Under the pieces are notes generated by a model. That model ran no database searches and was not told the DNA's origin. It saw nothing but the letters and a program-made list of their open reading frames with translations. From the NCBI GenBank assembly GCA_019113645.1, contig DXGZ01000048.1, forward strand, positions 1 through 64,000: DNA of 64,000 nucleotides, written 5' to 3'. The position numbers and the translations under genes are program-made. Positions 1 through 64,000 of the stretch are shown piece by piece (the stretch's first letter is position 1; each line of letters begins with the position of its first letter). Source of the DNA: Candidatus Mediterraneibacter vanvlietii. GTDB taxonomy: Bacteria > Bacillota > Clostridia > Lachnospirales > Lachnospiraceae.

Positions 1-270
1 GAAATTGTCTGAGCGAAGCGAGTTGTTCCATTTTCAATCCTGTCTTTAGCAGGTTTCCCGCTCATTTAGTTTTTCTTAGATCCTGGAGCGGAGCCGAATC
101 CGGCATCCCCTTCCCGCAGAATACGTTTTCAAAAATTATCTCCTGCGGATTTCGGATTTGTTCTGTCTGAGTTTTCTGCTTGACAAACTCAGATTAAGAA
201 GCTGGATGAAGACGGAATTCTTGAAGTAACTTGCTAATATTTCAATTCCAAATTGTAATCTTAGTCGATT

Positions 271-1797
271 TCATTCAGCCAGCGACCGCTTTTTGGATAT
301 GGTCACTTTCTCATCATAGCAGACGAATATTTCATCCACCTTCTCTTTCTTCAGCTTCGGGGTGATCAGACTTACCACCGGAACTACCACCAGTCCGGCA
401 ACCATTGCCGCTGCCCCTGCATTGATCGGGGATTCAATGAATCCGATAAACATATTCGACACGGTCAGTCCTACTCCGGCGATAAAGCCAGCCCATACGC
501 CGGCGCGGGTAACTCCTTTCCAGTACAGTCCGTAGAGGAACGGCGCCAGGAATGCTCCCGCAAGCGCGCCCCAGGAGATTCCCATGAGCTGCGCGATGAA
601 GGTCGGCGGATCGAGTGCGATCACTACGGATACCACAATGAAAAATACAATCAAAAGCTGCATGGTAATGATCTGCTTTTTCTCGCTCATGTTCTTCATG
701 ATATTATCTTTCAGCAGATCCAGCGTCATTGTTGAACTCGATGTCAGTACCAGAGACGAAAGCGTTGACATGGATGCTGACAGAACGAGCACGACAACGA
801 TGCCGATCAAAATATCCGGAAGTGCGGACAGCATATGCGGAATAATACTGTCATATACAACAGCTCCTGTCTCGTCATAAATCGCCGGGCTGTCGAACAG
901 TCTTGCAAATCCGCCGAGGAAATAGCATCCTCCTGACACAACGATGGCAAATAAGGTTGAAATCACTGTTCCTGTATTGATGGATTTCTCATCTTTTATT
1001 GCATAGAATTTACCGATCATCTGCGGCAGCCCCCATGTTCCCAGAGAGGTAAGGATCACTACGCCGAGGAGATTCAGCGGATCCGGACCGAAGAACGAGG
1101 TAAATGCCCCCGGCTGCCCCTGAGTCAATGCCACATCGCTCGGAATCTGCGACATCTCAGAGATCGCATTCATAAATCCTCCCTGTCCGTTCAGCACAGC
1201 AGCGATCACTGCCACAATTCCTGCCAGCATGATAATTCCCTGTATGAAATCATTGATTGCCGTTGCCATGTATCCTCCCAGGATCACGTAGATCGCTGTA
1301 AAGAGAGCCATCACGATCACACACCATGCATACGGTATATTGAATGCCATCTCAAACAGACGGGACAGTCCGTTGTACACGGAAGCCGTATACGGAATCA
1401 GAAATACAAATACAATGACCGATGCAACAATCTTCAGTGCCTTGCTGTCATACCGCTCCCCGAAGAAATCAGGCATGGTCTTTGATCTCAGATGCTGTGT
1501 CATGATCTTGGTCCTCCGGCCCAGCACTACCCATGCCAGAAGGCTTCCGATCACTGCGTTTCCGATACCGATCCATGTGCTGGCAATCCCGTATTTCCAG
1601 CCAAACTGTCCCGCGTATCCGACAAATACCACTGCGGAAAAATAGGAGGTTCCATAAGCAAATGCGGTCAGCCACGGTCCGACTGACCTGCCTCCCAGCA
1701 CAAAGCCATCCACACTTGTGACATGCCGTCTGGAATAAAGTCCCACGCCCACCATAATTGCAAAAAATATTACAAGCAGCACAAGTTTAATCCCCAT
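271..1797 (-). CDS. Sodium:solute symporter (SSS) family transporter
   Basis: 508 aa ORF with many hydrophobic helices; N-terminal SSS-like motif GFVLGGRSVGPWLTAFAYGTSYFSAVVFVGYAG. Confidence 0.88.
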   Translation of the reverse strand: MGIKLVLLVIFFAIMVGVGLYSRRHVTSVDGFVLGGRSVGPWLTAFAYGTSYFSAVVFVGYAGQFGWKYGIASTWIGIGNAVIGSLLAWVVLGRRTKIMTQHLRSKTMPDFFGERYDSKALKIVASVIVFVFLIPYTASVYNGLSRLFEMAFNIPYAWCVIVMALFTAIYVILGGYMATAINDFIQGIIMLAGIVAVIAAVLNGQGGFMNAISEMSQIPSDVALTQGQPGAFTSFFGPDPLNLLGVVILTSLGTWGLPQMIGKFYAIKDEKSINTGTVISTLFAIVVSGGCYFLGGFARLFDSPAIYDETGAVVYDSIIPHMLSALPDILIGIVVVLVLSASMSTLSSLVLTSSSTMTLDLLKDNIMKNMSEKKQIITMQLLIVFFIVVSVVIALDPPTFIAQLMGISWGALAGAFLAPFLYGLYWKGVTRAGVWAGFIAGVGLTVSNMFIGFIESPINAGAAAMVAGLVVVPVVSLITPKLKKEKVDEIFVCYDEKVTISKKRSLAE

Positions 1798-1908
1798 CTT
1801 CTCTTCCTCATCTTTCTTTTTCTATTTGCCTGTCGGACACACTCACGGGCTGATCTGCTTTTTATCTTCAGATCATCGGCATTTTATCTCCCGCTCAAAT
1901 TTTACTCG

Positions 1909-1931
1909 CTTTAAAGCGTTGCGCTTTAAAG
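1909..1931. promoter_or_regulatory. Perfect palindrome CTTTAAAGCG-TTG-CGCTTTAAAG upstream of the symporter, possible operator
   Basis: 10-bp perfect arms with 3-nt spacer about 110 bp upstream of the symporter ATG. Confidence 0.4.
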
Positions 1932-1994
1932 TGTTAAAGTATCCTTGTATAGAATAACACGGGCACTCCGCCCGTGTCAATCATTTTTTTATAA

Positions 1995-2156
1995 GCAACA
2001 GTTCAGCCATGGAGCTGTCTGAGAGAAAAAATCATGCTCGCATGATTTTTTGAGCGGGCAGCTTCATGAGCTGAGCGCCCGTTTATGAGGAAAACAGCGG
2101 CGCAGCAGTTCAGCCATGAGACTGACTGTGCGGAAAGCGTGGGCTAAACTTTAACA
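1995..2156 (+). repeat. Intergenic palindromic repeat, family R1 (TTCAGCCATGG...GAGAAAATCATGCNNGCATGATTTTTCGAGC)
   Basis: Core nearly identical to loci at 13636-13716 (inverted) and 33821-33985. Confidence 0.65.
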
Positions 2157-2158
2157 GC

Positions 2159-2635
2159 TTATTTCATCTGCTCCACACGATCCTGTATTGTTTTGTTGAA
2201 GTTCTCGATTTTTCTGCTGTACGGCTCGTTCATATACTTTGAATTCAGCATGAAATCCGCAGTCGCAAGATTATTTGCAATCGGAATATCATATACAACT
2301 GCGATACGGAGCAGCGCCTTTACATCCGGATCATGAGGCTGCGCCTCCAGCGGATCCCAGAGAAAGATCATAAAATCAATCTGTCCCTCCACGATCTTGG
2401 CTCCGATCTGCTGATCGCCGCCCAGAGGACCGCTGCAGAATCCTTTTACCGGAAGTCCTGTTCTCTCCGCAATCAGTCTCGCTGTTGTTCCTGTTCCGCA
2501 GAGAAAATGTCCCTTTAATATCTCTTTATTTCTGTCACACCAGTCCACAAGCTCTTTTTTCTTCCCGTCATGTGCCACAAGCGCGATATGTTTCGTCTTA
2601 TCAATCTCCATTGTTACATACTTATCATCCAGCAT
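2159..2635 (-). CDS. mgsA: Methylglyoxal synthase
   Basis: IALVAHDGKKKELVDW, TGTTARLI, GPLGGDQQIGAKI, DFMIFLWDPL motifs typical of MgsA. Confidence 0.95.
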   Translation of the reverse strand: MLDDKYVTMEIDKTKHIALVAHDGKKKELVDWCDRNKEILKGHFLCGTGTTARLIAERTGLPVKGFCSGPLGGDQQIGAKIVEGQIDFMIFLWDPLEAQPHDPDVKALLRIAVVYDIPIANNLATADFMLNSKYMNEPYSRKIENFNKTIQDRVEQMK

Positions 2636-2730
2636 AGCTTTTTACCTCCTGATTCGTCAGACTGGTTTCCGTCAAATGTGGCAGGATTCTCTTTTCATCT
2701 GTGCATCATTACACAAGCTGCTCCCCATCA

Positions 2731-2933
2731 TTACACGAGCTGCTCCATCGTCCCAAAGCGCAGTGAAGCGAGCGCTCCCATTGCCACTGTAACTATAATA
2801 CTATAAATCAGCAGGATTGGAAAGACGAAATCCACATTCAGGTACATCCCTGCCCGTCCGGAACCGTAAAGCTTACATCGTCCACTGCCAGATTATTTCC
2901 ATAAGATTTCCTGAGTCCCTGTATCTCAAGCAT
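2731..2933 (-). pseudogene. ABC transporter remnant: N-terminus of an ATPase followed directly by the C-terminus of a permease
   Basis: Minus strand reads MLEIQGLRKSYGNNLAVDDVSFTVPDGQGCT* (2838-2933), then in another frame MYLNVDFVFPILLIYSIIVTVAMGALASLRFGTMEQLV* (2731-2847). Confidence 0.6.
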
Positions 2934-3054
2934 AGACACCTCCTGACTGCGCGCATGGAAAAAGCCCCGCACCATTGTATGATTGATTTGACACAATGAT
3001 AGGAGGCTTTCTTCTAATTGTCAATACATATTTTCCGCTGTCAGCCGGTGCCTG

Positions 3055-3726
3055 TTACTCCGGTCTCTTCTCTGCTACTTCGCCCTGTTTCTTATAAATG
3101 CTGTTTCCAGGCACAAATCCTCTCACAGATGAGAGCGGGTAGATATTGCTGTGGCTTCCCACAACGGTTCCCGGATTGAGAACGCTTCCGCATCCGACTT
3201 CCACCTCATCGCCGAGCATGGCTCCGAACTTCTTCATTCCAGTCTCAATATTTCCTTCCGGTGTCTTCACCACAACAAGTTTCTTGTCGGATTTTACATT
3301 GGATGTAATGGAGCCGGCACCCATATGTGATTTATATCCCAGAATGGAATCCCCTACATAATTATAGTGCGGCACCTGCACTTTGTTGAAGAGGATCACA
3401 TTCTTAAGCTCTGTGGAATTGCCGACCACAGCGCCCTCGCCCACGATGGCGTTGCCGCGGATAAACGCGCAGTGGCGTACTTCCGCTTCTTTCCCGATAA
3501 TTGCAGGTCCATTAATATAAGCTGTTGGAGCGACTTTTGCGGATCTGGCAATCCACACATTCTCCCCGCGCTTCTCATACTCATTCTCATCAAGAGTCTT
3601 TCCCAGTTCCAGGATAAAGGAACTGATCTTCGGAAGGACCTCCCACGGATAAGTCACTCCCTCAAAGATGTCTTTTGCGATCGTCTCATCAAGTGTATAG
3701 AGTTCTTTCACTGTCAATGCTTCCAT
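3055..3726 (-). CDS. Left-handed beta-helix hexapeptide protein (UDP-GlcNAc pyrophosphorylase/acyltransferase-like)
   Basis: Repeating hexapeptide pattern (AKVAPTAYINGPAIIGKEAEVRHCAFIRGNAIVGEGAVVGNS). Confidence 0.8.
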   Translation of the reverse strand: MEALTVKELYTLDETIAKDIFEGVTYPWEVLPKISSFILELGKTLDENEYEKRGENVWIARSAKVAPTAYINGPAIIGKEAEVRHCAFIRGNAIVGEGAVVGNSTELKNVILFNKVQVPHYNYVGDSILGYKSHMGAGSITSNVKSDKKLVVVKTPEGNIETGMKKFGAMLGDEVEVGCGSVLNPGTVVGSHSNIYPLSSVRGFVPGNSIYKKQGEVAEKRPE

Positions 3727-3749
3727 TTCTCTGTCTCCTTTTCTGCCGG

Positions 3750-5813
3750 TTAACGGCCTTTTTTATAATAGCCTGCTGCCCTGTCGAAACAGGCTCTGAG
3801 CTGATACTGATTGTTCAGTCCTTTCACACCGACTGTCCTGTTGGTAATGAACTGGTCTAATTTTACCATATATTCCTCGGAAGTGATACTCCCTTCCGCC
3901 ACATAAGTCAGGCCTTTTTCCCAGCTCGCAGTCAGCTCCGGGTTCAGAAGGGACCGGATAGAGTGATCTACCACATCGTAGATCATCTCCCCCTGCAGTG
4001 TAGGCGTGATCACCTGGGTCTTCTTGTTCAGCTGCAGATACTTGATGTGAATCAGTTTTTTCAGAATCTCAGCCCTTGTCGCGCTGGTTCCGATTCCGCT
4101 TCCCTTGATCTGCGCTCTGAGTTCTTCATCCTCGATCAGCTGTCCTGCATTCTCCATGGCAAGGATGATGGAACCGGAATTGTACCGCTTCGGCGGGGAC
4201 GTCTCTCCCTCCTTGGTCTCAAGGGCTTTCACCGGAAGTACTGCGCCTTTTCTCAGTTTCTGAATCACTTCAAACAGCGCTGTATCCAGATTCTGGTCCT
4301 GACTCTGTCCGGAGTCTGCGTCCTGTCCTCCGTCCGTTTCCGCTCCTTCTTCCTGGCCCCGACCCTTGTCTGATCCTCTGGACGAGCGTTTCCCCTGAGG
4401 CACGCCTGCCACCTTCAGGTAGCCCTCTTCTGCCAGCACTTTAAAATTCGAGAAAAAACTCTCCTCACGTATCTTTGACACAATGGAAACTTTCTGGTAT
4501 ACGGCAGGTGGATAGAAGATGCTTAAAAACCTTCTGACAATCACATCATACACCTTGTGGGACAGGTCAGAGAGCCCGTTCAGCGCGCCCATTCCCTGTC
4601 CGGTCGGTATGATGGCATAGTGGTCCGTGATCTGTTTGTCATTGACATACCGTGTTTTCACCAGGTTCTTGTGGCTTCCCAGCGCCAGTATATCCTGCAG
4701 ATAAGGCACTGCCATGGGGTATTTTGACAGTCCGTTCAGGTTCCTGCTGATCTCTTTTGCAACCGCGGTGGAGAGCACTCTGGCGTCGGTTCTCGGATAG
4801 GTCACCAGCTTCTTCTCATAGAGTTCCTGGACGATTCTGAGTGTCTCGTCCGGACTGATCTTGAACCGCCTGGAGCAGTCGTTCTGAAGCTCTGCCAGGT
4901 TGTAGAGAAGAGGCGGATTCTTCTTCTCCTTTTTCTTCTCAATGGACTCCACCCGGCACTGAACCGGCTCTTCCTCTGTAAGATACGCCACCAGTTCCTC
5001 TGCTTTCTTCCTCTCCTTGAAGCCGTTCTCCTTGTAGAGATCAAAGGATTCAAAATATTTTGATCCCTCCACCGCTCTCCACTCGCCCTCAAAGCTCTGG
5101 CCGGACGCATCCATTGTACTGACCACACGGTAAAACGGTGTCTTGACAAATTCCCGGATCTCCCGTTCCCTGCGCACAACCATGCCCAGCACGCAGGTCA
5201 TAACCCGGCCCACTGAGATAACGGAATACTTTGTCTTCAGATAATTGGAGATACTGTTCCCGTATTTCAGCGTCAGAAGTCTGGAGAAATTAATTCCCAT
5301 CAGATAGTCTTCCTTGGCGCGAAGGTACGCGGAAGCGCTTAAGTTGTCATACTCGGAGAGGTCTTTCGCCTCCCGGATCCCCCTTAAGATCTCCTCTTCA
5401 GTCTGCGAATCGATCCAGACTCTGCGCCGTTTCTTTCCGGTCACATGCGCCTCCTGCTCCACCAGTCTGTAGATATACTCTCCTTCCCGCCCGGAATCGG
5501 TGCACACGTAAATAGTATCCACATCCTCCCGGTTCAGGATGGAACTGACGATCTGAAACTGTTTGGACACAGCGGGAATGACCTCGTATTTAAACTCTTC
5601 CGGAATAAAAGGGAGGGTCTGAAGGCTCCATTTCTTCAGCGCCGGATCATACTCTTCCGGATAACTCATTGTGACAAGATGTCCCACGCACCATGTTACA
5701 ATCGCCTCATCGGATTCCAGATACCCGTCTCTTCGTTTTGTATTCAGTTTCAACGCTTTTGCGAATTCCTGAGCCACGCTTGGCTTCTCTGCAATATATA
5801 CTGATTTTCCCAT
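3750..5813 (-). CDS. topB: Type IA DNA topoisomerase (topoisomerase III-like)
   Basis: GKSVYIAEKPSVAQEFAKAL, TDSGREGE, SVGRVMTC, LVTYPRTDARVLS motifs; start set at internal MGKSVYI (ORF track runs to 5852). Confidence 0.92.
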   Translation of the reverse strand: MGKSVYIAEKPSVAQEFAKALKLNTKRRDGYLESDEAIVTWCVGHLVTMSYPEEYDPALKKWSLQTLPFIPEEFKYEVIPAVSKQFQIVSSILNREDVDTIYVCTDSGREGEYIYRLVEQEAHVTGKKRRRVWIDSQTEEEILRGIREAKDLSEYDNLSASAYLRAKEDYLMGINFSRLLTLKYGNSISNYLKTKYSVISVGRVMTCVLGMVVRREREIREFVKTPFYRVVSTMDASGQSFEGEWRAVEGSKYFESFDLYKENGFKERKKAEELVAYLTEEEPVQCRVESIEKKKEKKNPPLLYNLAELQNDCSRRFKISPDETLRIVQELYEKKLVTYPRTDARVLSTAVAKEISRNLNGLSKYPMAVPYLQDILALGSHKNLVKTRYVNDKQITDHYAIIPTGQGMGALNGLSDLSHKVYDVIVRRFLSIFYPPAVYQKVSIVSKIREESFFSNFKVLAEEGYLKVAGVPQGKRSSRGSDKGRGQEEGAETDGGQDADSGQSQDQNLDTALFEVIQKLRKGAVLPVKALETKEGETSPPKRYNSGSIILAMENAGQLIEDEELRAQIKGSGIGTSATRAEILKKLIHIKYLQLNKKTQVITPTLQGEMIYDVVDHSIRSLLNPELTASWEKGLTYVAEGSITSEEYMVKLDQFITNRTVGVKGLNNQYQLRACFDRAAGYYKKGR

Positions 5814-5905
5814 ATAAATGTCTTTCTGGTCTGTCCTTTCGTAAAGCAACATTCAAAGCGACAGGACAGGGATGTCCTGTCATCCCTGTCCTGCGATCTT
5901 CATTT

Positions 5906-6955
5906 TTAGCCCTGCGTCAGGAAACGATATGCAGTGCGGGTGTCATATTTCTCACCCTTTTTGCAGATCGGTCCCGGGAAGTTCTCATGGTGAACCGCAT
6001 CCGGATAATACTGTGTCTCCAGGCACACCGCGCTTCTCTTTATGTAAGATACTCCGTCCTTCCCAGGCTCGTTGTCCAGGAAATTCGCGCTGTACATCTG
6101 TACGCCCGGAAGATCTGTGTAGACCTCCATAACAATTCCACTCTTATCTGACGCCACTTCTGCTACTTTATCAAATTTGCCCTCATTTTTCAACACCCAG
6201 TTGTGATCATATCCGCCGCCGAAACGGAGAGGCTCATAGTCTGCATCGATGTCATCTCCAAGCACTCTGCCTGCGCGGAAGTCCATCGGTGTGCCCTCCA
6301 CGCTTCGGATCTCGCCTGTGGGGATGGACTTTTCATCCGCCGGGGTGAAGCTGTCCGCATTCAGCGTCACTTTGTGGTTCAGCACCGTGCCGCTGTCATG
6401 CCCGTTCAGATTGAAATAACTGTGATTTGTCATATTCACAATAGTATCCTGATCCGGAACCGCCTCATAATGGATATTCAGTGTATTCTCCTCATCCAGC
6501 ATGTATGTCACATGTACGTCAAGTGTTCCCGGGTATCCCTGATCACCGTCCGGGCTGAGGAGATGGAACCGGATATGATCCGCCTCGTATTCCTCTACTT
6601 CCCACATCCGTTTGTGATAGTAGTTCATACCGCTGTGAAGATTGTTTCCATTATCGTTTTTGTCCAGCTGATAGGTCACTCCATTGATCTCAAATTCCGC
6701 TCCGCCGATACGATTCGCATTTCTTCCGACGGTCGCGCCGAACCCGCCGTCACCTTTCTCATATCCGGACGGATCATCATATCCGTGTACAACATCAATG
6801 GTCTTTCCGCTCCCATCCGGCACATAAAGGCGGACCAGCGTTGCTCCGAAGTCTGAAATCTGCGCGCTCATCCCTCTGTTGTTTCCGATTGTGTACAGAT
6901 GCGCCTCTTCATTGTTTCTGGTCTGTCCAAAAACTTTTACTTCCTGTTTTTCCAT
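5906..6955 (-). CDS. galM: Aldose 1-epimerase (galactose mutarotase)
   Basis: ISDFGATLVRLYVPD, GRNANRI, NMTNHSYFNLNGH motifs. Confidence 0.93.
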   Translation of the reverse strand: MEKQEVKVFGQTRNNEEAHLYTIGNNRGMSAQISDFGATLVRLYVPDGSGKTIDVVHGYDDPSGYEKGDGGFGATVGRNANRIGGAEFEINGVTYQLDKNDNGNNLHSGMNYYHKRMWEVEEYEADHIRFHLLSPDGDQGYPGTLDVHVTYMLDEENTLNIHYEAVPDQDTIVNMTNHSYFNLNGHDSGTVLNHKVTLNADSFTPADEKSIPTGEIRSVEGTPMDFRAGRVLGDDIDADYEPLRFGGGYDHNWVLKNEGKFDKVAEVASDKSGIVMEVYTDLPGVQMYSANFLDNEPGKDGVSYIKRSAVCLETQYYPDAVHHENFPGPICKKGEKYDTRTAYRFLTQG

Positions 6956-7088
6956 GATAGTTTCCTCCTGTTTCTATGACCTTCCTCTATTGTAAAACAT
7001 CCGGTTCTCCATGTCCAATATTTCCGCTATAATTTCCTGGTGCGGGCTTCCGAATGGCACGGGCCAAACCGCTGTGTCTGCCTCCATA

Positions 7089-7121
7089 CCGAAACGGGAG
7101 CGGCAGTCTGCCGCCCCCGTT
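7089..7121 (-). terminator. Hairpin GAAACGGGaGCGGCA-gtc-TGCCGCcCCCGTTTC downstream of the AKR gene
   Basis: Strong GC inverted repeat between 7191 and 6955. Confidence 0.6.
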
Positions 7122-7190
7122 TCACTGCGCATGGCGGCATGTCAGATGTATCATCCTGCCGGTACGCCGGTTTTATTTTTTCGTGTATGT

Positions 7191-8228
7191 TTATTCTTTC
7201 CAGCCTTTGATATTTCCGTCAAGATCCCAGAGATCTTCCCAGCTGTCAGCTCCCGGCCACAGGAATACCTGACCTTTGACGAGCCTGCAGTTTTTATCCG
7301 CGCGCCGGATCTTTTCCATCTCTTCATCTGTCAGCGGATCTTCCGTCACGCACCTCAGGTTATTCATATACTGCTGCGGTTTTACGGAAAACGGAATCGG
7401 AACCTGTCCGTTCTGCACCGCCCATTTCAGGCAGATAATTGCAGGGTGTACATTATGCGCTTTTGCAGCTTCCACTACTTCCGGAATCTCCATATCCGCC
7501 ACGTCGTCCGCTGTCCGGTCTCTCTCTGGTCTTGACGGCGAACCAAGCGGGCAGTATCCGATCGGCACAATGTTGTGTTCCTGCACATAGGCGAACAGCT
7601 CCGGCTGCTGGAAGCCCGGATGGAGCTCCATCTCGATTGCCGCCGGCTGAATCTTACAGAGCGGAAGCACTCTCTCCAGCTTCGGAATGGTCATGTTGGA
7701 CATTCCGATGTGCCTTACGAGCCCTTCTTCCACAAGCGTCTCACACTGTCTCCACACTGCCATGTACTCTTCCGTAAAGAAGGGGCGGGAATCCGGATTT
7801 CTGGAATCTCCGTCACATCCCGGTGCATGGTAGTTCGGGAACGGCCAGTGCACAAGATACAGGTCAAAATAATCCAGTCCCAGATCCTCAAGGCTCTGAC
7901 GGCAGGACGCGATCACCTCACCATCTCCGTGCATATCATTCCACACTTTTCCCGTGATAAAGAGTTCCTCCCGTTTTACCACCTGATCATCAAACAGCTG
8001 TTTTAATACGGCTCCGATCTCCTTTTCATTCTGATACACGCTTGCGCAGTCAATCAGACGGTATCCTCCGCATACAGCGCCATATACCGCTTTTGAGATC
8101 TCCTCCGCGCCGTATTTATCAGAACCAAAAGTCCCGATTCCGACCGCAGGAATCTCGCAGCCTGTATAGAGTTTTCTTTTCGGAACGATATCCGGATCAA
8201 CAATATCTATTTTTTCTTTCCATTCCAT
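7191..8228 (-). CDS. Aldo/keto reductase
   Basis: PAVGIGTFGSDKYG, YRLIDCASVYQNE, DYFDLYLVHWPFP, IGMSNM motifs. Confidence 0.93.
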   Translation of the reverse strand: MEWKEKIDIVDPDIVPKRKLYTGCEIPAVGIGTFGSDKYGAEEISKAVYGAVCGGYRLIDCASVYQNEKEIGAVLKQLFDDQVVKREELFITGKVWNDMHGDGEVIASCRQSLEDLGLDYFDLYLVHWPFPNYHAPGCDGDSRNPDSRPFFTEEYMAVWRQCETLVEEGLVRHIGMSNMTIPKLERVLPLCKIQPAAIEMELHPGFQQPELFAYVQEHNIVPIGYCPLGSPSRPERDRTADDVADMEIPEVVEAAKAHNVHPAIICLKWAVQNGQVPIPFSVKPQQYMNNLRCVTEDPLTDEEMEKIRRADKNCRLVKGQVFLWPGADSWEDLWDLDGNIKGWKE

Positions 8229-8245
8229 ATACTGTTCAGCCTCTC

Positions 8246-9325
8246 TTATTCGTTCTGATCACCAAAAATTACAGCAACTTTTCCACAGTCGCCTTTTGCC
8301 ATGAGCTGATAAGCCTCGCCCGCCTTCTCGATCGGGAACTCATGTGTGATCAGGTCTTCCGGATGGATGCCCCATCTTACAAGACGCTCTACCAGTTCTT
8401 CCATTCTCCACAGGCTGGTTACCCATGATCCGTAGATCGTCTTCTGTCCGTGAATGATATCCGGGCTCGGTGTGAAATTGCATGTGCCGCCTTCTCCTAC
8501 GAACGCGATCTTGCCCCACTCTCTCGTAGCGCGGATTGCAAGCTGGCGTCCCGCATCGTTTGCGCTGCAGTCGATGGCACGCTCAACACCATGTCCGCCT
8601 GTCACTTTGAGAATATTGTCAAGGGCATCGTCACCCGGTGTAAATACTTCGTCCACAAGTCCGAGTTTCTTCGCGAGATCGATTCTGTACGGATTCATCT
8701 CGACACCGATCAGATGATTTGCGCCCATTGCTTTCGCCAGCATGAGAGCTGCCAGTCCGACCGGTCCCAGACCTGTTACAAGAACTGCGTCATTTCCGGA
8801 GATGCCGATCTTCTCGATTGCCTCATAAACCGTACCGAATCCGCATGCTACCTGTGCTCCGTCCTTGTATGTAAGCTCGTCCGGAAGGGCGATCAGGTCT
8901 TTCTCTTCTGCGAGGATATACGGAGCCATTCCTCCGTTTCTCTGCCATCCGTAAGCGCGGCGGAACGGGCTCTTACAGGAAATGTAATAACCTCTCCGGC
9001 AGTCGTTGCAGACGCCGCATCCGGAAATGTGGTACACAATGACACGGTCGCCTTTTTTGAACCTGCGCAGTCCTTCGCCCTCTTCCACGATAACGCCGCA
9101 CGGCTCATGTCCTGCTACCATGCCCGGAATATATCCTTCCGCGCCTTTTCCTGTATGTTCTCTGTAGATGCAGCGGATATCGCTTCCGCAGATCGTTGTG
9201 GCTTTGGTCTGGATCAGCACCTCGCCGTGACCCGGTTTCGGGATCTCAAATTCTTTCATCTCCACTGAACTGTTTCCCGGAAGAGTTGCTCCGACCATTG
9301 TTTTTGGAATCATTTTTACAGCCAT
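8246..9325 (-). CDS. Zinc-binding alcohol dehydrogenase (MDR family)
   Basis: GHEPCGVIVEEGEG, CGVCNDCRRGYYISC, GLGPVGLAALMLAKAMGA; start set at MAVKMIPK. Confidence 0.92.
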   Translation of the reverse strand: MAVKMIPKTMVGATLPGNSSVEMKEFEIPKPGHGEVLIQTKATTICGSDIRCIYREHTGKGAEGYIPGMVAGHEPCGVIVEEGEGLRRFKKGDRVIVYHISGCGVCNDCRRGYYISCKSPFRRAYGWQRNGGMAPYILAEEKDLIALPDELTYKDGAQVACGFGTVYEAIEKIGISGNDAVLVTGLGPVGLAALMLAKAMGANHLIGVEMNPYRIDLAKKLGLVDEVFTPGDDALDNILKVTGGHGVERAIDCSANDAGRQLAIRATREWGKIAFVGEGGTCNFTPSPDIIHGQKTIYGSWVTSLWRMEELVERLVRWGIHPEDLITHEFPIEKAGEAYQLMAKGDCGKVAVIFGDQNE

Positions 9326-9579
9326 GATTTTACCTCCTGTTTGCACTGTTTTTCTTTCTGATTCTATTATATCAGAGCATTTTCATACCGTAAGAGACAG
9401 CCGCGACAAAAGCAGAAAATTCATGTCGCATCAGCGAAGGTCCTGTCTTTTTTTCGAAGGTGTTCCTGTTGTCCTTCCCTGAAAAATGGGCTATAATCAG
9501 GAGAGATTATACTCTGCTGTATTTCATCTCCACAGCGCAGCGGAGAATATAAATTCAGCACCGCGAAAGGAAACCAGGA

Positions 9580-10470
9580 ATGCAGAACACTACACAGAGA
9601 AACGGAAAATTCTATGACAAGATCAATCTCTCATTCCCCATCGGAAACATCAGGTGTCATGCCCTGAAGTTTTCTTTTGAGCATCTGACCAGATCCTTTC
9701 CCAGCCACAGCCACAGCAGCAACAGCTGGGAGATTCACTATATTCCTTACGGGAAAGGGACTATCACTCTGAATCATTTTTCCTGCGACGTCGGTCCGGG
9801 ATCTTTCTTCATCAACGGTCCGCATATGGAACACTCACAGACGCCGGATCCGGATGATCCCATGACCGAATACTGCATCTATCTGAAATTCGACCCGAAG
9901 AACCGTCCGCTTGTCCAGAAGCAGAACCCGGAGTTTTTAAACCGTTTTCTCTCCACCGACCATTTCATCGGTCAGGACAAGCAGAACCTGCATCCGCTTA
10001 TGCAGTCGCTGTTCCGGGAACTCGAAAGCACAAACATCGGTTATCATACCCTTCTGGAATCCCTGCTGACTCAGCTTCTCGTGCTCAGCGTGAGGAATCT
10101 GGAGCTTCCGGGATATGCGGAACCGACAGCGGAATCCTCAGTCGCTGACCGGAATTATCTTATTATAGAAGAATACTTCCTGTATGAGTATCAGGATCTT
10201 ACACTGGAGAAACTCTCCTCCCGGCTCGGCTTAAGCCACCGGCAGACAGAACGTCTCCTCCAGAAACACTACGGCATGACTTTCCTTCAGAAAAAATTCG
10301 AGGCCAAGATGTCGGCCGCGCTGATTCTTCTGCAGGATCCATCCAACAGTATCACAGAGATCTCCGTCCAGCTCGGCTACTCATCCGTGGAGCATTTCTC
10401 CGCGGCTTTCCGCAAATATTACGGCATCTCCGCCAGTGAATGGAGAAAGCTGCACGGCGGCGGGATGTAA
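9580..10470 (+). CDS. AraC family transcriptional regulator, divergent from AKR/ADH genes
   Basis: N-terminal cupin-like region and C-terminal HTH SLTEISVQLGYSSVEHFSAAFRKYYGISASEWRK-type motif. Confidence 0.92.
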   Translation: MQNTTQRNGKFYDKINLSFPIGNIRCHALKFSFEHLTRSFPSHSHSSNSWEIHYIPYGKGTITLNHFSCDVGPGSFFINGPHMEHSQTPDPDDPMTEYCIYLKFDPKNRPLVQKQNPEFLNRFLSTDHFIGQDKQNLHPLMQSLFRELESTNIGYHTLLESLLTQLLVLSVRNLELPGYAEPTAESSVADRNYLIIEEYFLYEYQDLTLEKLSSRLGLSHRQTERLLQKHYGMTFLQKKFEAKMSAALILLQDPSNSITEISVQLGYSSVEHFSAAFRKYYGISASEWRKLHGGGM

Positions 10471-10503
10471 ATTTCCTCCGCTGTGCAGCTTTCTGTTATC
10501 TGT

Positions 10504-12660
10504 TTATTTCTTTGACCCTCTCCGAAACAGTCCGGCAATCCTGCCGAGCAGTGTGCCTGATTTTTTATTCTTCTGCTGAACCGCGGACGGCCTCCGCGCA
10601 TTCATGGCATTTCTCATAAATGTCTCCTGCGCGTTCACAGCCGGACCGTCCTGTTTTTTCTTCCTGTATGTCCCGTCGCTGCTCATCTCGCGCGCCTTTA
10701 CATTATCAGCCAGCATCACATTCAAATCGTGAATCAGCCGCTTTCTGATCCTCTCATCATAGATCGGGCACGCCACTTCCACGCGGTTCTCCGTATTTCT
10801 CGTCATCATATCTGCAGAACCGATATACACCTTCGCGTCCGCTCCGCTTCCGAACACAAATACACGGGGATGCTCAAGATATCTTCCCACAATGCTTGTC
10901 ACCCTCAGATTCTCTGTCTTTCCCGGAATCCCGGGCAGAATACAGCAGATCCCGCGGACAATCAGATCCACTTTCACACCTGCCTGTGAAGCCTCCGCAG
11001 TCTTCCGGATGAAATCCATATCCGTCACTGAATTCATCTTCATGACAATGCGGCCTTCCCGCCCTCTGGCAATCTCCGCGTCCATCAGTTCCAGTACTTT
11101 CTTCTTAAGCCCTCCCGGCGATACGATCAGATGATGATAGACTCCGTCCAGATTCCCGATGGACATATTTTTGAAAAATACAGCCGCATCCTCCCCGATC
11201 TCCTGGTCTGATGTAATAAGAGAATAATCTGTGTACATCTTCGCTGTCTTTTCATTGTAATTTCCCGTGCCCACCTGGGTTATGTAGCGTATCTCGTTCT
11301 TGTTCCGATAGGTAATCAGACAGATCTTGGAATGTACTTTGTATCCTTCAAATCCGTAAATCACCCGGCATCCCGCCTCTTCCATGCGTTCGGACCAGTC
11401 GATATTATTCTGCTCATCAAACCGGGCGCGCAGCTCGATCAGAACTGTGACTTCTTTCCCGTTCTCCGCTGCCGCGCACAGATATTCCACAAGCCTTGCC
11501 TTCTTCGCCAGCCGGTAGATCGTGATCTTAATCGTCATTACATCCGGATCTGCCGATGCCTCGCGGATAAGCTGAAGGAAGGGATCCATGCTCTCATAGG
11601 GATAAGAGAGAAGCACGTCTTTTCGTTTTACCTGCTCCATCACATTCCCGTCCGCAAGGAAGCCCGACGGCTGCGGCGAGAAAGGCGGATCAATCAGCGC
11701 GCGCTTCATGGATTCCGGAATCTTATCCGCTATGGCGAAGATAAATCCCAGCTTCATCGGCATCTTCGTGCGGAATATGCACGCCGGAGTGATTTTAAAC
11801 CGGTCGCAGAAATATTTCTCCATCTCTTTTCCAAGTGTATGCGCAGTCTCAAGACGCACAACCGCCATTCTTCTCCGCTTATGAAGCGTCTCCTTCATGA
11901 CACGGCGGAAATCCTCGTGGTCCGCAAACGCCTCGTCATCCGGCGACACATCGGCGTTTCTCGTCACACAGATATAGTTCTTGTCTGAGACCTGATATTT
12001 GTCGAACACAAGCTCCAGATATTCCATAATCACCTTCTCCATCCGGATATAGCGGATATCATGCCCTGGCAGATAAAGGATATCTGAAATATACTGAGGC
12101 ACAGGAACGATCCCCAGCATCTGATCATTTCCCATTCTCAGGTTCGCCACCACATAAATCTCTTTATTCAAAAGATGCGGAAACGGGTGGTTGCTGTCCA
12201 CAATCTGCGGCGACAGCACGGGCAGCACCTGTTCTTTAAAATATTTTTTTACGAACTTCTTTTCCTGCTGCTCAAGCTCTTTAAAGTCAAGACCGCACAC
12301 ACCGTAGGGCTGGAGCTGCTTTTTGATCTCCGCATACGTCTTGTCGCGCTCTTTGTAAAGAGGCGCCACTGCCCGGTAGATCGCGTCCAGCTGCTGCATC
12401 GGCGTCATCCCCGATCTGCTGTCCACTTTCTTATTATCCACAGCTGCCATATCATAAAGACTGCCTACCCGGATCATGAAAAATTCGTCCAGATTGCTCG
12501 TAAATATGGCAACAAACTTCATTCGCTCCATGAGTGGAACACTCTCATCTCTGGCTTCCTCCAGCACTCTCTGGTTAAACCGGAGCCAGGACAGTTCCCT
12601 GTTCTGCGTATAATCCAGTACTTCCTGCTTACCCATTCCTTTTTTCTTCCTCTCATTCAC
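10504..12660 (-). CDS. ppk1: Polyphosphate kinase 1
   Basis: NRELSWLRFNQRVLEEA, TSNLDEFFMIRVG, GYKVHSKICLI, TGNYNEKTAKMYTD. Confidence 0.97.
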   Translation of the reverse strand: MNERKKKGMGKQEVLDYTQNRELSWLRFNQRVLEEARDESVPLMERMKFVAIFTSNLDEFFMIRVGSLYDMAAVDNKKVDSRSGMTPMQQLDAIYRAVAPLYKERDKTYAEIKKQLQPYGVCGLDFKELEQQEKKFVKKYFKEQVLPVLSPQIVDSNHPFPHLLNKEIYVVANLRMGNDQMLGIVPVPQYISDILYLPGHDIRYIRMEKVIMEYLELVFDKYQVSDKNYICVTRNADVSPDDEAFADHEDFRRVMKETLHKRRRMAVVRLETAHTLGKEMEKYFCDRFKITPACIFRTKMPMKLGFIFAIADKIPESMKRALIDPPFSPQPSGFLADGNVMEQVKRKDVLLSYPYESMDPFLQLIREASADPDVMTIKITIYRLAKKARLVEYLCAAAENGKEVTVLIELRARFDEQNNIDWSERMEEAGCRVIYGFEGYKVHSKICLITYRNKNEIRYITQVGTGNYNEKTAKMYTDYSLITSDQEIGEDAAVFFKNMSIGNLDGVYHHLIVSPGGLKKKVLELMDAEIARGREGRIVMKMNSVTDMDFIRKTAEASQAGVKVDLIVRGICCILPGIPGKTENLRVTSIVGRYLEHPRVFVFGSGADAKVYIGSADMMTRNTENRVEVACPIYDERIRKRLIHDLNVMLADNVKAREMSSDGTYRKKKQDGPAVNAQETFMRNAMNARRPSAVQQKNKKSGTLLGRIAGLFRRGSKK

Positions 12661-12721
12661 ACACTGCTTATTTACATCGTTTACTGATTCAGATGATACT
12701 GCTGCGGTTTACCCCCGTATT

Positions 12722-13594
12722 TCATTCTCCTGCGTCATCCAGATATTTCATCAGATCATCCATCCATTCTTCCATATATTCATATCCGTGTTCATAAAAT
12801 TCATGGAGATTTGATCGGTTGCGCTCCAGCCTCGATACCGGCTTCACCTGTGGACGCAGGATAAATATCTTCCCCTCTCTCTCGAGCTGATCCAGATAGT
12901 TCATCGTCTTATTGTACTCAAAACTCCTCCTGAAAATGGTTCTCAACAGATTCGGATATGATTTATATGCCTTTCGGTACACCCGCTGCATGGTCGGCGA
13001 CATCACTTTTTTCCGATAGCCCTGACGCTTTGTCAGGATAACAACGATCTTCTCATTCTCCAGCTTCTGCGCATGGCGAATCGGCACGGAATCCGCCAGT
13101 CCGCCGTCCAGATAAGGCACATCATCGATATTGACAATCGGCGTAAGCAGCGGCATGCTGCAGGACGCCCGGCAGATCTTCATCAGGCGCTGCCTGTCAT
13201 GATCCTCGGTCATATATTCCGCCTTTCCGGTCATGCAGTTGGTTGTCACAATCTCACATGTGATCTCCGAGTTAAAATATGTGTCATAATCAAATGGTAT
13301 GACTTCATTCGGATATTTGTCAAAGATCAGATCCATGTTCATCAGGCTTTTCTCCTTGACAAAATCACGAATGCCATAATAATAATTACCGCTCTTATCC
13401 AGTGGAATCATACAGTCCCGCGTTCTCCCCGGCTGCCGGGACACATAGCCCACCGCATTGCAGGCGCCGGCCGACACGCCGATCACATGAGACATATATA
13501 CATCCTGTTCCATAAGATAATCCAGAGCCCCGGATGTGAAAACTCCCCGGGTAGCCCCTCCTTCCAATACCAGTGTTGCTTTCTTTATCGTCAT
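12722..13594 (-). CDS. Patatin-like phospholipase
   Basis: LVLEGGATRGVFTSGALDYL, GVSAGACNA (GxSxG), DGGLADSVP; start set at MTIKKATL. Confidence 0.9.
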   Translation of the reverse strand: MTIKKATLVLEGGATRGVFTSGALDYLMEQDVYMSHVIGVSAGACNAVGYVSRQPGRTRDCMIPLDKSGNYYYGIRDFVKEKSLMNMDLIFDKYPNEVIPFDYDTYFNSEITCEIVTTNCMTGKAEYMTEDHDRQRLMKICRASCSMPLLTPIVNIDDVPYLDGGLADSVPIRHAQKLENEKIVVILTKRQGYRKKVMSPTMQRVYRKAYKSYPNLLRTIFRRSFEYNKTMNYLDQLEREGKIFILRPQVKPVSRLERNRSNLHEFYEHGYEYMEEWMDDLMKYLDDAGE

Positions 13595-13635
13595 TGCCGT
13601 AACCTCTTTTCTCAGTCTTGATCCTTCCTGATATG

Positions 13636-13716
13636 GTAACACTTCAGTCCGCGCCGCTCGAAAAATCATGCAGGCATGATTTTCTCTCCCGTACAGCCCA
13701 TGACTGAACTGCTACA
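13636..13716 (-). repeat. Intergenic palindromic repeat, family R1 (inverted copy)
   Basis: Reverse complement AGTTCAGTCATGGGCTGTACGGGAGAGAAAATCATGCCTGCATGATTTTTCGAGC matches the R1 core. Confidence 0.6.
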
Positions 13717-13877
13717 ATATATTATATACTGTTTTTTCCGGTTCGGAAACCCCTTGCCTTTTTCCCCTCTTCCGTGTTAATATAAGCGATGGCGCATACA
13801 AATGTGATACATTTCGTTTCATATATATGCGGGTACCCTGTCAATCTATTTCTGAGTATAATTAAGGAGATATTACA

Positions 13878-15512
13878 ATGATCAGTGCAAACAACGTAAC
13901 ACTCCGCGTAGGAAAAAAAGCCCTTTTTGAAGATGTCAACATCAAATTCACCGAAGGAAACTGCTACGGTCTGATCGGAGCGAACGGAGCAGGCAAATCA
14001 ACCTTTCTGAAGATCTTATCCGGCCAGCTTGAGCCGACCAAAGGCGAGATTGCCATCACTCCCGGAGAGCGTCTCTCGTTCCTGCAGCAGGATCATTTTA
14101 AATATGATGAGTTCCCGGTTCTTGATACAGTTATCATGGGCAACGCGCGACTCTACGAAATCATGAAGGAAAAAGAAGTCATCTACGCAAAAGAAGACTT
14201 TACAGATGAAGACGGCATCAGGGCGAGTGAGCTGGAGGCAGAGTTCGCCACCATGAACGGATGGGAAGCAGAATCCGATGCAGCCACCCTCTTAAACGGT
14301 CTCGGTATTGATACAGAGCTTCACTATAAATATATGAAGGATCTGACCGGTCCGGAGAAAGTCAAAGTGCTCCTCGCGCAGGCACTCTTCGGCAACCCGG
14401 ACATTCTGCTCCTCGACGAGCCGACCAACCATCTGGATCTTGACGCGATTGCATGGCTGGAAGAATTTCTTATCAATTTTGACAATACTGTGATCGTGGT
14501 CTCCCATGACCGTTACTTCTTAAATAAAGTATGTACACAGATCGCTGATATTGATTACGGCAAGATTCAGCTCTACGCAGGAAACTATGATTTCTGGTAT
14601 GAATCCAGCCAGCTTCTGATCCGCCAGATGAAAGAGGCGAACAAGAAAAAGGAAGAAAAGATCAAAGAGCTGCAGGAGTTCATCTCACGTTTCAGCGCCA
14701 ATGCTTCCAAATCAAAGCAGGCGACATCCAGAAAACGTGCGCTTGAGAAAATCCAGCTTGACGAGATCAAACCATCCAGCAGAAAATATCCGTACATTGA
14801 CTTCCGCCCGAACCGCGAGATCGGAAACGAGGTTCTCACTGTTGAAGGTCTTTCCAAGACAATCGACGGCGAAAAGATCCTGGACAATATCAGCTTCACG
14901 CTGGGGCACGATGACAAGGTGGCATTCGTCGGAAGCAACGAGCTTGCCAAAACCGTGCTCTTTAAAATCCTGATCGGTGAGATGGAACCGGACGAGGGAA
15001 CTTACAAATGGGGTGTTACCACTTCCCAGGCTTATTTCCCGAAGGATTTCGGAGGTGAATTCGACAGCGACTACACAATCACCGAATGGTTGACACAGTA
15101 CTCCGAAGAAAAGGATGTAACATATGTGCGCGGTTTCCTCGGCAGAATGCTCTTCTCCGGAGAAGACGGCGTCAAGAAAGTCAACGTACTTTCCGGAGGC
15201 GAGAAGGTTCGCTGCCTCCTCTCCAAGATGATGATCTCCGGAGCCAATGTCCTGCTGCTCGATGAGCCGACCAACCACCTGGACATGGAAGCGATCACAG
15301 CACTGAACAACGGCCTGATCAAATTCCCGGGAGTCCTGCTCTTCACTTCAAGAGACCATCAGATCGTGCAGACAACCGCCAACCGCATCATGGAGATCGT
15401 GCCGGGCGGACACCTTATCGACAAGATCACGACCTATGACGAGTATCTTGAGAGCGATGAGATGGCAAGAAAGAGACAGACATACACTGTGCAGACAGAA
15501 GAGGATGATTAA
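13878..15512 (+). CDS. ABC-F family ATPase (two ATP-binding domains)
   Basis: GLIGANGAGKSTFLKIL, two LLLDEPTNHLD motifs, no membrane segments. Confidence 0.93.
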   Translation: MISANNVTLRVGKKALFEDVNIKFTEGNCYGLIGANGAGKSTFLKILSGQLEPTKGEIAITPGERLSFLQQDHFKYDEFPVLDTVIMGNARLYEIMKEKEVIYAKEDFTDEDGIRASELEAEFATMNGWEAESDAATLLNGLGIDTELHYKYMKDLTGPEKVKVLLAQALFGNPDILLLDEPTNHLDLDAIAWLEEFLINFDNTVIVVSHDRYFLNKVCTQIADIDYGKIQLYAGNYDFWYESSQLLIRQMKEANKKKEEKIKELQEFISRFSANASKSKQATSRKRALEKIQLDEIKPSSRKYPYIDFRPNREIGNEVLTVEGLSKTIDGEKILDNISFTLGHDDKVAFVGSNELAKTVLFKILIGEMEPDEGTYKWGVTTSQAYFPKDFGGEFDSDYTITEWLTQYSEEKDVTYVRGFLGRMLFSGEDGVKKVNVLSGGEKVRCLLSKMMISGANVLLLDEPTNHLDMEAITALNNGLIKFPGVLLFTSRDHQIVQTTANRIMEIVPGGHLIDKITTYDEYLESDEMARKRQTYTVQTEEDD

Positions 15513-15609
15513 AATTAAGGCTTTTCTTTTTCCGATTAGTCTGCTATAATATAAAAGCTGTGGACAGTTCCGGCTGTCCACAGCAGTATCATTCAATTCA
15601 TATTGTTAT

Positions 15610-15695
15610 GGAGACGTATCGAAGTGGTCATAACGGGGCGCACTCGAAATGCGTTTGCCCTCCGGGGCACGAGGGTTCGAATCCCTCCGTCTCCG
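15610..15695 (+). tRNA. tRNA-Ser(CGA)
   Basis: GGAGACG/CGTCTCC acceptor, anticodon loop ACTCGAAATG, long variable arm, GGGTTCGAATCCC T-arm. Confidence 0.93.
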
Positions 15696-15789
15696 CTCTT
15701 ATGAAAGCTGGGAAACCTTAATTTTATTGGGGTTTCCCATTTTTTGTTTATTGTATCTATATTATCTCTTTTTACTATTTATATAGATT

Positions 15790-16503
15790 TTACCAACACT
15801 TACTACAAGCACCATACCCCTGTGCTTCAGCCGATGATCTGGAAACCTGTCTTGCATTATTAGGATTCATGTTTCCGCAATTTGGTATACTATGATATTT
15901 TGATCCAGTAGCAGATAGCCAAACCATTCCCCCACTTGAATCATCACTTGTACTTTCCCAACTACTATTTGATGATGAAGCTGTGCTTGATGCTGTAGCT
16001 TGCAAAGATGAAACTTGAGATTTTAATTCTTCATTTTCTGCGGATAAAGTATCATATTTCTCTTGCAGGTCGGTAAGTTGAGTATTCAGGGTATCTATTG
16101 TTTCCTGCTGATTCTGATAATTTTCAAGTTCAGCCTTTAAAGCATCATAATCGCTATCTAAATTATCATACCGAGCAGAAAGCTTATCAAAATCGCTTTG
16201 CAGTTCTTCATAGTGTTCTGTCTGATCCTGAAGCTGTTTTGCCATTGACTCTCGTTCATTTACAGCAGATGATACATTACCGTTCATTGCCAAAAGCAAA
16301 ACAACAAGACAAGCTACAACCCCAACCAATACTTTATTTCTAAGAACATACTGTTTTGCCTTTTGTAATCTTGATTTTTTCTCTGGCTGATCGTTCAAAG
16401 ATTTTCCGCAGTAAGGACATATATAGTCTGCTCCTTCGATATGCGTTACATCTTTTTGGCAATGTGGACACTTAATCATTTTATTCTTTTCATTTTCTTC
16501 CAT
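15790..16503 (-). CDS. Zinc-ribbon, single-TM, coiled-coil protein with C-terminal Cys/His module
   Basis: CPHCQK...CPYCGK, TM VLVGVVACLVVLLLAM, heptad-like LQSDFDKLSARYDNLDSDYDALKAELENY, C-term YHSIPNCGNM..GYGACSKCW. Confidence 0.7.
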   Translation of the reverse strand: MEENEKNKMIKCPHCQKDVTHIEGADYICPYCGKSLNDQPEKKSRLQKAKQYVLRNKVLVGVVACLVVLLLAMNGNVSSAVNERESMAKQLQDQTEHYEELQSDFDKLSARYDNLDSDYDALKAELENYQNQQETIDTLNTQLTDLQEKYDTLSAENEELKSQVSSLQATASSTASSSNSSWESTSDDSSGGMVWLSATGSKYHSIPNCGNMNPNNARQVSRSSAEAQGYGACSKCW

Positions 16504-16633
16504 AGCATGAAGTCCCCCATATATTTTTCATGCCCATTCCAGATAACACCACATTATCTAACAAATTTATTTTATCACACAATATATAGAATTTGTTGAG
16601 AAATTAACTCTACACTGGAATTTAAAATTTAGC

Positions 16634-16746
16634 AATAATATAAGCGTAATTATTTTGGATGGGCGGTGTATCCATCATCTCAGGTACTCTTTGCAGAGTG
16701 CGTCGGGAACCATTTCCGACCTCAAAATAATCACGCTTAGTATTAT
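16634..16746. repeat. Inverted-repeat element with three internal hairpins (cloverleaf-like)
   Basis: Outer arms aataataTAAGCGTaATTATTTTG / CAAAATAATcACGCTTAgtattat enclosing hairpins GATGG..CCATC, ACTCT..AGAGT, TCGGGAA..TTTCCGA. Confidence 0.6.
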
Positions 16747-16855
16747 CTGTATATCCTCATTATCTGGAATAAAAATACTATAACACAAAATCCACTGCGT
16801 TACTATCACTATTCGCAAATCCACACTCCCTCACCAGGAAACTTTTTCTGCCTTA

Positions 16856-16888
16856 TTTTCGACTTTTAAGGTCGAAAAAAGTCGAATT
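16856..16888. promoter_or_regulatory. Cluster of three Spo0A-box-like GTCGAA motifs (one inverted, two direct 10 bp apart)
   Basis: TTTTCGAC at 16856, GTCGAAAA at 16871, GTCGAATT at 16881. Confidence 0.55.
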
Positions 16889-16974
16889 CTTTCTCTTGTC
16901 TGCCATATTCTTCCATTTTACGATATTATGGGTGTGCCGGAGAACAGTGTTCTCAAATTAGAGAGGACAAAGAG

Positions 16975-17421
16975 ATGAATTATGAAAAAGTAATAACCAA
17001 CACTCTGGACTCCTTCGGAGTCAACCGTTCCTACACAGGCTATGATTATGTAGTATATGGTCTGCTCCTCATCATTGAAGACAGGGAGCGAATCGAATGT
17101 ATTACAAAATCCCTGTACCTGGACATAGCCAAACATTACAAGACCAGCTGGGGATGCGTCGAAAAGAACATGCGGACCGTTGTTCACTCAATCTGGAATT
17201 CACAGAATACCGAATTGCTGGAAATTGTCTTTCACAAATCAAAGCGTGACAGAAAACCTACGAACAAAGAATTTCTGAAATATGTGTACGACTATGTAAT
17301 TCAGGTCAGCAGTGAAGTTCCGGTTACAGACAGGTATATTCCTCTGCTGTGTCCGATCTCTAACAATTACTGCGAAGCATTGAGCGCATTCTATATCCGG
17401 ATTTCCCGGACGCTGAAATGA
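16975..17421 (+). CDS. Stand-alone Spo0A C-terminal (DNA-binding) domain protein
   Basis: ITNTLDSFGVNRSYTGYDYVVYGLLLIIED...ITKSLYLDIAKHYKTSWGCVEKNMRTVVHSIW resembles the Spo0A effector domain; no receiver domain. Confidence 0.8.
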   Translation: MNYEKVITNTLDSFGVNRSYTGYDYVVYGLLLIIEDRERIECITKSLYLDIAKHYKTSWGCVEKNMRTVVHSIWNSQNTELLEIVFHKSKRDRKPTNKEFLKYVYDYVIQVSSEVPVTDRYIPLLCPISNNYCEALSAFYIRISRTLK

Positions 17422-17468
17422 ATCTTTCTGTGCGGGAGTTCCGGCAGATGCTTATCAGAATACATATA

Positions 17469-17515
17469 AAAGGCTGATTCCCAAGTGAAGAATCACTCTG
17501 AAATCAGCCTTTGTT
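17469..17515 (+). terminator. Terminator hairpin AAAGGCTGATT...AATCAGCCTTT
   Basis: 11-bp arms followed by T-rich sequence. Confidence 0.65.
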
Positions 17516-17558
17516 TTATTTTATCATATACTCTTTTGTTTGTACCTGTCTTTTCTTT

Positions 17559-18080
17559 TTAATACTGGCACAGGACAACAATTTTCTGCGGTGTTGTCTG
17601 GGCAGGGATACTGAACGTCGTATTCGTATAATATACCAAAAGCTCTGTGTTTTCAGGGCTGCAGGTGTACTGCTGTCCGTTGAGCGTCACCACATCAGTC
17701 ATAGGTCCGATATTCAGCTTCAGTGACTGATCAGCTGAAGTCAGGTTTTCATCAAAATAATCCAGCATGACCTGCTGTCCTCTTCGCAGAGAGGTCACCA
17801 GTTCCGCCCTGTACTGAGGCGGATATATTGCCGGCGTCGGCAGGTTTGTGTCATAGAAAACCGCGATCCGCATTCCCGGTCTGAGTCTGACATTACCGAT
17901 AATCGTTGTCTCGCCGGTCACCACTGCATTTACAATATTCGAATCACTGATCAGGGATACAACCATGGAGCAGCACGAATCCGCCCGGTTAATCCCCTGG
18001 ATGATCCCCTCAACCTTCTCAAAAGTCTCATAAGCCATAGGGAAAGAACTCCTCGATGTCTTTTCTGCCATAATATGCAC
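17559..18080 (-). CDS. Uncharacterised protein
   Basis: 173 aa ORF, no recognised motif. Confidence 0.5.
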   Translation of the reverse strand: MHIMAEKTSRSSFPMAYETFEKVEGIIQGINRADSCCSMVVSLISDSNIVNAVVTGETTIIGNVRLRPGMRIAVFYDTNLPTPAIYPPQYRAELVTSLRRGQQVMLDYFDENLTSADQSLKLNIGPMTDVVTLNGQQYTCSPENTELLVYYTNTTFSIPAQTTPQKIVVLCQY

Positions 18081-18109
18081 AACAAACCCGTCCGGTACCT
18101 CAAAGCCTC

Positions 18110-18883
18110 TTAATGTCTCTGTTCCATATTGCTGTAAGTCTCGCAGAATCTAGCTGAAAACGACGCCGGTTCATTTCCCGCGCTGAGGTGGGAGATATCC
18201 CCGATTCTCAGTCCTCTGAAATATGCAATGCCCTGCTGCCTCTCCTCTGTCACAACCTCTGTCACTGAAGTAGGCGCGAGCGCAACACTCTGCCACACTG
18301 CAAAAGGTGATACATTCCACAGTCTTGAGAGGAAGACACAGGTAATTCCGAAATGGCAGAAAAATGTTGTTGTAACCGTGCTCTCCTTCTCAACCCGATA
18401 AGCGATTCCATCCCTCACATATCCGTGCTCTGCCAGGAACTGATCGAACTTCTCAATGGTCTGATCATACAGCTCCACTGTATTCGTGTGTCTGCAGATA
18501 TCGGATTCACGCCAGCGGACCGGATCCAGGCACTCTCCGTGCTCCATAAGATAGGACGGCATCACATCCCACACGATCCTCTCCTTATATTTTCCGTCCA
18601 CCATATCCGCTGTGGGATAGGCCTCGAGAAGATGCGGCGTTTCATTCAGGTTCACCACTGCCGGGAACTCCCTGAGCCACCCCAGAGTCTGCGCCGTCTT
18701 TCCGAGCTTCTTCAGGCTGTAGGAAGCTGTATCCTGCGCTCTTCCAAGCGGGGACACATAGCACTCGCCCACATTGAGCTTCGGAGCATACTCTGCCAGG
18801 AGAGCAGCTTCCCTGCGCCCCTTTTCCGTCAGTGTGTCATGTACATAGTCCGGATCTCCATGCCGGATAAATAACATTCTCAT
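18110..18883 (-). CDS. Histidine phosphatase superfamily protein
   Basis: MRMLFIRHGDPDYVHDTLTEKGRREA (RHG motif); start trimmed from ORF-track 19015. Confidence 0.85.
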   Translation of the reverse strand: MRMLFIRHGDPDYVHDTLTEKGRREAALLAEYAPKLNVGECYVSPLGRAQDTASYSLKKLGKTAQTLGWLREFPAVVNLNETPHLLEAYPTADMVDGKYKERIVWDVMPSYLMEHGECLDPVRWRESDICRHTNTVELYDQTIEKFDQFLAEHGYVRDGIAYRVEKESTVTTTFFCHFGITCVFLSRLWNVSPFAVWQSVALAPTSVTEVVTEERQQGIAYFRGLRIGDISHLSAGNEPASFSARFCETYSNMEQRH

Positions 18884-18897
18884 GGTCCACTCTCCTT

Positions 18898-19905
18898 TTA
18901 CTTCTCGCCTGCCAGTTCCCGCCACTGTTTCTTCAGCCAGACCTGAGCCATTTTCGGCCAGATCCCGACTTCTTCCAGTGTCTTTTCGATCTGTTCCTTC
19001 TGTTCCGGAGTCCACTTCTCCTTCTTCTTTCCATCCAGTCCTGCTGCGGCGAGGAGTTCCTCTCCTTTGTCCGGACTGTACTTTGTATCACCGCGCATCA
19101 CCGCATCCGCCAGGAACCGGAACTGCTCCCGCGTATACGGATGACCGAAGTCCCGATCCAGCCACTGCTGTGTGGCAAGAGAAAGCCCGTGCACTCCATC
19201 AGAGAACACGTGATACGCAAACGGCACTCCCGCTTTTTTACATGCATCGGCGAACAGGCCGCTGTTTTCCACAGGCACTGTTTCGTCCGTAAGCGTCTGC
19301 CAGATAAAACACGGCGGCGTATCTTTCGTCACATGTTTCTCCAGCGACATATATTCCAGTTCATCCTCCCCCGCGTCTTCTCCGAGAAGCGCGATCATGG
19401 AATCCCTGTGAGCATATTTCCCCGAAGTAATCACCGGGTAAGACAGAATCGCCGCATCCGGACGATTCGACAGTTCCTGATAGACCGGATCCTGATCTTC
19501 GATGTCGCCGGAATGCACGCAGAGACTTGCCGTCAGATGTCCGCCTGCCGAGAACCCGCACACTGCAATACGTCCGCTGTCAATATGAAGCTCTTCCGCA
19601 CGTTTTCTCACAATCCGCACTGCCCGGGAAATGTCATTGAGCGGCTGCAGCTTCAGCGGATCATCCAGCGGATTCACTGTATACACAAGCACAAAGACAT
19701 TATATCCTGCACGGTAAAACTCTTCCGCCACAATATGCCCCTCCGATGACGCCACTCCGCGGTATGCCCCTCCGGGAACAATGACCATCCCCGGATGGAT
19801 CTGAGTATCCTCATGGATATAACTGACCATAAACGGGACGAACCCGTATGCTGCCGGATAATGATATTCCTCTTCCCGCCAGATCTGAATCTTCTCTCCT
19901 ACCAT
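18898..19905 (-). CDS. Alpha/beta hydrolase (esterase-like)
   Basis: VIVPGGAYRGVASSEG, GFSAGGHLTASL (GxSxG), C-terminal FSDGVHGLSLA. Confidence 0.88.
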   Translation of the reverse strand: MVGEKIQIWREEEYHYPAAYGFVPFMVSYIHEDTQIHPGMVIVPGGAYRGVASSEGHIVAEEFYRAGYNVFVLVYTVNPLDDPLKLQPLNDISRAVRIVRKRAEELHIDSGRIAVCGFSAGGHLTASLCVHSGDIEDQDPVYQELSNRPDAAILSYPVITSGKYAHRDSMIALLGEDAGEDELEYMSLEKHVTKDTPPCFIWQTLTDETVPVENSGLFADACKKAGVPFAYHVFSDGVHGLSLATQQWLDRDFGHPYTREQFRFLADAVMRGDTKYSPDKGEELLAAAGLDGKKKEKWTPEQKEQIEKTLEEVGIWPKMAQVWLKKQWRELAGEK

Positions 19906-20036
19906 ATTCTCCCTCCTGCCTTAACCTGATTTTCATCTGCTGCAAACGGTTTCCCGACTGCTGCAAACTGCTTTTTCTTCAGTACCATGTATTTTACAGA
20001 AAGCGGATCCTGAGGACCCGCTTTCCTGTGTTCATA

Positions 20037-20873
20037 TTAGAGTTCAACATCTTTTATATATGGATTTGTGACCTCGTAAAATCTCTCATCCTCCACGGCT
20101 TTCGCCAGATCCATATCGATCGGCATCTTGCCGAGTACCGGAACGCCCATCTCTTCAGCAATAGAATCAATATTGCTCTCTCCGAAGATCTTAATCTCCC
20201 TGCCGCAGTCAGGACATTTCACATAACTGTAGTTCTCGACAACGCCAAGTACCGGAATATTCATCTGCTCCGCCATATTCGCCGCTTTCTTCACGATCAT
20301 CTGAACCAGATCCTGCGGAGACGTCACAATCACAACTCCATCCACCGGCAGTGACTGGAATACAGTCAGCGGCACATCGCCTGTTCCCGGCGGCATATCC
20401 ACAAACAGGTAGTCGATATCGCCCCACATAACATCTGTCCAGAACTGCTTCACCACTCCCGCGATGATCGGTCCTCTCCAGATCACCGGAGCCGCCTCAT
20501 CTTCCAGAAGCAGGTTGACGGACATAATCCTTGTCTCGTCTTTTGCAACACACGGAATAATGGAATCCTCCGTCCCTCTTGCCTTCTCATGTACTCCGTA
20601 CATCTTTGGAATAGACGGTCCTGTAACGTCAGCGTCGAGAATACCGACTGTGTATCCCTTCTCGCGCATCATTCTTGCAAGAGATGCTGTGACAAGCGAC
20701 TTTCCGACGCCTCCCTTTCCGCTCACAACTCCAATTACTCTCTTGATAGATGAGTACATATTCGCCGGCTCACGGAAATCCGTTTTCTTGCTGCTGCAGG
20801 AATCCGCATGCGCACATCCGGCACAGGATTCTTCTGTGCAGCCGTTTGTGTTCTGTTCTTCTGACATAACCAA
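20037..20873 (-). CDS. Mrp/NBP35 family ATP-binding protein
   Basis: VVSGKGGVGKSLVTASLA, DADVTGPSIPKMYG, VDMPPGTGDVPLTVFQSLP, CPDCGREIKIFG. Confidence 0.93.
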   Translation of the reverse strand: MVMSEEQNTNGCTEESCAGCAHADSCSSKKTDFREPANMYSSIKRVIGVVSGKGGVGKSLVTASLARMMREKGYTVGILDADVTGPSIPKMYGVHEKARGTEDSIIPCVAKDETRIMSVNLLLEDEAAPVIWRGPIIAGVVKQFWTDVMWGDIDYLFVDMPPGTGDVPLTVFQSLPVDGVVIVTSPQDLVQMIVKKAANMAEQMNIPVLGVVENYSYVKCPDCGREIKIFGESNIDSIAEEMGVPVLGKMPIDMDLAKAVEDERFYEVTNPYIKDVEL

Positions 20874-20979
20874 ATACCTTCTCTCTGTACATTATTCGCC
20901 GGTTTCCGGTATGGAAACAGCGCATTACCAGATCAGTATACCACACTTTGGCTTTTGTTGTATACGGCAATTACATGTA

Positions 20980-22515
20980 TTACTCTTTCCCGTTAAAACA
21001 GTACGTACATACTTTACACGGCTCGATTCCGATGGAATCAAGCAGATCATCCAGTCTGTGGAACCGCAGGGTTGTGAAGTTCTGTATCCTGCGGATCTCC
21101 TCGATCATCTGCGCGTAGCGGCAGGAATCCGGATTGGCGTATTCTTCCAGCACCTCCTCCGGACAGTTATCCCCTTCCTTCTCCCGGATGATTCTTCTCG
21201 TGATCAGATCCATATCTGATTTTGAACGTGAGAAATTCAGGAACTTGCATCCGTATACAAGAGGCGGGCAGGCCGGACGGACATGCACCTCTTTCGCGCC
21301 GCTGCGATAGAGGAATTCCGTTGTCTCACGGAGCTGAGTTCCCCGCACGATGGAATCGTCAATCAGCAGCAGTTTCTTATTCTCGATTAGCGCCTGCACC
21401 GGAATCAGCTTCATGCGCGCGATCAGATCACGCTGGCTCTGATTGGTCGGCATAAAGGAACGCGGCCAGGTCGGCGTATATTTGATAAACGGTCTCGCAT
21501 ACGGAATTCCCGATTCATTCGCATACCCGATCGCATGCGCCACTCCCGAATCAGGTACTCCTGCCACAATATCCGGATGAATGCTGTCGCCGTCACGCTT
21601 TGCCAGCATGCTTCCGCAGCGATAACGCATTTCCTCCACGTTGACTCCTTCATAGGAAGAAGTCGGATATCCGTAATAAACCCAGAGGAAGGAACAGATC
21701 TTCATCTCTTTGCGGGGCGGCACCATTGTCTCCACACTCTCAGGCGTGACATACACAATCTCACCGGGTCCCAGTTCTTTGTAATGTTCATATCCCAGAT
21801 TTAAATAAGCAAAATTCTCAAAAGACACACAGTATGCATCTTCCTTTTTTCCAAGTACAACAGGTGTTCTTCCGTAACGGTCGCGGGCTGCATAGATGCC
21901 GTCCTTTGTCATAATCAAAAGCGTCAGGGATCCTTTGACCAGTTCCTGCGCATACTGGATTCCCTCTACCAGCGTCTCTTTCCTGCAGATCAGGGAACCG
22001 ATCAGTTCAGTTGCGTTGATCTGCCCTCCGCTCATCTCCAGAAAATGCGTCCTTCCGTCCTTGTATGCTTTTTCCAGTATCTCGTCCTGATTACTGATCT
22101 TCCCTACCGTTGTGATCGCAAAACTTCCGAGATGCGACTGCAGAAGAAGCGGCTGAGGCTCATAGTCGGAAATACATCCGATACCGAGATTTCCTTCCAG
22201 CTCCTCCACGTCCCTCTCGAATTTTGTCCGGAAAGGTGAGTTCTCTATATTGTGGATCGCACGGTTAAACCCGTTTTTTCCATATACTGCCATTCCGCCT
22301 CTTCTCGTTCCGAGATGGGAATGATAGTCCACACCATAAAAAAGTTCAAGTACACAGTCATTTTTCGATGCAACTCCAAAAAATCCGCCCAACTTAATGT
22401 CCTCCTTCAATTCGTTCCGCCGGAAACAGTCCGGCATTCTCCACGGGCTGTCCCACTTTACCCATACAGCATAAAGTAAACACAGGGGAAAAGTCAATAT
22501 CCTTTCCTTCTGCAT
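20980..22515 (-). CDS. Amidophosphoribosyltransferase-like protein with non-canonical glutaminase domain
   Basis: PRTase motif LLLIDDSIVRGTQLRE, GVPDSGVAHAIGYA; N-terminal Ntn-like GGFFGVASK lacks Cys. True start probably downstream of 22515. Confidence 0.85.
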   Translation of the reverse strand: MQKERILTFPLCLLYAVWVKWDSPWRMPDCFRRNELKEDIKLGGFFGVASKNDCVLELFYGVDYHSHLGTRRGGMAVYGKNGFNRAIHNIENSPFRTKFERDVEELEGNLGIGCISDYEPQPLLLQSHLGSFAITTVGKISNQDEILEKAYKDGRTHFLEMSGGQINATELIGSLICRKETLVEGIQYAQELVKGSLTLLIMTKDGIYAARDRYGRTPVVLGKKEDAYCVSFENFAYLNLGYEHYKELGPGEIVYVTPESVETMVPPRKEMKICSFLWVYYGYPTSSYEGVNVEEMRYRCGSMLAKRDGDSIHPDIVAGVPDSGVAHAIGYANESGIPYARPFIKYTPTWPRSFMPTNQSQRDLIARMKLIPVQALIENKKLLLIDDSIVRGTQLRETTEFLYRSGAKEVHVRPACPPLVYGCKFLNFSRSKSDMDLITRRIIREKEGDNCPEEVLEEYANPDSCRYAQMIEEIRRIQNFTTLRFHRLDDLLDSIGIEPCKVCTYCFNGKE

Positions 22516-22681
22516 TCTTCATTAATACTTATAGATTTTTATAAGAAGACCGGAAAACGGTTTTTCATTTGCTTTCTTCTTTTATTAGGATATAATAAAA
22601 TCATACAGTATTAAAGCGGCGGCGCAGCCTGATGCCGTCCGCACATCAGACATTAACAGAACCGGAAAGGAGATCACCGTT

Positions 22682-24796
22682 ATGTCTCTGCATACATCTG
22701 ATCTGGTGCTCGTTCCGGGCCGCCAGCTCAAACCACTCGATACAATAGACGGCTTCCAGGTACGCCCCGGATTTTTCCGATTTTTCGGCGCCACCATCAT
22801 ACCGGGCGGCGTTAATTTCACCATCCAGTCACACGGAGCCACTTCCTGTGAACTGCTGCTCTTCCACAGAGAAGCTGAAGAGCCCTATGCTGTTCTCAAA
22901 TTCCCTGAAAATTATAAAATCGGCTTTGTCTACTCCATGATTGTCTTCGGAGTCGATGTAGAGGAATTCGAATACGCCTACCGGCTGGACGGTCCCTACG
23001 ATGAGAAAAAGGGTCTTCGCTTCGACAAAACCAAGATTCTTCTGGATCCTTACGCCCGAGCTGTAACCGGCCAGAGCCACTGGGGAGTCAAAAACGACGC
23101 TCAGCACAGTTACCGCGCCAGAGTCGTACACAATAACTTTGACTGGGGGCTGGAACGGACTGCCCCGATTCCCATGGAAGACCTGGTAATCTACGAGCTC
23201 CATGTCCGCGGATTCACCAAATCTCCGACCTCCGGCGTGAAACACCCCGGCACTTTCCTCGGGCTGGAAGAGAAAATCCCCTACCTCAAAGAGCTGGGCA
23301 TCAATGCCGTGGAACTGATGCCGGTCTTTGAGTTCGATGAGATGCGGGACGCCCGGCTGATTGATGAAAACGAACTTCTCGACTACTGGGGATACAACCC
23401 GGTCTGCTTCTTTGCGCCCAACACAAGCTACTCTTCCACCATGGAGTATAACCGGGAGGGCATGGAACTCAAGCGCCTGATCAAAGCCCTCCACGACAAC
23501 GGCATCGACGTGATTCTGGACGTTGTCTTCAACCACACTGCCGAGGGAAACGAACTGGGACCTTCATTCTGCTTCAAGGGATTCGACAATAACATTTACT
23601 ACATGCTGACCCCGGACGGAAAATACTATAATTTCAGCGGGTGCGGCAACACACTGAACTGCAACCACCCGGTTGTCCAGGAACTGATTCTCGACTGTCT
23701 CCGCTACTGGGTGACCGATTACCGGGTAGACGGATTCCGCTTCGACCTCGCCTCCATCCTGGGGCGCAGCGAGAACGGCACTCCCCTGAATCAGCCGCCG
23801 CTTCTCAGAAGCCTGGCTTTCGACCCGATCCTCGGAGATGTCAAGCTGATCGCAGAGGCATGGGACGCAGGCGGGCTCTATCAGGTCGGCTCCTTCCCCT
23901 CCTGGAAACGATGGGCGGAGTGGAACGGCCGCTACCGCGACGATATGAGATGTTTCCTGAAAGGGGATGACAATATGTCTGAAATTGCCGCCAGGAGGAT
24001 GACCGGATCCCCGGATCTCTATGATCCTGTTTCCCGGGGCGGCAACGCGTCCGTCAATTTTCTCACCTGCCATGACGGTTTCACGCTCTATGATCTGTAC
24101 AGCTACAATCAGAAGCACAATGAGGCAAACGGCTGGGACAACACCGATGGTTTTGACGACAACAACAGCTGGAACTGCGGCGTGGAAGGAGATACCGATG
24201 ACCCGCAGGTGCTCGCCCTCCGCTGTAAAATGATTAAAAATGCCTGCGCGGTTCTCATGTGCAGCCGCGGGACTCCCATGTTCCTCTCCGGTGATGAGTT
24301 CGGAGACACACGTTTCGGCAACAACAACCCATACTGCCAGGATAATGAAATCTCATGGCTGGACTGGACATTTCTCGACAAAAACCGGGATCTGTTCCGG
24401 TTCTTCCAGTACATGATCTCGTTCCGCCAGGCGCACCCTGCCATACGCAAAGACCTTGAGCCCAGCTATTCCGGGCTGCCGTCCATGAGCATCCGCGGAC
24501 TGAATCCGGAGGAGGCAAATTCTCATACGGATACTCATTCCGCATGCGTCCTGTTTGCCGGCTACGATGAAGAGAGACAATGCGAAGACCTTGTCTATGT
24601 CGCTGTAAATACTTACTGGTACTCCACGAACCTCACCCTCCCGGACCTGCCGGAAGGGTATGTGTGGAAGATCGCTGTCAATACAGGGGATCCGAAGCAG
24701 CAGATATTTGAAGAAAACGAGATGCCGGCTGCAGGGCGTACTCTTCTGCTCGGAGAGCGGTCCGTCATCGTATTTGTCGGGACAAAGCAGGATTAG
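22682..24796 (+). CDS. glgX: Glycogen debranching enzyme / isoamylase-type GH13
   Basis: VIYELHVRGFTKSPTSGV, VILDVVFNHTAEGNELGP, DGFRFDLASILGR, FLSGDEFGDTRFGNNNPYCQDNEISWLDW. Confidence 0.93.
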   Translation: MSLHTSDLVLVPGRQLKPLDTIDGFQVRPGFFRFFGATIIPGGVNFTIQSHGATSCELLLFHREAEEPYAVLKFPENYKIGFVYSMIVFGVDVEEFEYAYRLDGPYDEKKGLRFDKTKILLDPYARAVTGQSHWGVKNDAQHSYRARVVHNNFDWGLERTAPIPMEDLVIYELHVRGFTKSPTSGVKHPGTFLGLEEKIPYLKELGINAVELMPVFEFDEMRDARLIDENELLDYWGYNPVCFFAPNTSYSSTMEYNREGMELKRLIKALHDNGIDVILDVVFNHTAEGNELGPSFCFKGFDNNIYYMLTPDGKYYNFSGCGNTLNCNHPVVQELILDCLRYWVTDYRVDGFRFDLASILGRSENGTPLNQPPLLRSLAFDPILGDVKLIAEAWDAGGLYQVGSFPSWKRWAEWNGRYRDDMRCFLKGDDNMSEIAARRMTGSPDLYDPVSRGGNASVNFLTCHDGFTLYDLYSYNQKHNEANGWDNTDGFDDNNSWNCGVEGDTDDPQVLALRCKMIKNACAVLMCSRGTPMFLSGDEFGDTRFGNNNPYCQDNEISWLDWTFLDKNRDLFRFFQYMISFRQAHPAIRKDLEPSYSGLPSMSIRGLNPEEANSHTDTHSACVLFAGYDEERQCEDLVYVAVNTYWYSTNLTLPDLPEGYVWKIAVNTGDPKQQIFEENEMPAAGRTLLLGERSVIVFVGTKQD

Positions 24797-24840
24797 CCCC
24801 TTTGCACGGTTCATCCAAAAGCATCCCCGAACTGAACAGG

Positions 24841-24898
24841 CATACAAAACAGGCGCGGGCACCGGCTTTCCGCCGCATGTCCACGCCTGTTTTGTATG
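24841..24898 (+). terminator. Hairpin ATACAAAACAGGCG...CGCCTGTTTTGTAT after glgX
   Basis: 14-bp perfect arms; could serve both strands. Confidence 0.6.
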
Positions 24899-24941
24899 TA
24901 TAATTCAATGGATAAATCTTAATCTCATGCCGCAGATCTCA

Positions 24942-25256
24942 TTATGAAATCTTTTTGTACAGATCAATAAATTCTTCTGCAATAATCCGGAATCCTTCCG
25001 CGCTCATAAGCTGGTCTTCCGCATGCATCAGAATCATGGTTCCCTCTTTCGGGAGCTCGCCGTTCGCGTCTTTCGCAATCAGATCAGCATGACCGTGATG
25101 TCCCTGGGAGAACGCCTCATCTCCCTGTTTGATCAGCTCTTCCGCTTCCTCAAAGTTTCCTTCTTTGGCGCTCTGAATCGCGTTGATAAAACATGTACGG
25201 GCTGTTCCTACATAAGTAATGATCTGGAAACAGGTCATCTCAAATTCTTCATTCAT
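24942..25256 (-). CDS. PTS lactose/cellobiose-type IIA component
   Basis: ARTCFINAIQSAKEGNFEEAEELIKQGDEAFSQGHHGHADLI...LMHAEDQLMSAE. Confidence 0.92.
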   Translation of the reverse strand: MNEEFEMTCFQIITYVGTARTCFINAIQSAKEGNFEEAEELIKQGDEAFSQGHHGHADLIAKDANGELPKEGTMILMHAEDQLMSAEGFRIIAEEFIDLYKKIS

Positions 25257-25304
25257 GGATTATTCCTGATATTATATTGTTTATAGTTTCTAAAGGGGAT
25301 ATTT

Positions 25305-26774
<1,470 letters not shown>

Positions 26775-26951
26775 TCAGCGCTTACGTTTGTGTATATTGT
26801 AGCACTCATCCTTTATTCTTCAAGTTTTCATGTGACTTTTGACAAATGTTTTTCCGCAAAATATTTGTTACATAAAAAAACAGACATGAAACATGGGATT
26901 TTACCCAGTTTCATGTCATTTCTATCCATTTTGTTATTACAGCTTTCCATA

Positions 26952-27734
26952 TCATGGAGCTTCCGTCTGTTTTCTAAGCTCCGCATATACCTTGCTCGTC
27001 ATTGCCTCTATCAGATAAACAACCGGCACCTGCGTGGTAAGACTGGTCCATACATCATCCTCCTGAGACGCATATGCAAGCGGCATATAGTAAGGGAAAT
27101 TCAGTTCTGACATTTTCGCCACCGTACACTGATCTGTATTGGTAATGCTGATCACCCGGGCGCCCTTCTTCCTGTATCCGTCAATCTGCCGGATCACATT
27201 GCCCGTCTCCCCGGACACCGACAGCGCAATTACAGCCAGACGCTCTGTACTGGAAACAGGCAGCGGGTAGAACATATCCGTAATCACCGTAACATTTACC
27301 CCGGCTCCCGCAAAAAAGTGCGCCCCATATGAGGCAAGATAGCCGCTTGTACTTGACCCGATGAAAACAACGCGTTCCGCCCGGGCACATATTCTCGCCG
27401 CTTCTTCCAGCTTTCTCTGCAGCGTGCTGCTCTTCATGGATTTCTGGACAAACTGAAGAACAGGTTCCGGAGAGAGCAGGTTTTTCACCTCTCCCCTGTC
27501 ATCCTCCTCCAGACTTTTCTTCAGCCGGTATTTAAACTCCGTATATCCGTCACACTCAACCTTTGAACAGAACCTGAGCACCGTTGTTGTCGATACTTCC
27601 GCCGCGGCAGACAGCTCCCTGATATTCATCTCAGCTGCCTCTTTCAGGTGAGCGGATACATAGTTATATACCCGGAACTCTCCCTTATTGAAGCTGGAGA
27701 TCTGTTCATATTTAAATAATTCCACTGATTTCAC
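26952..27734 (-). CDS. MurR/RpiR family transcriptional regulator
   Basis: N-terminal HTH ELSAAAEVSTTTVLRFCSKVECDGYTEFKYRLK and SIS domain VVFIGSSTSGYLASYGAHFF. Confidence 0.92.
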   Translation of the reverse strand: MKSVELFKYEQISSFNKGEFRVYNYVSAHLKEAAEMNIRELSAAAEVSTTTVLRFCSKVECDGYTEFKYRLKKSLEEDDRGEVKNLLSPEPVLQFVQKSMKSSTLQRKLEEAARICARAERVVFIGSSTSGYLASYGAHFFAGAGVNVTVITDMFYPLPVSSTERLAVIALSVSGETGNVIRQIDGYRKKGARVISITNTDQCTVAKMSELNFPYYMPLAYASQEDDVWTSLTTQVPVVYLIEAMTSKVYAELRKQTEAP

Positions 27735-27925
27735 GCCTCCCGCCCGCTGATCGCTTCACCCGTCTCACGCACAGGGCTTATCCAGCACATTTTTATCAGT
27801 ATAACAGACTTCCGGTACATTATGCAAACAACCCGATATCATATATAGCCGCTTGTTCTGATATGTAAACAATGGTTATTCTTTACAAAACTCCATTCAC
27901 CTTTTATAATTATAAAATAAGTTAG

Positions 27926-28705
27926 ATGATTAAGAAAAAATGTCTGGATGCGATAGGTATGTTTACCCATGAAATTATTTCCGAATTTAATGAACTGGAA
28001 ATGTCTATTTATAACTGTATTTTAAAAAACAAATCAAAAATTTCTCACATGAAAATAAAAGATCTGGCAGACGAAGCCCATGTTTCCACTGCAACTATTC
28101 TGCGTTTCTGCAAGAAACTCGGATGCGAAGGCTACAGTGAATTCAAACTTCGCTACCGCGAATATCTGAATCAGGAACAGGTTTTCCAGACAGATTCAGA
28201 AGAAACTACCCTGAAGGGCTTTGTTTCCAGAATTGATTCCCGCGAATTCCGCGAAAGTATCGAAGATGCTTTTTCCATTTTAAAGGACTCCAACAGGATT
28301 CTTTTGATCGGAATCGGAACTTCCGGAATTCTGGCAAAATACGGGGCCCGATTCTTTTCCAATGTCGGCAGGTTCAGCCTGTACGTGGATGACCCCTATC
28401 TTCCGATCCTTCAGGACATGACAGATGACACTGTTACCATCGCCCTCTCGGAATCAGGAATCACTCAGCAGACAGTCAACCTTGCCGTTCAGCTGAAAGA
28501 GCGGGGCAGCGTGCTGATTTCCATTACAAACAACAGTACTTCCACGCTTGCAAAGATAGCTGACCACACCATCAGCTACCACGTGCCGGAAATCCTCATA
28601 AATCAGACGAATATCACAACCCAGGTTCCGGTTTTGTATATACTCGAGACACTGGCCAGACAGTTTATAAAGACCGGCGGACTCATCACTTCCAGCGAAG
28701 TTTAG
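27926..28705 (+). CDS. MurR/RpiR family transcriptional regulator (second, divergent)
   Basis: DLADEAHVSTATILRFCKKLGCEGYSEFKLRYRE and SIS domain ILLIGIGTSGILAKYGARFF. Confidence 0.92.
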   Translation: MIKKKCLDAIGMFTHEIISEFNELEMSIYNCILKNKSKISHMKIKDLADEAHVSTATILRFCKKLGCEGYSEFKLRYREYLNQEQVFQTDSEETTLKGFVSRIDSREFRESIEDAFSILKDSNRILLIGIGTSGILAKYGARFFSNVGRFSLYVDDPYLPILQDMTDDTVTIALSESGITQQTVNLAVQLKERGSVLISITNNSTSTLAKIADHTISYHVPEILINQTNITTQVPVLYILETLARQFIKTGGLITSSEV

Positions 28706-28736
28706 ATTTTGACGGTTTTCTGTACCTTTTTTACAC

Positions 28737-28765
28737 AGCAGACGGCGGTTTTATCCGCCGCCTGC
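28737..28765 (+). terminator. GC hairpin GCAGaCGGCGG-ttttat-CCGCCGcCTGC with following T run
   Basis: Inverted repeat followed by CCTTTTTC. Confidence 0.65.
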
Positions 28766-28827
28766 CCTTTTTCATCCTCTGTCAGTCCCGGCTCCCATCC
28801 CGGTCATAATCTCCTGGCACACTCAGC

Positions 28828-29769
28828 TTAGAGAACCAGCCATCCCGCGTCTACCGCACGTTCAAAATCCCAGTCATTTCTCCCCGGAGTATGCAGCTTA
28901 TAGCTCCAGAAGATCCAGCCGTCACACTTATCCCATGCTTTCAGCTCCATATCGGAAATCATCTGGTATATCCGTTTCTTTTCTTCATCATCAGCGTCTT
29001 TGATGTGCGCGCTCTTGTTTGCAATGCACCACTCGCCCACAATCACACTGTGAAACTGCTGCGCCCTCTCAAGAGCCTTCTCGAAATTCTCCTCGATCTC
29101 ACGCGCATAATCTGCCATTTCCCTGCTCTCCATATGAGATTCCAGTCCGCCCACATACATATGCGTGTCAATCACAACATTTTTATATTCCGGCCCTCTC
29201 ATGAAATCTTCCCATTCTTCAAGCCTGAATCCATCATGAAGCACAACAGCCACATCATCTCCACAGTGCCTGCGCACCACTTCATATCCTCTCAGATAAA
29301 AATCCTTGAGCAGCTCAGTCGGTACAGACGTGGAACCTTCCGCCCTCTTCGGGTCACGGACACGATATCTTTTCCTCGTAACCTGCCACATTGCCTCTGA
29401 AATGGGCTCATTCAGAAGTTCAATGCCATAGAGATTGCTTCTCCCCGCATACCGCTCTGCAAGCGCGTCCAGGACATCCAGCGTATACTCTATATTCTCC
29501 GGTTTATGATGCCATTTTACAACACCGGTCAGACCGCCATTGTCAAATCCATTCTGGCTGTCAGGAACCGTATGCAGATCAATCAGGATCTTCAGCCCGT
29601 ATTTTTCTCCCCAGTCAAACGCTTTGTCCAGATATTCGATACATCCCACATATGGTTTCTTTTCCCCGAAAATAAAATGCGGAACCGGAATACGCACCAG
29701 ATTCAGCCCCATAGTCTTCATGTGCTGGAAATCTCTCTCCTGGCAAAAAAGAGAGGACACAGACGTCAT
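28828..29769 (-). pseudogene. 5'-truncated GH5 family glucanase-like gene
   Basis: MGLNLVRIPVPHFIFGE, LKILIDLHTVPDSQNGFDNGG, YGIELLNEP, VIVGEWCIA present; expected N-terminal barrel start and signal region absent; no in-frame upstream extension in ORF track. Confidence 0.65.
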
Positions 29770-29821
29770 CGAAAGAAACAGATATTATGTTTTTGAAATT
29801 GTTACATAAATAAAACAAAAC

Positions 29822-30134
29822 AATCTGAGTTTGCCAAGGCGGGAACTGTGCAGGCAAAAAACTTCTTCTACGGCTAATCGGTGGGCGCAGGGAAAGAAGA
29901 GACTGTAACGCGCTGCTGAGCCCGCTCCTTCAACTCTTCGAATGGATGTAACAAAAACGATAGATGCGCGTGCAAAGGCACTTCATCTATCGTTTTTTAA
30001 CATCCAGAACGAAGGATTTTCATACGCTCCTGCTCTGAATGCATCGCTTATACAGTCTCTTCTTTCCCTGCTTCATCAATTCGGCAGAAACAGTTCCAGT
30101 CAGACAGTTCCCGACTCGAAAGCTCAAGTTTAGG
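29822..30134 (+). repeat. Giant imperfect-palindrome element, family R2 copy A
   Basis: AATCTGAGTTTG end; 21-bp perfect basal stem GCAGGGAAAGAAGAGACTGTA (29887) / TACAGTCTCTTCTTTCCCTGC (30051); distal stem 29953-29966/29984-29997 with GTGC-AAAG-GCAC cap; 3' boundary approximate. Confidence 0.8.
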
Positions 30135-30145
30135 GACGTAAGAAA

Positions 30146-30330
30146 GAGATCTGAAGGATGTTGATTAAGATCTCAAATTTGAAACCTGGACATTGGCAGG
30201 TTGCCTCAAGAGCAAAAACGAGAAGTCAAGGGAAGGGTGGAGATTTCCGAAGGAAATACTACCCGACCTTGAGTCCTCGTTTTTGTGGGGTATCATGTAT
30301 GCGGGCGGCAGCATAATTTTGCTGCCGCCT
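30146..30330 (+). ncRNA. Candidate multi-hairpin structured RNA/DNA segment between the two R2 copies
   Basis: GAGATCT/AGATCTC; AACCTG/CAGGTT; nested hairpin AAAAACGAG-TCAAGG-GGGT-ATTTCC-GAA-GGAAAT-ACCC-CCTTGA-CTCGTTTTT; terminal hairpin GGCGGCAGCA-TAATTT-TGCTGCCGCC. Confidence 0.5.
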
Positions 30331-30441
30331 TGGTCACTAAGAAGACTTTCTGATTTTCCATTTGCTCCACTTTTCGTATTATTCTCCCTCAGTCATTCTT
30401 GTTCACTTTGCCAGTTACATTCCGTCTTCATCCAGCTTCTT

Positions 30442-30751
30442 AATCGCGAGTTTGTGAACCCGGGAACCGTCTGCCGATTGGAACTTTTTCTTCCGATTGG
30501 ATGTAGCCGGAAAGAAGAGACTGTATAAGCGATGCATTCAGAGCAGGAATCGGATGAAAAGCCTTCGCTCTGTATGTTAAATAACCCCAAATGAGAGTGC
30601 CTCTGCACGACCATTTGGGGTTATTGTTACATACATTCGAAGCTTTGAAGGAGTGGGCTCAGCATCGCGTTACAGTCTCTTCTTGCCGGCGCTTACCGAT
30701 TAGCCAAAAAGTTCTATAACAAAACGGTTCCCGGCTCCACAAACTCAGATT
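30442..30751 (-). repeat. Giant imperfect-palindrome element, family R2 copy B (inverted relative to copy A)
   Basis: Ends AATCTGAGTTTGTG and CACAAACTCGCGATT; same stem order as copy A, distal stem AATAACCCCAAATG/CATTTGGGGTTATT with GTGC-AGAG-GCAC cap; ends 1-2 bp from the sigE stop codon. Confidence 0.82.
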
Positions 30752-30752
30752 C

Positions 30753-31505
30753 TCACTCATAGCGCACCATTTCCCGCTTCAGCCGCTGCATGATTTTTTT
30801 CTCCAGCCTGGATATATAAGACTGGGAGATTCCCAGCATGTCTGCCACTTCTTTCTGGGTCTTTTCCCGTCCTTCCGGGTTATCCAGCCCAAACCGCATC
30901 TTTACAATCAGCTTTTCTCTGTTGGACAGTTTATTCAATGCCCGAATCAGCAGTTTCCGTTCCACTTCACTCTCCAGATCCTTGTAGATCGTATCCTCAT
31001 CCGTACCGAGAATATCTGACAGCAGAAGTTCATTCCCATCCCAGTCCACGTTCAGGGGTTCGTCAATCGATACTTCAAGCCTGGTTTTGCTGTTCCGGCG
31101 CAGATACATTAATATTTCATTTTCAATACATCTTGACGCATAGGTTGCCAGCTTGATCTTTTTCGCAGGATTAAATGTGTTGATGGCCTTGATCAGTCCG
31201 ATCGTGCCGATGGAAATCAGGTCTTCCACTCCCACGCCTGTATTATCGAATTTTTTCGCAATATAGACTACAAGCCTTAAATTATGCTCGATCAGCGTCT
31301 GTTTGGCTTCCTGATCCTTCTCTGTTCCAAGTCTCCGGATCATCTCGCTTTCTTTTTCCCCTTCCAGAGGCGGCGGAAGTACATCTGCGCCCCCTATGTA
31401 ATGGATTTCTTTTCCGCTCCCGAATATCAGACTCCTGATTTCAGGGATGACCCGCAGTTTCAGGCACTGCGGAACAACTGTCTTGACCATTTTTCTCTCC
31501 TCCAA
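30753..31505 (-). CDS. sigE: RNA polymerase sporulation sigma factor SigE
   Basis: [63 protein letters not shown]; lies directly downstream of spoIIGA. Confidence 0.95.
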
Positions 31506-31546
31506 CCTATATATTTTCTCTATTTCATCATCCCGCCCTGCACTGT

Positions 31547-32332
31547 CTATCCATACAGTATTTCCGGATTCAGAATAACGCTGTACTCTCCTCTTTCAGA
31601 AAGAACCCCTTCGCCAATTCCAAACAGCGGATGATCAATCCACTGTTCTTCTTCTGTATGAATACACATTTTCCTGATTCGAAATACTTTCATAAGACTT
31701 TCTCCCCCGACACATCGATATGGTATGAACCGAACTCCTTTTTTCTGCTCCAGATCACTGCAGATCCGCTGCGCAGTGCCTTCATCGACTATGTTTACCG
31801 GATCTCCTGTCAGAAAATCTCTGAGTTCATTTCCCGAATCAATCAGCGCAGGCACAGTCTTTGCACCGAATTCTGTATACAGTGTTACGGATACAATATC
31901 ATTCTGCCTCCTGAAAATGTGCCCGAAGAATTTCCAGAGACCTGTAAGCAGCAGATATCCGGCTGACGCCAGAAAATAAAACAGGCTGATATACCGCATA
32001 TGCGCGCGAAACAGATACATTACCCCTCCCATGAAAATTCCCGCCGCATAAAGCATGATCAGCGCTCTGATAAATGCCGCAGGTTTTACGGGGCGCAAAG
32101 CTGTCAGGATCATCATTGTATTCACCGCGCAATGATAGAGCAGCTGTTTTGCAAACGCCGGGAGCGGAAGTATAATTACCGCACAGGTCAGGATACTCCC
32201 TGTGATACCGCCCGCGAAAATCCAGCCAACAGAGCGGCCGCATTTTAAGATGCGGTTTACGGCAAGCAGGAGCAGACTGTCCACCATAAAATTTTCCAGA
32301 AAAAAAACATCTATGTACAGCTCATAGTACAT
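31547..32332 (-). CDS. spoIIGA: Sigma-E processing peptidase SpoIIGA
   Basis: Multi-TM N-terminus and aspartic-protease-like ALIDSGNEL motif; adjacent to sigE. Confidence 0.92.
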
Positions 32333-32371
32333 ACTTCACCTTCTCCCCTCTGATGCACCAGTCCGGGTTTT

Positions 32372-32437
32372 ATTATAAGTCTGGAACAGTTGGAATTTTG
32401 TCAGATGATGACATGTAAGAAAAAATATATTTCGACA
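32372..32437 (-). promoter_or_regulatory. spoIIG-type promoter with consensus 0A box
   Basis: Minus strand: TGTCGAA (32431-32437), CTGACA, 21-nt spacer, TATAAT (32372-32377). Confidence 0.55.
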
Positions 32438-32450
32438 TGATTGCAGAAAA

Positions 32451-32485
32451 AAACTCTGTATGGAACCTTTTTCCATACAGAGTTC
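32451..32485 (-). terminator. Terminator after ftsZ: AACTCTGTATGGAA...TTCCATACAGAGTT then T run
   Basis: Perfect hairpin followed by TTTTTTT on the minus strand. Confidence 0.75.
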
Positions 32486-32519
32486 TCGTTTTCATTCAAG
32501 ATATGACTCAGACAAAATC

Positions 32520-33689
32520 CTATTTCTTAAAGAAATCCGGGATCTTAATCTGCTGTTCTTTCACCGTGCTTGAAGGTGTGCGCGGCTGCAGTGTCGGCAT
32601 TGTGCCGCCCTGAGTTCTTGCAGAAGTTCTGTTCTCATTGTCCAGACGGCTTCTCACCGGTGACTCTCCATTCGGAAGAATGGATCCGACCTTCTGCTGT
32701 CCCTCCAGTCTTGCTTTCAGCTTGGATGCGCTTCCGCCTACGTTATGTAAGCCTGTAGCAATAACAGTGATTGTACATTCGTCAGACTTCGTATCGTCAT
32801 ACATAGCACCAAAGATAATGCTTGCGCTCTCTCCTGCCAGCTCCTGTACATAATCAGCTGCATCAGAAGCATCCATAAGTGTGATATCTCCGGATACATT
32901 GACAATGACATTGGATGCGCCCTGAATGGTTGTCTCAAGCAGCGGGCTGGCAACAGCCTCTTTGACTGCCTCGAGAGCCTTGTCGTCGCCGCGTCCGGAT
33001 CCGATACCGATATGAGCGATACCCTTGTCCTTCATAACTGTCTGGATATCCGCAAAGTCGAGGTTGATCAGAGACGGTACATTGATCAGGTCTGTGATAC
33101 CCTGAATACCCTGCTGCAGAACCTCATCCGCCTTTTTAAGCGCTTCCGGCATGGTTGTGCGTCTGTCAACCACTTCCAGAAGTTTATCATTCGGGATTAC
33201 GATAATCGTGTCTACATTTTCTTTTAATTTATCAATACCTGTCAGCGCGTTCTGCATCCTTGTCTTGGATTCAAAACGGAACGGTTTTGTAACTACTCCA
33301 ACAGTCAGAGCGCCCTGCTCCTTTGCAATACGTGCGATTACCGGAGCAGCTCCTGTACCGGTACCGCCGCCCATACCGCAGGTTACGAATACCATGTCCG
33401 CACCCTTGAGGGCTGCTGAAATCTCCTCTGAACTCTCTTCTGCTGCTTTCTCTCCAACTTCCGGCTGTGCTCCTGCACCCAGACCCTTTGTCAGTTTCTC
33501 ACCGATCTGCATCAGTGTCGGTGCTTTACAGAGCTGCAATGCCTGTTTATCTGTATTCACTGCAATAAATTCCACGCCCGCAATCTGCTCGTCGATCATG
33601 CGGTTTACAGCGTTATTTCCGCCGCCGCCTACTCCGACAACAATTATTCTTGCGGCCGCTTCCGATTCGTTGGTTTTAATTTCTAACAA
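32520..33689 (-). CDS. ftsZ: Cell division protein FtsZ
   Basis: [29 protein letters not shown]-terminal IKIPDFFKK. Confidence 0.98.
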
Positions 33690-33820
33690 GAGTATTTCCT
33701 CCTTTGTCGTCTTATTAATTGCTTATACATCCCATATATTGAACGCTACAATTCAATAAGTATATAATATAGTTTTTTTCGCAAATAATCAATAGATTTT
33801 TTCCTATTTTTCTGATTTTT

Positions 33821-33985
33821 TGTAACAATTCAGCCATGGAGCTGTTTGGGAGAGAAAATCATGCTCGCATGATTTTTCGAGCAGGCAGTTCCATGGGGTG
33901 AGTGCCTGTATATGAGGAAAACAGCGGCGCAGCCGCAGTAAGCACGTCAGTGCGGTTTTCCGAATGGCACGGCTGAATTGTTACA
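33821..33985 (+). repeat. Intergenic palindromic repeat, family R1, with 15-bp perfect terminal inverted repeats
   Basis: TGTAACAATTCAGCC (33821) / GGCTGAATTGTTACA (33971); a partial second copy starts at 33990. Confidence 0.7.
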
Positions 33986-34025
33986 AATTTTACAATTCAG
34001 CCATGGAACTGTCCGACAGATCACT

Positions 34026-34772
34026 TTACTGTGAAGAAGGAACAAAACGGATCGACTCGGACTCTTCGTCATAGTTTTCAAGATGCAGAGTCCCCGCCGT
34101 ATCCGGATACAGCTCCGCAAGTTTCTCCAGGATCGGTCCGACCTGACGCAGCTTTATCTCATAATCTCCGCTTCCGAGAATCACTTCCACCACACCGAAA
34201 TAAAGCTTCACAGTTCCGTCCTCGCAGGACATGCGGTCCGGAGTGAGTCCCAGCTCACTGACATTTGCCGAGACATCAACGATCTTTCCGAAAATGCTGT
34301 CATCCTCAACCGGAAGGCTTTTCCCGATCTCCACCTTGTCAGCGTCAAAAGAAAGTCCTTCAACATAAGGAACCCCCTCAATCACTCTTGTTGTCCTCAG
34401 CGTTGCAGTGCCGTTTTCGTCAAAATAGAGATAAGCGCCATCATAATCCACATAGCCGGTCATTTCCTTCTCCGTCACTTTTACATGGACAGTCCACGGA
34501 TTCTTAAGTGAAATATCCATGCTCTCCACCGCGGACGGCAGATCTGCGTCCGTAAAATTATATTTGAATAATACATATAGCGAATTCACAGAAAAACGGT
34601 CATTCTGAATCCAGGATGTGATCGTGTTCTCTCCGTAATAGGAGTTTCCTTCCACTTCATACGTCCGTGTCCGGAAAAGGAATACAACCACTGCCGCCAG
34701 CACAGCCAGCGCTGCCAGGACCGAAACTATGACCGGCCACAGTTTTCTCTTTCTGTGCTTTTTCTTTTTCAT
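34026..34772 (-). CDS. ftsQ: FtsQ/DivIB-type division protein (POTRA domain)
   Basis: Single N-terminal TM; RTRTYEVEGNSYYGENTITSWI; VEGVPYVEGLSFD; dcw context. Confidence 0.85.
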   Translation of the reverse strand: MKKKKHRKRKLWPVIVSVLAALAVLAAVVVFLFRTRTYEVEGNSYYGENTITSWIQNDRFSVNSLYVLFKYNFTDADLPSAVESMDISLKNPWTVHVKVTEKEMTGYVDYDGAYLYFDENGTATLRTTRVIEGVPYVEGLSFDADKVEIGKSLPVEDDSIFGKIVDVSANVSELGLTPDRMSCEDGTVKLYFGVVEVILGSGDYEIKLRQVGPILEKLAELYPDTAGTLHLENYDEESESIRFVPSSQ

Positions 34773-34801
34773 CCGTATGCCTCCTTACCAAGCTGGTTCT
34801 T

Positions 34802-35887
34802 TCACTCTATCACACTTGATACGTTCAGGACAAGTCCCATTTCCAGCAGCAGGAATACAACCGAGGTCCCTCCGTAACTGATAAAGGGAAGTGTAATCCC
34901 GGTATTGGGAATGGTATTTGTTACTACCGCAATATTTAAAATCACCTGTATCATCATATGCGCCATGGCTCCGGCAGCGATCAGTGCGCCGAACAGATCC
35001 GGTGCCTTCGTGGAGATCACGAAAAATCTCCAGATCAGGACGAGAAAGAGCAGAATGATAATCCCGGCTCCCGCGAGACCCAGCTCTTCGCAGATAATGG
35101 AAAATATCATATCATTCTGCGCTTCCGGGAGAAATCCCAGCTTCTGTACGCTGTTGCCCAGTCCTCTTCCAAACAGGCCGCCGCTGCCGATAGCGTAGAG
35201 TCCCTGAAGGGTCTGATAGCCTTTCTCATACTGCTCCGGATGACGCCAGATCGCGATCCGCTCCAGGCGGTAGCTCTCCATTGCCAGGAAAACCGCCATA
35301 AACGCCGCCCCCGCACTTCCCATCCAGATAAACTGAGAGTATTTCGGACTTGCCACAAACACCAGAACCACAGCGATTCCGAGAATGATGATCGCAGTAC
35401 TCAGATTGCTCGCTCCAACAAGCGCCACGATCGGAAGAACCGGCAGCATCATGACCGCCAGCGTCCGAAACCGGTGCATCTTCCTGGCGTTTCTGCTGAC
35501 CAGCCAGGCAAGAAAAAGGATCACCGCCACTTTGGCAAATTCAGAGGGCTGAAAAGAAAGAGGGCCCAAAGACAGCCATCTTTTGGACCCGTTATATTCG
35601 TCTCCGAAGAGCATGACCGCAACAGAGAGCGCGATTGCTCCCAGATAGCCCGGAATCGCCAGCGGCGCCCACGTGTGATAATCAATCCGGGCTATGATCA
35701 CCATTCCGAGAAGTCCGAGAAGCGTGGCGAACCCCTGTTTCTTGAGATAGTACAGGGAGTCATGAAACTTAACTCTTCCGTTATAGGCACTTGTGCTGTA
35801 GAGCACAACCAGACCGATCACCACCAGAATCAGCACCACTGCTGCCAGCGTCTCGTCGTACCGTCTCTTCTTTTCAGGACGCTCCAA
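34802..35887 (-). CDS. ftsW: FtsW/RodA/SpoVE family glycosyltransferase
   Basis: VVLYSTSAYNG, FQPSEFAKVAVILFLAW, GLYAIGSGGLFGRGLGNSVQKLGFLPEAQNDMIFS, LPFISYGGTS. Confidence 0.95.
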   Translation of the reverse strand: MERPEKKRRYDETLAAVVLILVVIGLVVLYSTSAYNGRVKFHDSLYYLKKQGFATLLGLLGMVIIARIDYHTWAPLAIPGYLGAIALSVAVMLFGDEYNGSKRWLSLGPLSFQPSEFAKVAVILFLAWLVSRNARKMHRFRTLAVMMLPVLPIVALVGASNLSTAIIILGIAVVLVFVASPKYSQFIWMGSAGAAFMAVFLAMESYRLERIAIWRHPEQYEKGYQTLQGLYAIGSGGLFGRGLGNSVQKLGFLPEAQNDMIFSIICEELGLAGAGIIILLFLVLIWRFFVISTKAPDLFGALIAAGAMAHMMIQVILNIAVVTNTIPNTGITLPFISYGGTSVVFLLLEMGLVLNVSSVIE

Positions 35888-35900
35888 TAAACTCCACTCC

Positions 35901-37247
35901 CTACAGCTGATTTACAAGTTCTTTGAATTTATCTCCGCGTTCTTCGTAGTTTTTAAACATTCCCCAGCTCGCACACGCAGGAGAAAGAAGCACCGCGTCT
36001 CCGGGCTGTGCATATTCCACGCATTTTTCAAATGCCTCTTCAAATGTATCCGCCATTACAATATCCGTAAAGCCGTGTTTTCTGGCCGTCTCGGCGATCT
36101 TCTCGCGGGTTGCGCCCAGAAGTACAAGTTTCTTTACTTTTCCGTCAAAAGCCTCAATCCACTCGTCATAGGCGGAATCCTTGTCATACCCGCCGCCGAT
36201 CAGCACAGTTGGCCGGTTCATTGCCTGTATACCGCGGATTGCCGCATCCGGATTCGTACCCTTGGAATCATTATAGTATGCAACGCCGTTTTTCTCAGCG
36301 ACATACTCGATTCTGTGTTCCACGCCGGCAAACTCCTTCAGCGTCTTCCGGATCACATCCAGAGGCGTTCCGTAAGCATACGCCATCGCCACTGCCGCCA
36401 TTGCATTCTCATAATTGTGGGTTCCGAGAATCTGCAGCTCGCTGACATCGCAGACCGGGATCTTTTCATCTATCTCGCAGACAATCGTTGTTCCGTCCAG
36501 ATATACGCCTCTGTTAAGTTTACGCCGGCTGCTGAAATATAGAACCTGAGCATCCAGCTTTTCTCCGAATTCTCTGAGCACATCATCTTCATAATTCAGC
36601 ACGCAGAAGTCTTCCGATGTCTGATTTTCCGCGATCCGCTCTTTCGCCGCAATATACGCTTCCATCGTATGATGGCGGTTCAGATGATCCGGAGTAATAT
36701 TCAGGATTGCACTCACCCTGGGTCGGAAACTATGTACTGTCTCAAGCTGAAAACTGCTCATCTCCGCGACAATCACTGATTCATCCGTTGTCCCCTTTAC
36801 CACAGACGTATACGGATTTCCGATATTTCCAACTACAAAAACGCTTTCCTTCCAGTTTTTCATAATCTCACCGAGAAGCGCTGTGGTCGTTGTCTTGCCA
36901 TTCGTTCCCGTGATCGCCAGCACATCGCCTTTTCCCGATACATATGCCAGCTCAATCTCTCCCCATATGGGAATATTTCTGCCGCGCATTTTATCCACAA
37001 CCGGAAGGTCGGTGGGCACACCCGGGCTCATCACTGTCAGCGCGATATCGTCCAGAAGCTCCTCCGGGAACTCTCCGAGGATAACCTTCACCCCATCCGG
37101 TACCCTGCCGCTGATCTCAGAGGCATTCAGTTTTGTATTTCCATCATATAAGACAACGTCTGCCCCCTCGCTCACAAGGAGTCCCGCTGCTGCCTCTCCG
37201 CTGATTCCCGCTCCGAAAACCAGTACTTTCTTTCCATTTATATCCAT
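35901..37247 (-). CDS. murD: UDP-N-acetylmuramoylalanine--D-glutamate ligase
   Basis: AITGTNGKTTTTALLGEI, NITPDHLNRH, NDSKGTNPDAA. Confidence 0.97.
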   Translation of the reverse strand: MDINGKKVLVFGAGISGEAAAGLLVSEGADVVLYDGNTKLNASEISGRVPDGVKVILGEFPEELLDDIALTVMSPGVPTDLPVVDKMRGRNIPIWGEIELAYVSGKGDVLAITGTNGKTTTTALLGEIMKNWKESVFVVGNIGNPYTSVVKGTTDESVIVAEMSSFQLETVHSFRPRVSAILNITPDHLNRHHTMEAYIAAKERIAENQTSEDFCVLNYEDDVLREFGEKLDAQVLYFSSRRKLNRGVYLDGTTIVCEIDEKIPVCDVSELQILGTHNYENAMAAVAMAYAYGTPLDVIRKTLKEFAGVEHRIEYVAEKNGVAYYNDSKGTNPDAAIRGIQAMNRPTVLIGGGYDKDSAYDEWIEAFDGKVKKLVLLGATREKIAETARKHGFTDIVMADTFEEAFEKCVEYAQPGDAVLLSPACASWGMFKNYEERGDKFKELVNQL

Positions 37248-37251
37248 TGTA

Positions 37252-38208
37252 TTACACCCCCATTAGCGCTACCAGGCTCAAAAGCGCTGTGATGACTGAG
37301 AATACGGTTACCACTCTTGTCTCAGACCATCCGCAGAGCTCAAAGTGATGGTGAATCGGCGCCATTTTAAAGATTCTCTTTCCGCCGGTTTTCTTAAAAT
37401 AAGTAACCTGGATAATGACAGACGCCACTTCTACCAGATAAATAAATCCGACAATAATAATAAACAGAGGCATCTGAAGCATGTATGCTGTTCCTGCCAC
37501 AAAACCTCCCAGCGCAAGGGAACCTGTATCGCCCATAAACACGCTTGCCGGATACACATTGAACAGAAGGAAACCAAGCAAAGCTCCAACAACCGCGCAG
37601 GTAATCGGCTCGATTCCGCTGTTTGTTCCTACCGCCACAACAGTAAAGAACGTTGCCACCAGCACGGTGACGCTGGATGCAAGACCGTCCAGGCCATCTG
37701 TGAAATTGGTACCGTTCACAGTTCCGATCACAGCGAAAAACAGGACCGGGTATGCCAGCCAGCCGAGATCCAGGTAATAACCGCCCGAAAACGGGACAAG
37801 CATGGTAAGCGGTATGTCTGCCACTCTGACAAGATAATACGCGAAAATAAATGTTACAACAATCTGCAGCGCCATCTTCTGCATCGGCATCAGACCATCG
37901 GAACGCTTCAGAACTACCTTCAGATAATCGTCAAGGAATCCGATCAGTCCAAACGCAACCGTCAGAAACAGCACAGGAATAATCTTCGGATAATCTCTGA
38001 TATAGAACAGGGATGTTACAATCACCGACAGGAGAATGATAATCCCTCCCATAGTCGGTGTTCCCGCCTTTTTTAAATGAGACTGTACGCCTTCCACACG
38101 CTCGGTCTGTTTCATTTTCAGTTTTCTAAGGAACGGAATAACAACCGGGCCGAGCACAAGGCTGACTGCAAATGATATCAGCACCGGGATTACAATATGA
38201 CTGCTCAT
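37252..38208 (-). CDS. mraY: Phospho-N-acetylmuramoyl-pentapeptide-transferase
   Basis: KKAGTPTMGGIIIL, GFLDDYLKV, NFTDGLDGLA, APIHHHFELCGWSE. Confidence 0.98.
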   Translation of the reverse strand: MSSHIVIPVLISFAVSLVLGPVVIPFLRKLKMKQTERVEGVQSHLKKAGTPTMGGIIILLSVIVTSLFYIRDYPKIIPVLFLTVAFGLIGFLDDYLKVVLKRSDGLMPMQKMALQIVVTFIFAYYLVRVADIPLTMLVPFSGGYYLDLGWLAYPVLFFAVIGTVNGTNFTDGLDGLASSVTVLVATFFTVVAVGTNSGIEPITCAVVGALLGFLLFNVYPASVFMGDTGSLALGGFVAGTAYMLQMPLFIIIVGFIYLVEVASVIIQVTYFKKTGGKRIFKMAPIHHHFELCGWSETRVVTVFSVITALLSLVALMGV

Positions 38209-38287
38209 AAATCCACCTCTTCATCTCTTTAGTCTTAAAAAGGGCTGCTGCCCCCTTTTGAATATCTCATTTAGTATAAACCATCAC

Positions 38288-40012
38288 TTAGTTTTTTTCA
38301 ATCCCGAGATAGGGAAGCACATTATCAAAAATATCCCGCAGGACCGGAGCCGCAATCGTTCCGCCATAATAGACTCCCTGGGGATCATGGATGATGACCA
38401 TCCCCAGAATGCATGGATCTTCCGCCGGCGCGAATCCAATAAATGATGAAATATATTTGCCGGCACTTCTCGGCAGTGTCTGAGATGTGGCAGTCTTGCC
38501 TCCAATTGAATACCCTTCAATGTAGGCGTTTTTCCCCGATCCCTCTGAAACGACGCTTTCCAGGAGCATTCGCATGGTTTCAGACGTCTCCTCAGAGACA
38601 ATCCCTGTCTCTGTCTCATACTCAAACTCTTCAATCAGATTCCCCTCTCTGTCCTGCACTGCCACCCCCACATGGGGCGTCACCCGGATGCCTCCGTTTA
38701 TAATCGAACTTACCGTAACCGCCATCTGAATCGGCGTCACCTGAAAGGACTGGCCGAAAGTCATGGTTGCCAGTTCCACTGTTCCGATATCTTCTTTCTG
38801 GTGCATAATGGTTCCCGCCTCCCCGGGCAGGTCGACATTCGTCAGTTTCAACAGTCCAAACCGCTCAAAATAATCATAAAACCGTTCAGCCCCCAGTTCC
38901 AGTCCGATATCCATGAACACCGGATTGCAGGAATTCTGGATTCCCTGCACAAAAGTCTCCGAACCATGTCCGCCCACTTTGTGACAGCGGATTCTCCTGT
39001 CCTCCACAACACGGTAGCCCGGGCAGTAAAACGTATCATCCAGAGACACCGTGCCGGCTTCCAGGCAGGCAGAAGCCGTGATGATCTTAAAAGTTGATCC
39101 CGGCTCATAAGTGTCATTAATGCACCGGTTTCTCCACATCTGGTTCAGCTGTTCTTGGAGTTCTTCATCCGTAAGCGCATCCCCATCCACACCGGTATTC
39201 AGTTCAAAAGGCTCATTCAGGTTAAATTCAGGCACATTAACCATGGCATAAACTTCCCCGTTCTGCGGATTCATAAGCAGGATCGAAACCGCTTCCGCCT
39301 GTTTCTCTTCAAGCACGTTCTCCGCAGCCTGCTGGCAGTAAGCCTGTATATTGTAATCCAGGCTGACCCGAAGTGTTTCGCCTGCCACCGGTTCGATCCG
39401 GTCTTCCGCCACACCCTCCAGCTCAATCCCCCTTGCATCCGTCACGGTCAGAATCGTTCCGTTCGTCCCTTTCAGGTATTCCTCATACTTTACTTCCAGC
39501 CCGATAATTCCCTGATTATCACCCCCGGTAAATCCAAGAACTCTGGACGCAAGTTCATCATAAGGATAATAGCGCTTGTAATCCTCGTCTACTTTTACCC
39601 CCGCCAGATCGTAATTGCGGATCCGGTCTCCGGTTTCCTTGTCCACATTTGTCATGATGCGCTCCATTGAAGAAACCTTCTCCACTTTTTTCCGCACCTC
39701 TGCTGTGTCCAGGTCCAGCTCTTCAGACAGAATCCGGATTACCTGTTCCGGATCTTCAACCTGGCTGTGTATTACAGATATGGTGCACACCGTCCTGTTT
39801 GTCGCGAGCACCACCCCATTCCTGTCCACAATCTCTCCCCTCGCCGCTTTGATCTCCCGCTCCCTCTCGTGAAGATCTTCCGCCAGTTCCTGATAATATT
39901 CCGCGTCAAAAATCATAAGATAAACAAGCCGCCCGATCAGACCGAACAGAATCACCGCCGCGCACAGAAATACAATGAGTATTTTCTTCTTATTGTATGT
40001 CTTATTCTTCAT
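38288..40012 (-). CDS. Class B penicillin-binding protein (PBP2/SpoVD-like)
   Basis: RGEIVDRNGVVLATN, YEPGSTFKIITASA, SIGGKTATSQ; start set at MKNKTYNKKK. Confidence 0.92.
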   Translation of the reverse strand: MKNKTYNKKKILIVFLCAAVILFGLIGRLVYLMIFDAEYYQELAEDLHEREREIKAARGEIVDRNGVVLATNRTVCTISVIHSQVEDPEQVIRILSEELDLDTAEVRKKVEKVSSMERIMTNVDKETGDRIRNYDLAGVKVDEDYKRYYPYDELASRVLGFTGGDNQGIIGLEVKYEEYLKGTNGTILTVTDARGIELEGVAEDRIEPVAGETLRVSLDYNIQAYCQQAAENVLEEKQAEAVSILLMNPQNGEVYAMVNVPEFNLNEPFELNTGVDGDALTDEELQEQLNQMWRNRCINDTYEPGSTFKIITASACLEAGTVSLDDTFYCPGYRVVEDRRIRCHKVGGHGSETFVQGIQNSCNPVFMDIGLELGAERFYDYFERFGLLKLTNVDLPGEAGTIMHQKEDIGTVELATMTFGQSFQVTPIQMAVTVSSIINGGIRVTPHVGVAVQDREGNLIEEFEYETETGIVSEETSETMRMLLESVVSEGSGKNAYIEGYSIGGKTATSQTLPRSAGKYISSFIGFAPAEDPCILGMVIIHDPQGVYYGGTIAAPVLRDIFDNVLPYLGIEKN

Positions 40013-40109
40013 AATAAAACAACCCTGCAAAAAGATGTTGATAAAACTTATTACATCTTTTGCAGAGTTATTCGTTTTTTCATCGCCTGCCGCTTCACGC
40101 GCAGCGCTT

Positions 40110-42158
40110 CTATTCTGTTGTCTCTCCAGCGGCCCAGTCATCCAGGTCCGGATCATAACTTTCGTCAACATAGGAGCCATCCGGATTATTATAAGTCTCT
40201 TCATAGTTTTCATCATAATCCGTATATTCCGTTGTTCCGAAGTTCTGCCCTTCTGCCTGTGCTGTCTCGCCACTCTCGGCCGTTGTTGTAATTCCCAGAT
40301 ATGGGAATGCTTCTTCCATTATATTCTTGCTCAGTTCCAGTACGAGCGAGCTGTCGTCCTGCGCATCTACATTCGGTTCATCGATCACCACATAGATCAC
40401 GACTTCCGGGTTCTCCTGAGGTGCATATCCGATGTAGGACAAGAGATAATTGCCATTGCCTCGCGGAAGCTTCTCTGCTGTTCCGGTCTTGGCGCCGATG
40501 GAATATCCTTCCGCCTGCGCACGCTGTCCTGTTCCATAATCCATCACAGCTTTCAGGTACTGTTTCATAGTCTCCGACGTCTGCTCTGAAACTGTTTTCC
40601 GCAGAAGCACGGGATCTTTTGTCTCAATCACATTTCCGTTCTCATCCTGAATCTGCTTTACAACATGAGGCTCATAATAATAGCCGCCATTGATCAGGGA
40701 ACAGAACGCGGAAACCATCTGCGTCATCGTAACGTTGAAGTTCTGTCCGAACGAGTTAGTCGCCAGGTCGATTTCCGTCATATTGTCTGCTGTATAGAGC
40801 AGACCTGACGTCTCCGCCTCTCCCGGGAGGTCGATGCCCGTATATTCACCGAAACCGAAAATGTGCTGATATCTTGTGAAGTTATCAGCTCCAATTGCCG
40901 CTGACATGTCCATCAGGGCAACGTTGCAGGAATTCGCGATCGCGTCCTGGATCGTCTCTGTCCCGTGTCCGTCCCGGTAATGGCATCCGATCTCCGTCCC
41001 CAGAACGTCTTTTGATCCTCCGCAGTAGTAAGTTTCACTTCCCGAGAGGGTTCCTGTCTCAAGACCCGCCGCTACTGTAAACGGTTTTGCAGTGGATCCC
41101 GGTTCGTAAGCGTCGCTCACACAGAAGTTTCTCCACAGGTCATTCATTGCCGCGACCTGATCTTCGTCAGACATTGCATCCCACTCTTCGTCAGAATACA
41201 GAATTGACAGATCCCTCGGATTGTTCAGGTCAAAATTCGGGTAGGATGCTTCCGCAAGGATCTCCCCTGTATTCGGATCCATGATGATCACCGCCGTATT
41301 CTTGCTTCCGGGGCTTTCATCATCCGCATGCGCCTGATTGAATTCCAGGATACATCTCTCCACAATATTCTGAAGAGTGACATCAATGGTGGACACGACT
41401 GTGTTCCCGTTTTCCGCAGGTTTCACCGTGCGCTCCAGGGAGGAATCAGAGTCAAAATATCCGTATTCTCTTCCGTCCGTTCCGTTCAGAATATCATTAT
41501 AAGCGCTCTCGATCCCGATCGCCCCCTGATTTCCCTCGTACACAAATCCGACCACATCGCTCGCCATACTGCCGTACGGATAGGTTCTTCTGTAATCATC
41601 TTCCAGCCAGATTCCTGCAACGTACGGATAGTTCTCATCATCATTGTCTATCTCCTCGAATTTCTGGGCAGTCTCATAATCAACCTCCTGTGCGAGGATC
41701 TGATAATGGCTTTCCGAATTCTCTTCGATCAGATCATCCACAACACTCTCCTCAATGCCGAAACACTCTTTGAGAACATCTTTTGTTGCCTGAATGTAAT
41801 CCGGAACCTCTTCACCTTCCTGTGCGGCTTCTTTCGCCGCCTTATCCTTCTCAAGAAGAACCGCGACATCCAGAATCACATTGTACACACGCTCACTCGT
41901 TGCAATCTTCGTTCCGTTTCTGTCCACAATGTCGCCCCGTTTGTAGGCGATTGTCCTGCTGTCATAATTTTGCTGATCCAGGACTACCTTCGTATAACTG
42001 CTCCCCCTTGTCACGTTGATTATCGTGATTCTTCCTATAAGAACAACAAAAACCAGTATCACTGCCATAAACAGCATTACCAGTTTTCGTTGCATCCTGA
42101 TTGGAAATTTCCTTGTCAGAAATTCAAATCTGCTTTTTTTTCTTTTTCTTCCAGCCAT
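40110..42158 (-). CDS. Class B penicillin-binding protein (FtsI/PBP2-like)
   Basis: RGDIVDRNGTKIATS, YEPGSTAKPFTVAA, SIGAKTGTAEK. Confidence 0.93.
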   Translation of the reverse strand: MAGRKRKKSRFEFLTRKFPIRMQRKLVMLFMAVILVFVVLIGRITIINVTRGSSYTKVVLDQQNYDSRTIAYKRGDIVDRNGTKIATSERVYNVILDVAVLLEKDKAAKEAAQEGEEVPDYIQATKDVLKECFGIEESVVDDLIEENSESHYQILAQEVDYETAQKFEEIDNDDENYPYVAGIWLEDDYRRTYPYGSMASDVVGFVYEGNQGAIGIESAYNDILNGTDGREYGYFDSDSSLERTVKPAENGNTVVSTIDVTLQNIVERCILEFNQAHADDESPGSKNTAVIIMDPNTGEILAEASYPNFDLNNPRDLSILYSDEEWDAMSDEDQVAAMNDLWRNFCVSDAYEPGSTAKPFTVAAGLETGTLSGSETYYCGGSKDVLGTEIGCHYRDGHGTETIQDAIANSCNVALMDMSAAIGADNFTRYQHIFGFGEYTGIDLPGEAETSGLLYTADNMTEIDLATNSFGQNFNVTMTQMVSAFCSLINGGYYYEPHVVKQIQDENGNVIETKDPVLLRKTVSEQTSETMKQYLKAVMDYGTGQRAQAEGYSIGAKTGTAEKLPRGNGNYLLSYIGYAPQENPEVVIYVVIDEPNVDAQDDSSLVLELSKNIMEEAFPYLGITTTAESGETAQAEGQNFGTTEYTDYDENYEETYNNPDGSYVDESYDPDLDDWAAGETTE

Positions 42159-42169
42159 ATTTCTAATCC

Positions 42170-42709
42170 TTACTCTGATACGCTGCCCGATCCGGCAAGC
42201 ACTCCGCTTTCAGGGATATCACTGTACTGCTTTACGTACTCTCCGGCAGGCTGCTCATATTCCACTACTGTACCCTGCGCAGCATAGACCATCCCCATCT
42301 CATTCATCGCCCGGTCGCGCACCGTCTCCAAATTCACAGAATCCGCAGCCGCGTTGTATGCGGTTTCATTCTCTTCCGTCAGCTGGGCAAGTTCTTCCTG
42401 CATGGCTGTCACGTTCTCAGACCTGCTTACCACATCGGACTGCAGGCGCAGATACAGCATACATACCAGAACCGCACCTATGGCGGCAACAGCAAGGAAC
42501 ACAGCATATGCAGGACTGATCCTCATTGCGCGGTTTCTGTTCCTGATCACCTGACGGCTCGCCCGTTTTGTCTCTTTCGGACGCGCCTTCGGCGCTCTCC
42601 CCGGAAGAGGTTCCGCCTGGCGTACGGCATTTCCATACACATAGACCTGAGCCTGGCTGTTTCCCCTGTAGCCATTGCTTCTGTTGTTGCGTATATACCT
42701 TGATGCCAT
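42170..42709 (-). CDS. FtsL-like septum formation protein
   Basis: Single TM plus coiled coil LQSDVVSRSENVTAMQEELAQLTEENETAY; position between rsmH and PBP. Confidence 0.7.
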   Translation of the reverse strand: MASRYIRNNRSNGYRGNSQAQVYVYGNAVRQAEPLPGRAPKARPKETKRASRQVIRNRNRAMRISPAYAVFLAVAAIGAVLVCMLYLRLQSDVVSRSENVTAMQEELAQLTEENETAYNAAADSVNLETVRDRAMNEMGMVYAAQGTVVEYEQPAGEYVKQYSDIPESGVLAGSGSVSE

Positions 42710-42792
42710 AACGAATGCCCCTTTCCTGGTTATTTCTGCCCCGTCGGGATCTCCCCTTCCCGCGGAACATATATTTTCACTACTCCCTGATA

Positions 42793-43728
42793 TTATGCCC
42801 GTTCAAATATTCTTAATTTCGCACTCTTTGAACGGCTGTTGGATTCCATTTCCTCCTCGGACGGAAGAATCGGTTTCCGTGTAATCACTTTCCCCTTTGA
42901 TACTTTCCCACAGACACAAACCGGAAAGTGACTCGGACAGGTACATGGGTTCTCGTTTTTCCGGAACGCACTCTTCACAATCCTGTCCTCCAGCGAATGA
43001 AACGTTATGATACATATCCGTCCCCCTGGATTCAACATGTCAATCATCTCATCCAGCGAATCTCTCAGCACGTCAAGCTCATGATTCAGTTCAATACGGA
43101 TCGCCTGAAAGGTCCTCTTCGAAGGATGTCCCGATGCCTTCCGTATTTTCATCGGTATAGCGTGCCTGATAATCTCATTCAGCTGTTCTGTTGTCTCGAT
43201 CGGCGCTTTACTCCGCTCCGCTGCGATGTGTTTCGCAATGTTTTTTGCGAACTTATCCTCACCGTAGTCACGGATCACACGATAAAGCTCCGCCTCGCTG
43301 TAGTTATTGACAATATCCTTTGCCGTCATCTTCTGCCTCTGGTCCATCCTCATATCGAGTGGCGCGTCTGCGCGGTAGGAAAATCCCCTCTCCGCAGTAT
43401 CGAGCTGATAGGATGATACCCCGAGATCGATAACGATCCCATCGACTTTGTCAATCCCTATTTCATGGAGCCGCGGCTTCATATCACGGTAATTGCTCCG
43501 TATTATCGTGACCTTCTCCCCGAAGCCTTCCAGTCTTTTCCCTGCCGCTTCAATGGCGGCAGCATCCTGGTCTATACCTATAAATCTCCCCTGTTCACCG
43601 AGCTGGCTGCAGACTTCATATGCATGTCCGCCTCCCCCCAGCGTGGCATCCACATAGATGCCGTCCGGTTTTATGTTTAGCCCGTCCACTGTCTCATGCA
43701 GCAGAACTGATGTGTGATTGAATGCCAT
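42793..43728 (-). CDS. rsmH: 16S rRNA (cytosine(1402)-N(4))-methyltransferase
   Basis: [47 protein letters not shown]. Confidence 0.98.
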
Positions 43729-43741
43729 TGTGCGCCTCCTG

Positions 43742-44179
43742 TCAGATTCTGATTCCTATGGACTCCATGCGTTCTGCGATTGCGTCAAGGTCTTCCTCGC
43801 TGACCTGACTGCGCTCCTCCCAGAGTGCCTTATCCCAGATCTCGACACGATCCTGTACACCCACCAGAACAACATCCTTCTCCAGATGAGCCGCTTTTCT
43901 GAGTGACGGCGGGACAAGAACTCTCCCCTGTTTGTCGAAGCTGCCCTCAGATGCGCTTCCGAAGAAATAGCGCTTGAAAATTCTGGCATCCTTATTCATC
44001 CGTGGCAGGGTTTCAAGCTCGGCAACAAATTTGTTCCATTCTTCCATGGAGTAGACGAAGAGACAGCCTTCCAGACCGTTACAAATGACAAAACTGTCAC
44101 CCAGATCATCCCTGAGCTTAGCCGGGATGATGAGTCTTCCCTTTTCATCAATGCTATGGTTAAACTCTCCTAGTAACAT
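43742..44179 (-). CDS. mraZ: Transcriptional regulator MraZ
   Basis: [53 protein letters not shown]. Confidence 0.98.
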
Positions 44180-44219
44180 CCGGAATCCTTTCTCTTTTAG
44201 TGAGCCTCCACATCGCTCC

Positions 44220-44254
44220 CCACTTTATACCACTATCCACCACTCTCTACCACT
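44220..44254 (-). promoter_or_regulatory. Tandem AGTGG repeats at exact 10-bp spacing upstream of mraZ (MraZ box)
   Basis: CCACT at 44220, 44230, 44240, 44250 on the plus strand. Confidence 0.75.
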
Positions 44255-44367
44255 TGACTCCATTCTAAACCACGCGCCCCCCTTTTTCAACCCCTTTTTT
44301 TGATTTTTTTGTGACTGTTTCCGTACTGCGCACGGCATGTTCGAGCCTGTTTTTGGGCAAAAAAAGA

Positions 44368-44406
44368 ACATGTAGGGTGTGGGGTTTTCCCACGCTCTAC
44401 ATGTTG
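44368..44406 (-). terminator. Hairpin AACATGTAGgGTGTGGG / CCCACGCTCTACATGTT
   Basis: ~17-bp hairpin between the 81-aa membrane protein gene and mraZ. Confidence 0.6.
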
Positions 44407-44428
44407 TGTTTTTACTCAATTTCTGTTG

Positions 44429-44674
44429 CTATTCTGTCGTTGTGGACATATTATTGAGGTAGTTCGTGACCGCATCGTAATTCACTTCCGCCACCACTCT
44501 CTCTTTTCCGGACTCGTATATATCAAAAGCAGAATACCCCAACCATCCCACAAGTGCGATCGCCACTACGGCAAGTATCAACTTGCGGACAATTCCCATC
44601 GCTTTCTGTTTGCGCATGATCTGCTTTCTGTTCGCTTTTTCCTGTTTATAACGGTCAACCTTTTCCTGACTCAT
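44429..44674 (-). CDS. Small single-TM hypothetical protein
   Basis: 81 aa; basic N-terminus and TM LILAVVAIALVGWLGYSAF. Confidence 0.55.
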   Translation of the reverse strand: MSQEKVDRYKQEKANRKQIMRKQKAMGIVRKLILAVVAIALVGWLGYSAFDIYESGKERVVAEVNYDAVTNYLNNMSTTTE

Positions 44675-44739
44675 CTTTCCAAGCTCCTTTCAATCAAACA
44701 GCGTTTTTAAACACTATTGACAGTTTATCACAATCCCGG

Positions 44740-45585
44740 TCATATCACAACAATTATTCCCCCGTCATTTGCATACATTGTACTGATTCCGGCAGTATCC
44801 ACAATAAAACTGGAGCTGACCCGTATTTTATCCAGAAGCATCCGCTCCACTTCCCGCGCTCTCTCCGGACAGTTGCAGTGGGCAATGCCCAGAACCTTTC
44901 CTTCAGCCCTCTTTGTTTCTCTTGCAATCTGCTCTACCATCTTCGCCAGCGCTCGCTTCATGCCTCTCGCCTGACCGAGCTGGCAGATCGTCCCTTCCGG
45001 AGTGGATCCCATCACAGGCTTTATGTTCAGGGCGCTTGCCACAATGGATTTGATTCCTGTCAGTCTTCCATTCTTTCGGAGCGTATCCAGATTCTCAAGA
45101 ACAAAATACGTATGCTGGTCTTCGATATAGGCTTCTACCTGCTCCACCACTTCTTCAAAATCAAGTCCAGCCTCCTCGCACTCACGGATCTTCATCGCGA
45201 TCAGAGTCTCTCCAACGGAAGCAGACCGGGAATTGAACACATGGATCTTCTTCTCGCCCGCCGAATGTTCCTCTCCCCACAGTTTTCTTCCAAGCTCCGC
45301 GCTGTTATAGGACCCGCTCAGCTCAGATGACAGAGTTACTATATATACTCTTTTCTCTTCTCCATTACACAGTTCCATATATTTTTCAGGTGACGGACAG
45401 GATGACTTCGGACATTCCGGGCTGGCAGCGACACGACGCAGGAAATCCGCCTGATCGAACGTCTCATCGTCCACTATCGTATCCCCATCAACCTGCATGC
45501 TGAGAGATGCAGTCTCATAAATTCCGCTTTCCTTCATCTTATAAGTCAGCTCTCCGCAGCTGTCCACGATAATTTTATAATTCAT
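44740..45585 (-). CDS. DegV family protein
   Basis: MNYKIIVDSCGELT, FLRRVAASPECPKSSCPSPEKY, VTLSSELSGSYNSA. Confidence 0.92.
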   Translation of the reverse strand: MNYKIIVDSCGELTYKMKESGIYETASLSMQVDGDTIVDDETFDQADFLRRVAASPECPKSSCPSPEKYMELCNGEEKRVYIVTLSSELSGSYNSAELGRKLWGEEHSAGEKKIHVFNSRSASVGETLIAMKIRECEEAGLDFEEVVEQVEAYIEDQHTYFVLENLDTLRKNGRLTGIKSIVASALNIKPVMGSTPEGTICQLGQARGMKRALAKMVEQIARETKRAEGKVLGIAHCNCPERAREVERMLLDKIRVSSSFIVDTAGISTMYANDGGIIVVI

Positions 45586-45736
45586 AAAAAAGCCCTCCCG
45601 AACCGTAAAGTATATTTCAGGCATCTACTGCATGTAGTTTTCAATACCAGATTAAAATATACCACACATTGGTTCAGAAGGGAAGTAGTTTCCTATGAAA
45701 TTTTCGCGAATCATTCCTCACTGCTCTCCCGCAGTC

Positions 45737-47146
45737 TTATTCGCCTTCCAGTTTTATCCTCCGGGATATTCCAAGCGCGATCCCCATTTCGATCATGAGG
45801 AACAGAATCGCCGTTCCCCCGTAACTGATAAACGGCAGCGTAATTCCCGTTGTGGGAAGAAGACCTGTTACAACAGCGATATTCAACATGACCTGAAGAG
45901 CAATATGCGCAAAGATTCCGGTTGCGATCAGCGATCCGTACAGATCCGGCGCGTTTTTCGCAATGAACATCAGCCGGTAGAGCAGGATGCCGAAAAGCAC
46001 AAGGATCAGGATAGCGCCGAACACTCCCAGTTCCTCACAGATCACAACAAGGATCATATCATTCTGAGCCTCCGGTATAACGCCCAGCTTCTGAGTGCTG
46101 TTTCCCAGACCTTTCCCGAAGAATCCCCCGCTTCCGATGGCGTAAAGCCCCTGCATAACCTGGAAACTTCCGTCAGCCGCAGTCGCCTCCGGATTCAGCC
46201 AGGACAGAATTCGCTGGATACGGAAATTATCACTGTTGGCCGCAATGATGGAAAGAGCCGCGATTCCGACCACCGCGATTGCCGCCAGGGAAACCAGAGC
46301 GATCAAAAACGGCTTCGTCTGCGGATGGATCACGAAGATCAGAATACAGGTAATCGACATAACAATGATCGCAGTACTCAGGTTATCTGTCAGCACATAA
46401 ACGCCAAGGGCTGCTATCACTCCCAGAGCAAACACCCGGATCATGCCTTCCTTTGTGTACGCTTTTTTCCCAAGTCTGCACAATTCATATGAAATAAACA
46501 GGATCACCGCAATCTTTGTGATCTCCGCAGGCTGCAGCGTCTGACCGCCCGGAAGGCCGATCCACCTCCTGGCGCCGTTGATCGTCACGCCCAGCGGCGT
46601 CTGAACAAGTGCCATAAGGACCATGGAAATCACAAATATTTCAACCGCAAATGCTCCATATATATGATAGTCAATCCTGGAAACTATCAGCATCACCACG
46701 AATCCGACCACGCCAATCAGCGCCTGCCTTGTAAAGTAATACAGATCATTGCCGAAATCAGCCTGCGCTTCATACGCGCTTGTACTGTACAGCATGACAA
46801 GCCCGAAGCACATGAGGAATATGATGACGAGCAGCATGTCATAATCAAAATACTGTACCTTTGCCGCCGGTTTTCTCCGCAGTCTGACAATCAGGCTGCC
46901 GAGATCGCTGCGCCTGGCCCTTGCCGGCCGTGCCGCTGCGCCGTTCTGAGCCCGCACCGGAGCCTGTACTACTTTTCTTCTTCGCTCCACAGATCTCTGA
47001 TACCCCTCATAGCCTGCACGGACATAGCCGGATCCCCCACTGTTCCCCACCGGGCGCATAGGCTGAGTATCACCCAGGTTTCCTGATTTCCTGATTTTCT
47101 TTTTCTGGTTCCGCCGCTGAATCGGACGTACCGTTCTGCTTCTCAT
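45737..47146 (-). CDS. FtsW/RodA/SpoVE family glycosyltransferase (second paralog)
   Basis: MLYSTSAYEAQ, LQPAEITKIAVILFISY, GLYAIGSGGFFGKGLGNSTQKLGVIPEAQNDMI, LPFISYGGTA. Confidence 0.93.
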   Translation of the reverse strand: MRSRTVRPIQRRNQKKKIRKSGNLGDTQPMRPVGNSGGSGYVRAGYEGYQRSVERRRKVVQAPVRAQNGAAARPARARRSDLGSLIVRLRRKPAAKVQYFDYDMLLVIIFLMCFGLVMLYSTSAYEAQADFGNDLYYFTRQALIGVVGFVVMLIVSRIDYHIYGAFAVEIFVISMVLMALVQTPLGVTINGARRWIGLPGGQTLQPAEITKIAVILFISYELCRLGKKAYTKEGMIRVFALGVIAALGVYVLTDNLSTAIIVMSITCILIFVIHPQTKPFLIALVSLAAIAVVGIAALSIIAANSDNFRIQRILSWLNPEATAADGSFQVMQGLYAIGSGGFFGKGLGNSTQKLGVIPEAQNDMILVVICEELGVFGAILILVLFGILLYRLMFIAKNAPDLYGSLIATGIFAHIALQVMLNIAVVTGLLPTTGITLPFISYGGTAILFLMIEMGIALGISRRIKLEGE

Positions 47147-47147
47147 A

Positions 47148-49037
47148 TTACATCACCTGTCTTGCGTTCATCGCCGGATGCATCGGTTTCCCATGTTCAA
47201 AAAACCTGTCATACCATACAAGGAAAATATAGACTGTCCAGATTTTACGGCTGTCGTCAGTTTTTTCATTTGTATTTTTCCCTGCTTTATGATCATCCAG
47301 CATCTTAATCAACATATCTGTATTGAAAAATTTCTTTGCAGCGGCAGACGAAAACATGGCTCTGACTCTGTTGTAATATTTATCCTCCCGCAGCCATACA
47401 CGGATCGGGATCGGGAATCCCAGTTTCTTCTTCTCAGCTGTCTTGCTCCTGATACTCCGCTCCGCGGCAGCACGGAGCGCCACCTTTGTCTTTGGAGCCC
47501 GGACTTTATAATTAAGCGGAAGTGTCTCCGCCAGCTCCAGAACCTTCTTATCCAGGAACGGGACACGGACCTCCAGAGAGTTTGCCATTCCCATCTTATC
47601 GCCTTTCATAAGTATATCATGAACAAGCCATAAATGCAGGTCAACATACTGCATTTTTGTAACCGGATCTTTTCCTTTCACCCTGTCGTAAAGCGGGCGC
47701 GTCACTTTCTGAATTCCCGGCTTACAACCGTTCTTCAGGATCTTGTTCGCCTCACGTTCTGTGAAGATATTCGTGGCATTGGCAAAATAGCGTTCTTCCA
47801 GTGTCTTTCCGTGCCGCATGAGGAAGCCCCTCCCCTTCATGCCGCGCGGCATACAGTACTCTGCGAATTTTCCCAGCACTCTGCGGATCCCCATCGGGAT
47901 TTTGTTAAACCCGGTATGTTCCAGCGGCTCACAATAAATATTATATCCGCCGAACAGCTCGTCTGATCCCTCTCCGGAAAGCACAACCTTTACTTTCTTC
48001 GCTGCTTCCTCGCTCAGGAAATACAGAGCGATCGCGGCCGGATCCGCAACCGGTTCATCCATGTAATACTGAATATCGGAAAGTTTATCCCAGTACTCTT
48101 CCGGCGTAATCACCTTGGCATCATTCTGCATGTTAATGCTTGCAGCGAACTCTTTCGCATCCTGAATCTCACTGTATTTTCCCTCATCGAAACCGACCGT
48201 AAATGTGCGGTCCACCTGGCCAAGATAGGTCAGATAGCTGGAATCCACACCGCTGGAAAGGTAGGATGCCACCTCGACGTCACTGATTTTGTGCTTCTCC
48301 ACGGATTCCTTCATAACAGCTTCCACATCATCTACCACTTCCTCAAAGCTCTTCCTGCAGTCTCCCGTAAAATTGGGCTCAAAGTAGCGGGTAATCTCCA
48401 TTTTGCCGTTTTCGTATGTGAAACAATGTCCCGGCTGAAGGCAGAACACACCTTTGAAAAACGTCTCATTTGTCGGAACGAACTGGAACGACAGATAATT
48501 GCCGAGCGCGTCTTCATTAAAAATCTTGTCAAACTTCGGATGCTCCATAAACGCCTTGATCTCGGAAGCAAACATGAGTGTGCCGTTCATCTCGGCGTAA
48601 TACAGCGGCTTGATCCCGAAAATGTCCCTTGCCACAAAGAGTTTCTTCTTCTTCGTATCCCAGATCGCAAATGCGTACATGCCGCGGAGCCTGTCTACAA
48701 GACGCTCGCCCCACTGCTCGTATCCGTGGATCAGTGTCTCAGAATCCGTATTAGACACAAACACATGCCCCTCTTTCACCAGTTCTTCCTTCAGTTCCTG
48801 ATAATTATAGATCTCTCCGTTGAAGACAAGCACCATGCTCCGGTCCTCATTGTAAAGCGGCTGATCGCCGACTGCTGAGAGGTCAATAATACTGAGCCGT
48901 CTGAAACCAAGGGCTGCATCGTCATCTATATACTTTCCTTCACTGTCAGGCCCACGGTGAACGATCGTATTCATCATATTCACCAGTACCTGTTCCCGGT
49001 TCTCCGTATCACCGACAAAACCTACGAATCCACACAT
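47148..49037 (-). CDS. asnB: Asparagine synthase (glutamine-hydrolyzing)
   Basis: MCGFVGFVGD, RGPDSEGKYIDDDAALGFRRLSIIDLS, SYLSSGVDSSYLTYL. Confidence 0.95.
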   Translation of the reverse strand: MCGFVGFVGDTENREQVLVNMMNTIVHRGPDSEGKYIDDDAALGFRRLSIIDLSAVGDQPLYNEDRSMVLVFNGEIYNYQELKEELVKEGHVFVSNTDSETLIHGYEQWGERLVDRLRGMYAFAIWDTKKKKLFVARDIFGIKPLYYAEMNGTLMFASEIKAFMEHPKFDKIFNEDALGNYLSFQFVPTNETFFKGVFCLQPGHCFTYENGKMEITRYFEPNFTGDCRKSFEEVVDDVEAVMKESVEKHKISDVEVASYLSSGVDSSYLTYLGQVDRTFTVGFDEGKYSEIQDAKEFAASINMQNDAKVITPEEYWDKLSDIQYYMDEPVADPAAIALYFLSEEAAKKVKVVLSGEGSDELFGGYNIYCEPLEHTGFNKIPMGIRRVLGKFAEYCMPRGMKGRGFLMRHGKTLEERYFANATNIFTEREANKILKNGCKPGIQKVTRPLYDRVKGKDPVTKMQYVDLHLWLVHDILMKGDKMGMANSLEVRVPFLDKKVLELAETLPLNYKVRAPKTKVALRAAAERSIRSKTAEKKKLGFPIPIRVWLREDKYYNRVRAMFSSAAAKKFFNTDMLIKMLDDHKAGKNTNEKTDDSRKIWTVYIFLVWYDRFFEHGKPMHPAMNARQVM

Positions 49038-49155
49038 ATTCCTATCTCCTTTTCATATCTGCGCAAATAATAGATAAGGAATCAGTTCCGGTAAGCCATT
49101 TTACCTGTTCTGATCCCTTAATGTAATTCAATGCCTCTGATAAATTCTGCATCAA

Positions 49156-49230
49156 TCGGGGTAACAGGATTCGAACCTGCGACCTCACGGCCCCCAGCCG
49201 TGCGCTCTAACCAAACTGAGCCATACCCCG
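49156..49230 (-). tRNA. tRNA-Pro(GGG)
   Basis: CGGGGTA/TACCCCG acceptor, anticodon GGG in ACGGCTGGGGGCCGT, GCAGGTTCGAATCCTGT T-arm. Confidence 0.92.
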
Positions 49231-49411
49231 CTGACTAATACATTATATATAATTTGATAAGAATTGTAAAGGAATTTTTTCAAATGCCGTCGGCATAACG
49301 CATCCTGCCTCGCTTTTTCTGCACGTTATCTTTATTCACCTCTTCCCTGCCGTTTCCATACTTTAATATTGAATCATTGAATATTCCAACCATGAAAGGA
49401 GACGCCTGAAT

Positions 49412-49672
49412 ATGACAAATTGTCAGTATAATATGCGCTATGCGCGCCGGCCGATGACAAACACGCCTTCCTCCGCCCCGCAGTGCGGCTGCCAGATGGA
49501 AGGCTGCCCGGATACCACGGATCACTTCCCGGAAAATATGCCTGTCGCAATGGCTTACGTGCCATGGCAGAAGTGGAAAGATCTCTATGAACCATGTAAA
49601 GCACTGGAGTGCGGAACACTCTTCAGCAAACTGGATAAACCGTTTCTCGGGAAAGGGGGCAGACGCAGGTGA
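49412..49672 (+). CDS. cotJA: Spore coat associated protein CotJA
   Basis: MPVAMAYVPWQKWKDLYEPCKALECGTLFSKLDKPFLGK. Confidence 0.88.
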   Translation: MTNCQYNMRYARRPMTNTPSSAPQCGCQMEGCPDTTDHFPENMPVAMAYVPWQKWKDLYEPCKALECGTLFSKLDKPFLGKGGRRR

Positions 49673-49983
49673 ACAACATGAACAGCAGCGGGCGCAGCGC
49701 AATGAACCAGACCGCCTGCCGTAATATGAACCGCAGACAGCTTATGGACCATATCAATCAGGTCAGCTTCGCCGTAGATGAGGCAAAACTCTATCTCGAT
49801 ACTCATCCCTGCGATACGGAAGCACTGGCTTATTTCCGGGAAATGAGCGGTCATCGCAATCGTTCCCTGAAAGAATACGCAGAAACTTACGGACCATTAA
49901 CGATCGACACGGCTTCAGTTTCCTGCGAAGAGTACTGGAACTGGATCAACGAACCGTGGCCCTGGCAGGAAGGAGGATGCTGA
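49669..49983 (+). CDS. cotJB: Spore coat protein CotJB
   Basis: FAVDEAKLYLDTHPCDTEALAYFREMSGHRNRSLKEYAETYGPLTID; overlaps cotJA. Confidence 0.92.
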   Translation: MNNMNSSGRSAMNQTACRNMNRRQLMDHINQVSFAVDEAKLYLDTHPCDTEALAYFREMSGHRNRSLKEYAETYGPLTIDTASVSCEEYWNWINEPWPWQEGGC

Positions 49984-49986
49984 TTT

Positions 49987-50583
49987 ATGTGGAATTATGA
50001 AAAACGACTTCAATACCCGATAAAAATCACACAGACCAACCCGAAAATCGCACAGATCATCATCTCGCAGTTCGGCGGCCCGGACGGCGAACTGGCCGCT
50101 TCCATGAGATATCTGTCTCAGAGATATACAATGCCCTATAAAGAAGTGACTGGGACGCTGACCGATATCGGAACGGAGGAACTCGCCCACATGGAAATGA
50201 TATGCGCGATCATCTACCAGCTCACCAAAGATCTTTCCCCTGAAGAGATCGAGCGCTCCGGGTTCGCTCCGTACTATGTGGATCACACACTGGCTCTCTG
50301 GCCCCAGGCTGCCAGCGGCATGCCATGGACAGCAACTGTCTTCCAGTCAAAGGGCGATCCGATCACGGATCTCCACGAAGATCTGGCCGCAGAACAGAAA
50401 GCGCGCACCACATATGACAACATCCTCCGGCTTATAAAAGATCCGGAAGTCTGCGATCCTATCCGTTTCCTGCGCCAGAGAGAGATCGTACACTATCAGA
50501 GATTCGGCGAAAGCCTCCGGATCGTCCAGGAAAAACTGGACAGCAGAAACTTCTATGCATTCAATCCGGAATTTGACAAGTAA
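49987..50583 (+). CDS. cotJC: CotJC / manganese catalase-like spore coat protein
   Basis: QFGGPDGELAASMRYLSQRYTMP, TDIGTEELAHMEMICAIIYQL, DPIRFLRQREIVHYQRFGE. Confidence 0.94.
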   Translation: MWNYEKRLQYPIKITQTNPKIAQIIISQFGGPDGELAASMRYLSQRYTMPYKEVTGTLTDIGTEELAHMEMICAIIYQLTKDLSPEEIERSGFAPYYVDHTLALWPQAASGMPWTATVFQSKGDPITDLHEDLAAEQKARTTYDNILRLIKDPEVCDPIRFLRQREIVHYQRFGESLRIVQEKLDSRNFYAFNPEFDK

Positions 50584-50598
50584 TATTAATCAATAGAA

Positions 50599-50634
50599 AG
50601 AAGCCTCCGTATTCATACAAATACAGGAGGCTTC
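50599..50634 (+). terminator. Terminator after cotJC: AAGCCTCCGTATT...AATACAGGAGGCTT
   Basis: Hairpin between convergent cotJC and htrA-like genes. Confidence 0.65.
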
Positions 50635-50706
50635 GCTATTCCTTCATATACTCTATTCAGTTCTTTAATTACCCAAAAACATTCTCACACTTACAGATCG
50701 AAGATC

Positions 50707-52032
50707 TTATTTCAACGTCACATCAATCGTTGATTCTTCATACTCTCCGTTCGTCTGCGGAATCTGTATTGTCAGTGTGACTGTCTCGCCTTTTGCGTAA
50801 TATGCGAGCTGCTGCTGAAGGGCGTCCATACTGTCAACCGTAGTTCCATTGATTCCCGTGATAATGCATCCGCGCGTCATTCCCGCTTCTTCCGCACCGC
50901 CGCCTGATGTCACCTCTGTCACATATACGCCCGCCGGCATATCAATCTCCTGGGAGAACGCGTCCGAAACACTGATTCCCGTGATACCGATCATGCCGCG
51001 GTCTGCTTCGTCAACACGTGTTTTTGTCTCCTGGCTCATCAGGCTCTGGATCAGATCTGAGACGTCGCTGATCGGTATTGCGTAACCGATACCTTCTACA
51101 CTGTCTCCAATCAGCTTCGCAGAGTTAATTCCGATCACCTCACCGTTTATATTGACAAGAGCTCCGCCGCTGTTTCCTTCATTAATTGCAGCGTCTGTCT
51201 GAATCAGTTTTGCGCCGCTTTCCTGAGTCTCTCCAGTCTGGCTGTTTGTTGTGGACACCTGACGGTCAAGCGCGCTGATCACACCTGTTGTTACAGACTG
51301 TCCATACCCGAGGGCATTTCCGATTGCAATCGCCGGCTCACCGACTTTCAATGTTGTAGAATCACCTAATGTTGCTACCGAGATCTGTTCCATTGTATCC
51401 GCTGATACAGATTCCACCGGAACCGCGATCACCGCAACATCATAAGTAGAATCCGTGCCTTTGATATTAGCTTCCACGCTGCTCTCATCATTAAATGTAA
51501 CCGTCAGCGTATCGCTGCCTTCAACCACATGGTTGTTTGTAACGATCATAAGTTCCGTATCTGTCTGTCCGATGATAATTCCAGTGCCGGCTCCTTCGCT
51601 CGTCCGCTCGTAAGTGCCGCCGAAAAAGTTCTGCACTTCTTCCACAGACATACTGGTAATAGACACTATGGACGGCATTACTTTATCTACCACATCAGAC
51701 ACATCCGATGTCACAACACTGGATGATCTTGACAGCGAAGTTCCACTGCTCACACGGTCCGAGGAAGCTTCAGTAGTTTCCTGTGAATCGTCAAGTCCCA
51801 GTATCCTGCTTCCGATAATATTCGAAGTAAGAAACACCGCGCTGGACACAACTCCGAAAAGCACTGCGAATCCCACAACCGCGACCGCTTTCGGAAATCC
51901 TTTCTTTGGTTTCCTTTCATCACGAGAAGGATCTGTTCCGGAGGATCCTCCACCATACTGCCCGTACGGTCCGTTATTTCCATTATACTGATAATTCCCA
52001 TCAGGATTATAATAATTATATCGATTATCCAT
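50707..52032 (-). CDS. HtrA/DegP-type S1C serine protease with PDZ domain
   Basis: IVTNNHVVEGSDTL, TYDVAVIAV, NEGNSGGALVN, PDZ region GVYVTEVTSGGGAEEAG. Confidence 0.94.
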   Translation of the reverse strand: MDNRYNYYNPDGNYQYNGNNGPYGQYGGGSSGTDPSRDERKPKKGFPKAVAVVGFAVLFGVVSSAVFLTSNIIGSRILGLDDSQETTEASSDRVSSGTSLSRSSSVVTSDVSDVVDKVMPSIVSITSMSVEEVQNFFGGTYERTSEGAGTGIIIGQTDTELMIVTNNHVVEGSDTLTVTFNDESSVEANIKGTDSTYDVAVIAVPVESVSADTMEQISVATLGDSTTLKVGEPAIAIGNALGYGQSVTTGVISALDRQVSTTNSQTGETQESGAKLIQTDAAINEGNSGGALVNINGEVIGINSAKLIGDSVEGIGYAIPISDVSDLIQSLMSQETKTRVDEADRGMIGITGISVSDAFSQEIDMPAGVYVTEVTSGGGAEEAGMTRGCIITGINGTTVDSMDALQQQLAYYAKGETVTLTIQIPQTNGEYEESTIDVTLK

Positions 52033-52202
52033 ACGATTACCTGCTTTCTGCTTTTATGTTCATATCATAACCGCCTATTGTGATAAATCTGTGTTCAATC
52101 AATTAATAATCGTTGAAAAAGGAGACGGCCGCTATCAGAGGGAGAATCTTCTCCTCCCATATCTCAGTCACCGTCTCCTTCTGCATGTTTCTGCCGGATT
52201 AC

Positions 52203-53627
52203 TTAAAGATCTACAAAGTCAATGTCATAGCCGTCCTTATCGGAATCTCTTTTTTTACCATTCCGGTCAGACGATTCATATTCATCATCATCGTAATCAT
52301 CATAGTCATCATCGTCATAGTCGTCGTCATAATCGTCATCATAATCATCATCGTAGTCGTCATCGTCATAATCATCGTAGTTCTCTTCTTTTTCCTGCTT
52401 CTTTGATGATTTTTTGTCCGCCTTTTTATCAGGCTTCTGCTCTTCTTCCTCAGCTTCAAAAGGAATATCATATTCATCATACAGATCATCCAGCTCCTGA
52501 TTGCGGTGAATCAGTTTCACTCCAAAGATGATCATGAGAATCAGAAGAAGTACGATAATAATAATCGCAACAATCAGAACCATAAGAATATGGCTGCTGA
52601 TAAACTCACCCAAAGCACCTGGAAGAGCTGCTCCCGTTGTCTCCTCTTCTGTCTGAGCAGGAACCTCAAAGTGCTGGTATGTCTGATCTTCCGTATCATA
52701 CTGGAACAGTTCATTTGCACCTGTTCTTGTGTTCAGCGCGTAAATCACATAATATCTCTCGTCAGCCGGATCTGCCCATGCCGGATACTGCTGTTCCTGC
52801 ACCGTCAGTTCTACCTGCTGGTAGTTTTCCGGAAGACTTACGGCCTCGGTATCATTCAGCGGAATAATCGATGTTGTTTCAGAAATTGTAAGCTCTACAA
52901 ACGGAGAGAAAGTGGCATTCTCCGAATTATAAAGGAAGAAGCTTCCCGCACCGGATGCATCCACCAGATATCCAAGATAAACACCTGCTTCGTTTGCAAC
53001 GAATTTTCTGTCAGCGCCATTGAATGTCAATGTTGTCTCTGAAAAACCTGCCGGTATGTCCGCTGTAGTAAATGCCTCAGAAAAATTATAATCCGTTCCA
53101 TTCACAGTAACTACAATATCTGTTGTCTCGCCTGCCGCAGTCCCTGTCGTCTCGCCTGCGCCTGTCGGCTCTACAGAAGTTGTGCCATCGGCTGCCGCTT
53201 CAATCGTAACCGCTGAAGATCCCTGCTCCAGATTCAGCGTCTCACCGGAAGCAACCGATGCTGTACTGCTGTTGACTGTAATGGATGTGCTTCCCGCAAG
53301 AAGCGCCCGGAACTGCATTGTCGCACGCAGCTCTGCACTGCTTCCGCTTCCGGTATAGGTAAGATTTCCTGAACCGTCTGCTGTAAATCCATCTCCGCTT
53401 ACAAACTCAAGTGAAGCAGTATCATAACTCATCGTTACATTTACATCGCCTACCGCCTGACCGTCACTGCTCTGCACAACAAGATCAACACTTACGTTTT
53501 CTCCTACCTGTGTGGACGGATCCGAAAACATCAGTACACCGTCAGCCGCGAATGCAACACTGCCGAACATCGGCACCATGAGGCATACCGCAAGGATCAG
53601 TCCCGCTAGCTTCTTGAATGATTTCAT
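52203..53627 (-). CDS. Secreted, membrane-anchored protein with cohesin-like domain and Asp/Tyr-rich cytoplasmic tail
   Basis: Signal peptide MKSFKKLAGLILAVCLMVPMFGSVAFA, VGENVSVDLVVQSSDGQAVGDVNVTMSYDTASLEFVSGDG, TM ILMVLIVAIIIIVLLLILMIIFG, tail DDYDDDDYDDDYDDDYDDDYDD. Confidence 0.75.
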   Translation of the reverse strand: MKSFKKLAGLILAVCLMVPMFGSVAFAADGVLMFSDPSTQVGENVSVDLVVQSSDGQAVGDVNVTMSYDTASLEFVSGDGFTADGSGNLTYTGSGSSAELRATMQFRALLAGSTSITVNSSTASVASGETLNLEQGSSAVTIEAAADGTTSVEPTGAGETTGTAAGETTDIVVTVNGTDYNFSEAFTTADIPAGFSETTLTFNGADRKFVANEAGVYLGYLVDASGAGSFFLYNSENATFSPFVELTISETTSIIPLNDTEAVSLPENYQQVELTVQEQQYPAWADPADERYYVIYALNTRTGANELFQYDTEDQTYQHFEVPAQTEEETTGAALPGALGEFISSHILMVLIVAIIIIVLLLILMIIFGVKLIHRNQELDDLYDEYDIPFEAEEEEQKPDKKADKKSSKKQEKEENYDDYDDDDYDDDYDDDYDDDYDDDDYDDYDDDEYESSDRNGKKRDSDKDGYDIDFVDL

Positions 53628-53750
53628 ATAATTACCTCTTTTAAAAATTATTTCTCCCAGCCGTTTCATTTTACGACCAATACACCTTTTCATCATACAC
53701 TTTTTATGTCAAAAAGTCCAGAATATTGGCAACTTTTACACATTTGCCAT

Positions 53751-55166
53751 TCAATATTCTCCTGACGGACCTGCATAGGACGGATCAGCCGGCGCATCGC
53801 CGCCTCCATCCACATACCCCGGATCATAGTTTTCCCCGGATGAGCCGTCATCATACCCTCCGGAGCTGTCTTCGTAATAACCGCTGCCATCGTCATAGGA
53901 GCCGCTGCCGTCATCGTAGGAACCGCTGCCGTCGTCATAATAACCGCTGCCATCATCGTAATAGCCGCTGCCATCGTCATAGGAACCGCTTCCGTCATCA
54001 TAATAACCGCTTCCGTCATCATAAGTCTCTGTTGCGGAAGAGCTGCCGGCAGAATTCGCCGTGTATATAATGTTGCTGTTGACAGTCTGTACAGTAGATG
54101 ACGGAGTATAATCCGCAGTTCCGTACAGGAACTCATGCAGCTGTGTTACATTTGACACAAGATCGTCCGGGATAACCACACTTCCAATCTCCGGAAGTGT
54201 ATCCGTGTAATTATCCATCGGGAATCCCAGATTTTCTCCAAGAACATACTCACTGTATGCCGTCGCATAGGTCAGGATCTCCTGGAGCGTGAAACTGGTT
54301 GATACCTGAGGAAATACCTTATCTATAATTTCATTGAGAGTTGCCAGGTCAGCCGATTTTGCTTTCTCAAACATCTTTTCAACAACAAGCCTCTGCCGCT
54401 CTGTCCTTGTAAAATCACCGCCTGCAGTGGATCGGATACGGGCATAGGTTGTAGCCTGCGTCCCGTCCAGAAGCTGCAGTCCGCTCTGCGTCAGGAAATG
54501 AGCTTCCTTTCCCGCTGAATCAGCAGTTTCCTGAAGGAATTCGTTCAGGTACTGAACTTCTTCCTCAGTGACATCAATTTCCACTCCGCCGAGCAGATCA
54601 ATCGCATCTGCAATCGCGCCGAAATCAACAGTCACATAATCCTGAATATCAAGATCCAGATTCATATTCAGCATATTAATCGCAAGGATCGGACCGCCAT
54701 AGCTGTACGCCGCGTTGCATTTCTGATATGTACCCTCTGAGAGATCAAGGAGCGTATCCCTGTAGACTGATACCATCTTAATCTCTTTCGTTTCATTATT
54801 AAGGCTGGCAATGATAATACAGTCTGTTCTGTTTCCTTCGCCGAGATTTCCATCACGGGAATCTACACCAAAAAGAGCAATATTAGTATACCCTTCTCCA
54901 AGATCAAGACTGGCCTTCTGCTCACGTACCTCCTGATTAATAATCAGGTCTTCCGCCCGGATTTCCTGAGTATCGATCTTGTTCCATTGAGCAAATACAT
55001 AAGCAGTTCCTGCTCCCACCAGGCAGATAAACACACCGGCGAGACAGACCATCACCCGCTGCCACATTTTCATTCTGGTAAACCAATTGCCCTTTTTCCT
55101 TCTGACGCGCCGTTTCTGTTGGACGCCCGCGCGTTTCCGACCGCGCCTTCTTACATTTTTTGACAT
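53751..55166 (-). CDS. LytR-CpsA-Psr (LCP) family protein with C-terminal DDGSGYY repeat tail
   Basis: LFGVDSRDGNLGEGNRTDCIIIASLN, RDTLLDL, YARIRSTAGGDFTRTERQRLVVE. Confidence 0.92.
   Translation of the reverse strand: MSKNVRRRGRKRAGVQQKRRVRRKKGNWFTRMKMWQRVMVCLAGVFICLVGAGTAYVFAQWNKIDTQEIRAEDLIINQEVREQKASLDLGEGYTNIALFGVDSRDGNLGEGNRTDCIIIASLNNETKEIKMVSVYRDTLLDLSEGTYQKCNAAYSYGGPILAINMLNMNLDLDIQDYVTVDFGAIADAIDLLGGVEIDVTEEEVQYLNEFLQETADSAGKEAHFLTQSGLQLLDGTQATTYARIRSTAGGDFTRTERQRLVVEKMFEKAKSADLATLNEIIDKVFPQVSTSFTLQEILTYATAYSEYVLGENLGFPMDNYTDTLPEIGSVVIPDDLVSNVTQLHEFLYGTADYTPSSTVQTVNSNIIYTANSAGSSSATETYDDGSGYYDDGSGSYDDGSGYYDDGSGYYDDGSGSYDDGSGSYDDGSGYYEDSSGGYDDGSSGENYDPGYVDGGGDAPADPSYAGPSGEY
53870..54030 (-). 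repeat. 21-nt minisatellite encoding DDGSG(Y/S)Y
   Basis: Tandem ccgctgccatcgtcataata-like units in the LCP gene. Confidence 0.85.
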
Positions 55167-55269
55167 GACAATCCCCTATATGACACTTTTTTTATACTTT
55201 TACAATATTACAACATACCGATAGGAGATTCAAGTCCATTTTTCTACATCATCTTGTGTTTTCCTACAA

Positions 55270-56829
55270 TTATCTCGTCTGTTTTTCCTCGTCCGCCCTG
55301 CTTTCCTTCAAAAAACTCTTCGCGTCTTTCAAGAAGCTTGCCGTTATAAGAACAATAACCGCTGCAATCGGGAACGCCGCGATGATACTGACCGACTGCA
55401 GATTGCTCATGGAGCTCTCGGAAAATACAAGCGCTATCGGCAGAAGGATGAGCAGAATACACCACATCAGCTGCATCAGTTTATGTGGAGCTTCATTCTC
55501 TCCCAGGCGATGATAGCTGTAGCAGGAGCCAATCAGCGCAATCGAATCAAATGATGTGGCATAAAAAGCGATCATTGTAATAAGAAGAAGCACAAGCACA
55601 AGCGGAGCGCACGGCAGTGTGCGGATAATCGCGATAATCACATCATACAGATTTCCTTCCTGCTGATACATGGCGATAAAATCTGCTGTTCCGGACACCT
55701 GCTGCCCCAGAGAATAATTGCCAAGCACAATGAAACTCACAACCGTAGAGCCGACGCCGAACACATAGCCTCCCAGAATCGTCTGCCGCACTGTCCTGCC
55801 CCGCGAGATATTTCCTATAAAAAACGGAGCCGCCACACACCATACCATCCAGTATGCCCAGTAGAAAATCGTCCAGTTCTGTGGAAATGACGTTGTTCTC
55901 TGAGGATCTGTAAAAGTTGCCAGTTCAAAAAAATTCTGCACCATTCTTCCGATCGCTGAGAAGCCTGTTTCGATAATATATTTTGTCTCGCCGCCAAACA
56001 GAAGGACAAAAGCAAGCAACGCAAAAAACAAATACACGCAGGATTTTGCCAGTATACTGATTCCTTTGAATCCGTGAAGCAGCGAATACGTGTATACAAT
56101 ACATGTGATAACCAGAATTATGATCGTAAGAACTCTTGAATCAATATTTGTATGGAAGAGTTCATTGATCGCTTCTGACATCAGCGGCGTGGCAAGACTG
56201 AATGTAGTCGCAGTTCCTGCCAGCAGCGCAAACACTGCCAGAAGATCAATCAGCCGCCCCAGAATCCCATCCGTATGTCTGCCCAGAACAGGCCTGCAGG
56301 CTTCCGAATACTTCTGCCGCTCTCTTCTGCGCACATGCAGCATGAATCCGAATGCAACCGCAAGTACCAGATAGAATCCCCACGGGATCATGCTCCAGTG
56401 AAAGATCGGATATACACTTGCCCAGTCCTGTATGCTTCCAAGTTCTGCGATATGAGGATCCGACGCATAGAGTATCCACTCGGAAAAAGAATAAAACAGA
56501 ATATCCGCCGCAAGCCCTGCGGTAAACATCATAGACCCCCATGTGAAAAAGGAATACTTTGGTTTCTCATTCTGATTTCCAAGCACGATATTCCCGTATT
56601 TCGATCCGGCTATAAAGATGGACAACAGAAAAATTCCAAGCCCGATCAGCAGATAATAGGTGCCAAATGTATCCCCCAGGAAAAACCGAATCTTCTCTAC
56701 GACTTCATTCGACCGCTCCGGCATACAAAAAAACAGTACGCAGAGCAGCACGATCAGGGTTAACGGCACAAGGGTAATCATCCAGTCTATTTTTTTACGT
56801 TCAGTGTTCTGAGATAGTTTCTGATCCAT
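55270..56829 (-). CDS. BCCT family (betaine/carnitine/choline) transporter
   Basis: FTWGSMMFTAGLAADILFYSFSEW, FHWSMIPWGFYLVLAVAFGF, WTIFYWAYWMVWCVAAPFF. Confidence 0.92.
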   Translation of the reverse strand: MDQKLSQNTERKKIDWMITLVPLTLIVLLCVLFFCMPERSNEVVEKIRFFLGDTFGTYYLLIGLGIFLLSIFIAGSKYGNIVLGNQNEKPKYSFFTWGSMMFTAGLAADILFYSFSEWILYASDPHIAELGSIQDWASVYPIFHWSMIPWGFYLVLAVAFGFMLHVRRRERQKYSEACRPVLGRHTDGILGRLIDLLAVFALLAGTATTFSLATPLMSEAINELFHTNIDSRVLTIIILVITCIVYTYSLLHGFKGISILAKSCVYLFFALLAFVLLFGGETKYIIETGFSAIGRMVQNFFELATFTDPQRTTSFPQNWTIFYWAYWMVWCVAAPFFIGNISRGRTVRQTILGGYVFGVGSTVVSFIVLGNYSLGQQVSGTADFIAMYQQEGNLYDVIIAIIRTLPCAPLVLVLLLITMIAFYATSFDSIALIGSCYSYHRLGENEAPHKLMQLMWCILLILLPIALVFSESSMSNLQSVSIIAAFPIAAVIVLITASFLKDAKSFLKESRADEEKQTR

Positions 56830-56841
56830 GTTCTCTTCCTC

Positions 56842-57615
56842 CTACAGATATTTTTGATAGCTCTTATCGATTGCTGCCAGCTCAGACAGGCTGTCAATCT
56901 CAACAATATCTCCTGCTTTCATCTCCATAATTCCCAGCTGATAATCCTCAGGGTGACAGAATAACGCCACATCATCCCAGTAAATCTGATGGTTTTTCTT
57001 TACTTCAAACTCATATTCCAGATGGGCCTTCAGACGTCTCCCGTCCTCTGCTGTCCAGCGCGACACACTGTACAGCTGCCAGCCGGATTCTCCTCCCGTA
57101 CGGCTGCATGAACTCACAACTCCATCTTCCACTTCCAGCAGCCATTCATCCGTATGCTGATCCGTCCAGATACAGTTATAGCCCGATCTCTCAAATTCCG
57201 GTCTGAGAATATCCGCATTATATATGATCTGGTCTCCATCCAGTATTATCGTGTTTTCCAGAAAGTTCCTTGCCACATAAAGAGAAGAGATATTATTGCA
57301 CCTGTCATAATAAGGATTATCCAAAACTTTCAGCCCTTCATAATCACTCTCAAGCTCGTAAAATCTTTCTTTTAAATATCCCGCAACCACATAAATTCTG
57401 TAAATACCATTCTGATGCAGGGTCTGTATCACTGTATCAATCATCCGGACTCCATTTACACGAATCAATGGTTTTGGAGTCTCCAATGTAACCGGCCTCA
57501 TCCGCTGTCCGATTCCGGCAGCCATTATAACCGCCTGTTCTACTCTATGCATTCTCTTTTCCTCGTTTCCTGTTCCTGTTTTCATCTTCCACTCTGATGC
57601 GTTCTCTTTCTTCAC
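56842..57615 (-). CDS. Nucleotidyltransferase (LicC-like)
   Basis: AVIMAAGIGQRMRPVTLETPKPLIRVNGVRMIDTVI; overlaps next gene by 4 nt. Confidence 0.85.
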   Translation of the reverse strand: MKKENASEWKMKTGTGNEEKRMHRVEQAVIMAAGIGQRMRPVTLETPKPLIRVNGVRMIDTVIQTLHQNGIYRIYVVAGYLKERFYELESDYEGLKVLDNPYYDRCNNISSLYVARNFLENTIILDGDQIIYNADILRPEFERSGYNCIWTDQHTDEWLLEVEDGVVSSCSRTGGESGWQLYSVSRWTAEDGRRLKAHLEYEFEVKKNHQIYWDDVALFCHPEDYQLGIMEMKAGDIVEIDSLSELAAIDKSYQKYL

Positions 57616-59363
57616 ATTCTTGAGGAAGCGATTTTATAAAACTCTTTTGCGTAACGGTATTGTCTCAATGAATATTCTCCGAAATCCACTCCCAGATTCC
57701 TCTTATATTCGCACCAGTTGCTCCACAGCAGGCCGCATACCGACACATAACAGTATATTTTCGTTCTGACTTCCTCCGGACAATTTCCCCGGAAATAAAT
57801 ATCAATGAGTCTGTCTATCTGTTCCCTGCTGTAAAAAGAATAAATGCTGAACATCGCCAGATCCACATGGGGGTCCTGCATCCCCGCATACTCCCAGTCT
57901 ATCAGCCGTATTTCCTCTTCTCCGTTCTGATCTGCTGCAAACAGAAAATTATCAGGGACAGCATCTATATGGGTCAGTGTCTCTGTCTTCTCCTGCCCGT
58001 CGATGTATTCCTTCAGAGAGAGCACCTTGTCTTTCGTGTCTTTATAGTCTTTGTACGCTGAGGATTTTCCTTCCCACAGACTCTCATAGAATTCCATCTG
58101 GCCGAACAGATCAAATCTGTGATCCACTCTCAGCCCCATCCCATGGAACTCCCGCAGTTTGCCCATGCACTTCTCCACATCTTCCATATCCAGAGGGTCA
58201 CACACACGCGCGCGATTCAAAAACTCCGTAATTTTATATCCATTCTCCGGGTTTATATAGACAATATCATCACAGATGCGCCTGCTTTTAATCACATCAT
58301 ATACCTGAGCTTCCCTTTTCCGGTCTATCAGGCGGTCTGTTCCTTCCCCGGGAATACGCATAATATATTTTTTGTCACGGCAGTCAAAGAGAAATGATCT
58401 GTTTGTCATCCCCTTTTTCAGAATTGTAATATTCACAATCTCGTCAATCGAACACTGCAGCGCAGACGCAGCTGTCTCAATCGCGTCCGACTTCAGCTGA
58501 TTCGAATTGCTGTCCAGTTCCCTGAGCTGCTCGTATGTGTTGATCTCCACAGCATCCCCTGCTGGAACAACCCTGGCAGGAACTGTCATCCTGTCTTTTC
58601 CGTACAGCGCCTCTTCCCAGAACACATTATCATATCTGGGATCTTCTGCCAGTTTCTCTATCCTTTTCGCAACTGCCGGGCCATCCTTCCCCGTAAGGTA
58701 ACAGATGCCGATAGCCTCATTTCCATCCTCCGAATCAGGCACGGAAACAAGTTCCATCTTCCTGTTCACTCTCACGGAACTGTTCGGTTTGAGCTGATCG
58801 CTCACCATATACCAGGAATATAACTCATGTTTTCGGAAGGGATTTCTTCTGCACCATATATCGCACGGAACAATATAAGCGTTCTCAAGATATTTTCCCG
58901 CCAGTTTGACAGAATGCAGATTGTTTTTCACAGAATACTCCGCATTTACAATAAGTCTCACATCATACTGGTCAATCAGGTACTCGTACTGCTCTTTCAT
59001 AAAGCCGACCACAATGTAGATCTCATAAATCCCTGCTTCATGCAGCTGCTTTATGGTTCTCTCAATTAATGGTTCCCCGTGTACTTCCAGAAGTCCTTTG
59101 GGCGTTTCCGTATTAATCGGAACCATCCGCATCCCAAAACCGGCCGCAAGAATCACAGCCCTTCTGGCAGTGCTTTCACCCAGAAGTTCTCTCGCCTTTT
59201 CCGTCAGGCCGCAGGTCTCATCCAGATACCCCTCGTTCATCAGCCCTTTCAGCGATCGGTTTATAATCCCCAGAGAATGTCTCGTATTCTTTGATAACAG
59301 TCTCTGATTTGTAAAAGGCTCTTCAGCCAGTTCGTTCAAAATATTGCATTCTTGAATGTTCAT
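57612..59363 (-). CDS. Fusion protein: winged-helix region + LicC-like nucleotidyltransferase + LicA/choline kinase-like phosphotransferase
   Basis: AVILAAGFGMRMVPINTETPKGLLEVHGEPLIERTI; kinase motifs LTHIDAVPDNFL and IRLIDWEYAGMQDPHVDLA; start set at MNIQEC. Confidence 0.85.
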   Translation of the reverse strand: MNIQECNILNELAEEPFTNQRLLSKNTRHSLGIINRSLKGLMNEGYLDETCGLTEKARELLGESTARRAVILAAGFGMRMVPINTETPKGLLEVHGEPLIERTIKQLHEAGIYEIYIVVGFMKEQYEYLIDQYDVRLIVNAEYSVKNNLHSVKLAGKYLENAYIVPCDIWCRRNPFRKHELYSWYMVSDQLKPNSSVRVNRKMELVSVPDSEDGNEAIGICYLTGKDGPAVAKRIEKLAEDPRYDNVFWEEALYGKDRMTVPARVVPAGDAVEINTYEQLRELDSNSNQLKSDAIETAASALQCSIDEIVNITILKKGMTNRSFLFDCRDKKYIMRIPGEGTDRLIDRKREAQVYDVIKSRRICDDIVYINPENGYKITEFLNRARVCDPLDMEDVEKCMGKLREFHGMGLRVDHRFDLFGQMEFYESLWEGKSSAYKDYKDTKDKVLSLKEYIDGQEKTETLTHIDAVPDNFLFAADQNGEEEIRLIDWEYAGMQDPHVDLAMFSIYSFYSREQIDRLIDIYFRGNCPEEVRTKIYCYVSVCGLLWSNWCEYKRNLGVDFGEYSLRQYRYAKEFYKIASSRM

Positions 59364-59461
59364 GTACTCACCTACTATTATTTTTATGAACAACATAATT
59401 CTAATATTCTTCTACGGGTCTGTCAAGGTTTATTTCATAATATATTCAGGAGAAAAGGAAA

Positions 59462-59497
59462 ACCCGGAAGGCTCTGCATAAAACAAAGCCATCCGGG
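59462..59497 (-). terminator. Hairpin CCCGGAaGGCT...AGCCaTCCGGG
   Basis: Downstream of the 59545-60607 genes on the minus strand. Confidence 0.6.
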
Positions 59498-59544
59498 TGG
59501 AAACTTCACATTGCGTACCTGTATGCAATCTTCATTTTTTCGCT

Positions 59545-59913
59545 TTACACTTTCTCTTTCGTGTCCTTTTCTTCCTTTTCCTCACTGAGTCTCTTCTCTA
59601 TTGCAATCTTCTGAACCAGATTATCAATCTTATTCTCAAGCTGCGATATCTGAAGAGAAGTAAGGAACAGCTTCACAATCAGTATGAAGATAATCACCAG
59701 ATAAATCATATTGATCGGTGACTGGAATCCAATCAGGTCTGATATCCAGTAGAACACATACGGGAACAGACTCATAAACACGAGAACTGCTGCAAACACG
59801 ATCCAGAACACAGCATACTCTATTTTCAGTTTGGACTGCCGGATCCTCTTCAGCATGAAGATCAGAAGAGATACAGCTCCTATCAACATTAAAATTCGAA
59901 GTACAATCGACAT
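59545..59913 (-). CDS. DUF2304-like membrane protein
   Basis: Two TM segments, KIEYAVFWIVFAAVLVFMSLFPYVFYWISDLIGFQSPINMIYL, C-terminal coiled coil; next to GT2. Confidence 0.7.
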   Translation of the reverse strand: MSIVLRILMLIGAVSLLIFMLKRIRQSKLKIEYAVFWIVFAAVLVFMSLFPYVFYWISDLIGFQSPINMIYLVIIFILIVKLFLTSLQISQLENKIDNLVQKIAIEKRLSEEKEEKDTKEKV

Positions 59914-59917
59914 ATCC

Positions 59918-60607
59918 TCACCTCTTTCTGAAACTCTGTACAAGTATAATGGACAAAAGCATTTTCAGCATATACTTCATAGATCCTATCACATTCAGGT
60001 AACTGCTCCCGAATTCGCGCTCTGCCATTTCCACCTGAACTTCAGAAACCTTTGCGCCGTTCTTGATAAGATAGGAAACCGTATCCGGTTCCGGTCCGTA
60101 GTTCAGATTCATCGCAAACTCTCTGATCATATCCCGGGAGAACATCCGCATTCCGGAAGTCGGGTCTGCGATCCGTTCCCCTGTTGTCATCTTTATGGCT
60201 ACTGTAATCATCCTGCTGCCGATCATACGCATGGATCTGCTCTTCTTGAACCTGACAAATCTGGAACCGATCACAATATCATATCCCTGCCTGATGCGTT
60301 CAAGCATAGCGTCCAGATATTCCGGAAGGTGCTGCCCGTCCGCGTCAAACTGAATCGCATAGGCATACCCTTTTTCGTACGCGTATTTCATACCTGTCTG
60401 AAATGCTCCGGCAAGCCCCAGATTCACAGGGAGATCCAGAAGATGGAATCCTTTTTCCCTGCAGATCTGTGCTGTCCGGTCTCTTGATCCGTCATTGACC
60501 ACAATATAATCATACTGACTGTAATTCGTTCTGATATTATTTACTACTTTCTCAATGTTTTCTTCTTCATTGTAAGCCGGAATTATAATCAATAATTCAC
60601 TGTTCAT
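59918..60607 (-). CDS. Glycosyltransferase family 2 (polyprenyl-phosphate sugar transferase-like)
   Basis: LLIIIPAYNEEENIEKVV, YIVVNDGSRDRTAQIC, AIQFDADGQHLPEYLD. Confidence 0.92.
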   Translation of the reverse strand: MNSELLIIIPAYNEEENIEKVVNNIRTNYSQYDYIVVNDGSRDRTAQICREKGFHLLDLPVNLGLAGAFQTGMKYAYEKGYAYAIQFDADGQHLPEYLDAMLERIRQGYDIVIGSRFVRFKKSRSMRMIGSRMITVAIKMTTGERIADPTSGMRMFSRDMIREFAMNLNYGPEPDTVSYLIKNGAKVSEVQVEMAEREFGSSYLNVIGSMKYMLKMLLSIILVQSFRKR

Positions 60608-60625
60608 CTTTCTCCCCCTATGCCG

Positions 60626-63220
60626 TTATCGTCTCCATTTCCCGTCCGATCCGACATAGTATCCTCCGATCCATTTATTTACAGCCATGGAACCGTCAGC
60701 CTGCACATAATAGTCTCCGATCCACTGGGACGTCTGCATTGCTCCGCTGCTGTCCATATAATACCAGGTATTTCCTATCCGCTGCCAGCCGGTAAGCATC
60801 GCTCCGCTGCTGTTCAGATAATACCAGGCATTGCCGACCCACTGCCAGCCTTTCTGCATTGCTCCGCTGCTGTTCAGATAATACCATGTACTTCCATCCA
60901 ACAGCCAGCCTTTCTGCATTGCTCCGCTGCTGTTCAGATAGTACCATGCATTTCCTATCCAGCGCCAGCCGGTCTGCATTGCTCCGCTGCTGTTCATGTA
61001 ATACCAGGCATTTCCTACCCAGCGCCAACCGGTCTGCATTACTCCGCTGCTGTTCATGTAATACCATGTACTTCCGTCTAACACCCAGCCGGTCTTCATC
61101 GCTCCGCTGCTGCTGTCCAGGTAATACCACGTTTTTCCATCCAGCAGCCAGCCCTTCTGCATCGCCCCGCTGCTGTTCATATAATACCAGGCAGTATCAA
61201 CCCACTGCCAGCCCTTCTTCATGGCTCCGCTGCTGCTGTCCAGGTAATACCACGTATTGCCGTCAAGCAGCCAGCCGGTCTGCATGATACCATTGCTGTT
61301 CATATAGAACCAGTCACTGCCGACCCACTGCCAGCCGGTCCGCACTGCGCCATCAGAACCCATATAATACCAGGATGTTCCGAACTTGTTCCAGTTTCTC
61401 GCCATATGGCCCGATGAATTAAAATAATACAGTTTACCGTCAATCGTCATCCACTGGTTTTTCACGCAGCTTCCATCCGCATTCAGATAATACCAGTTGC
61501 TGCCGCGGAATTCCCAGTGTGGTTTCCGATAGGATTCAAGCCATTTTCCGGACTCATCAACATAGTAATCACCAATCCATGTATCAGCTGCCATGACGCC
61601 GTTTTTATCGAAATAATACCAGTCGCTGTCAATCTGCTTCCATCCGGTTGTCATAAAACCGTTCTCATCACAGTATTTCTTCGTGCCGTCAGCTTCCTCA
61701 ATCCACTCGGATTTGGCAGAATGACCGTCGCCATACCAGTAATGGTATTTTCCATCCTGATCAGTTACCCAGCCATCTTCTGTCTGAGCTGTTCCCCGCT
61801 GAGTAAAGCAGTACTCTTCTCCATCAATTACCCAGTAACCGGTCGAAATCCTTCCGTTGTCATCCATATAATACTGCGTATCATTGTATAACAGCCAGCC
61901 CGGTTCCGTCTTTACATACTGTGTCTGAATCCCCTCAGCCGTGAAATCAGCTACAATCGCCGCGGAATCCGTTGTCGTAAAGAAAGTATCCGCTCCTGGC
62001 ATGCACGCCTGCATTCTTTCATTATAAAAGCTTTCATATCCTGTAACTACAACCGTCTCAGGATTTACTGACGTAAGAAACCATGTTGTATTATTGTAGT
62101 CAATCGCGTGGTGAGACATTTTCAGCAAATCGATACTAAATGTTGTCTCATCATTCGGTTTCGATTCATCAAGAGCGTCCGGATTCTCTTCATCCGGACC
62201 GCCTGACGGATCATTAACTCTTGTATCCGGCTGGCTTAGAGTGACACCGTTCCAGACGTCATAATTCTGCACCGTGTAATTCTCCGGGATCTGCCTTGCT
62301 GCCGCACGGCTTTTTGCCTGTTCATCCACTGTGCCTCCCAGTTTCTCACTGAGCTGATTTACTATCTTCACCGTATCGCTCAAACCATCTTTGCCGCCGG
62401 TCCACGGATCCAGATCAGATGTAAGCAGAGCGGTATGTCCGTATGCTGTAACCAGAACGACCAGAGAATTACAGTTTTCCTCATATACCGGAATGATATT
62501 GCCATTCTCATCCCTGTCACGCTCATAGTTCATGATGTCGATTGTCATATCCCCCATGGTGAACGAACGATTGGCGGCATTCTCTTCCGAATCAAGGTTC
62601 ATAATTATCTGAGTTCCCGTCTCATGCGCAGCCGCGATCAGAGTATCAAATACATACTGATTATCCCACAGCTTCGCATCCCCGTCACCGGTATAATACG
62701 GATCATCCGGATCTGTATGTCCTGCATTCAGGTATTCATCTTTATATTCCTGAATATAAAGACGTTCTGTCGGGAAACGGCGCAGAATCTCATCTCCGCT
62801 TCCTATATGATCACTGTGAGAGTGTGTGGCAATATAAAAATCAAGTTTCTCGACGCCGAGCTGTTCCAGATAATAAATCACCTGTTCCTCATAGCCGATC
62901 CCCTGCGTCACGCCCGGACGCAGCGTATAATTCGTGCCATCGGGATAATCCCAGTCTTCCCCTGAGTCAACCAGTCCGAAATGACCGTTGCTCTCAAGTA
63001 GAATCGCGTCAGTCGTACTGTGCAGAGAGATAAAATGAATCTTCGTCCCTCCGGCCGTCTGCGTCTGCACAGAGGCAGATGTTCCATCTGCTTCTCCTGC
63101 CGCAGACAGCACAGCCGGATCAGCTGCCAGTACACACATGCATACCCCCAGCGCCGCAAGCGTGCTTCTTCTTATTATATGTTTGTAATGTTTCCTGATT
63201 TCAGATAAAAGCATGCGCAT
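60626..63220 (-). CDS. Secreted metallo-beta-lactamase-fold enzyme with C-terminal cell-wall/choline-binding-type repeats (Pce-like architecture)
   Basis: ATHSHSDHIGSGDEIL MBL motif; >10 repeats like GWxxxGxxWYYxxSSGAMxxGW. Confidence 0.85.
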   Translation of the reverse strand: MRMLLSEIRKHYKHIIRRSTLAALGVCMCVLAADPAVLSAAGEADGTSASVQTQTAGGTKIHFISLHSTTDAILLESNGHFGLVDSGEDWDYPDGTNYTLRPGVTQGIGYEEQVIYYLEQLGVEKLDFYIATHSHSDHIGSGDEILRRFPTERLYIQEYKDEYLNAGHTDPDDPYYTGDGDAKLWDNQYVFDTLIAAAHETGTQIIMNLDSEENAANRSFTMGDMTIDIMNYERDRDENGNIIPVYEENCNSLVVLVTAYGHTALLTSDLDPWTGGKDGLSDTVKIVNQLSEKLGGTVDEQAKSRAAARQIPENYTVQNYDVWNGVTLSQPDTRVNDPSGGPDEENPDALDESKPNDETTFSIDLLKMSHHAIDYNNTTWFLTSVNPETVVVTGYESFYNERMQACMPGADTFFTTTDSAAIVADFTAEGIQTQYVKTEPGWLLYNDTQYYMDDNGRISTGYWVIDGEEYCFTQRGTAQTEDGWVTDQDGKYHYWYGDGHSAKSEWIEEADGTKKYCDENGFMTTGWKQIDSDWYYFDKNGVMAADTWIGDYYVDESGKWLESYRKPHWEFRGSNWYYLNADGSCVKNQWMTIDGKLYYFNSSGHMARNWNKFGTSWYYMGSDGAVRTGWQWVGSDWFYMNSNGIMQTGWLLDGNTWYYLDSSSGAMKKGWQWVDTAWYYMNSSGAMQKGWLLDGKTWYYLDSSSGAMKTGWVLDGSTWYYMNSSGVMQTGWRWVGNAWYYMNSSGAMQTGWRWIGNAWYYLNSSGAMQKGWLLDGSTWYYLNSSGAMQKGWQWVGNAWYYLNSSGAMLTGWQRIGNTWYYMDSSGAMQTSQWIGDYYVQADGSMAVNKWIGGYYVGSDGKWRR
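60725..61330 (-). repeat. ~60-nt tandem repeats encoding CW-binding-type modules
   Basis: Recurring CTGCATTGCTCCGCTGCTGTTCAGATAATACCA units. Confidence 0.85.
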
Positions 63221-63490
63221 CCATCCCCTTCTAGTCCTTTGATTGAAAAGCCTTTTACCATAGTATAACAGTGGTTTCCATTTGTCAAAATAATTCTACT
63301 TACAGATTATACCATATTTTTCAGGATATATTTCCGTTGTCAGCCTTTTACATTTCTTTTATATAAATTTAACATTAACTTTTTGGAATCAAATGAATCT
63401 TTTTTACATTTTGCCTAAATCCTTCTTGTTATTTTTCTATTACTTGTGTATAATTAGAATCGTGAATACACTATATAAGGAGGAAAAGGT

Positions 63491-64000
63491 ATGAGAAAAT
63501 CCAAACTTTACTTATCTGTACTTGCCAGCGCTGCGATGATCATGTCATCATCTGTTGTTACAATGGCAGCAGAAACAGACGGCACCGACACAACCGCTGC
63601 TGCTACAGAAGAAACAACAACAGCTCCTGAGACAGAAGCTCCGGCTGAGGAAGCTCCGGAAACAGAGGTTCCGGCTGAAGAAGTTCCAGCTGAGGAAGTT
63701 CCGGATGCTGAGGTTCCGGCTGAAGAAGTTCCGGACGCAGAAGTTCCGGCTGAGGAAGTTCCGGATGCTGAGGCTCCGGCTGAAGAAGTTCCGGACGCTG
63801 AGGTTCCGGCTGAGGAAGTTCCAGCTGAAGAAGAAGGCACCGTTATCTATGAGAACGAAGCCGGACAGAAAGCCACTTCCGAAGAACTCGGAAACTGGGA
63901 ATGGAATGAAGAAAAAGGAAAATGGCAGTTTGTCCTTGAAAGCGGAGATTATCTCGGCGGCGGCATCTGGGAAATCGACGGTACACCGTATGCATTTGAT
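63491..64000 (+). CDS. Secreted protein with PAEEVPDAEV repeats, partial at window end
   Basis: MRKSKLYLSVLASAAMIMSSSVVTMAAE signal peptide, Pro/Glu/Val repeats, then WEWNEEKGKWQFVLESGDYLGGGIWEIDGTPYAFD; no stop before 64000. Confidence 0.8.
   Translation, partial: MRKSKLYLSVLASAAMIMSSSVVTMAAETDGTDTTAAATEETTTAPETEAPAEEAPETEVPAEEVPAEEVPDAEVPAEEVPDAEVPAEEVPDAEAPAEEVPDAEVPAEEVPAEEEGTVIYENEAGQKATSEELGNWEWNEEKGKWQFVLESGDYLGGGIWEIDGTPYAFD
63630..63835 (+). repeat. ~30-nt minisatellite encoding EVPAEEVPDA
   Basis: Tandem GAAGTTCCGGCTGAGGAAGTTCCGGATGCT units. Confidence 0.85.

Follow-up and report, generated by a model that had tools for sequence, protein, structure and literature searches.

Modular non-coding palindromic composites at gene 3' ends in Mediterraneibacter

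The window analysed here is a 64,000-nt stretch of Candidatus Mediterraneibacter vanvlietii (contig DXGZ01000048.1, positions 1 to 64,000, forward strand). Between a GH5 gene (28828-29769) and sigE it carries a complete composite element at 29822-30751, not assigned to either strand, which consists of a hairpin arm A, middle hairpins and an inverted arm B and was delimited by an inverted-repeat search and an end-to-end fold. The left end of the composite faces the start of GH5 and abuts the stop of no real gene; a single nucleotide separates the right end from the stop codon of sigE (30753-30755, minus strand), as read from the sequence and from a comparison of sigE loci. GH5 had been called truncated; a 5' truncation is present but mild, the Pfam match spanning positions 23-268 of the 272 in the profile. 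ORFs inside the composite gave no Pfam match. The contig itself starts within another composite (1-210, end repeat at 184-194 on the minus strand), and the assembly therefore seems to break in this repeat family.

The element is bounded by terminal inverted repeats, AATCTGAGTTTG on the left (29822-29833, plus strand) and CAAACTCAGATT on the right (30740-30751, minus strand), read from the sequence and from the copy count of ATCTGAGTTTG. Arm A (29822-30134, plus strand), for which homologues were found, is a giant palindrome with a perfect 21-bp stem formed by 29887-29907 and 30051-30071 (plus strand; 21/21 pairs, 100%). Its apical hairpin (29947-30002, plus strand) reads TGTAAC, a variable stem, the loop CGTGCAAAGGCACT, the returning stem and TAACA, and was recognised by a pattern search (chance expectation 0) and by covariation. 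Arm B (30442-30751, minus strand) has a stem with one mismatch, formed by 30506-30525 and 30671-30690 (plus strand; 19/20 pairs, 95%), and an apical hairpin at 30575-30631 (minus strand; pattern search). Inverted-repeat searches also placed between the arms a middle hairpin, CAAAAACGAG...CTCGTTTTTG (30213-30285, plus strand; region fold z -4.1), and a second, small one, GGCGGCAGCATAA/TTTTGCTGCCGCC (30304-30329, plus strand). Pairing of A with inverted B was found for 29891-29982/30596-30687 (92 nt, 85%), 30028-30067/30509-30548 (40 nt, 100%) and 29822-29867/30706-30751. Both arms fold far below shuffled sequences (z -8.8 for A, -12.4 for B), and the whole 930 nt folds end to end, with A paired with B, at -284 kcal/mol (z -25). 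The preliminary description had presented A and B as homologous inverted palindromes of ~310 bp that share a series of blocks and fold on themselves through the two stems, all of which was borne out, coordinates included. It had also placed them as two elements bracketing a separate core; the hairpins and the structured core are there, but the core, with the hairpin at 30213-30285, is part of one unit, the whole composite, because composites of other species (~690 bp in genome G004, ~750 bp in G053) have the same architecture and keep the order end, arm, middle hairpin, inverted arm, end.

The element at 29822-30751 belongs to a family of modular, non-coding palindromic composites that ranges across the genus. 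The window's genome holds 16 blastn matches to it, and the end sequence ATCTGAGTTTG occurs there 37 times without a mismatch (reversed control, 0), so that the locus is not solitary, and further homologues were found across the genus. The apical-hairpin pattern was found in 82 stretches of GTDB contigs, all from Mediterraneibacter or from gut isolates and MAGs under other names (e.g. Lachnoclostridium sp. An169). R1, a covariance model built for the 105-nt apex along lines that the preliminary description had put forward, matched 44 of 58 genomes of the genus with 1-66 matches each, and gave one weak match among 397 genomes of the family outside the genus; the family is thus multicopy and essentially confined to Mediterraneibacter. 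In the complete genome G053, 66 R1 matches correspond to ~33 composites, nearly all (+,-) pairs in the order plus hairpin, middle hairpin, minus hairpin; 32 composites were measured, most of them 710-955 bp long, and 15 of similar length had a median identity of 92%, against 62% for their flanks, the latter being the baseline of gapped alignment. Composites of G004 and G053 have terminal inverted repeats other than those of the window element. The phages and viral contigs searched had no match to the element, and plasmids had three short ones (5-7% of the query, query positions 393-460) in the middle hairpin. Rfam gave no match at gathering score, and one at E 1 that fell far below its cut-off, so no Rfam family explains the element. 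In the literature, nothing was found on Mediterraneibacter palindromes or on stop-to-stop repeats.

The outer ends of the composites lie at stop codons. An outer end was scored as abutting when its position relative to the stop of an open frame (60 codons or longer) was between -16 and +8 nt; the frame scored at the left end of the window composite is not a recognised gene. By this measure 49 of 67 outer ends in G053 lay at stops (against 7% of positions drawn at random from those loci), as did 23 of 30 in the window's genome (null 8%). Stops were found at both ends in 17 of the 32 G053 composites, at one end in 12 and at neither in 3. TAA, TGA and TAG are all used, and the stops therefore belong to the genes. 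The stop-free ends include promoter flanks of Rpn-like genes and, at L205 of G053, an apparently interrupted native inverted repeat. In many cases both ends lie at stops, and the element occupies all of the space that separates two facing genes. One-sided abutment could also have arisen by selection alone, elements surviving just at gene ends.

The region downstream of sigE was compared between species. In G070 and G064 this region is about 30 bp long. G042 has just one perfect 45-bp palindrome, with ends of the same kind, before the facing gene, and G063 has a palindrome of ~75 bp; modules that are palindromic but of other kinds lie there in G060, G061 and G065. A composite is present in G000 and G004, and in G004 it reaches from the stop of sigE as far as that of the ABC gene facing it. 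The C-termini of sigE and of PRPP synthetase are the same with or without the element, so its arrival removed no coding sequence there; the native spacer is gone in many filled sites. Supply of the stop codon by the element at sites with the end at +6 was considered and rejected, the extra Ile at PRPP synthetase being native. A search for a strain-level empty site found none.

At many loci the gene that ends at an element has orthologues ending at elements in other species, in 11 genomes at one locus, and the sequence at the shared sites is species-specific. Between arms of the same type, identity is 79-89% in G000 and for the most part 87-95% in G004, whereas it is 69-72% between orthologous sigE elements, no higher than for elements at non-orthologous sites. 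This amounts to concerted evolution or to recurrent replacement at favoured sites. The preliminary description had noted neither the occupation of the same sites in other species by species-specific sequence, nor the ends at stop codons, nor the inclusion of the core in the unit. At a convergent acyltransferase/AGCS transporter pair, the cargo enclosed by inverted arms differs among four species, being RelBE-like and DUF2000 genes, DUF2000 and CPBP-like genes, or a CPBP-like gene alone (L056 4719-6079; L072 773-2788; L089 675-2517; L100 3083-4925). In G053, six Rpn-like nuclease genes lie beside composites (e.g. L183 1813-2916; L190 1920-3041; L266 449-1528); they are 92-95% identical and have the upstream repeat GTTTAAAGTTTGTATGAAATAAGTATAAAA in common. 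In G000, sigE and its usual partner ABC gene are on separate contigs, each ending at an element, and the two elements have the same terminal repeat and different arms. Recombination through the elements would explain the varied cargo, the Rpn-like genes beside composites and the split of sigE from ABC.

Candidate mobilisers were looked for, and neither a mobilising transposase nor a target-site duplication, a check of the flanks that the preliminary description had proposed, was found; inspected by eye, the flanks of the G053 composites showed no consistent duplication. We infer movement from copy number and patchy occupancy, since transposase, duplication and strain-level empty site were all missing from what was searched. 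RAYT was rejected on locus anatomy: there is no R1 element around the RAYT loci, and the only R1 match in the RAYT-locus search was L266, an IS200-type locus. The RAYT-like gene lies downstream of glycyl-tRNA synthetase in several species (L260 894-1679; L261 842-1651; L263 1166-1975) and has its own small REP, GGGACGTAGTRAAAT/ATTTYACTACGTCCC. Rpn (PF04754) was set aside because it was not found in G046, which has 31 element matches. An autonomous version between distant inverted arms was likewise rejected, the genes there being the RelBE-like, DUF2000 and CPBP-like cargo and no transposases. IS630-like genes are nested in the middle hairpin of only 2 of the 32 composites (DDE_3; L181 1912-3183 and L182 1884-3074); the two transposases are different and stand at the same point of the hairpin, next to non-coding sequence that both composites share, which looks like an exchange of the gene.

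These genes speak for a classical MITE, a TIR transposon moved in trans (for example by an IS630-type transposase) that survives mostly at gene 3' ends since it is harmful elsewhere. Matching ends, multiple copies, strong folding, patchy sites and versions with the same TIR that differ inside would all suit such a transposon, and MITE-like repeats of pneumococcus are over-represented between convergent genes (PMC3049150). We nevertheless regard this account as rather unlikely: the IS630-like genes are confined to the middle hairpin of two composites, consistent flanking duplications were not seen, and a single insertion event would not yield composites with both ends abutting stops (17/32) and the native spacer gone.

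On another view, which we assess as very unlikely, the elements are nothing more than elaborate bidirectional intrinsic terminators that were inherited at convergent junctions, where they diversified and became homogenised, and that never moved. In its favour, the perfect 45-bp palindrome is all that lies between sigE and its facing gene in G042, and terminators of low-GC Firmicutes near stop codons have A and T tracts on both sides (PMC1590033). However, a T-rich 3' arm is present in 29 of 116 distinct apical hairpins, only a quarter; copy number spans 0-66 between species; and many orthologous gene ends carry unrelated short terminators. A consensus terminator scan called none within 29822-30751.

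The arms vary in sequence and stay complementary. Among 125 distinct apices, 96.6% of cells were paired, and both sides had changed in 19 of 25 pairs, a level reached in 0 of 500 shuffles. Double-changed cells numbered 618, against 186 after shuffling, and the excess was lost when the partner was slid. The apex alignment leans towards pairing because it was fitted to the structure of the model; a free MAFFT alignment (A1), with double changes in 15 of 25 pairs, agrees, as does control (b) of the covariation test. The 3102 cells included 2978 Watson-Crick pairs, 68 A.C and 20 G.U (wobble 0.6%), and a single loop-stem pair accounted for 30 unpaired cells. On the strand of a folded RNA, G.U would be expected to outnumber A.C by far. 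Since wobble is near absent and G.U rarer than A.C, the arms seem to be kept complementary as DNA, and the apex sequences suggest that complementarity is maintained at that level; the excess of A.C over G.U could also mean that RNA from the opposite strand has a function, but wobble is rare whichever strand is read. Hence a structured RNA, with the arms as genes or 3' UTR elements for a folded RNA, is highly improbable, in spite of the covariation, of a conserved loop CGTNCANNGGNACT with a co-varying third pair and of a conserved unpaired AAC/CTA, because wobble is so rare, because many copies stand in inverted pairs, so that both strands would be read, and in view of the Rfam result.

We consider it probable that the family is a non-autonomous, modular, MITE- or BIME-like palindrome placed at gene 3' ends, kept symmetrical by template switching, kept alike by recombination and possibly serving as a two-way barrier. 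Some copies could act as two-way terminators, although few distinct apices have T tracts and no terminator was called in the window element. The preliminary description had offered a composite element, a non-autonomous mobile hairpin and a structured RNA; the first two fit best, mobility itself being deduced, and the third is disfavoured. The DNA would fold into hairpins or cruciforms, and the folded DNA would promote template switching within the palindrome, so that diverging arms stay complementary. In E. coli, template switching perfects quasipalindromes (PMC7202029). In the present family, the normally mismatched AAC/CTA has been made perfect in single copies, as TGTTAG/CTAACA (L003, L038) and TGTAAC/GTTACA (L066). 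Homologous recombination, including gene conversion, may let copies trade arms, inner modules and cargo genes, and the element may grow by nested modules. It would spread to new gene ends through replacement of the terminator region, or through insertion by some enzyme. At gene ends it would be tolerated, and may even be of use, as a barrier to transcription from both sides. Recombination alone, acting between gene ends that are unrelated, does not account for its first arrival. A bolder version, that this is a new kind of mobile DNA which precisely replaces the entire intergenic sequence from stop to stop between convergent genes, by hairpin-driven recombination and not by cut-and-paste, with cargo taken by the same route, appears unlikely.

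The palindrome favoured here can be compared with three known systems. REP, BIME and REPIN sequences with their RAYT are also modular intergenic palindromes, often in inverted pairs and with a preference for gene 3' ends and for convergent genes (PMC3733652), but the arms here, at about 310 nt, are about ten times longer than their 20-40 nt units, and the RAYT of the genus has an unrelated REP and no R1 element beside it; no short GTAG-tagged unit came up in these comparisons. Bacterial MITEs and the BOX, RUP and SPRITE repeats of S. pneumoniae are likewise non-coding, folded and modular, with matching ends and enrichment between convergent genes (PMC3049150); here, however, neither duplication nor parent transposase was found, the boundaries are stop codons, often on both sides, and the arms co-vary. 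Bidirectional Rho-independent terminators of low-GC Firmicutes share the position just after stops and between convergent genes (PMC1590033), and the minimal form in G042 looks like one, whereas the present elements reach 950 bp, have nested modules, form a multicopy sequence family and lack T tracts in most distinct apices. On these likenesses and differences the family was placed among interspersed palindromic repeats and in none of the named families tested; within that class, stop-to-stop boundaries are an unusual feature.

Interspersed palindromes are common, and their spread and placement at gene ends are poorly settled. In the present family, dozens of copies have precisely defined boundaries, orthologous sites can be compared in the filled and the empty state over some 50 species, and sizes grade from a palindrome of 45 bp up to composites of 950 bp. 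With such material, gene exchange at gene 3' ends and the concerted evolution of intergenic DNA can be tested directly in bacteria that are common in the gut. Assemblies of Mediterraneibacter genomes appear to break in these repeats.

Two minor observations were made. The window also contains an Rfam skipping-rope RNA (16650-16730, 74.8 bits). Another palindromic module family, GCAGCGGTACATAAG...GCGCAAAA, occurs alone or nested within the same kind of ends (L010 1770-1910; L014 1181-1290; sigE loci of G060 and G061).
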